In this document: positions 1-42,112 of the stretch, one piece after another
Position numbering within the stretch: position 1 is the stretch's first letter
How the letters are laid out: the number at the start of each line of letters is the position of its first letter
Source: Paraglomus occultum
Lineage: Eukaryota; Glomeromycota; Glomeromycetes; Paraglomerales; Paraglomeraceae
NCBI GenBank assembly: GCA_910592205.1
Contig: CAJVPJ010000126.1
Location: 1 to 42,112, forward strand
Direction: 5' to 3'
DNA length: 42,112 nt
Translations under genes and position numbers: made by a program
Notes under the pieces: model-generated
Told to the model about the DNA's origin: nothing
The model's database searches: none
What the model saw: the letters and a program-made list of their open reading frames with translations, nothing else

Positions 1-2
1 TG

Positions 3-125
3 GAGAGGATTATGGTGGAAGAATGGAATGCTATCCCAGTCAGCATTCTAATTAATTTAGTAGATTCCATGAAGCGACGTTGTGAAGAGGTTATTGAGAA
101 GAATGGGGAACGAATATCTTATTAA
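3..125 (+). pseudogene. 3' end of a Tc1/mariner-type transposase, cut by the window edge
   Basis: The frame from base 3 runs 40 codons to a TAA at 123-125. It reads like the extreme C-terminus of Tc1-family transposases: a Trp followed by an Ile-Pro pair, a Leu-x2-Ser-Met-x-Arg-Arg segment, a Val-Ile pair and a final Tyr (for example EEWNAIPVSILINLVDSMKR). In that family this tail follows the DDE catalytic core and acts in DNA cut-and-paste transposition in the nucleus. The rest of the element lies outside the window, so whether it is intact cannot be judged; other Tc1 pieces in this window are broken, hence the pseudogene label. Confidence 0.7.
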
Positions 126-1153
126 ATTTATATCAATAAAATATACTCATTTCAAACTTTTATTTGATATATGATATGTGCTGATGTGTGCAATATTGAC
201 AAAGCAACATGGGTTTCAAGTTTTCCAATTTTTTTTCTTCACACTGTATGTTATCAAAATATGTTATTCAGTTTCAGTTTTGTCTATAAAATTGTCTAAT
301 TTCTTGCACTACGAAATATAATGCATTATTTGTCAGAGTCCCTAAAGTTTCTCGCCTCAACTCTTAAAACGGTACTTGTTAATAATTGAAGTACCATAAG
401 CACTTCTTTTATTGCCTTGTTCAGCATTACCAAAGTAATTATTTTAACCTAACCAGTCACTTCGATTCAGTTATGATTGTGGTAATAAATAATGGTTCAG
501 CGTCCAGTTATTATAATAATAATCTTTTTGACAAACAGTCAGAATATCACGTTTATATATAGTAATTTCTGGTTTTCATTTTCATAAAGCCTGCCTCTCG
601 CTTTACGATTATCTGGTTTTTTGCATAAATTAAATGTGATTCTAGATAGCGATAATTACTTATATGTTATCAGGGTTTTTGGATGCGGGCTATAAGTAGA
701 TTGATAAACATGACTAAAGAGAGCAGCAATTAACATGGTTTTGGCTGCAAACTGCTAGTGACTATCATATATAACTGTAACCTGTAGGATTATAGATAAT
801 ATAAATAGTAAACTATAAACGCAGTTGTATTTTACTAATTGAAGTGAGTTTATTGTGCACGCAATCTAAAGCCACCACGATTCATCATGGACTTCAAATG
901 AAGATAAATATTTTTCCGTAAAATAATAGTTTATATGGAACTCTTTATGTAACAGAAAGTTTTTTTAAAATTGGATTACTGTAACAAGTTTTTATATCAG
1001 TTATTTTACTTAAGTTCGAATAAATTTTGCCGGTCCGGCACTTGGATAATGCGAGCCAAAATTTATAAACTGGAGAATTCGATCAACCATATTTTTAGCT
1101 TAACGTGTAAATCTGCGCCTATCTTGCGTTTGCAGATAATCTCACTTATAAAA
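126..1153. other. Non-coding, AT-rich stretch
   Basis: No open frame with coding character, no RNA gene and no clear repeat was seen. It probably holds the 3' flank of the transposon ending at 125 and decayed sequence before the next transposase remnant. Confidence 0.4.
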
Positions 1154-1660
1154 ATGTCACCAAAGAGACGAAAAGTTCAACTTGCAGCCGCACGAAACAA
1201 TTAATAAAACTTTGTTAAATATGATGATGTTTGGTATGATGTTGAACTTGAAAATAATTTGATTGAAAATGCACAAAAACCAACGGCGTTTAAGTTCTCG
1301 CCCATTAGTTTATGTGGGATACCCAGAAGGACACAGAGACGTAAAAAATCTGCTGCTGCAAAAATTGTAACAGCTGGTGTTTCTAAACTTGATAATTTTT
1401 CTCTACACTCCAGCAGCCATCTCAACAAATACCACGGAATAACTGTGATTATTCATTCAAAGCATTAGAAAAAAGTTGTTCCTGAAGCGTTTTTTTGGAA
1501 CAAATTATAATTAGACGATATGCTCGTGTTCTTGGAGGTTTATGGATGCATACAGAGAAGGCTTAACGGGTATTGCAGCTTTATATATACAGTAAAACAA
1601 TATAGAGGATTCCTGAAAATGCAATTTTGCGATTAATTGCTTCACGTGACTGAATTATAA
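1154..1660 (+). pseudogene. Decayed transposase-like gene (N-terminal part)
   Basis: Three consecutive blocks look like pieces of one protein broken by stops and frameshifts. At 1154 an ATG begins MSPKRRKVQLAAARNN and then stops. At 1259-1468 a frame contains a basic stretch around IPRRTQRRKKSAAAK. At about 1530-1640 are RFMDAYREGLTG and a KQYRG stretch in different frames. A basic N-terminus followed by these motifs resembles a transposase or DNA-binding gene found in many copies in mycorrhizal fungal genomes; that is recalled resemblance, not a search. No single frame runs through, so the copy cannot be functional. Family assignment is open. Confidence 0.45.
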
Positions 1661-2821
1661 GATCACCACAAAACAAAAAGTGATGGCTTTAGACTGCGTG
1701 CACCATAGTAGTGTTGTAACGTAGCAAGGCATCGAGTTGTAATGACCAAAAAATAAATTTCTTGATTATAATTAAGTAAACATTACAATTGCGTAGTAAA
1801 ATTTATTGTCTACAATTATTAGCATTAACTTTTTGTTACGAATGACTGAGAATGAGCGCATATAAAATTTGAAAATACGCGCCAAGTATAAATTAAACAC
1901 TTTTAACTAAGAATCATTATTATTATTAATTGCTATAATAACGGTTCTACTTTTATGCGTTGCTGCAGTAACACTTTTAGTAAGTCAGTTCTGTAAGATT
2001 GTCTGCCGAACAATCAACGTAACACAATCAATTTCGCATTAGTCTTTCGCTGAAAGTGTATTTAGTGAGAGAGTGTAAATGTTAATCTATTGTGCATTAC
2101 GATGGCTGTCTTGCATTCGGAAGCTAGCTTAGAGTCATTCTAAATGTATGTATAATCTCAGTTAATAAATGAAACGCAAATCATTATCGTTGTCGACATT
2201 GTGGGCCTGTATGTCCGTGTCTTGTATTTCGCGAACAGAGAACCGAACGCGCATTCTTTTCGAACAAGAAATTATATTATATTTTATAATCACGTGTTTA
2301 CACAAGCCTGTCTTTGGCGTAAGCAGTTACACGTAATAGTAATTCTACCCGGTTTACTAGTAATACTTTTTTATCATCCATTCGCGCGCTTTTCTTGGTC
2401 ATGAAGTTACCGCATTTGGGCGCAGCTAATGCAATATGCATCTTTGGCATTCAAAGCAAATGCAGCGAATAAGGAATCCAATAAGCCACTATGAGAACAT
2501 ATTGGGGGTAGGAGCGTGCTGATTATGACGAAAAAGTTTTGCTTCGGGATCTTTTTGTTCCATAAACATTTATCACAAGAGAGCAACTCGATTTCTTGGA
2601 ACGAAACATCGTCATTGGTTGATGTGAACATTGATTGGTTAAACTCTTCAAGTCATCCGTCCTATATAAACCAAGGCTTTTCAGAGACTTCTCCCTCATT
2701 ATCATACTTAGCTACTTCCTTGCTTATATTATTTTTCAAACCGTCTTGTTCGTGACTGTGTAGTGCTACTATAATTGTCTCACAACCTTGCCCGCCAGGG
2801 CTAATTTAAATTTCTTTCAAA
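1661..2821. other. Intergenic region upstream of the acyltransferase gene
   Basis: No convincing coding frame. Short open frames at 2200-2755 overlap on both strands and carry no domain. It includes the 5' leader and promoter of the gene starting at 2822; the bases just before that ATG read TTTCAAA, a normal fungal start context. No clear TATA box was seen. Confidence 0.4.
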
Positions 2822-5658
2822 ATGGGTCTTCAACTTTACGATCTGGTGGTGCTCTTCTTCAGCGTCGTCCTAGATATCTTCTTCCGGGAGATCAGACCGC
2901 GGGGCTCTCATAAAATCCCCGTAGAAGGGCCTGTAATCTTTGTCGCCGCGCCTCATGCTAATCAGGTATTGCACATTACAACATCATGCTATTGCCTTCT
3001 TTAACAATATTATACCGTATAAAATTAGTTATAATTCTCTATACTGTCAAAAGCTAATTTACTCGTGTATGGCATTCAATAAGCTTTCCCAGAGATTTAG
3101 TGAATTTCTTTACTGATCGTCGATTAAACTTGAACAAAAGTTATAACGTTTGTTTCATCCTTGTCCAGTTTGTAGATCCATTGATTCTTATGAGACATTG
3201 TTGTCGACGTGTCTCTTTCCTTATAGCGGCAAAGTCAATGAAACGTAAATATATTGGTGCAATGGCACGTGCATTACAAGCTAGTAAGTACTCTTTTTAA
3301 AGGAGGATGCAACTATTTGTAAATGTATCGAATTGATTAAACGTAATTCATTCAAATGAAATTACTTTGCTTAGTTCCTGTAACCAGGCCTCAGGATCTC
3401 GCCAAGCCGGGCACAGGAAAGATTCAGCTGTTCGATAGAAAGTCTGATCCGACTCGCATTATTGGCATCGGTACTCGATTCACTGAAGAATTGGGCGTTA
3501 GAGCTCAGATTAGCTTACCCAAAAATCGGGGCATTTCTGAAGTGGTGACGATCATATCAGATACCGAATTGATTGTTAAGAAAGAATTTAAAGATCTGAA
3601 TGCGTTGGAAATGTTAACGAAACCAGAAGGATCCGAATATTACTGCATACCTCATATAGACCAAAGTCAAGTGTATAAGGCTGTATTCGAGACGTTGAAC
3701 GCCGGGAGATGTATTGGAATATTTCCAGAAGGTGGAAGTCATGATAGAACCGAGATAATGCCATTAAAAGGTATATGTATAAAGTGTCAAGGAGGGGATT
3801 GTTGATTTTTGTTTCGTATTGTTTCATTGTATTGTCTTTTTTCTAACACTTATGATGCTTAGCCGGTGTATCCGTAATGGCACTTGGTGCAATGGCTGCT
3901 AACCCTAATCTTGATGTAAAGATTGTCCCTTGTGGTGAGTTGTACTTTTATTCGATAATGAGCTGTCGGTGAGAAACAATAATCAGAATAACTGACATAT
4001 CAAATATTTGCACAAGGTCTCAATTACTTCCATGCTCACCATTTCCGATCGCGTGCGGTTGTTGAGTTTGGTGCACCAATATCAGTACCCAGAGAACTTG
4101 TACAGAAATATAATAAAGGTGGTAATTATAAGAGAGAAGCATGCGGCAAACTGCTGGATACTATTTATAACGCCCTGATATCGGTCACCGTAAATACACC
4201 AGATTACGAAACTCTTATGGTAAATATAACGGCTTTTTGTAAATAATTGACCCCGACGTATTGATTCTGACTGCTTTGTATTTAGGTTATCCAAGCAGGG
4301 CGCCGGCTATATAAACCAGCCCATCGTAAGCTGCCGATATCCCAAGTTGTGGAATTGAATCGTCGATTTGTCGAAGGATATTTGCATTTCAAAGATGATC
4401 CAAGAGTACAAGAGATACGAAATAAGGTCATGAAATACAACCGATTATTAAAAGATTACGGTCTCAAAGATCATCAAGTTAATAAGACGGCGTTGGGAGG
4501 AGGTAGAGCCGCCGGTCTTTTAATATATAGAATACTAATTCTATCAGTTTGGACTATCCTGGGCCTGCCTGGGTAAGTAAATCCCTATCTTCATGTCTGA
4601 CAATATTAACATGAGCACTTTGTATTACGATAAAGTTTCATTAACACGTGGAATATTCTAGCTTCATTTTGAATCTCCCGATTGTACTAATTTCTCGTTG
4701 GATAAGTGGTCACAAGGCCAAAGGTTAGTAGGGGTTGCCCACACACATTGTATATTCTATGATTAACATTCGTCCTTTTATGTAGAGGCTGTTGCTGCAT
4801 CGTCCGTCAAAGTTGCAGGTCGTGACGTAGTAGCAACATGGAAGGTTCTCGTCGCTCTTGTGGTTACACCTATTTTATATGGATTCTACGCGTTTATTGT
4901 CTTGTTTCTATCATTCAAGTATGATTGGCCAACAACATGGAAGATATACGGTCCTATATTATCATATTTCTTAATGATGGCTGGAAGTTATGCAACAGTG
5001 CGTTTACTTGAAACTGGACTCGATATCTATAGGTAATAATGGCATCCGATGAAGCTTTAATATAAAACGCTTGCTGAATTAAAAAACCTCATTCTGAATT
5101 AGATCACTACGGCCGTTATTCCTTTCTCTACTACCCGGAGCTCGACCAGCCATCCAAAATCTACGACATGAACGAGAAAAATTGTCACAAGATCTCACTG
5201 CACTCATAAACGAATATGGCCCAAAGATATACGACGACTTTGACGCAGAACGGATAATACAAGCAGACAAACAAGGAACAAAGACACCGAATAGGCAGAG
5301 TCTTTTCAGCTCTCCTATAAACTGGCTTGATGATAAGGTTTTCAACTGGGAACGTGCTGCAGATTCAGAATACGACGACGTATTCTTCTTTATGGATAAA
5401 CAGAATGGAGGAATTACCGGACGCAGTAGAACCAGTTCATGGGCCGCCAGCGGAGCCAGTTCGGCATCGCGTAGTCGTACAAACTCTTTCGGTGCTGAAG
5501 CAATGAGAGTAGAATCGTTGACTCAATTGCCCAGAGATAAACCATTTTCAGAAGTAAATGGAAGGGGTCTTATTCCGCGTGTTGAAGTGCATCACGTCGA
5601 TGAGGATACCGGGTATCAGGGTGATAAAGAAGATGGGTTTACAAAAAAGACCCAATAA
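2822..5658 (+). CDS. Glycerol-3-phosphate/dihydroxyacetone-phosphate O-acyltransferase (Sct1/Gpt2 type)
   Basis: Transfers a fatty acyl group from acyl-CoA to sn-1 of glycerol-3-phosphate (or to DHAP), the first step of phospholipid and triacylglycerol synthesis at the ER membrane. Nine exons: 2822-2965, 3169-3283, 3375-3770, 3863-3934, 4017-4219, 4286-4572, 4662-4723, 4786-5032, 5103-5658, giving 693 residues; yeast Sct1 and Gpt2 are about 740-760. The acyltransferase blocks appear in order: PHANQFVDP at about 44-52 (catalytic His, acidic partner), IPVTRP at about 87-92, FPEGGSHD at about 203-210, and EFGAPISVP. Hydrophobic segments follow (LLIYRILILSVW..., VLVALVVTPILYGFY, a third near YFLMMAGSYATV), then a hydrophilic Ser/Arg-rich tail that may be regulatory. 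The insertion between blocks II and III is typical of fungal members. An AATAAA lies at 5721-5726. DHAP versus G3P preference cannot be read from sequence. Confidence 0.93.
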
Positions 5659-6296
5659 TGATTGATTGATTTATTAATACCTATGTACATTTTCTTATAA
5701 ATTTTGTACAATTACAAACAAATAAATGTATCTCGAACAATATTGACCAGTTAGCCTTGCCTGAGTTTCTTATCAACGCAGTAAGCTGCTCAAGTGGGAG
5801 GGTGAGTAGAATTGTTCTTAAGTGACTTGTCGAGCCCAAGTCCAAGTGAATCTGGGAGTAACGAATGCGAATGCGATTTGCCATGTACACTTCTTTGCCG
5901 CTGAATAGCTAGCGTATTCATATTTTAATCTTACGTTAATAGAATGACAGCATAGAACTTGACACTGAACATTTTGATTTATTTGGTTGTTTTTTTTATT
6001 TCTCAATTTTTTTTTTTCGCTCCAGTTGTTGTCAACACAAAACTCAATGATATTCAAGCAGTAGTATAAAGTAGGGTGAATTTATAAATGAAACTATCTT
6101 CGTCGAAGTATGATCCATCCAACGAATAGAGAGGGAAACAAACAACTGCATAAACACGCATGATAGAAAGAAACCAATTACAAGAAGATAATTGACTAAA
6201 CGATTTATTGAAAAAAAATAAAGTTAGCATGCGAGTCTTTCAAGTTTTTGATCAACTAACGATAACAGATAAACATACACATACCTAAATTGGAAT
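5659..6296. other. Convergent 3' flanks of the acyltransferase and kinase genes
   Basis: Non-coding. AATAAA at 5721-5726 on the + strand suits the acyltransferase 3' end, and TTTATT at about 6204-6209 (AATAAA on the minus strand) suits the kinase 3' end. Homopolymer T and A runs lie near 5990-6020 and 6210-6220. Confidence 0.5.
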
Positions 6297-8603
6297 CTAC
6301 TGAACATCAATGGCTTGTCCACCAACTTTGACATTTCGATTGAACATTACCATCTTCTCTAACATGCGACCCAACGAATGTTTTGTAGTCTTGGTAACCT
6401 TCTTTGGGCTCTCGACTACGCGATTCACAGGTTGAGCTTTCAAATGACTCTTATCAGAAATCCTCTTGTAAGGAAATCTTGATGGTGAAGAAGATTCAGT
6501 ATATGGCTCTTGGCTATGGGGGGATACCCTGGACCTTAACGGAGCGGCCAAAGGTAATTCTCTGCGACGAACATGATCCGTTGAACCTTCAGTGTTGACA
6601 AACGACTTCTCATTTGGAGAACGTGAAATGCTCTTAGCGCGAGCGCGACGAGGGAATGAATGATTGACTGGCCAGGAGGGTTGATTATCAACATGACCAG
6701 ATGGCTTAAACTTAGTAAATCCAGACCCAGGTAGACGTTCTTGACCCCACCAATCACGATGTTTTTCCTGATGTTTCTCGTGTTGAACTTGTTCCTCCTT
6801 TCCTTTGCGTCTTTGTTCTAGACGTTCTCGTCGTTGATGGTATGATGACCAATGGCTGTTGGGGCTGGTAGAGTAGTCACTGGCTGCTTCGCGTTGATGT
6901 CCGCGATTCCGTTGCTCACCCCAAGGTCGAGGTTTGCAGTAAATCACTTTCGCCTGAGAAACTGTCGAGAATTCCTTGTTAGCATCCTTATCTCGGACGC
7001 GCACAGACGCTGAACTATAATCACGAGGTTGTCGTTTGGCAAAACCGTCATCAGAACCGAAACCAGAGTCTGTATCGCTATTGCTCGTAATACTGTCTTC
7101 GTCCTTGTTGGGATGTTCAAGGTCTTCAAAGGAAACTTTTCTTGAATCTTTGCCGTTATTAAAGTCTTTCTGCTTAATGTTTTCTTTCTCTTTTTCAAGT
7201 CGAAGCAAATCCTCATCGTCATTGAAAATGACAGGAGCAGAGAAATCCATTTCTTCGAATTCCTCATCAACGGCATCTGACCACGACTGTTTCCGGTCGT
7301 GATTCTCATACTTATCAGAAAGTGGTTCCTTATTAAAGCCAGAAGTCACCCATTCCTTAGTAACAATCTCATCGTGACGAACAGTTACGATAAGTTCTTC
7401 GTCAACATCTTCCGAGAGCATCCTTTCTACCAAGTACTTGCACCAAACTTTCCATTCCTTAATGCTGACGCGAGACTCTTCGGAACAGAAAACGCGGTCT
7501 GCTAAAAATCGGGCAACTTTTTCGGGCATAGTCGGAAAACGTTGTCTCAAGAAGGCGATTTTATCATGTTGAAATTCTGCGAAAGAATTGCATTCATTCT
7601 CATTAGGATCTGTCCACGGTGAACGATGATACAAGAGATTCAAGAAGATGATGCCCAATGACCAAACGTCAGCCTGACGCGGGTTGTACGTCTTGCGAAC
7701 AGGATTACGACATTCTGAGTACAAATTACAAGAATTAGTATTGAAAAGTTTGTAATGGATAACATTATTAATCTGCCGCAATTCACAATTGTACTTACCG
7801 TAGCTCATGTAGGGCTTTGAACCGCACTCGAAATCTACAGACTCAATCTCGTCCGTAGCCAAGCCAAAGTCCGTCAGTTTCACACGAATACCATTTTTGC
7901 CATTCTTCGTCATGACAATAAAATTCTCTGGTTTCAAATCGCGGTGTGCAATACAGTTGTCATGGCAGTGACCGACTGCCTCAAGGATTTGCTCAAAGAC
8001 CTGTTTCACAACTTCGAGATGTGCTCGTGAAGAGTAGTAGAGCTTTGCGATCGCATCGTTGCTGTTACCCTGCGTAAGCCAATAATATAGGTCTTGACCT
8101 TCACAGTATTCAAGAACGAGAAATAGCCAATCCCTTGTTTCGAACGAATAGTTAAGTGTGACAAGATTCTCGTGCTTGACTCCGCCAGAAGTAAGTCGTT
8201 GATGAAGTATCGCCTGGAATGATGAGTCATATATAATGTTAGTCAACAGTCAACAGTCAACAGTCAACAGTCGACAGTCAGAACAGCTCTCTTAATATGA
8301 TAAGTATCTTACCTCGTTTCTCTGCACCGACAAATGGTACTCGGACAAATTTGCCTTGGATAAACATTTGAGAGCGTATAGTCTATTATCCTTGTTATTA
8401 TGAGCCATGTATACAACAGCGTACGATCCGTTACCCAAGGGCTGTATCAATCTGTAAGTGACATCATGAGTAGGGTCATGTATAGTAGATCCAAGCTCGA
8501 AAGGCATTACTGTCGGTGAGACTAACGGTCTCCAATTGTAATCAATATGTTCTATAACAGAAACAGGTCTGATCGGAGTGGAAGAAGATCTTTTAAACAT
8601 CAT
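6297..8603 (-). CDS. Ser/Thr protein kinase, Ran1/Ksp1 type
   Basis: Exons on the minus strand: 8603-8313, 8213-7799, 7714-6297; 707 residues. An N-terminal kinase domain carries all key motifs: glycine loop PLGNGSYAVVY (56-66), Lys79 in YALKC, HRDLKPEN (187-194), DFGLA (212-216), CGSKPYMSYEC in the activation/P+1 region, and ADVWSLG. The S-KPYM-x-x-EC form, in place of the usual APE, is characteristic of the Ran1/Pat1, Ksp1, Sks1/Vhs1 group, which acts in nutrient, meiosis and filamentation signalling. The last about 340 residues are polar and low in complexity (Ser, Arg, Glu, Pro) and look disordered. Both introns have GTAAG donors; the second (84 nt) has no in-frame stop. The ATG at 8603 lies just before the kinase fold and no better upstream start was seen. 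The subfamily is fairly sure; the pathway is inferred. Confidence 0.9.
7715..7798 (-). other. Frame-preserving intron in the kinase activation segment
   Basis: GTAAGT donor and ACTCAG acceptor. The intron is 84 nt, exactly 28 codons, with no stop in the host frame. Splicing joins SKPYMSY to ECRNPVRK, restoring the family motif; retention would insert 28 residues between them. Confidence 0.8.
8241..8280. repeat. 7-bp tandem repeat inside kinase intron 1
   Basis: Four perfect copies of AGTCAAC (8241-8268), a fifth with one change (AGTCGAC, 8269-8275) and a partial sixth. It lies in the intron 8312-8214 and overlaps the predicted branch site TGACTAAC (minus strand of 8238-8245). Confidence 0.9.
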
Positions 8604-11600
8604 TTCTTAGTATATAAATGTTCCTATAGATTAGACTGGCTAGATTTGGATATCGATCTGTTTTGTTAATACTTTTTTTCTGCTTTTTTTTTTTCCTGTA
8701 AATATATTTTTTTTGCGTGTTTACGGGAGCAAAGATAAAATATTGATGTTAATTATAGTTTTGCTTGCTTCAAGAACCGGCTTGAGTTTGCTTTCAATGG
8801 ACCGAAGTCCCGGAAAGGCTTGTTATAATGCAACGGTTGGAGTAGAAATTCTGTAAGAGTTTGAGCTGACTTCTTTGACTCTACGATGAACACTGATAGC
8901 GTTAGGGGAAACTTTTATCAAATGCTTGCTGAGAGTTTTGTTATTGTCGATTTGTTGTCGCTAGTATTGTTGTCGTTCTGAGTTGTGAATGTTGTTGCAA
9001 AGTTTGGTGTGAGATAGCACTGATGAAACAGAATACTGTTTTTGCTGTCGATGAAAGCGTGGGCTTGATTGAATGAAATATTGAGCATCTTTTACGGTAA
9101 GGTTCCTCTTTTACAACGCCATACTGACCAAAGCCAGCAATAGATAAAAAAGAATAGAAGAAATAAAATAAAAGCGAAGGGGGAAAAGGTAAGGGAAAGG
9201 AAAAGGGAGGTATGTATAAATGATATTTATAAATGGCTATATTACAGAATAAAAGATGAGATATCTTTTAAGAGCGAATATGTGTATGAAGTAAGATAGT
9301 TGTAAACAAGTAAAATATTGAAAAGACTGGATAGGAATCGTGGTTATTAGAAGTGTTAGTTTGAAGCACGATACCAATTGAAGAATGTCTGGAGTTAAAA
9401 GAGTGAGAATGTTCGCATTACTATAAGAACGTAGTTGAACTGTGAACGACAGACCAACTAATAATAAAATACTAGATTATGTGATGAGCTTTAGAACATT
9501 ATTTGTTTGCCTGGAAGCAAATTCTTCACGTTGCCACTAGTAACAGAACTCGACACAGACAATCTGAGAGCCGGCAACTATTAATGCGTGTTGGCGATAA
9601 TTGAGAGCTGAATACCGACCGCGTTCCGTATGATTGGTTCTCTTTCTTTTCTTCTCTTGGCTTGTTTTTCGGCAAGACTGGTTGACGTGGATAGACTAGC
9701 AAGCAACCAGAAAGTGTCGACCAAAGGAGTGAAGGGACGCTTTAATTGGACGAGTGTAAATTCTCTTAGTCGCTGTCAACTCGGGAAATCCGTCCGGCAC
9801 TATTACATACACGCGTTGAAGATTGTCAAATAGAGTGTTGTTATAGTTTGGGTGGCGCGGTGTAGGGGAAGGTGTGTTGCGGAAAGGAGAGGGAGGGTGA
9901 AGTGTGGAATGGTCCAACATGTATATATCGACATTGGAATAGATAACCCAAATAAAGTAAGTAGAATACCGAATATGGTGGTTAGTAATCTATACGAAAG
10001 GGGTGACTCACAACGTCGGGGTAACGACACTTTGTGCGTTTTGGTTCCCACCCTCCCGCCGACGTTGTTCTCGACTATATATTTAGTAATATGATAACAT
10101 GTAGAGTGAATACTGAATAGAGAGTGTTTACAATAAACAGTAAAAATAAGGATATGCAATGCAATGTGGTATACGATAAGAGTAAAACCCCACGGCTGAC
10201 GACAGCAAGAGTCGGCAATAATAGCAAAAATAATTTTATACTAACACTAAATATACATACTATACTATCGGGTATGGAACGTTTTGACCTATTTTGATGT
10301 TATTTCCTTCTCTATTCGTTCAGACTCTCTGTTCAGTTCACACTCTAGATATTATTACCTTACTACAACAACAAACAAAAACTATGGAAAAAAGTACCGA
10401 CGAGGCTTATTCCGATGCAAACAACGACACCACAAGAAAACTCTCGAGTTTGGCGAGGAAGCGAGAGATAAAGGGGAAGAGCGGAAGAGGAGAGAGAGAG
10501 AAAAGAGAAGAAAACTCCTTGCAGGGAGAGAATTCTCCTTTAAAGGAGTTCTGTTTATTTAAGCTTTATTTTTTGTCTTGTTTGTAAAGCGACACACAAC
10601 AACTCAGAGCAACAGTAGCTGTGTGAGCTTGTGGTTTGGTCCCTCGGAAGAGTCAAAGACGCAAATGCTGATTGGAGAGATCCCAAATTGATTGAGTGCA
10701 AAGTCGGTGGAGGGTTATTTATCGAGTTTTTGATTGCCCAACGTTTGAAGTTGACCAATGACATTGTATTGTTAAGAATGTAATTACAAATATAATTTAT
10801 ACTGATTATATATTCATATTAATTATATCATACCGCATATTGTGTAGAATACACATTTCATAATTTGTACTACATGTGACTTGATTCTTCATCTTCCGTT
10901 ATTTTCATCTCCTTATCCCCATATGCACTTGTTAGTTCATACAGTATTCGGCACTCCTTATCGGTCCATATAATCCACGCCATCCTCGATGAGTCATGGC
11001 CACATTTCAGTCATCGGATCACTTCCCACAATCCCTCTTTTCTAGGTAACACACTTTATTTACTAACAATCAAAGATCCTTGGGGACGTTTTAAAAAAGG
11101 CATTACTATTTACCACTGTATACAAAGACACAGATACCAAGAAAATTCGGTACAGATTGTTTGGTTGTTGTGCCTGCGGCGAAACAGCATATGTGGGGGA
11201 AGCGTTACATTGTTGTATAGAATTACGTGGCTTTGCCCCAAAGAACCGCCGTAAAGAATTTCGTGTGTCATGCCTGCAGAATTTACCCTGTTCGACCAAC
11301 TCTAATAAATGTCAATGAGGAGAAACAATCAACCAATACAATACAACGACACAACAACAACAACAGCTGTAACAATGATGACGATTCCCCAAATGACACT
11401 GTAACAATGATAACAAGTTTGTTAATAATAGATATTTTTAATGCATAATATAAAAGCTGTAAAAGAACCAATTATATACCCTATACTTATTTATATTATA
11501 TTTTAACATCGTAAACATTATTTTGTGTTACCACATTTTATATCATTCAGGAAATAAGCTCTTTTTGCAAACTTCCACAAAATGAACTGCGACATAATAA

Positions 11601-12103
11601 TGTAAATTATCAAATTTGTTGGCAAATGTTGGGAATGTATGGATGATGTTCACACAAGCACATGCTAAAATAGTGGTTAACCCATTTCATCCGGGCGTAC
11701 GAGTCTCGTGTTCGATCGACGATATATGCAAAATGTGACTTATTTAAACGGGGTTGTTATTATAATTGCCTTCTAATATTAACATAATCTTCTTTATCAA
11801 TTATTTAATCACCTGATACAATATATTTAATAAAATAGAGATGTGCATGAAAGGCAAAGCAGAATGTGTCAGAGCATAGCAATAGCCGCAAACAGGTTGA
11901 GAAAAATTGGCTGCTGCTTTTGGAAAATTAGAAAGCACCACTCCCCCTCTAGAATTCTGTACTCGTAGAATTCAAACGCAGAGTCTGCGATATTTCAGTA
12001 GATACTCTTCATTACCACCTTTCCTTATCTCATTTATTTCCCTTTACATAGTTACGCGTCTTTGGGATAGTTTCTTCTAACTTTAGCTTGACGTTTTTAT
12101 GAG
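8604..12103. other. Gene-poor region with polypurine tracts
   Basis: No gene supported. The + strand is strongly purine-rich at about 9160-9215, 9866-9903 and 10455-10515 (pyrimidine-rich on the minus strand, upstream of the kinase). An (AAC)n-like run lies near 11345-11365. Open frames at 9630, 9852, 10284 and 11063-11320 overlap on both strands and show no domain. It probably includes the kinase promoter and a long 5' leader. Confidence 0.4.
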
Positions 12104-12186
12104 CCCAACGGAGGCTCACCCCGTTTTGATACAAATAATAATCTTCAACTCTTATTCTTGGCGAACTCACTCATCTACGAACGCCT
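12104..12186 (+). repeat. Dispersed repeat, copy A, left part
   Basis: About 83 bp closely matching 22410-22492; both contain GTTTTGATACAAATAATAAT and end ATCTACGAACGC. In copy B the sequence continues directly into the block that here begins only at 13283. Confidence 0.85.
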
Positions 12187-13282
12187 TCACCTTATTCTTT
12201 TGATCTTTCTCGGCGGACTCGTCATTAAGTTTTATCCATTCCATGTTTCATTATGGGCATTTGAAGTCTTACAATAACACTCGCTTCCATATCGTTCGTT
12301 CATATCATTAAGCTCCTTCAACATTTCATAGATCAGTTTTAATAATGGATCGCTTGCAATAAGGTAACCAAAGTTTTATGACAAATGTCTAACGACGTTG
12401 ATCATAGGGACAGTATGCTCAGTTTAGTTAACAAAAGGAACAGTTTATCGATAGTTAGTTTTTATTCAGGCATTACAACAAAATTAGTAGTGCCTGGCAG
12501 TGCCAACGCATATCGATAGCAGTAGCATATAGATTATTGACAGTTATACACGTAGACGTATTCGGTGTGTCTTGTAGCGCGTTATCGGCTTTACTACTAC
12601 TAATAAACGCGAGTCCTTATATATAGGCAAAAAATCGTTGAATTAACGGTATTCGTTTCTTGCCCTGCAATTACTCTAAACTATGATTTAATTATAAAAC
12701 TATAGACTCCGAAATTAATCACATATTGGTACAATTATGACGTTCGGTCGTGAGTAGTAAATGCCTGGTTTTAAAAACTACGAATTGTTATTATATTTGA
12801 CTTAATTAGGAGAAATCACATCTTTGTTTGAAAGAAAGTTAAACCTCAAATGTTAATGATCAGTAGTAATTGTTGACACAATATGAAAATTTCTTTTCAA
12901 AAACTCTCCCTTGTCCATGTATGCTATGCGAATGACAATAATATGTGTATTGTTTTAAAGCTCATTGATTGTACTTTTCGGGGGATAATAACGATAACTT
13001 TAACACGCTATTGTTATATAGCAGTAATGGGACGAAGTAGCGGTATATGTGCTACACATTTAATAATAATGTGTTAGAATCTATCTTTATTATTTTCGAA
13101 AAGTATAATCAATTAGCTTCTTACAAAGAATATTGGCATTCGCATAGCGTACATGGACAAGAGAGCTTTTTTTGTGCTTCATGGTAATTGTGGTAGATCG
13201 TGTGTTTATAGTGAATCTACGCGAGGAAGTCAGCGATGGCACGGCTACCCGTATCCGTATAAATATTTAATTACGCAACTTA
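12187..13282. other. About 1.1 kb present in repeat copy A but absent from copy B
   Basis: This stretch separates the two halves of copy A. It has no recognisable coding content or obvious terminal inverted repeats. The tetramer ACGC occurs at both edges (12181-12184 and 13273-13276), a possible but weak target-site duplication. It may be an insertion in A or a deletion from B. Confidence 0.5.
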
Positions 13283-13630
13283 ATTATTTTCTCCGAAGCG
13301 CATTATTACTTTACTGCAAACGCGCCTTTTCCAAAAGCGCGTACGTATCTTAATGTGCTCTTTTCAGGAATATAACAAGTCGTATCCACACTCGACACGA
13401 AAGTATTCCTCCATGATTTGAATTAATTCTTATCGTTAGCGATTTTTGATTAACGACGCAGGACCCAGTTATTGACGAATAATTGAATTCAATCAAAATA
13501 AAAATCTAGCGGTAGTGGTTTGTTCGATTGGTTGCTCGATTGCTTCCCGTATTGTCTTGAATTGTGAGCTAAACTACTATACGATAGCTCGAAATTTATG
13601 CATTGACATACGATTTAACAAACCTCATTC
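13283..13630 (+). repeat. Dispersed repeat, copy A, right part
   Basis: Matches 22493-22840 with scattered substitutions and small indels. Shared landmarks include CATTATTACTTTA, TATCTTAATGTGC, AACGACGCAG and TATGCATTGACATAC. No coding frame is conserved between the copies. Confidence 0.8.
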
Positions 13631-13910
13631 TATACATATCTATAATATCTCATTTGGAGGGACTGAGCGAAGAGAATAAGTATGCGTTGAATTTAAAATT
13701 ATAAAATTTCTACTTCCATAACAAACGTCAAAAATTTCTGCAAACTACGGGGGGGACAAAAAAACTAACTTTTGTACCATGTATTGACAAACTCACTAAT
13801 TCTCAAAAGGTGTTATAAATCGTAACAAAAACCAGATGATAATGTTGTAACCATCACAAAATGACAGGATGCCATCGCATCGCGCAACCGTTTAATGGAT
13901 GTTTTTTTTT

Positions 13911-14496
13911 TCAGCCTACGAATCCGCAAAAATGATACGTCACGCACTCTCAGTTAGCAGATCGGCAGAAATTGAACGCGAACAAAAAAAAACACGCGAC
14001 AAAATCTGAAGAAATTACTAAACTACTCTTAAAGTTGGAATCTGCCAAATTTCGACAAGAACAGTTCATCACTGAGCTTCATGAGTAAATAAACGTTCTT
14101 GCCTTTTGTTAAAAAGATTACTAATTTTCAGAAAACATTGAAAAGTAGGTAATAGAAAGAAGGAATCGGACTGTTGCAAACTGGAAAAGGTTACCGATAT
14201 GGTTAGGTAAATTTACTTTCTCTCAGTCACAGACTTTGAGAAGAGTGGAACGCGATTCCGCAAAAAATATACCGAAATTTGATATTATCTATGCCCAACA
14301 GAAAGCTGCAAATGGAAGAAACGATGTTGACATTTACTTTAAACAAATAAAATCTTTTTTAGGGTTTGAAGAAAATAAAAATGTGCAAGATTTTTGTCTT
14401 CCTTCCTGTATATTAGGACCACAAAACTACTTCTATTTATTCGAGGTCTGCTGGTTAAATCACGAACCAGATACGGGTAAGCGAAATGCGAATTAA
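13911..14496 (+). pseudogene. Remnants of a coiled-coil coding gene
   Basis: Three coding-like segments follow intron-like T-rich tracts ending in CAG. The first, about 13915-14010, includes RSAEIEREQKKTRDKI and then stops. The second, about 13996-14087, encodes SEEITKLLLKLESAKFRQEQ and ends at a stop. The third, about 14236-14496, is an open frame of roughly 86 codons. The first two are charged and heptad-like, but the frames cannot be joined without crossing stops using splice sites I could accept. A decayed gene is more likely than an intact one; the family was not recognised. Confidence 0.3.
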
Positions 14497-14500
14497 TAGA

Positions 14501-15027
14501 GTGCCAATTTTGTATTTATTATATCCACTGAGTAGAATGTTACGACGTTATATTTTTAATGATAAAGACCGTTTTTTAGCAACTTTAAATGAAAATATTG
14601 TAAAACATGTGCTTAAAGGGATGAAAAACAACAGAAAATACACAATCTTAAGCTATTTTTGAATAGTATCATTTATCGTGATATCACAAAGACAAAGGAA
14701 AATTTGTAAAGTGTGTATATTAAAATTGACCTTTCATATAAATACGATGAAACGTAGGATTCAGAAAATTAATATTCCGATTTCCCATAGTTAAAAGCGT
14801 TTCAAGCTCTATACAACTCTTCCAAGAAATGACATGAATTATCTATGCTCCTTCCAGAGGCGGAAAACGAACCGAAAGCACCGAAGACAGAATAATGCTA
14901 AGTCTTGTATGCATCACGGGATTCTCAAATGCTGGCTATCAGTTCTTCCTTAATAGTTAGTAATGTTCCATGCCAAAAGCGTCTTAGAATGAAATGGTCA
15001 GTAATACCTCTCAACGTTAGGGATAAT
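14501..15027. other. 3' flank of the helicase gene
   Basis: AT-rich; no coding frame or RNA gene seen. It lies just downstream of the minus-strand stop at 15028-15030 and presumably holds its 3' UTR. Confidence 0.4.
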
Positions 15028-18000
15028 TTACGGGTTTGCTAGTGCAGTACATTCGCGTCTGTGGGATAGACATTGATCACATGTTGCAACTGGCTGTTTC
15101 CCATTAGCGATCCGTTCGAGGGAGGAATGAAATTGCTCAGGTGTTTTGTATGTAAGCATTATGACATTTAAACCCCTGTTATTATGCCTCGAGGGGTATC
15201 CAGTACCGTAATGTACAATAACTAAAGAATCACTGCTTGTCTTATTGAGGTCGTCGCACAGAATGTGCGCAAGACGTTCTACATTTCGTTCATTCAGGTA
15301 GTCCTTATACCTCACGGAGTGAGGGTGTTCGCTCAGATGCTTAAAACAATCAAAAACTTTTCCCCTCAAATTTGACTCGTTAATCGCGATTAATGCCAGG
15401 AGTCGTATCGATCGAAGAATGACCTGTGTAATTTTCGGTAAGGAGATCAGAGGCCAATACCTCTGAACCATATCAAATAATCTGTGGAGAAGACGTTGAG
15501 CTTGATCAATTAAATCTTCGAACTCCTTGTAGTATTCGTCAACGCTTTCCTGTTCGGTATACTGGAACGGAAAGAGTACATTGACGTTGAACTTCTTGTA
15601 ACAATTAACCAGATATCCAAGAGTAGTGTAAAAATCGCAATATTCAGGCTTAGACGCGAATAGTAGAGCTGCTGTCAACTCTACAAGAGACATAAGATGA
15701 TCAAGAGATACGAGGTCTTCAAGTGAATCAGGCATAATAAGGTTTACTTTGTCGGCGTTGTCTATGGCATAACGTGTAAACGTCTTCGCATGTCTAATTG
15801 CAAGGATTCCTTCGTCATGTTCTAGATCCAAGAAAACTAGGGAAAGCAGCTTTCCAACGGTGATAAGTTCGTCTTCGTAGCGGACAAAACCAATTGGAGG
15901 ATTTCCACTGACTGGAGGCTTTCTTTTTGACATCTCGAGATGGAACTTGTCAAAATCTCCTTTTTTCCGCAATTGCTGGTAAAGAAACACGTATTTTAAC
16001 ATGCTAGCAAAGTCATTTATCTTGAACTCATGTTTTCGCCATAGCCACTTATCATAGACCAAATCAATAATATCTTTGCGTATATAATCAGGTTGCCCGT
16101 CGACAATCTTCTGAATAACCATTGGATAACCCGTCTGCGGCGATTGAAGACGAACATGAAGTTTAGCTAGGCGTTCAGCCCACCATTTTGGGTAATACGG
16201 CCATCGAGTTTGTTGCTCATCCAAAAGTTCATAGTTATACGTCACTCTGTCTAATTTTCGCAAATCTCGTAATCGTCTGGTCACTGTGTACTGAGAATAT
16301 GATAACTTCAGACGCTCTTCTAAGACTGATTGCCCTGGTTTCACACGATGCGTTTCGCGATCTGGATTTAGATAGGACTTGTAGCAGATATAAGGACCTG
16401 TGATCGAAATTTCGCTACCTTTATCGCCAGCGCGCCCGATAAGCTCATAGACATAATTAACAAGAGACTGTGCTATTGCTCGATCTATATCATTTTTGCG
16501 ATAAATGCGCCAATCACCAAGAGTTTCATTCTGTTTGGCGTGCAATCTGTCTACAAGCAGATTTTGACAAAGGATTTGACGTTTGAGCGGGCGATCTTTT
16601 GGTTTGCTTACAGCAAAAACATCTTCGAAAATCGTACAATCTTTTCTTTGCGTAACAGAATTAGTAAAATCGATTGCCAAACTATAAAGCCTCAATAAAA
16701 ACTGTAAACGCGTACGCCAGTATTCAGCTTGGATATTATCATGTGGAATAATCAGCCACATACTTATTGCGCAAAATTCTGTTGCACAATTTTCGCGAGC
16801 TTTGAAGAATTGTATGCAGTCATAAATTTTGCTGAGGTCTTGATCCAAGTACGCTGAATATAATCGAACTTGTTCCAGAAGATTTGCCCAATGTGGGGAT
16901 GTCTTTGAAGATGGTGATTCAAGTGCTATAATGAACTTAGTCTTGCCAAGCAAATTCGATAGCTCTTGTCGAGTATTTGAACTTGCATTATCCGTCATCG
17001 TCTCCCTCAGTACATTGATACTGCACAAATGCAAGATACAATGCAGCGCTTCGATATTGTCATTATCATTTTCCGCTTTGATAAAATAATCCGAGGCCTC
17101 TTTCAATTTACCAGATGCGTATTGGTGTTCGGCTGCACGGTGGAAGAGTTTCTCTCGTATATAGAAGTCGAGAAGATCTTCAGGTATATACTCTTTTAGA
17201 AAATTGATTCGCTCATCAACTGTAGTAATAATAGCGAGCGCCTTTTCAGCCGTGTCCGTTTCCTTGTGACGATAATGTTTATAGACACGTGCTATGAAGC
17301 CGTTAAGTGTCTTCTTGTCCAGATCTGCTTTATGCCTTGACATCGTAAAAAAGCATTTAAGTTTAAACAGTTCCTTTCCCAAAGAATTAATAAATGTCAT
17401 CACTTACTTTCGTGTCATTTCGAATATGGCATAATAATTTCGACTGTTTTCGTACGCATCAGCAGCTCTGATGTATTTATTCGCTTTTTCAAAGTGGTTT
17501 CCTGCCTCGTCCCACATATTCGCCTGATAATAACGGTTCGCAGCGAGGCAGTTCATATTATTTCTGGCATAAACATCGCCAGCTTCTTTAAACATTTCAA
17601 AATCCTAGTTTTCGCGTATTATGAAATTACAAAATCTTAGTATGATATCAAGAATGCTATCCAAATTTAAAGTCTATACCTCATAACATGAAGCTTCCTC
17701 GGTTGGTTTGTCACATTTATTAAAAGCATCGGCAGCACTTTTAAACCGTTCCCTCACAGTGTCCTCGTTAGAATCATTTATGGACGTTCTGGCGAGTTCC
17801 CTGGCCTCCTGCCAAAGATTATGTGCATTGGCCAACTTCTGACCTTTTTTATTTTTGCCCTTTTCATAGCAGAACGCAGCCTGAAATAATCCAGTTAGCT
17901 CCCATACGTTTATGCAATTAAACTAAGAACTTATCTTATTTACCTGGACAAATTTTTTTTGTTCAAAAAACTCGTCTCCTTTCCTATTCCACTCGATGTC

Positions 18001-20792
18001 ATCACTTTGCCTTGCAAGTACCTGCAAGTCGATTTTGTCCATTTGTTGAACTCTATTTATTAAGCCAAGACGTTCCCAATATTCTTGCATTGGCTTGCTC
18101 TTGTCGGCGTTTGCATCACATATCCAAATGCGTTGCCGCGCTCTGGTTATCGCGACATAAAGATGTTTTAGCTCCGAAGAAAGAATATAATGTTTTTCGT
18201 GGACATATGCGGGAATTCCCTTAGCAGAATTATCGAATGCGGCAAGAATTAGCCGCCACTACAAAACGATAACCTCGATGAATAGGCGTATAAATTGTAT
18301 TAGAAGCGGAGTGTTAAGTCTTACCTTCAAACCCGCAGGTGAGTCTGTGAAGAAATTATACAATAACACATCATTAAATTCCATCCCCTTTGATTCGAAT
18401 ATTGTCATTATTATGCCTCTGTCGCCGACTAGCTTCTCTAATTTGCGTTTAACTATTTCATTACGGACTAGAATAACTTGTTCGGCTCCAAATTCAATTT
18501 TGTTCTCTTCCCCTTCCTTATTTGAGAAAATACTTAAAATGAAAGGGGTCTCCTGGAACCCACTAAAAAAATGAGGCAGTGGACCGCCCACTTCACCGCG
18601 TTCACGCGGTAACCGGTCGATAGAATCCGGGAAAAAATGCCAAATTAGGTCAATTATTGATGATGCAAGTTGTAATATTCCATCATGTGAACGATAGTTA
18701 ATATTTAATTCAAATTGTTTTGGTTTTGCTACATTATACGGTTCACGATGTTCTTCTCTTCGGTCAATTTCCCATTGATAAAGCAACGCGCTTATGTCTA
18801 TGACACATAAAAATCCTTATTAATACAACCGATCATCTATAAACAAAAACAAATATAAACCAAACCGTATTTACCCTGGAACCGAAAAGAAGATCCTTGT
18901 GCGATACATTGTGCTATATCTCCCGCCACGAAAACGCTTTCGGCACGATGGAAAAGTTTTAGGATGAGTGCAAAATCGACTATGCTATTATCCTGGCATT
19001 CATCGATGTACAGTTCGTGGACGGGGAAACAACCAAGTTGTTCCATTTTGGCACGACGCAAAACAGCTATTGTTCTGCAAATTAATTTTGAGAATTTAAT
19101 TTAAAGTTTTAAAACACAATCAATGCACCCCATCGCTCTTACCGATCGATGGAGTCGTAATCATGAAACCGTGTTTTTATCTTTTCGTACTGTTCAAATA
19201 AATCGTAAACGGAATCGCGGTTATAGCGAAAAGCTGGGTATTTTTTTGTGCTAATGTTTCGGTAATCTTCCCTCGACAAAAAGACCCCTTCAGGGTTGGT
19301 ACCCTTAACAAAAACAAAAAAAAATTAACCAAATGTTCGGTAGCTATGGAGATTTATACATGGTGATATATACCTTTATGACAGAGATCTCGGAAAATAC
19401 CATCCAACAATCTAGTTCGTGTGTGCTGAAATGAGGCCAATACTTTTTCTGAAAGAGCTTAAAGTCAACGTGGTGCACCCACGCTGCTTTAGATTTCCTA
19501 GTAAAGGAAGACCCTCTGCAGAACTCGTCATCATCTTCTTCAAGTTCTAATCCTGTGATCGATTCTTGAAAATCAATCCCATACGTCGCTTGTAACATTT
19601 GAGCGAAAGTGTCGTAGGTCATAAACAATGGAAAATGGTCACCCGTCAATTGACGGAATGATTTTGGAATGTCTTCATCTTTGTGCTTTGTGTCATTAGT
19701 AATGACATCGATACCATCCTCTTTCTTTTTTATAAATTCAGCAAATTGTGATTCAGAAAGTTCTCTCCCGGCTAATTCCACGGAATCTTTCAGCCGTTTG
19801 AAATAATTCTTAACCCGAAGACACAGATTGGAACTTAATGTGATGAATATTTGATTCTTACGAGGACTTTTTTCATTGTCCAAGTTACTGGGATAATCTG
19901 GTAAACATGATGAGACTAAGCGAAACACTATGCAAGTGGTTTTCCCGGTCCCTAAATACCAAATATGTAATTTAGAGACTTTTTCCCATAATAAAATGTT
20001 GCAGCAGGAAGACTAACCAGATCGACCGATAATGATAGTTGATGTACGATTTTGGATAATTTCATATTCCGTTTTCGATACCTGAAAAGTGAACTCTGCT
20101 CCGCCCGTAATAAGAGATTTAAACAAGCTCTACGATACAAATGATTAGACGTCTGTTAAGTTACGTATTATTAATATATAACATGATCAAGGTCTAATTT
20201 CATGGACAATTACCTTCGATAATGGAACAAACTTATTCGTTACAAGCATTTTGTGAACCTCTAGAAGGTTCTCCCCGCTTATCGGGGACCCGTATGGTAT
20301 GTCGGTTACAGATTTTGTTCTGTCATTACCTTCAATGATACATGGTGAAATAATACCATTTATTGCCTGGCGAACTACACAAAGACGATTATGCTCGGCA
20401 GTATAAACTAAGTGAAGTATCGCGAGACTATCCAATGTCTTCTTAATTATCTCATCGTCTGCGCTAATCGCCCATATTTTTACAAGTTGTGTAATCGTAT
20501 GGCTACGCGTGGAAAAGTCGCAGTCAACTTGCCAAAGAATTTTAAGACCGTCATTATTAATGACTATTTCATAGACAGGATTGGTGGTGTGCAATGAGGA
20601 AATACGTCTAAGTCCGCGCTTATCCCAAGCACCTGATGATATTTGGCCCAATTTTTTTACAACTGCGTTTATGACAGTTGATGATTTCAATTTTCGTATG
20701 TCCCTAATTGCACCTTCACTTAACATAACATCCCAGGGACCCAATCCATCATTATCGTCGAATTCAAATGGGAGATGCAATGCGTCTGCCAT
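15028..20792 (-). CDS. Large SF1 (UvrD-like) helicase with TPR-like repeats, TRANK1-like
   Basis: Ten exons on the minus strand: 20792-20214, 20129-20018, 19951-19374, 19303-19143, 19074-18875, 18797-18325, 18258-17944, 17880-17680, 17604-17408, 17335-15028; 1707 residues. Walker A GRSGTGKTT lies at 228-236 and spans an exon junction. Walker B is DECQD at about 501-505, followed by GDIAQCI (motif III-like), NINYRSH (motif IV-like) and VAITRARQR (motif VI). These are hallmarks of a UvrD/Rep superfamily 1 ATPase. After the helicase core come helical repeats rich in Ala/Tyr/Asn (YARNNMNCLAANRYYQANMW) resembling TPR units, then an about 770-residue helical C-terminal region without a recognised domain. 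About 190 residues precede the helicase. The ATG at 20792 (AAAAATGGC) is the first good start. The family resembles animal TRANK1 and related fungal proteins; substrate and role are unknown. Confidence 0.85.
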
Positions 20793-20974
20793 TTTTGTTT
20801 GTTGAATATTGATTTTGAATTCGCGTCTTTCAACTAATGCACGAAACAAAACGGTATTTTAGGAGAGTTTATTATATAGAACTTTTGAGGTTTAAACAAG
20901 GAAAATTTCTTTCTTTATCAACAATAACTAGCCAAGATGGTTGAAAAAGAAGTAACAACTATTCCTGCCGTTCT

Positions 20975-21133
20975 TCAAAGCTGCTCTAAATAGCTGCCTG
21001 TGGGAAAATGAGTCTCATTTCGTCCATTAAAGTTAAACAATAGTCGCACGAGATAATCTTCTTCTGCTGCAATCTTCTTATCTTCCAAATGTCTAACCAT
21101 TAATGACAATTGCTCATCATTTTCGGAAATCAT
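20975..21133 (-). CDS. Possible small protein of 52 residues
   Basis: An ATG-to-TGA frame on the minus strand encodes a charged, well-mixed peptide (begins MISENDEQLSLMVRHLEDKK, later FNFNGRNETHFPTGSYLEQL). Its composition is more protein-like than random AT-rich sequence. It lies about 180 bases upstream of the helicase start on the same strand. It could be a short gene, an upstream ORF, or an exon fragment of a duplicated gene. I do not recognise the family. Confidence 0.25.
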   Translation of the reverse strand: MISENDEQLSLMVRHLEDKKIAAEEDYLVRLLFNFNGRNETHFPTGSYLEQL

Positions 21134-21349
21134 GGCGTTTGTTGTTTAATGACGACGCCATAGAATATAATCTCTGACCCAATAAAATACATGTCTGCGT
21201 GATACATCGAAAATAGGGTGACAACTCGGAAACCATTTGAAGAAGTATCCTTGTTTTTTCCTGGGAGTTTTACCAATACAATAAGTGAATAGAATATCGA
21301 TGATACCAAAGATTTAGACGACTGTCATTATTATCACTTTACTCTTTTG

Positions 21350-21735
21350 AAAGAATGAAACATAAAGAAATGTGTTTGAACTTACAGTTCGTATCTATAA
21401 TTGTTGACATTCTTAATAATTTTACGGAGATACGGCCCCAAGATCTACCCGATACTGTAAATACGCTAAACCAGCCGAATACATTCGGTAGCAGCTTATG
21501 ATGGTCAAAATAGCAGTTCATCGTATCATGATGCTGCTGGCGTCAAGTGTTTTTCTGAAATAAGTAATACTGCCAAGTGATTCTACTCATCGTCTCAAGA
21601 TGACCGAAAAACAATTGACTTGTATGGAAAAGCAGCGAACAAGGACATAAGCATCAAGGCAGTCCCTGTCACCATCGTCGCCTCCGTTACAATCGGCCCA
21701 AAGCAAAGAAGCGAAGGGGCGATCCTTTTAAATAG
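21350..21735 (+). repeat. Diverged direct repeat, copy 1
   Basis: Pairs with 22955-23295. Shared blocks include CATAAAGAAATG/CACAAAGAAATG, TTACGGAGATACGGC, TATGATGGTCAA, ATGATGCTGCTGG, TCAAGATGACCGAAA, TTGTATGGAAAAGCAGC and GGGGCGAT. Copy 1 has about 50 extra bases near 21440-21490. A short frame reading AAYDGQ...DAAGxKxFSEI is conserved between copies, so it may derive from coding sequence. Confidence 0.8.
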
Positions 21736-22409
21736 CTTTTAATTGAGTATATCTTGAGCGATAAGCTAATTAATCTCATCATCGCTTCATGATCTGCGTG
21801 ATTTATACAAATTATAATTGTGTTAGCCATTACGCAATGACTCACCACATTAACATGTCTAGACGAATTTTCCCGACACTGAAAGATAAGCGAAAGTCAC
21901 TGTAAAATCCAGGGAAGCATAACCCACGAATGTAGAGTAGCTAAGCTTTACGTTCTGTCTACTCTTGGTACGGAATACAGGTAACTCATAGAGTCATTAT
22001 ATTGTCATAGGCTAACGACATTAATTAATACCAAAGTTATTTTGATCAGTCAGCAAAACTAAGTATGAACACACTTAATTACGTGGGCGGTTCAAAAAGT
22101 TTTGACACAAGACGTATCAAATTTTTATTTACATGTATTAATTGAGGGAGAATATCTCATAAGAGAAATTACTAAACATGTTATTACCTAGGCGGTTGAG
22201 TTACCCTTCTATGCGCTAAGTAAGATAATCAATCGAATTATATATGGTTTGATGTATTTATTCAACTATTATATTTACGCTTTCGAAAACGACACATATA
22301 TTTCAAACACACTGGAGATAATAATATCTTGGCACATTGACACTAAATCTTTCTGTTGATTAAAAATGTTATTAAATGTACGCTGCCGAGTAATATATAA
22401 TGAAAACCA

Positions 22410-22840
22410 GCCAACGGAAAGACTCACCCTGTTTTGATACAAATAATAATCCTCAACTCTTATTCTTGGCGAACGCACTCATCTACGAACGCATTACTTT
22501 CTCCGAGGCACATTATTACTTTATTACAAATGCTAGTTTTCGAAAGCGTGTACATATCTTAATGTGCCTTCTGGCTTTCGGCAATATAACAATTACACGA
22601 CACAAGAATAATTTGAATTCATTCTCATCGTTAGCAATTCTTGAATAACAACGACGCAGAACTCAGTTATTGCCATATTGACGAATGGCCGAGTCGATTA
22701 AATTAAACCGGAAGAAAAATACAGCGAAAAGTGCTTTGTTCGATTAATTGCTTGATTGCTTCATCGTATTGAGCTAACCGTTATACAATGATTCGAAATA
22801 TATGCATTGACATACTATTTAACGAAACAATCGTTCTACG
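22410..22840 (+). repeat. Dispersed repeat, copy B (uninterrupted)
   Basis: Continuous counterpart of the two blocks 12104-12186 and 13283-13630. The internal junction reads CGAACGCATTACTTTCTCCG. It lies between the two members of the 21350/22955 direct repeat. Confidence 0.85.
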
Positions 22841-22954
22841 TGAGGGGTCAAAAGTTTTGACACAGGTATGTGAAAAATCACATTAGAAGTATATGTGACA
22901 ACTTGAACGGGTTGCCATTCTCAGAAGTGTGCTTGCTTGTTTTGTCTGGGTGTA

Positions 22955-23295
22955 TCAGAAACACAAAGAAATGCGTTTGATCGAAAACAAACTTACAAGT
23001 AATTGTTGATGCTCTTAATAATTTTACGGAGATACGGCTCCACGATCGCAGCCTATGATGGTCAACATAATGGCAGTCCGTCATATTATGATGCTGCTGG
23101 CATCAAGTATTTTTCTGAAATAAATAATACGTTCCATTCATCATCTCAAGATGACCGAAACCAACTGACTTGTATGGAAAAGCAGCTGAAACAAGGACAT
23201 AAACATCAAGATACAGTTTAAAAGTTTTGATAACATCCCTGCTCGCCTCCGTTACGGCCGGCCGAAAAGCAAAGAAGGGAAGGGGCGATTCTTTA
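22955..23295 (+). repeat. Diverged direct repeat, copy 2
   Basis: Second copy of the block at 21350-21735. Its open frame (about 23003-23221) stays open past the point where copy 1 has a stop, with AAYDGQHNGSPSYYDAAG in common form. There is no evidence that it is expressed. Confidence 0.8.
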
Positions 23296-23349
23296 AGTAA
23301 TATCGTTTGTTGGGCATGATTGTCACAACATAAATTCAGCCTTTGATCG

Positions 23350-23485
23350 AGGTTTATATTTCCAAAAATAACATGTTAATGTCTATCATAATAGCTTTGT
23401 CAATTTTTCAGCTGCCTTTGATCGGCGTTGCCCTAACCCCAAGGTTTATATTTCCAAAAATAACATGTTAATGTCTATCATAATA
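23350..23485 (+). repeat. Recent tandem duplication: two identical 44-bp copies
   Basis: Bases 23350-23393 and 23442-23485 are identical (begin AGGTTTATATTTCC, end CTATCATAATA), 92 bp apart. CCTTTGATCG also precedes each copy. The pair lies about 180-310 bp upstream of the VPS55 start, so promoter elements may be doubled. Confidence 0.95.
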
Positions 23486-23661
23486 ACGATAAGCTTTGAG
23501 ACGGCCTAGTAACGATCAGCAGATTTTAGATTTGTGACACTGTTATTAGCACTCTGTGCGACTAGTGTAACTTGTAAAAGAATGTGTGAATCTCTGCTGT
23601 TGTCTTTGGTAGTGCTTCGCTTAACTTCAATACTTTATCCGACGATCACAACCTAGCAAGC

Positions 23662-24780
23662 ATGTCAGGCTTAAAAAGTAAACAGTATTGCATCTGACTT
23701 TGTTTTGTTTATGACGTCTATAACTATTAACTATTGTGTTTTCTCGTTTCTTTTCTGTGTGCATTAGCGTAAGTATGCCGAGTCATTGTCGTAAAGTAGA
23801 TCAGCGTTACAAGAAGACTACGCGAGACTAGGATAAAGTGTGATCACAGGCTATTTGCTCAAAACATTAATTTCTCATACTTCAATGTACAATTTTCTCT
23901 GTATAGTATCATCATATTAGCTTTTGTGCTTGCTGGTGGCTTTTTATTGGAAATCTTGTCTGGTGCACTATTTGAGTATGTAAATTCACATTTGTTCTCT
24001 GTGATGTATGCGCCGAAGGCTTTTGTCTTATTAAATCTGAACCGCTTCTATTGTTTTAACTTTATAGGAATTGGTGGCCTATGTTTGTTGGTTCGTATTG
24101 AGCCTATTTTGTTTACCGAAAAGAAACGAAGCTGATACTATTTTTAAACCATTTTGCAGTGGCTATTTACTTGCTGGCTCTAATACCTAATTGGATCTTT
24201 TCAAGATGTGCGAGTAATGACGATTATTCGACTGACAGGACAAGGTCTGAGCAAACGCCTTTATTGATCGTATTCTTTGAAAACCGCCTTCCTTTTCAAT
24301 GCTTGCTACGATGTGGGCGATTTGTAAAGCGATTTCTATGCATTTTGTAGTGGGTTCAAAGATTTTGGCCAGTTCTTGACATCTGTTTTTCTTGTTACGG
24401 GTTTTGGTAAGCAAATCTCGAATTCATTGAACCATGTTGCGTTTAATAACTCGTTAATTCACTCGCCTGCGATGCATTCTTCAGGTTTGCCAATCGTTCT
24501 TGCTCATGCGTCTGTGGTACGTAATAGCCCATATTTGCTAATGTATTTAATGTATAATAAACAAGGTTACCTAATAAGTGTTTATTAATTCTCAAAGATA
24601 ACGTATTCTGCTATGGTAATGAGTACTGCCGGGGGACTTCTCGTATACGGAACAAGTAAGTAACGTTACTCGTCTCAATAGCATTCGTTCCTTGTCCATG
24701 CATTTATTCGTAATTCGCATTATTCTTGATTAGTTGTCACGTATATACATCATTTTTCTAACGAAGGTGAAGATTTTTAA
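23662..24780 (+). CDS. VPS55: Vps55/LEPROT family endosomal membrane protein
   Basis: A small tetraspanning protein which, with Vps68, supports transport from late endosome to vacuole; the animal homologues are LEPROT/LEPROTL1. Exons: 23662-23677, 23768 (one base), 23907-23975, 24068-24090, 24160-24244, 24351-24406, 24485-24516, 24598-24655, 24734-24780; 128 residues, against about 131-140 in the family. Family landmarks in order: MSGLKTIIILAFVLAGGFLL (TM1), ENWWPMF, LLALIPNWIFSR (TM2, the conserved L-x-P-x-P-like turn), DFGQFLTSVFLVTGF (TM3), LPIVLAHASV, and STAGGLLVYGT (TM4) with a short acidic tail. Donors GTTCGT (24091) and GTCTGA (24245) are weak but are the ones that preserve frame. Joining exon 1 directly to 23907 gives an early stop; the one-base exon fixes this. 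The track of short open frames hides the gene because its exons are tiny. Confidence 0.88.
23768..23768 (+). other. Predicted one-nucleotide microexon of VPS55
   Basis: A single C lies between a strong 3' splice site (branch-like CTATTAAC at about 23725, T-rich tract, GCATTAG ending at 23767) and a perfect donor GTAAGT (23769-23774). Including it makes the codon A+C+T (Thr) across three exons and keeps the Vps55 frame. Confidence 0.65.
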
Positions 24781-25138
24781 AATGACGGGAGCAAATTTAA
24801 AAGTTGGAGGCTTGACAATTATATAACATCCACAATAATTTCTTCACCTTATTTACTCCCCCTCCCTTGCTCGGCACAACAAAAACACCATCAAAGACGA
24901 CGAGTTGTAACATTGAATTTGGACATGCTACTGAAGAGAGCAGTTATTCTGTAATTTTTTGGGGGGAAAGGTTATAATAAATATTAAATTAATCGTAATA
25001 ATTGTGACAGAAGCTGGTCGCATCTAAAATGATTGTAATTTCTCACATGTTACTTGAGATAAGGCTCCACAAATTGACGCTAAAGTGAACGCAATCACGT
25101 TTAATAATTATTCCAAATGTCCCATTTTATCGCGTGTT
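24781..25138. other. Convergent 3' flanks of VPS55 and ORC2
   Basis: Non-coding. It contains AATAAATATT near 24977 and a T6G6 run near 24955-24966. No RNA gene seen. Confidence 0.4.
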
Positions 25139-26188
25139 TTAGAACTCTAAGTTGTCAAGAATATTTATTAACTGATCTTTGCTAAGGGGAATATAAAGTA
25201 TTTCTGTCCCATCGGCCATCCTCCTAGATCGGATAATCTCATGATCACGAAACTCTGTTAACTGAGTCTTAAACGTCAAATCATTGCTAACAAGCCATGC
25301 CTCACGACATTTCTTATACAGCACACCATATGCCACACCCACATCCTCTGGTTTAACGCCGTGATTTTTCCCACTTATGCCATGGCCGTCACCAGCAATA
25401 GTAGAAGTGCTTATAATAGCAATCTGATGTTCACATAATATCTTAAATATCCCACGCGCATTCTCGGTCAGACTACCCAATACATGCTCTATTCCTCTTA
25501 TCCCTAAGGCTTTCTCTCTTCTAATCATAATCGAATTTTCAAAACTAGTTTCTGCAATATATGGCTCGTATGTCGTAATATCATGCCATACCCAATTAAA
25601 TCTAGAGGCACGAACATTATCATACAAAAGTCCAGCGTTAATATGGTCAACCGAAGCTACAATGTAGATATTGGGATTCGACGCAAGTATACTCAAACTG
25701 GTCTGCGTACGTTCTGAACGTAGATTAACACCGTCAATGTTAAAAATTAGGATGTATAATCGATCTATTGCTCTATCCGCTCGACAAAAATAGTCAAATA
25801 TAAAACTGGTATGATCTTCGACCGATCCAGACATCCCACGCGACTCTTTTATGATACTGTCCAAAATGTTTGCAAGAATATTCTTTACTGATACTGATGG
25901 AAGGCAGCCATTGACGACGAGTAGTGGTTTGTCTTTAAGTACCGTTTTTGCAAATAGCGTGAGTAGTTGTCGCTTCGAACCATATCCGTAAAAAATTAGG
26001 TTGAATCCATTCATCAATTCGAAATACCATTGGGGAAACTGGCGTTGGTGGAGCTGAGCCAGTAAATTCCTTTCTGTTTTGTGTCTTACTTGCACATTTT
26101 TAACAATGTCTATATATTCTGTTTGGTCGAGTATTGGGAGACTCGATAATGTGTTGTTCGAAGTACGCGATACATCGTAGAGATTCAT
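25139..26188 (-). CDS. ORC2: Origin recognition complex subunit 2
   Basis: Single-exon frame of 349 residues. Orc2 is a core subunit of the six-part complex that marks replication origins and loads the MCM helicase in the nucleus. Seen: QFPQWYFELMNGFNLIFYGYGSKRQLL, the Orc2 signature with a degenerate nucleotide-binding loop GYGSKR; then LLVVNGCLPSVSVKNIL, LYILIFNIDGVNLRS (the degraded Walker B strand), VASVDHINAGLL with NWVWHDITTYEPY, and a C-terminal winged-helix-like part (LLYKKCREAWLVSND). Human Orc2 is 577 and yeast 620 residues; the missing part is the variable disordered N-terminus. The next gene begins only 51 bases upstream of this ATG, leaving little room for a longer coding N-terminus unless a distant exon exists. 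Absence of introns contrasts with its neighbours. Confidence 0.9.
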   Translation of the reverse strand: MNLYDVSRTSNNTLSSLPILDQTEYIDIVKNVQVRHKTERNLLAQLHQRQFPQWYFELMNGFNLIFYGYGSKRQLLTLFAKTVLKDKPLLVVNGCLPSVSVKNILANILDSIIKESRGMSGSVEDHTSFIFDYFCRADRAIDRLYILIFNIDGVNLRSERTQTSLSILASNPNIYIVASVDHINAGLLYDNVRASRFNWVWHDITTYEPYIAETSFENSIMIRREKALGIRGIEHVLGSLTENARGIFKILCEHQIAIISTSTIAGDGHGISGKNHGVKPEDVGVAYGVLYKKCREAWLVSNDLTFKTQLTEFRDHEIIRSRRMADGTEILYIPLSKDQLINILDNLEF

Positions 26189-26239
26189 GATTTTGTAAAC
26201 GCGTAATAGTAAGAACTGTTAGTCAAATTTTAACCTGAT

Positions 26240-26494
26240 ATGTATCACGTGGAAGAGTATGTGCTGATCACTTTCCCAAATCGGATCGAAACAGTGATAG
26301 TAGGCTGCGGGCCCGAACATGTTGACCGGTTTTCCAGTCAATTTTTTACAATATTGTATGAAAAGTTTAAGCTTTATAGTATATCAAAAACTGTTGATAC
26401 ACTCCCTGGACTAAAGTATCCGAGGGAAGTTTTATGCAAATCCGGTACAACTGCTATACAAAAATTTTATGAAATATTAAAACGTATATTGTAA
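26240..26494 (+). CDS. Small protein of 84 residues, function unknown
   Basis: An ATG-to-TAA frame divergent from ORC2, with 51 bases between the two start codons. The protein (begins MYHVEEYVLITFPNRIETVI, contains VGCGPEHVDRFSSQFF and LPGLKYPREVLCKSG, ends YEILKRIL) has a balanced composition and alternating hydrophobic pattern like a small folded alpha/beta protein. There is no signal peptide or membrane segment. An AATAAA lies just after the stop (about 26505). I do not recognise the family. Tight head-to-head spacing suggests a shared promoter with ORC2. Confidence 0.55.
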   Translation: MYHVEEYVLITFPNRIETVIVGCGPEHVDRFSSQFFTILYEKFKLYSISKTVDTLPGLKYPREVLCKSGTTAIQKFYEILKRIL

Positions 26495-26567
26495 ACATAC
26501 CTAAATAAATAAAATTTTTTATTATTATAAACCAAATACAAACATGTTTATGTAAATAATTAAAAAA

Positions 26568-26768
26568 ATGTTGCTTTGTTTTGTTTTTATCGCATTGTTT
26601 CCAAATTTATTTTGGAGCACTTTTACAATACCAAAAGGTTCTGAATTGACGGAAGCTGATCGAGGAGAAATCTTAGGTTTTAGAACAGGTGGAAGTAGCA
26701 TTTCAAAATATCTAAGATTTAAAATTCCGCAATTCACTGTACTGGATACCATTGTTCGTTCTACATAA
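26568..26768 (+). pseudogene. N-terminal remnant of a Tc1/mariner transposase
   Basis: The end of this frame reads KGSELTEADRGEILGFRTGG then SSISKYLRFKIPQFTVLDTI, matching the first helix-turn-helix of Tc1-like transposases (a conserved L-T-x-x-x-R-x-x-I-x-x-x-x-x-G-x-S-I pattern followed by a recognition helix). It ends at a TAA straight after, and no DDE core follows in frame. The open frame at 26883-27164 downstream does not show transposase motifs. A dead fragment. Confidence 0.65.
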
Positions 26769-26770
26769 AC

Positions 26771-27930
26771 TCCGATAATTTAAAAAGTGCTCGAAGAAGT
26801 AGTCAATAATTACTCATTAAACATATTCTACTTTGATTAAGAGCATGCCAAGACGGCGTGAGGCATGTATTTCGAATAATGGATGGCCAACTCGGTACTA
26901 AAATGCTTAGAGCCAAAAATCGGCAAAATTGGTTTTAACTTTTCTTTGATAATTTATAGTTTAAGTAATACAACCACGACATACTTTTTTTTCGAACAAT
27001 TTGCGTTTGCAAATAGACGTTTGTTTGAGAAGAATCTGTTACAAAGTTTCATCTGGAAAACTTTATTAGAAAAAGGTAACACGATTACGGATAAACATAT
27101 CCTGCATGCAAAGCAGACACTATCAATGAAACTAAATCACGATCATCTATGCAGACAATATTAAATGACACTAGACGTCCATGAAATATAATACCGCAAT
27201 CAGCCGAAAAGGTATCCCCTTCAAGACAAATGTGAGGCGATTATAGCTGATTATGGAGCGATTATGAGACGAACATATAATGTCTTTCGATAATTATAAG
27301 TTTCTATTGATTATGTCTTTACAAGGTTTTGTTTAATATTAATAAGGTTTGGATGCAACAAACGCATTTTTAAATACAGTGACCGCGCTTAAATACGACC
27401 GACTTGACGGTGCACGCTCCCCTCGCTGTGTCCGTACTCTGACGCGTTCACCTTACAGAAAATAACGAGCAATCGGACATCATCAAGCAGCGCACCGCGA
27501 GTTTGACTAGAACCCACAAGTTTTTTCCTAGGCCGCTAATCGCGTGTGTCACTTATCCGACTAGAGGCTCCCACCTTCAGAGTCCGAGCCTTTAGAAAGG
27601 AATTAGATGATGAGCCTAACAAAAAGCCTCGAAGAAGACGCCAAAAACATTACGAATGCGCTATTGTTGAAAAATAAAATAAACGATCAAAGTGATTATA
27701 CTTAATCTGTTTAAAGTGACAGAAATTTAAGACGGTAATGGTCGGGTTTTTTCCCAGGTCCATCATCAATCAATACTAAGAGTAACAAATTACTGGCTGA
27801 CCATAAATTTGTTCTTTCAATTCGTGTTTGCAATATACCCCCATTTTACTAATACATCAAATACAGAAACAAATATATTTGTCAAACATATAAATAGTAT
27901 TGAATTCAATTCATGCACTTTTAACATTAA
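26771..27930 (+). other. Decayed or non-coding DNA with a possible terminal exon
   Basis: Mostly unassigned. A frame at about 27545-27677 ends in a basic, nuclear-localisation-like tail (DEPNKKPRRRRQK then HYECAIVEK and TAA) and follows a T-rich tract ending in CCTAG, so it could be a last exon. No matching upstream exon was found, and it has no ATG in a good position. Between this and the VPS11 stop at 27931 I see nothing. Confidence 0.25.
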
Positions 27931-30900
27931 TCAATCAATCAACTTAGTAAATGCCATCGTATTCTTGGAGAAATAATCTGCAATAACAGAGAATCCGTCG
28001 TCCGCGTCTTCAAGCTAAATTACGTAAAAGTCAGATGAGGCGTTCTCGCGGAGAAGTTTAGTGCTTCGCACACTTTTTCAATCAACTATAACACACCTGC
28101 TGTACAAATAGATCGTGCTTTTCCGCATTCATCTCTTGCTTACGGCGAACTTCGGCGAGGAATCTGTGTTCCACGGCACATTTGGGGCATTCTCGGTCCG
28201 TATCAGGTAGGCATCTTTATCAATGAAGAATAAGTTAATCGACTGATTCTTTGGAAGTGATTCTGAACCCGAATTAAGTTGAGCCGCACCTTTGATGATA
28301 TGAATGTCTACATAGGAAATGTATGGCCGGCAAATCCAATGTGCCTCCGCAAGCAGTACATTTGGTAACCTGAAATATTCTCGGTCTATTAAACAAATTT
28401 CAAAAAAGTTAAATCAATGTATAGTGCAAAGATTCCCCACAATTATGTCGTCTTTCTTTAAAAAACGATAACAATCATTTTCACACGATCTCTTGCAATA
28501 AAACCATCCCGTCTTCACTTGTCACTCACGTAGTCTTCAAATCTTCAATTTCCTTTCTCTTTTTCTCCGTCTCCTCTCGATAACTCCTAATTAACTTCTT
28601 ATCTGCTTCTCTTTCCTTTTTCTCTGAATCAATTCTTCGGCCCATGTATCCCCTCACCATTCCTAGCGTCGCGACTGAGTTTCTACTCAATGCTTGGATG
28701 ATTTGAAGAGGTGGTAAGAGATTGTGAGTGTCGATGTAATCGAGAATTTGTAGAAGTTCGCCGGTTGAAGAAGCAAGAATTGTGGGAGAGGAAGAGAAAT
28801 AGGTGAGGACCAGTGGGTATAATGATTGATCGTGTGGCCTGTTTCGTGAATGTGTTAGTGGAGGTGGGGATACAAATAGTAAGAATGACAACGATACCAT
28901 GTTAACGGATGCAATAGAATAATCAAACGAAAGAATAACATACCCGTATTTCCGCAACCCTTGCATAACCTTATCGATATTGTCCCTTGTCATATGGAAG
29001 CGGAGAATTTCTTCGTACATGCGCATTTTTTCATACAAATATACAATGCCATCGTCGAATTGAGCAAGATGGCAGAGCACCAAAGCTGCATTACAATCGT
29101 ATTCGACCTACAAATGCCGGAAGTCAATAATACGTTTAGATATAGCTATTCTCGATTCGTAGTTTCGCACGAAGATCTCCAAGCTCACCACCCTATCAAA
29201 ATCCAACCTCTTCATCCTTCAGCAACTTCATTGCATTGTCTCTCCTCGCCAAACGTTCCTTGAATCTCTCTTTTTCGCTAGTAACCACAAAGCTTCCGGG
29301 TGCCGCGTTCTTTCTTCCTTTTCTATCTTTACTGCTCACCACAGGTGGTAAATAGGCTTCACTAAGATATAATTCCAAAAGTGTGTTCCAAACGGTTTTT
29401 TTCTCTTCAGCTTCAGCGTCGATTTCGTCAATAAAACCTTTCGAATCGGCTTTTACTTCTTCGGATGAATTATCAGACGGATGTGTTGCACCTAAAGCAA
29501 TCGCTTTGGCGGGTGTTATACCTTTCTTTGATGGTCCGAACCCTTTCCATCGTTTCGCCGATACTTGTTCTAGAAATTGTATAAGATAGTTTGGCTGGTC
29601 CACAAACAGCGACATAAACCTAGTCACTGGGGGCAGTCGGTAGCTGAGTGGAGATTTATCTTTTTGCGTTACATGAGGCGACTCAAATGCTTTGTCTGTC
29701 TCCAGTTGTGGTAGTGGATGCGCTTGAGCTGGAGTGGAGTTGCCAAACTGTAAAAATGCGTAGGATGGAAGAATGGGGATCGGAGATGGAGTGACGGAAG
29801 GTTGTGGCGTGACGGTAGGGGGAGTACTCTCTTGATTGGCGATGAGAAGGTTACCGGTGCAGAGGTCGATTAAAAGTTGTGTCGTAGATACAGAAATGTG
29901 ATTGAGTAAAATTTTGCCGTATTTTTGGAGATTGCGGTCGGCCTTTTGGTTTACGGAACACGCGGGAAAATATGGAGTGATTCATCGAGATATCAGTATT
30001 GAAAAGATTTCCAAGAATAAAATTGCAACGACATGCCAAATGTTTGTTACCTCTATTGGACCTAGCTTGCGAATATATTCCAATGCATTTACATAATCCT
30101 TGACATCTTCTATCTGTATTTTGAGATATCTTATTTATAGACTATTCATTAGTCCTAGTATCAAACATATTGATATTGCATATACATATTAAGACACGTA
30201 CAAGTCATGTTCTTCGAATTTTTTTGCCAAATAAAGAGCATGTTCATAATATCCAGCTTGCCGACAAACTTTGATCGCTGTTTCCAAATCGAAGGTCAAT
30301 TCATTATCAGTCTACAAAACAATAGTTGATATGGTTTAAAATTAATCAATCTTCAACAATGACGTTGATCATAACACCCAACGCCTATGTAACCATGAAT
30401 ACTTACTTTAATAAACTGATCCAACCTAGCAACGTCTTTTAGCTTCGTATAACAGTTGAGTAATAAGGTCGTATGATCCGTATTTGCAAGATTCTTTGAA
30501 TGCAATTCTTGAAGATAATTTACTAAATTATGGATTCTTTGCGCATCTAAAAACTAGAAAAATGTTCATAATATTGTCAGTGGCTATGGTATCTGAGTCA
30601 AACATGTGCCTTATCAACAGTACGCATCGAGAGTTCACCTTTCTAATAACATAGGATGGCTCAAGCTGCCCGATTGTACGAATATACTGCGACATTGCAT
30701 TATCATAATCTCCCTTACTATACGTTGAAAAATCAATTAGTTGGCGATATGCAGTAACGTTGACCATTGTTGCAATGATCTCTTATTTCGCACCTGTACA
30801 AATGATCGCCATATTTCTTAAATATTTCGGATATGCTTGCATCATCATACTTCTGACTATGTGCTAGATTAATTGCGAGTAGATACAAATTCTTCTTAAA

Positions 30901-32771
30901 TAGTATTTCCAATTTAGTCGGGGTATCTTTCTCTTCCAATTTGTACAGCTGTAATAATAAAATCTATCAACATCTCTTAAAGACAATAGTTATTCTTCAC
31001 ACACACGAACAATCAACTCACCTTCCCATCCATCCCCAGTACGAAAACAGCTCCCCACTCGGAAGTCACTGTTCTAACTCCCTGCGAAAAATTTCCTGTG
31101 TAAGCAATAAATTTATTAGCTGTGTCGAATATCGTCACTTTCGTATATTCTAGTGGCCCCGCAGAAGAAGATGACATCTGGAGGGGTGTGCGTGGCGAAG
31201 CGACACGGGCAAGTTGAGTTACTGGTGGAGAGACTATCACGAGGTTGGATTTGAACCAAGACACTGACGCTTTTGCCCCTGTGAAATGGTATTATTAGAG
31301 AGGTGACGATCCAACAGAACGAGATCAAGAACAATAATGCGTACCTTCGTAGAAATAGCAAGGGCCTCGTCCCTCGGGACCATAAAAGTATATAGCCTGA
31401 TCGACATAAGAATGTCATTTAACTCTTTGGTATTTCTCTCACGATACAAAACATTAGCATACTCACTTCATCTCTCGCAATAATCATTTCATGAGTAATA
31501 TCGTTCATAATAGCACATCCCAATGCACAGCCTTGTTCATCAATTACAGTCTATAAGAACGAAGGACGAGAGTGTTGAAAAACAGCAAAATTTGGTTTGA
31601 AGAGTATAATGATAGATGTGTGATTGAATGTCAATTACTTACTAATGGATTTTTTCCTCCAGTCGTGTACATCAATACTTTAGTAGTCGTCACGATGAAA
31701 AGAATTACACTCTTATTTTGTTCCCTAAATCCGAGACCTATTTACCGGGAAAAGGTTTACATGATTATGAGACAATTATATAAAACTCTTTGCTCATACT
31801 TTCATGCATCGACCCATTAATCATCACAACTTCTTCACATACTAACCGGTAACTGGTTCTTCACCTTCATATACAATCCTCTGTTTAGTCGATCTCTCCC
31901 TTTGTATATCTCCCCTAATCAATACGACATTTCCATTTGCCAACCCCACAGCAATCTGACTCATATTTTCTAAAACGGCAAATGTCGATACAGGATACGG
32001 TTTTGATTTGGTTTCAACCTTAATTGTTCGCCGACATGTTGGTGAATTTTTTGATCTGTCCTGCTTGTCAAGTTCCCAGATTTTAATTATTGGGGATGAT
32101 GACATTGGGTCGTCTTCCTATCGTCAGTTTAGCAGAAAGATCAAAAAAGACATTTAAGATTCATTGACCGAATAATATTCAGCGATTATGCGAACTTCAA
32201 CATCAATATAGTTGACGTAATTTCCTTCACTCAACTTACTCCAATCGTGACAAGAATATTCTTCTGCTTCATTTGTTTCATATGAGTAACGCGTCCGCCA
32301 TCGTATGCAATAAATGATTGTACATTGTACGATCTGTCGACCATATATATTGCACCCGTCGAATGTAAAAAATCAAGTCAAGGAGTAATGAATCATGGAA
32401 AATAAATAAGAGTTTGTTAGCAGAGAAGGATATCAGCTAGAATTATGTTTCCTCGTCCGCTTGTTGAGTTCGTTATATCTGCTTGCTACAGGTAAAATTC
32501 GGAATGGCTTAGAATGAGATAAAAACAATTTCTATAACAAACGTGTCGTAATATGTGTTCAAGAAGTATACCTGAAATATGGTCGGAGATCTCGACGGAT
32601 CAATGGGATCTCTGACCTGCTGAGCGTCGAAAAAGTTAAATTGACGCCTACGTCGAGCACAAAATTCTTCAGTAATTATATACGCTTTCCAAACAAAAGA
32701 CTGTATTCATGTCATAGATCGTCCATAACAAATATTCACCATTGCTTCGAGGCAGCAGTATAATATGACAT
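27931..32771 (-). CDS. VPS11: Vps11 (Pep5), core subunit of HOPS and CORVET tethering complexes
   Basis: Links Rab GTPases and SNAREs during endosome/vacuole fusion. Twenty exons, minus strand: 32771-32740, 32647-32572, 32485-32434, 32364-32240, 32117-31847, 31737-31643, 31550-31467, 31396-31345, 31278-31022, 30948-30794, 30717-30639, 30553-30407, 30311-30202, 30129-30051, 29942-29208, 29107-28944, 28838-28530, 28385-28290, 28214-28097, 28014-27931. Phases close throughout to give 1039 residues (human 941). Landmarks: WRQFNFFD start, beta-propeller blades (IIKIWELDK), GCALGCAIM, TKLEILFKKNLY, QYIRTIGQLEPSYVIRK, TDHTTLLLNCYTKL, an alpha-solenoid, a coiled coil (SYREETEKKRKEIEDLK) and a C-terminal RING: CTAC, LCRHSYHQRC, CPKC, then DDGFSVIADYF. 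Extra length is Ser/Pro/Thr-rich linker in exons 9 and 15. Intron 3 is AT-AC. Confidence 0.93.
32365..32433 (-). other. AT-AC (U12-type) intron in VPS11
   Basis: On the minus strand the intron starts ATATCCTT, matching the minor-spliceosome donor. It carries TCCTTGAC (32384-32377), the U12 branch consensus, with the presumed branch A 13 nt from the end, and finishes in AC. Removal of these 69 nt restores GRGNIILAD-STGAIYMVDRS as in other Vps11 proteins. No GT-AG alternative keeps the frame. Confidence 0.85.
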
Positions 32772-33265
32772 GTCAAGTATATAATGCAATAGATAGAGGA
32801 GCGTGTGGATTCAGATCTATTCATTATTAAAATATTGACATTAATTGTTACACAGATCTCTATTGCCGCAGTAAACTAAGCGAATTTGTATGTCCTCACT
32901 TTAGCTACTTTCGGCAAATATCTTATGTCGATCTCCAACCGTTTAGGAAAAGCTCGGCACAAAAAAGTCTCTTACCTTAATCTGGATCCTCCTTGGAGAT
33001 GGGCAAGCGAACAAACTCCAATAACTAAAGGGAATTTCCAAGTATCACATTCGTAAATCCGTCAACAAAATAATAGTTAATTACAGCACTTTGCTTCCAG
33101 TCATCATGTTTAAAAAGGAAATACACCGTGTCCATGAAAAAAAAGGCACAGACTTAACGATCATGCATTTATTCAGTTGGATTTTCCACGGATTTGAAAA
33201 CGTGTGTCACATCTGAAACATTCAATAAAATGATAGCCAAACATGTTACAACATTAACTTCACGA
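32772..33265. promoter_or_regulatory. Divergent promoter region between VPS11 and the CPI-motif gene
   Basis: About 490 bp between opposed start codons, AT-rich, with no coding frame of its own. No clear TATA box or named site was seen. Confidence 0.4.
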
Positions 33266-35759
33266 ATGTCAGAATCTGTCAAAGCTTCAAACTCATCTCA
33301 ACACTCATCACTAAACGAAGAGGGCTCTCTTGATAGTAAGTCTACCCCGATTCGCTCAGTAGATATCTATTACGCTCTTCCTCTATACTTACCTTGACTT
33401 CAGCTACCTCGACTTCACCGCCTTCAGCTAAACTTCAAGCGCTCGAGAAAGAACTAGAACAAGCGGCTATAGCGCGTCGTCGTGAGCGACAAAAAACCTT
33501 ACAGAAAATCGCTGAAGGTGAAGAGAAAAACGAAGAGGAGTATCAGGAATGGGTGAAGAAGATCAAAGAACTTCAAGAAGAGGGGGATAAAGAGCGGGAA
33601 AGGATTGAGAAGGAACTTATTGAGGTTCGTTCATGAGATTGAGGAATGGCGCGTAGTAGTTGAGTCTAACTGAGAAGACAAATTCTGTGATAAATTTTGT
33701 AAAATATAGAATTTCGGTTTTCGGAGAAATATACTTACTTTTTTTATTACTCTAACTAAAGGAGATTGACAAAACGCGGAAAGCACGCGAAGAGCGTCGC
33801 CGAAGCAGCTCCCTCCGTAGTGGTAAGTTTACATCCATTCTTCTTTATCTTCTTCGCGCATATTTTCTAATTGTGCAACTATGACGTTGAAGAGTCCCAT
33901 CCAATAGAGATTCAAAAACCGCGTCGAGGTTCGACAGATGTCCTTCACAAAGGTCGCGATGTTGACACTATCTTTGAAGAATTCAGAAGCCATCGTCAAC
34001 ACAAACTTAGTGTAGTAGACAAAAACAATGTGGAACTCGAGAAGAAGGTTGTGGCGGAAGGACATTTCGAAAGCGTAGGAGATTCCAAAGGCAAGGAGGA
34101 GGGGAAAGTTGAAGATTCGGTCAAAATTCTGTTACAAACTCCAATTATTGCTGAACCTCAGGAGATTAACAATGATCATGAGGATGGTAACTGCGAAAGC
34201 GCAAGCGGTTCTGACAACCAGCAACCATCATCGGATCATTTGTTTATAAGAGAAAATCGTAAAGGCACCGCAGACGCTTTTCGATCTCACGATTCAACTA
34301 CCAAAATTGTTACAGCCTCGTCTCCGTCACTTGTCTCTTCTTCTGAATCAACGCTAGTACCCCAAACTGATTCGAATGCAACTTTATCTCCCCCCCTGCC
34401 AACTCCCCTTGCAACATCTCCCTCAACGCGGCAGAGCGTAGCCGAGCTCATTCGCCAACGTGAAGCCGCCCAATTACAGGCAAACGAACCGTCCAAAACA
34501 TCCCAGCGAATTGTAATTAAACGGAAACCTGTGTTGGAAAAGTGGGGTAATGCTGAAGATAAGGATGAAAGAAAGAAAGACGATGAGAAAAAACCCACGC
34601 CAGGACGAATAAATGTTATGAACAAGGTTCCGTGGGCTGCGAAGGTTTGGATTTGCATTGAATGATATTGGGGATGGTTATATTTGGTGATAGATTGGAT
34701 GGGAAAGGGGCAAGTTTTGGTGACCGTTGTGGCTAAACAAGGACATGTAGAAAAAAAAAAGCAAGAGATGAGAAGTCATCAACAATGCTAAAGGACATCA
34801 CTATTTTAATGTAGGATAACGCGGAACAAACTGCATCGACAAATAACCCCGCGCATCCTCCACCGAAGAAAATTACCTCTGCCTTTTTATCTGCTTCGAC
34901 TGCTCCTTTAAACACCACGCCATCGTCCACCACCTCCTCAACAAATAAAGCCCCTCCACCACGTAAAATAACTTCCACATTTCTGTCCACGTCAACATCA
35001 ACGTCAACTACAGTTTCTTCCGCCACTTCCACAACACCTCTTTCCCAAACGAGCAAACCGTCGCCTAAGAAACTCGAGTCCACAATTGCATCTCGTCTTG
35101 AATCCGTCTTTGGTGCTGGTATGCCACTTCCCGGCCTTGCTCGTGGAGGAGCCCCACCTAAAGTTGGCGGGAGAAAAGTGGAAATTAGTGGTGATGATAA
35201 AGAGCAGACAAATACGAATGTTGGAAATAACGGGAAAGTGAAGGTTATGATGGGGGATGATTCTAGTGAAAAAGCAACAAAAGAAAAAAGCGGAGTCGAC
35301 GTAGTTAGTAATAGGCCCTTGACACATGTAAGCTTTAAAGATTGCCAGTGCGGATTGCTTGCTTTTCTGAGACATTGACATTCCATTTGGTCTGCTGGTA
35401 TGTTATTTCCCGAACAGATTACGAAAGATCGTCCTAGACGCCCGGGACGTTCCAAACCACGCGCGCCTGTCTCCACATCATCCTCTCTTACTGTAGAATC
35501 TTCATCTGCGTCCACTTCCGACACTTCCATTTCAAAGCAAGATGTGGTTGAAACAGTGGATACAACTAATGAGAAATCGTCTGAACATGGTAACGACGCA
35601 ATGAAGGAAGTCACATCTGAAGTATCTGTTTCCACTACCTCGTCAAGCAAATTATCAGGTGATGAGAGCGCCACTGGCAATGAAGAAACTATCGAAACTT
35701 CAACTGTAGAAACCGAGAACGATAAAGCTTCGGATGAAGTTGTGTCTGTAGACGCATGA
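33266..35759 (+). CDS. Low-complexity actin-regulator-like protein with a capping-protein-interaction motif
   Basis: Six exons: 33266-33335, 33404-33624, 33762-33822, 33893-34644, 34815-35327, 35418-35759; 652 residues. Order: Ser-rich N-terminus (MSESVKASNSSQHSS), a charged coiled coil (KLQALEKELEQAAIARRRER onwards, to about residue 120), a long acidic/Ser linker, a basic stretch (SQRIVIKRKPVLEKWGNAED), twin PPPKKITSAFLS / PPPRKITSTFLS repeats, SRLESVFGAGMPLPGLARGG, and LTHITKDRPRRPGRSKP. The last fits the CPI consensus LxHxTxxRPK(x6)P (Arg for Lys) used by CARMIL, CIN85, FAM21 and yeast Aim21 to bind actin capping protein; the motif is created across the last intron. A Ser/Thr/Glu-rich tail follows. 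An Aim21-like role at actin patches is a reasonable guess. The exon 4 donor (GTTTGG) is weak, so that boundary is less sure. Confidence 0.75.
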
Positions 35760-36196
35760 TGAAACGCCGACAAGAGCAAAGGGAGTCGACAAAGCGTAAT
35801 TTATTGTTTATAATCATTTGAAAATTTCTAAGAGACTTTGAGTAGGTAGACAAAATTCTCATTATGGCATGTAGTGAAGTATTTGTTACCTTATGAATAG
35901 TTTATTGAAACTATCGACAATATTGATGAGAGACATTTATTTATAATTTTAGTTTTTCCTCCAAAATAAGAATAATCACGTTCAGACCGGGTCGATTACA
36001 TCCAACATTAATACTTTTGATACACCACCAATCTTGTCATTTCGAAATAACACACACACATACACAACTTTGCTTATATGATTGTTTCAAATTCAGCAAA
36101 TAAATGAATGTGTATATATGACCTTGCTGCTACCACTACTATATTATTACTACTATTCGCTACTACCGCTACTATTACCCAATCAGTACAACATGT
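35760..36196. other. Convergent 3' flanks of the CPI-motif gene and PDI
   Basis: Non-coding; contains TTTATT near 35937 (a minus-strand AATAAA), AATAAA near 36101 on the + strand, and an imperfect (ACT)n run at about 36125-36180. The candidate signals lie past one another, so the two transcripts may overlap at their 3' ends. Confidence 0.4.
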
Positions 36197-38029
36197 TTAT
36201 AACTCCTCATGTGCACTCACAGTTTCAGCGGGTGGGGTCTCTTTCGGTGGCTCTTCTTCTGCTTTTGTTACAGTTACTTTGTTAACAGCATGTTGATCAA
36301 GAAATTCTATGAAACTTTCATACGATCTGTTTCCTTGGAAATCAACAATGTCTTTCTCTTCGCCGGCTTTGAATAATTTGATCGTAGGGAATCCACTGAC
36401 TTTGAAAGGAACGCGGGGAGGAAGATCGTTTTCCGTGGCATCCATCTTGGCGATAACGATCTTATCCTTGAACGGAGCATACGCTTCGCCTACTTTGTCG
36501 TAAGTTGGGGCCAGTTTCTTGCAATGGCCGCACCCTATGTACGCAGGTTAGGAATTCAAAAAGTACAAACCAAATTTTCATATGAATCAATAAGATGAGA
36601 AGCCAATACTATTTTATCACATACGATATGATATAACTTTGGTTAAACATTTGTGAATTTACTTACATGGTGCGTAGAATTCGACAAGAACGTCCTTGGC
36701 AGTGTCATAAACAGTTTGTTCAAAATTGTCAGCAACAAGAACGTACACAGGTTCGTCGTTAGTCTCGGGAATAGGTTGACTTTTAATGCTCGGCTTAATC
36801 TCTGAGTTGACAAAAGCAGAACAAAATTCTCTGATGCCATCTGTCGTTATTTCTTTACTTTGATCATAAGGATACTTGTTCCCCTGCGCCGGTTCACTGA
36901 TAGCAAACGCGGGCCATGTTTGTTTCAAGTTCAAATTATCGGCGTGCCCTCCATATGCCGTCGCATTGATAAACACAAAGTTAATCTTCCCCTTGAATTC
37001 TCCAGCTACAGGTTCGGCTTGCTCATAAAGTTGTTCTCTTTGTTCCGGATTGTCATAGAAGAAGAAAGCGATAGGTACTTTCGTATCCACGTACAAGGGA
37101 TAGTTGTCTGGAGTAATCTCATCCAATACTTTTATCGAACTCGTTCTGACAAAGCTGGCCAAGTCTTCTTCAGTGAATGGACCAGTGAACACGTTCTTGC
37201 CCTCGTCGAATTTTTTGTAGACCACGACTGCAGGAAGTGTTGTTAAACCTTCTTCCGAAGCAAGCTTAGAGTTAACGGCTGCGCCAAAGCGGAATTCGTC
37301 ACGCAATGCTTCAGCAACCTTGCTATAAACATTGAATTCGTCTTGAGTTGTGCCAGAGAAAAATCCAACGATTATCACATTTTCAGCTTCCTTGAAAGAG
37401 GTGAAGTTGCTGGGCGTTACTACGGCAACCGCGGGCAATAGTTGTCTATTTTGTGTAGAGAGTGTTAGTCGAGAATCTTAAAAGATCGGTTACATTGTCA
37501 TCTGGTGTACAAGCGTAAGATTATACATTACTTTCGCATATACGAAATGATAGCATCGGCTTTACGGGGACCGGCGTAATCAGCCGCAACTTTTCCTTCT
37601 TTAAATATTTTTATAGTTGGATATCCTCCGACATCGAACGATTGACAAAGCTTCGTTTCAGCAGTGCAGTCAACCTTGGCTAGCTTGATTTCATCTTTCT
37701 TTAGGGTTGTAGCGGCTACTTCATATTCAGGCGCTATTATTGTATAATGTCAAATAATGAATTAATTTATTCTTTCATCCAGAAGCATTGTATTCGATGT
37801 GATCTGTTTACTAACCCAACGCTTTACAATGCCCGCACCACGGAGCGAAAAACTCCACCATTATCAAGTTCTCTGGATCGACTATTGTCGAGAAGGTTTT
37901 TTCCGTCAATGAGATGACATCGGAAATTACTTCTTCTGCGGGCGGGCTTTCTTCTTCAAGCTCGTCTGCACGTACGAATAATGAAAAGACCAGGAAGGCC
38001 AAAGCAAGGATTAATATATTTCGAATCAT
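36197..38029 (-). CDS. PDI1: Protein disulfide isomerase (ER lumen)
   Basis: Forms, breaks and rearranges disulfide bonds in the ER lumen. Four exons, minus strand: 38029-37816, 37733-37532, 37445-36667, 36534-36197; 510 residues, the usual PDI length. Signal peptide 1-21 ([21 protein letters not shown]), acidic linker, thioredoxin domain a with [12 protein letters not shown] (CGHC at 65-68), b and b' domains, domain a' with [15 protein letters not shown] (CGHC at about 400-403), then an acidic tail ending in HEEL. The second active site is split by the last intron: the first base of the Trp codon lies in exon 3 and the other two in exon 4. HEEL differs from the more common HDEL/KDEL but is a known functional variant. 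Introns have GTTAGT, GTAATG and GTAAGT donors. A TATA-like box and a CCAAT box lie upstream. Confidence 0.96.
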
Positions 38030-38090
38030 ATTAAGATGCGCTTTCAGTATCCGTATGATGAGTTTTGAGGATGGATGGTATCAGCGCTAA

Positions 38091-38096
38091 TTTATA
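38091..38096 (-). promoter_or_regulatory. TATA-like box of PDI
   Basis: TATAAA on the minus strand, 62-67 bases upstream of the PDI start codon. Confidence 0.5.
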
Positions 38097-38121
38097 GTTA
38101 TGCATGTAAATGCTTGTCGAT

Positions 38122-38140
38122 GTTGGCAGTTTTCGATTGG
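38122..38140 (-). promoter_or_regulatory. CCAAT box with an ERSE-like layout upstream of PDI
   Basis: On the minus strand: CCAAT, nine bases, CCAAC. Animal ER stress response elements are CCAAT-N9-CCACG; here the second half differs at two of five bases. About 95-110 bases upstream of the start codon. Function unproven. Confidence 0.3.
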
Positions 38141-39345
38141 CTGTCTGAGAGTGGATCATCAACTGGGTATTATTATATTATGGAATCATTGATTTTTGAA
38201 TAGAGACATGTATCGTATTGTTTGAACAAGTTCGACAACGTTTGCTAGCTTTGCGGTAACCTCCTACCCTTATTTGAAACAGTGGTTTCTTCCAAACTAA
38301 TCCGGCTCATATATTGTATAATACGTGGGGTGAGGTAAAGAAGCTGTATTAATAATTGTTGTTGATGGACACAACAGATCTAATAGTAATTAATTAAACT
38401 TGAGTAACACCAACAGAAAATAAAAAATCTGGCACATTTTGATTTGATGGTTTATGAAGGTTCGAGTGGTAGGAATACAATAAAATCCTGTTTAACTTAT
38501 TTGCCTGCATGGAAAAAGCATAAATCAGCGCCGTAGACTCGAACAGGTAATTCTGAAGATACATTCAAATTGCCGTATTAGGCATACTAATACGTGTTTA
38601 GTGATAATAATTGACAGTATGGTTTTTCCGTCACCAGTAGGAACGTTTATGTTATTTTGGTTGACGTGCATCTTGCCTGTCTATTGTGTTTTATGCTCTA
38701 CAACTTGGTTTGGCTTTGTTAGTCCCACCACAGCATCGCCATCAATGATAAGCCATGCTATTTATATATGTGTATATAAAAGGAAATTTTATTCTTATAA
38801 AATGACGCCATTGTAAGAAGCAGTAAGATCAGTTGATTAGATTATGCGTAATAGAAATGTGAGTGTTCTAGCTGGTTTATAATTTAACGTCAAACAAATA
38901 AATAAACTTTACGACTTCGGAATTGACCTTTAAACGGTTTTTTTAAAGACTCAACATAATCGTGTACAATGCCCACCACAAGTTTGATGAATTCGCTTGC
39001 CAATTAAAATGAACTAGAGTGATAGTAGAAAGTAAAGCAAATAGCCGAAAGTATAAAATAATTTGGGGGGGGGGGATGGGGGTAAGCATTCCGGATAAAC
39101 AAGATATTAAGTAGTCATAAAGAGCCTTTGAAGAAATAGTGATGAATGGAATGGAGGGGAGAGAATTCAAAGATATTTAATAGTCCCGTAATTCAATCAA
39201 ACTGGTTTGGCGCAGACTGCCCGAAATATACATTGTCTTCTGTTTACGGAAAGTCTGGCAACTGATGGAGTTTACAGTGTTTGAAAGGCGTTTCGCGTAA
39301 TTAATAGTTTTAGATAAAATTTATTCTACTTTACTTAAAGAGTCA
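38141..39345. other. Intergenic, no gene seen
   Basis: No supported coding frame. A G10-AT-G5 run lies at 39065-39081. The distal PDI promoter is probably included near 38141-38300. Confidence 0.4.
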
Positions 39346-39416
39346 GCATCAGTAGTATAGCGGTAGAATACTTGCCTTCCAAGCAAGTGGCCCGGGTTCA
39401 ACTCCCGGCTGATGCA
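39346..39416 (+). tRNA. tRNA-Gly, anticodon TCC
   Basis: A 71-nt cloverleaf: acceptor GCATCAG / CTGATGC with discriminator A; D stem GTAT / ATAC; anticodon stem CTTGC / GCAAG around loop CTTCCAA (anticodon TCC, reads GGA); T arm with loop GTTCAAC between CCGGG and CCCGG. No intron. A T4 run about 15 bases downstream can end RNA polymerase III transcription. A and B box positions (TAGTATAGCGG, GGTTCAACTCC) are normal. Confidence 0.96.
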
Positions 39417-40040
39417 GTAAGGCTTACAATTTTGTTTGCAATCAGTTGAATGAGATATCGCATCACTGCAACAAACGAAGCTTGGCGAAAATATTATTAC
39501 CAAACTCTGTCATGGCAGTAAACATCTAAATATCATTCTATGCTTGTGTTTCTAAACTCTTAAAATTTTTTCTCAATAATGAAGTCACTGTCTTTTAAAT
39601 CAATAAAAAGGGTGATGATTGTCACTTTAACTTTGTTTATTTTCAGGCGAAACAATTATTTTTCAAGAAACAATTTGTGAACGTAGTGATTACAAGGGTT
39701 CTTTCGATACCACTTCATTATGTGCCCCGTGATTAATGCCTTTGTATTTAGTGAACATGCGACTTTCATACAGTGCCAATCAATGTCTAGACGAATATCC
39801 TCAGCCATGATTTTTCAGAGAATGGTAAAGGCACAACCGGTTTGAGTGTAATAATTCGTTCATACTCTAGGTAGCATTATTATTAATATACAGAATCAAA
39901 TGATAACATAGAAAACGTTCAGCTGGTGGGCAACCAAATTTGATGATGGTTTAGTTAAAAAACAAGTTTTTAAAAAAATATACTTAATCTCTCCTGCATT
40001 TTGCTATTAAATGGAAAAAATTTTGTTTGCTGACCGACGA
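39417..40040. other. Non-coding AT-rich stretch
   Basis: No open frame or RNA gene recognised between the tRNA and the transposase remnant. Confidence 0.4.
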
Positions 40041-40450
40041 AGAACCATAAGTATTGCGGTGTTCGAAATGCGCACACTTTAGCACAAGAAAGTGAGGTTC
40101 TCCTTTCTACAACATACAAATACATCGAACGACAAATGGTGAAATTAGATTTATTTTTCGTCCTGGACGTCCAAGGATTTTAACTCCTCCCAATAGACGT
40201 GTATTAGAAAGAATGATTCAAAACGATCAATACCGAGGAATTGCTCAAGTTTTAGGGTAAAAATATCAGCGCAAAACGGTAAATCGTGACTTAATAAGCT
40301 CGAATCCACCTCAAAACTATACCTTTACTTACAGAAAAACAACGTAAACATAGGCCATTGCTCATGCCAGACAAAGCTGTCGTATTTTCAGACAAAACGA
40401 CTTCTCAAAATACCGTGTCAGCATTTTACAAACTGGGAGAGAAATTCCAT
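40041..40450 (+). pseudogene. Degenerate Tc1/mariner transposase fragment
   Basis: The segment 40147-40260 encodes RPGRPRILTPPNRRVLERMI and IQNDQYRGIAQVLG before a stop. The GRPR hinge followed by L-T-x-x-x-x-R-x-L-x-R-x-I is the linker between the two helix-turn-helix motifs of Tc1-like transposases. Transposase-like words continue (YQRKTVNRDLISS; TEKQRKHRPLLMPDK-like) across further stops and shifts. No intact DDE core. Surrounding sequence has no clear terminal inverted repeats. Confidence 0.65.
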
Positions 40451-41617
40451 GAAAGGGTGTTCCAAAACATCCTGAGCATTGTTCGTTTATTCTGTCTTGA
40501 GTAATAGTAATCCTCTGCATTATTCTCAATTGCGAAATTTCAAGTTAACAATACTTTATCATGACAAGAATACTCACAAAAGTATCGTAAATGTCTCCCA
40601 GTGTAGTAATTTCCGAACAACCACAGTCACAGTTACATGCTTTAGAATGAGTGGAGATAATACTCAAGCGTATTAATTCCACTTTGACATTAAATCAGTT
40701 TTATGTCAGCACTCTCCCAGATACGTTCAGATGTCTATAGACAATGCTGAGTTGTATTCGAGTTCTACTCATGTCCTCATCACTCACTGAAACGATTCTT
40801 CAACCAATCGTTCGCCGTGAGAAATAGTAATCATTAAGGCTTTTATTTGGGTCGACAAATGAATTGTAATGTTAGTATAACATGACGTTTATAGCAATAA
40901 TAAAAGAAACCGATGTTGACATCGATAAATACGAACGTTAATTCGTTTTTTTTATCACTGAATTTTAATCATAAAATAATAACAGAGACCTTTATTTAGT
41001 ATTTCTACTTTATCTTTTCCATCTGAATTAGAGAACTTTCAAACTATTACTTAATACTTGGAAGTAAACCCAACCAGTCTTCGCATAATAAAAAAAAGAT
41101 TATCATGCAAAACGAGGATGGGTTCTACATCCTATTGTAATGACTCAACGGTTTCTCTTTGTCTGAGATGGATTGAACTACGGACAATGCTCAAAGAATA
41201 CATACTTGTGTATAATCTCCACGCAACCATGTTTCATTAAATTGTAAACCTTGCGCGGCGCTTCGGTCAAATCGTTCGTTCAGAGCGACACAATATTTAG
41301 CAAAGTTATCGTATTATTGATTAAGCTGTGTTTGGTACTACTCACTACGTCCATAACATAACATATCTCCCTACCAACTACAATTACGCGTCTCCTAATC
41401 GCAAGATGAAATGACGACGCTAGTACAGTCAACTACTGTCTATAGTCACACTTTCCCAAATCACCCATTGCCATTTTGCTTAGTCGAACATCAGGACTGT
41501 AACTAAAGTCCTATTGTGTGCACAAATGTAGAAGTTGTTGCACTGTGTCACATGGCTCATTGTTATTAACTTGATTCTCGGAGTTTATAATCCTTCATTT
41601 TCTCTTCGACAAAGAAT
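40451..41617. other. Intergenic region upstream of the Hsp70-like gene
   Basis: No supported gene. Short frames at 40479 and 41058 show no domain. The last few hundred bases should hold the promoter of the gene starting at 41618. Confidence 0.4.
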
Positions 41618-42112
41618 ATGAGCGGATTTACTCCCAACATAGCTGATAAAGATGTTAGAGTCGTTGTGGGCTTGGGTAAGCTCAGTAATCATCTGATGTG
41701 CTTTGACAATTTCCCACCAATTTTTAATTTACGCTTGTTGCCGATTTAGACTTCGGGACCACATTCTCAGGTAAAGTCATAGAATGCTATTGCTGAATAA
41801 CGGCTTGTAATTACTGATTACTTCAAAAACTGCGATTAGGTTTCGCCTATGCCCATACGACGAACCCTAATAATGTTGAAACGAATGACACATGGTGATT
41901 ATAGAGAGGAGATGCACGATGAAGATTAAAGCTAGCGACCCGCAGTAATCTATAATTGCTTTCCTTCCATAGGCACAATCGCAAAGCTTTAGTGAAGACT
42001 AACACTGCTCTCTTATATGATGAGAAATGGAATGTAACTCAATGGGGCGCCGCAGCCCTAGCATCAAAACCAAAGAGTAAAAATGGAAAAGATGCATCCA
42101 AGAACAACGGAA
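41618..42112 (+). CDS. Hsp70-like ATPase, 5' part, cut by window end
   Basis: Exons: 41618-41675, 41750-41770 (21 nt), 41840-41894, 41973 to beyond the window. The spliced start reads MSGFTPNIADKDVRVVVGLD then DFGTTFSGFAYAH, with the phosphate-1 loop DFGTT of the Hsp70/actin ATPase fold, followed by NPNNVETNDTWHNRKALVKT and LLYDEKWNVTQWGAAALA. This layout (short leader, VGLDFGTTxSGFAYxH, then a W-G-x-A-A block) is that of divergent Hsp70-like proteins (HSPA12 type) which are expanded in mycorrhizal and other early-diverging fungi. These often lack the classic substrate-binding domain; that part is outside the window. The very short exon 2 encodes most of the nucleotide-binding loop. Confidence 0.85.

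Follow-up and report, generated by a model that had tools for sequence, protein, structure and literature searches.

How is the first exon of the Vps55 gene of the arbuscular mycorrhizal fungus Paraglomus occultum joined to the exon encoding the first transmembrane segment, given that direct joining breaks the reading frame? We examined this locus in a window of 42,112 nucleotides (the whole stretch of DNA analyzed, i.e., contig C126, positions 1-42112) and against the genome assembly of 32.3 Mb in 1,408 contigs. The Vps55 gene is complete, lies on the plus strand at 23662-24780 and comprises nine exons if a single C at position 23768 is counted among them. Its joined exons add up to 387 bases—128 codons plus a stop—and the remainder of the gene is intact. 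The identification as Vps55, proposed in a preliminary description of this sequence, is confirmed by a match of the protein to PF04133 (149 bits, with the cut-off at 24.6; E = 6.9e-44) that extends over profile positions 1-119 of 120 and places the protein within the family. A search of the genome for a second copy or haplotype returned none, the gene being single-copy. The window also contains, on the minus strand, ORC2 (PF04084 and PF24882, 25139-26188) and a piece of a Vps11-like protein (PF23356, 28526-29083), which makes it a second gene of vacuolar sorting, some 4 kb away from Vps55, together with a protein kinase frame (6297-8246), a frame with a weak UvrD_C match (18259-18786) and a tRNA-Gly (39346-39416). 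The features of the Vps55 gene are as follows.

23662..23677, plus strand: exon 1, 16 nt, encoding MSGLK plus one A; the relatives P0001-P0005 start with MAGLK or MAGVK
23678..23767, plus strand: proposed intron 1, 90 nt, GTAAAC...ATTAG, containing a pyrimidine tract and, at 23727, TTAAC
23685..23690, plus strand: alternative donor GTATTG, giving a single 222-nt intron and an MSGLKSKH start; weak percentiles
23768..23768, plus strand: proposed one-nucleotide exon, C, the middle base of the Thr codon A-C-T (residue 6), restoring the Vps55 frame
23769..23906, plus strand: proposed intron 2, 138 nt, GTAAGT...TATAG
23907..23975, plus strand: exon 3, 69 nt, first transmembrane segment, donor GTATGT
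24068..24090, plus strand: exon 4, 23 nt
24160..24244, plus strand: exon 5, 85 nt
24351..24406, plus strand: exon 6, 56 nt
24485..24516, plus strand: exon 7, 32 nt
24598..24655, plus strand: exon 8, 58 nt
24734..24780, plus strand: exon 9, 47 nt, stop TAA, with an SNEGEDF C-terminus as in relatives

Exon 1 ends in AAAAA|GTAAAC and exon 3 begins after TATAG|TATC; joined directly, they read MSGLKISSY-stop, with termination after nine residues. This is the immediate stop that the preliminary description had reported, and the landmarks on which its account was built—exon 1 at 23662-23677, GTAAAC at 23678, ATTAG up to 23767, the C at 23768, GTAAGT at 23769-23774, TATAG ending at 23906 and the start of the transmembrane exon at 23907—are all present in the sequence. 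Its statement that no AG between 23800 and 23907 offers the needed phase holds as well, with 13 AGs located at 23700-23907 and the 10 from 23796 onward out of frame. The acceptors at 23767, 23773 and 23782 are in frame for exon 1, yet each leads to a stop. The C at 23768 sits between an ordinary 3' splice site and GTAAGT, dividing the 228-nt gap into stretches of 90 and 138 nt. Its inclusion turns the N-terminus into MSGLKTIIILAF, which resembles that of the relatives and has Thr as residue 6 (a G, A or T at the same position would encode Ser, Asn or Ile, respectively). A single base thus lies between AG and GT, and including it repairs the frame. The preliminary description overlooked, however, that a weak donor at 23685 opens the frame too, adding two residues, and the claim that a one-nucleotide exon is strictly needed must be withdrawn. 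What stands is that a one-nucleotide exon is the best-supported gene model, and we place the probability that P. occultum Vps55 has a one-nucleotide coding exon, the C at 23768, at roughly 0.77, judging from the genomic sequence. Enumerating 5' models from 23300 onward that contain up to two introns, subject to the limits on length and score set in the script, yielded 473 open ones; 379 of these have two introns, 94 have a single intron and none is intronless. Among the models that retain IILAFVLAGG, the top five by score all include the C, under a scoring scheme in which a tiny exon carries no penalty.

To judge the quality of the splice sites, we compared them with the species' own introns, as predicted by a small self-trained gene finder in the window and in 20 stretches of 10 kb. 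The resulting reference set holds 186 introns with a median length of 85 nt, in which GTAAGT is the commonest donor (28/186) and TTAG the second commonest acceptor (27/186). A minus-strand protein disulfide isomerase (PDI) at 36200-38029 of the window served as a check: its 510-residue product matches a database protein of P. occultum at 100% identity, and our hand-spliced reading of its introns agrees with the public model. The gene finder placed the three PDI introns exactly but extended the gene into its neighbor, and its final run called no Vps55 exon; the 186 introns are therefore to be taken as predictions that include errors. Elsewhere in the window (4919-5102), it divided a 184-nt intron at TATAG|GTAATA (5032/5033), leaving between the two parts an exon of zero length, which may mark a recursive splice point or be an artefact of the model. 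Against this reference, the GTAAAC donor at 23678 falls at the 26th-32nd percentile, the ATTAG acceptor before the C at the 42nd (with its pyrimidine tract at the 99th) and the TATAG acceptor at 23906 at the 44th, while the GTAAGT following the C belongs to the top class on six intron bases and to the 40th percentile on nine. Both sites flanking the C thus resemble those of the predicted introns of this species. Lengths of 90 and 138 nt are ordinary, whereas introns as long as the undivided gap are infrequent (at least 228 nt in 7/186). RNA folding of the region 23662-23975 indicated no special structure, with 100 of 100 shuffled sequences folding at least as well (z = 3.17).

A bare AG-N-GT is common, with 0.38 such sites expected in the 138 usable bases. 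Sites of the quality seen here are scarce: of 1,316 AG-N-GT sites in 484,224 strand-bases, three score as well as that around the C, itself included, and none of the five located inside predicted introns does; about 6e-4 other equally good sites would be expected in the 138 usable bases. On both strands of the 32.3-Mb genome, there are 64 occurrences of TTAGNGTAAGT and 430 of YAGNGTAAGT, and adding TTAAC or CTAAC 10-35 bases upstream leaves 16 and 2 matches, two of which share one end. All of these rates are indicative only, as the search patterns were picked after the site was known. Among those 18 matches, no tract is richer in pyrimidines than that of the site at 23768, which also belongs to the six without an AG between the upstream motif and the acceptor. 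Reversed control patterns were commoner every time (130, 713, 48 and 18 against 64, 430, 16 and 2), and nothing consequently points to a large class of one-base exons in the P. occultum genome.

Comparison with related proteins bears on the sixth residue. A search for Vps55 among proteins of 70-224 residues gave 112 candidates, nine of them at E ≤ 0.001, and six of these nine align over 96-100% of the query with 58-66% identity; four of the six are from named species—Rhizophagus irregularis, Glomus cerebriforme, Gigaspora rosea and Rhizophagus diaphanus (a partial model). The N-terminus M-A-G-L/V-K-S/T-I is exact in four of the five relatives that have this region (P0002-P0005), and the C-containing model matches these four both in residue spacing and in residue 6. 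The R. irregularis protein (P0001) carries three extra residues here, which suggests that length may vary at this point.

Alternative readings were weighed against this evidence. The overlooked donor would allow a single 222-nt intron running from GTATTG at 23685 to TATAG at 23906, with ATTAG-C-GTAAGT as a chance match or decoy; the protein would begin MSGLKSKH-IIILAF (the model reads MSGLKSKHIIILAF) and the mRNA junction would be ...TTAAAAAGTAAACA-TATCATC. Such a transcript keeps its frame open to the end of the gene and calls for no unusual exon; P0001 likewise has additional residues exactly where the two would be inserted, and Pfam cannot separate the two proteins (149 bits with the C, 148.9 bits with this donor). 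Weak sites do exist elsewhere in the same gene model: the donor of exon 5 (GTCTGA, scored on six bases) and the acceptor of exon 9 both rank at the 4th percentile, and GTATTG and GTAAAC are equally frequent among the predicted donors (2/186 each). We nevertheless consider this single-intron structure unlikely: GTATTG reaches just the 3rd percentile when nine bases are scored and the 13th with six, a better donor is available seven bases upstream, two residues are inserted where P0002-P0005 show none, an intron of at least 222 nt is found in only 7/186 cases, and the internal splice signals become an accident of about 6e-4.

Distinctly unlikely is a base lost from the assembly, or a true one-base deletion at the splice junction, although a single such loss would suffice to create the phase conflict. 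A second G at 23678, for example, would give AAA-AG|GT and Ser at residue 6, the residue found in P0002 and P0003. The internal splice signals would then be left unexplained and the rest of the gene is intact; moreover, genomes of this kind were assembled from pooled Illumina reads at ~100x with SPAdes, as far as the account in PMC10512289 goes, in a set to which this contig presumably belongs. The genome offers no second copy for comparison. Extremely doubtful, finally, is any other exon structure—a different start, the acceptor at 23849, another AG-C-GT (23803-23807), or C-containing and C-lacking isoforms side by side. The 473 open 5' models leave nominal room for such structures, transcripts of VPS55 with and without a one-nucleotide exon coexist in some non-vascular plants (described in PMC8831610), and the model using the acceptor at 23849, which also contains the C, scores slightly higher than the preferred one (-3.5 against -3.7). 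That acceptor adds 19 residues present in no relative, and other starts forfeit the conserved MSGLK. The second AG-C-GT in the gap (ATCAG|C|GTTACA) would yield the same mRNA; its donor and acceptor rank at the 1st and 2nd percentiles, respectively.

If the C at 23768 is indeed an exon, the spliceosome would most likely remove the two flanking introns successively, by intron definition. Removal of the 90-nt intron would join exon 1 to the C and leave the strong donor AAAAAC|GTAAGT, from which the 138-nt intron could then be excised to TATAG at 23906. The resulting mRNA would read AAA-ACT-ATC across the junction (...GGCTTAAAAA-C-TATCATCATATTAGC), encoding the N-terminus given above, while skipping of the C would produce ...GGCTTAAAAA-TATCATC and a frameshift. 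The acceptor and the next donor lie one base apart, presumably too close to be bound simultaneously. An upstream-intron-first order appears to be the simplest, since AAC|GTAAGT, as formed by the first step, is a better donor than AGC|GTAAGT (scores of 5.63 vs 4.43). As to origin, a likely scenario is that an intron was gained one base upstream of an older one; the C would then represent the final base of the former exon 1. In the R. irregularis model, II is preceded by K-T-Y-V-F, and the partial R. diaphanus model opens with S followed by II; because of these residues, we infer from the two protein models (P0001 and P0006) that the older intron would have cut codon 6 after its second base, with the next exon starting in T, as exon 3 does.

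Predicted proteins of P. occultum or P. brasilianum included no Vps55 at either 70-224 or 153-486 residues, and PDI proteins of both species are present in the protein database. Padding the query to 278 residues, in search of a longer public protein containing Vps55, gave 465 candidates, none at E ≤ 0.001, and among bacterial and archaeal contigs, as possible carriers of fungal contamination, 166 pattern matches to Vps55 yielded 0 confirmed cases. For a set of de novo assemblies of Glomeromycota, including two Paraglomus isolates, gene models came from GeneMark-ES with alignments to Swiss-Prot as guidance (PMC10512289), and the proposed one-base exon may have broken the public Vps55 gene model. 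In plants, a standard aligner misses one-nucleotide exons unless the junctions are supplied, and an Arabidopsis annotation that omits the VPS55 exon is 13 residues short (both in PMC8831610). If confirmed, the exon may explain why Paraglomus Vps55 is absent from the predicted proteins at the lengths searched, and such a missing gene would caution against concluding that arbuscular mycorrhizal fungi have lost a gene.

The preliminary description had regarded one-nucleotide exons as very rare, with a plant APC11 gene as an example. Rare they are, and the present case is less isolated than was assumed, as both plant VPS55 and Fusarium CYP621A provide published counterparts. Most likely, P. occultum Vps55 is a further instance of an already known phenomenon, one that plants display in the very same gene. 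No report of a one-nucleotide exon from Glomeromycota or from a fungal Vps55 emerged among open-licence papers; within that literature, confirmation by RNA would make this the second fungal nuclear example after Fusarium CYP621A. It would also establish a one-nucleotide exon in Vps55 in two kingdoms—raising the question of why the same gene was affected twice—and the site, if true, would offer a small, naturally occurring system for testing two-step splicing in a short-intron genome.

Among mitochondrial genes, one-base exons are known from placozoan cox1 (PMC5436844) and from the rRNA gene rnl in a relative of Ophiostoma; the latter paper also cites a similar case in Ceratocystis (PMC12308204). 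They place one base between two introns, but these are group I or group II introns that involve no spliceosome. Fungal stwintrons—nested spliceosomal twin introns—share the successive removal of two introns at one place that is proposed here; in those elements, the inner intron breaks a splice signal of the outer one, whereas the Vps55 GTAAGT at 23769-23774 is uninterrupted and one base separates the introns and would be retained. The site accordingly does not qualify as a stwintron. The CYP621A exon of Fusarium, published in 2026 with RNA reads (PMC12940212), likewise lies in a fungal nuclear gene and was betrayed by an over-long gap; within a conserved motif, it contributes the second base of a codon, as the C would here, and it differs in that its base is a G within AGGGT, is kept in many species and is supported by RNA. 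Arabidopsis APC11 (PMC4674806) carries one coding base between two spliceosomal introns, and the authors of that study suggest that intron definition and recursive splicing act together; that case concerns another gene and was tested with constructs. The APC11 gene of P. occultum itself (contig C200) starts with MKVKIK and has an ordinary 73-nt first intron, and over the two exons inspected, its first two, no one-base exon is needed.

A close parallel is VPS55 of plants. Set against the Arabidopsis protein, the exon in plants would sit at least some two codons upstream of its presumed fungal counterpart, which favors an independent origin. Descent of both exons from one that predates the split between fungi and the plant line is very unlikely; in a milder version of this idea, the spot would be a recurrent birthplace of such exons, given that length is tightly constrained where the first membrane segment begins. 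A land-plant-conserved one-nucleotide microexon in VPS55 was validated by RT-PCR and RNA-seq (AT3G11530, cluster 2; PMC8831610), and Vps55 of the alga Zygnema has a one-nucleotide exon as well (PMC11096116). Gene family, a one-base coding exon near the N-terminus ahead of the first transmembrane segment, a GTRAGT donor and an exon overlooked by annotation would be common to these cases and to P. occultum; the difference lies in the kingdom, and in that the plant exon is proven by RNA, whereas the fungal one is predicted from sequence.
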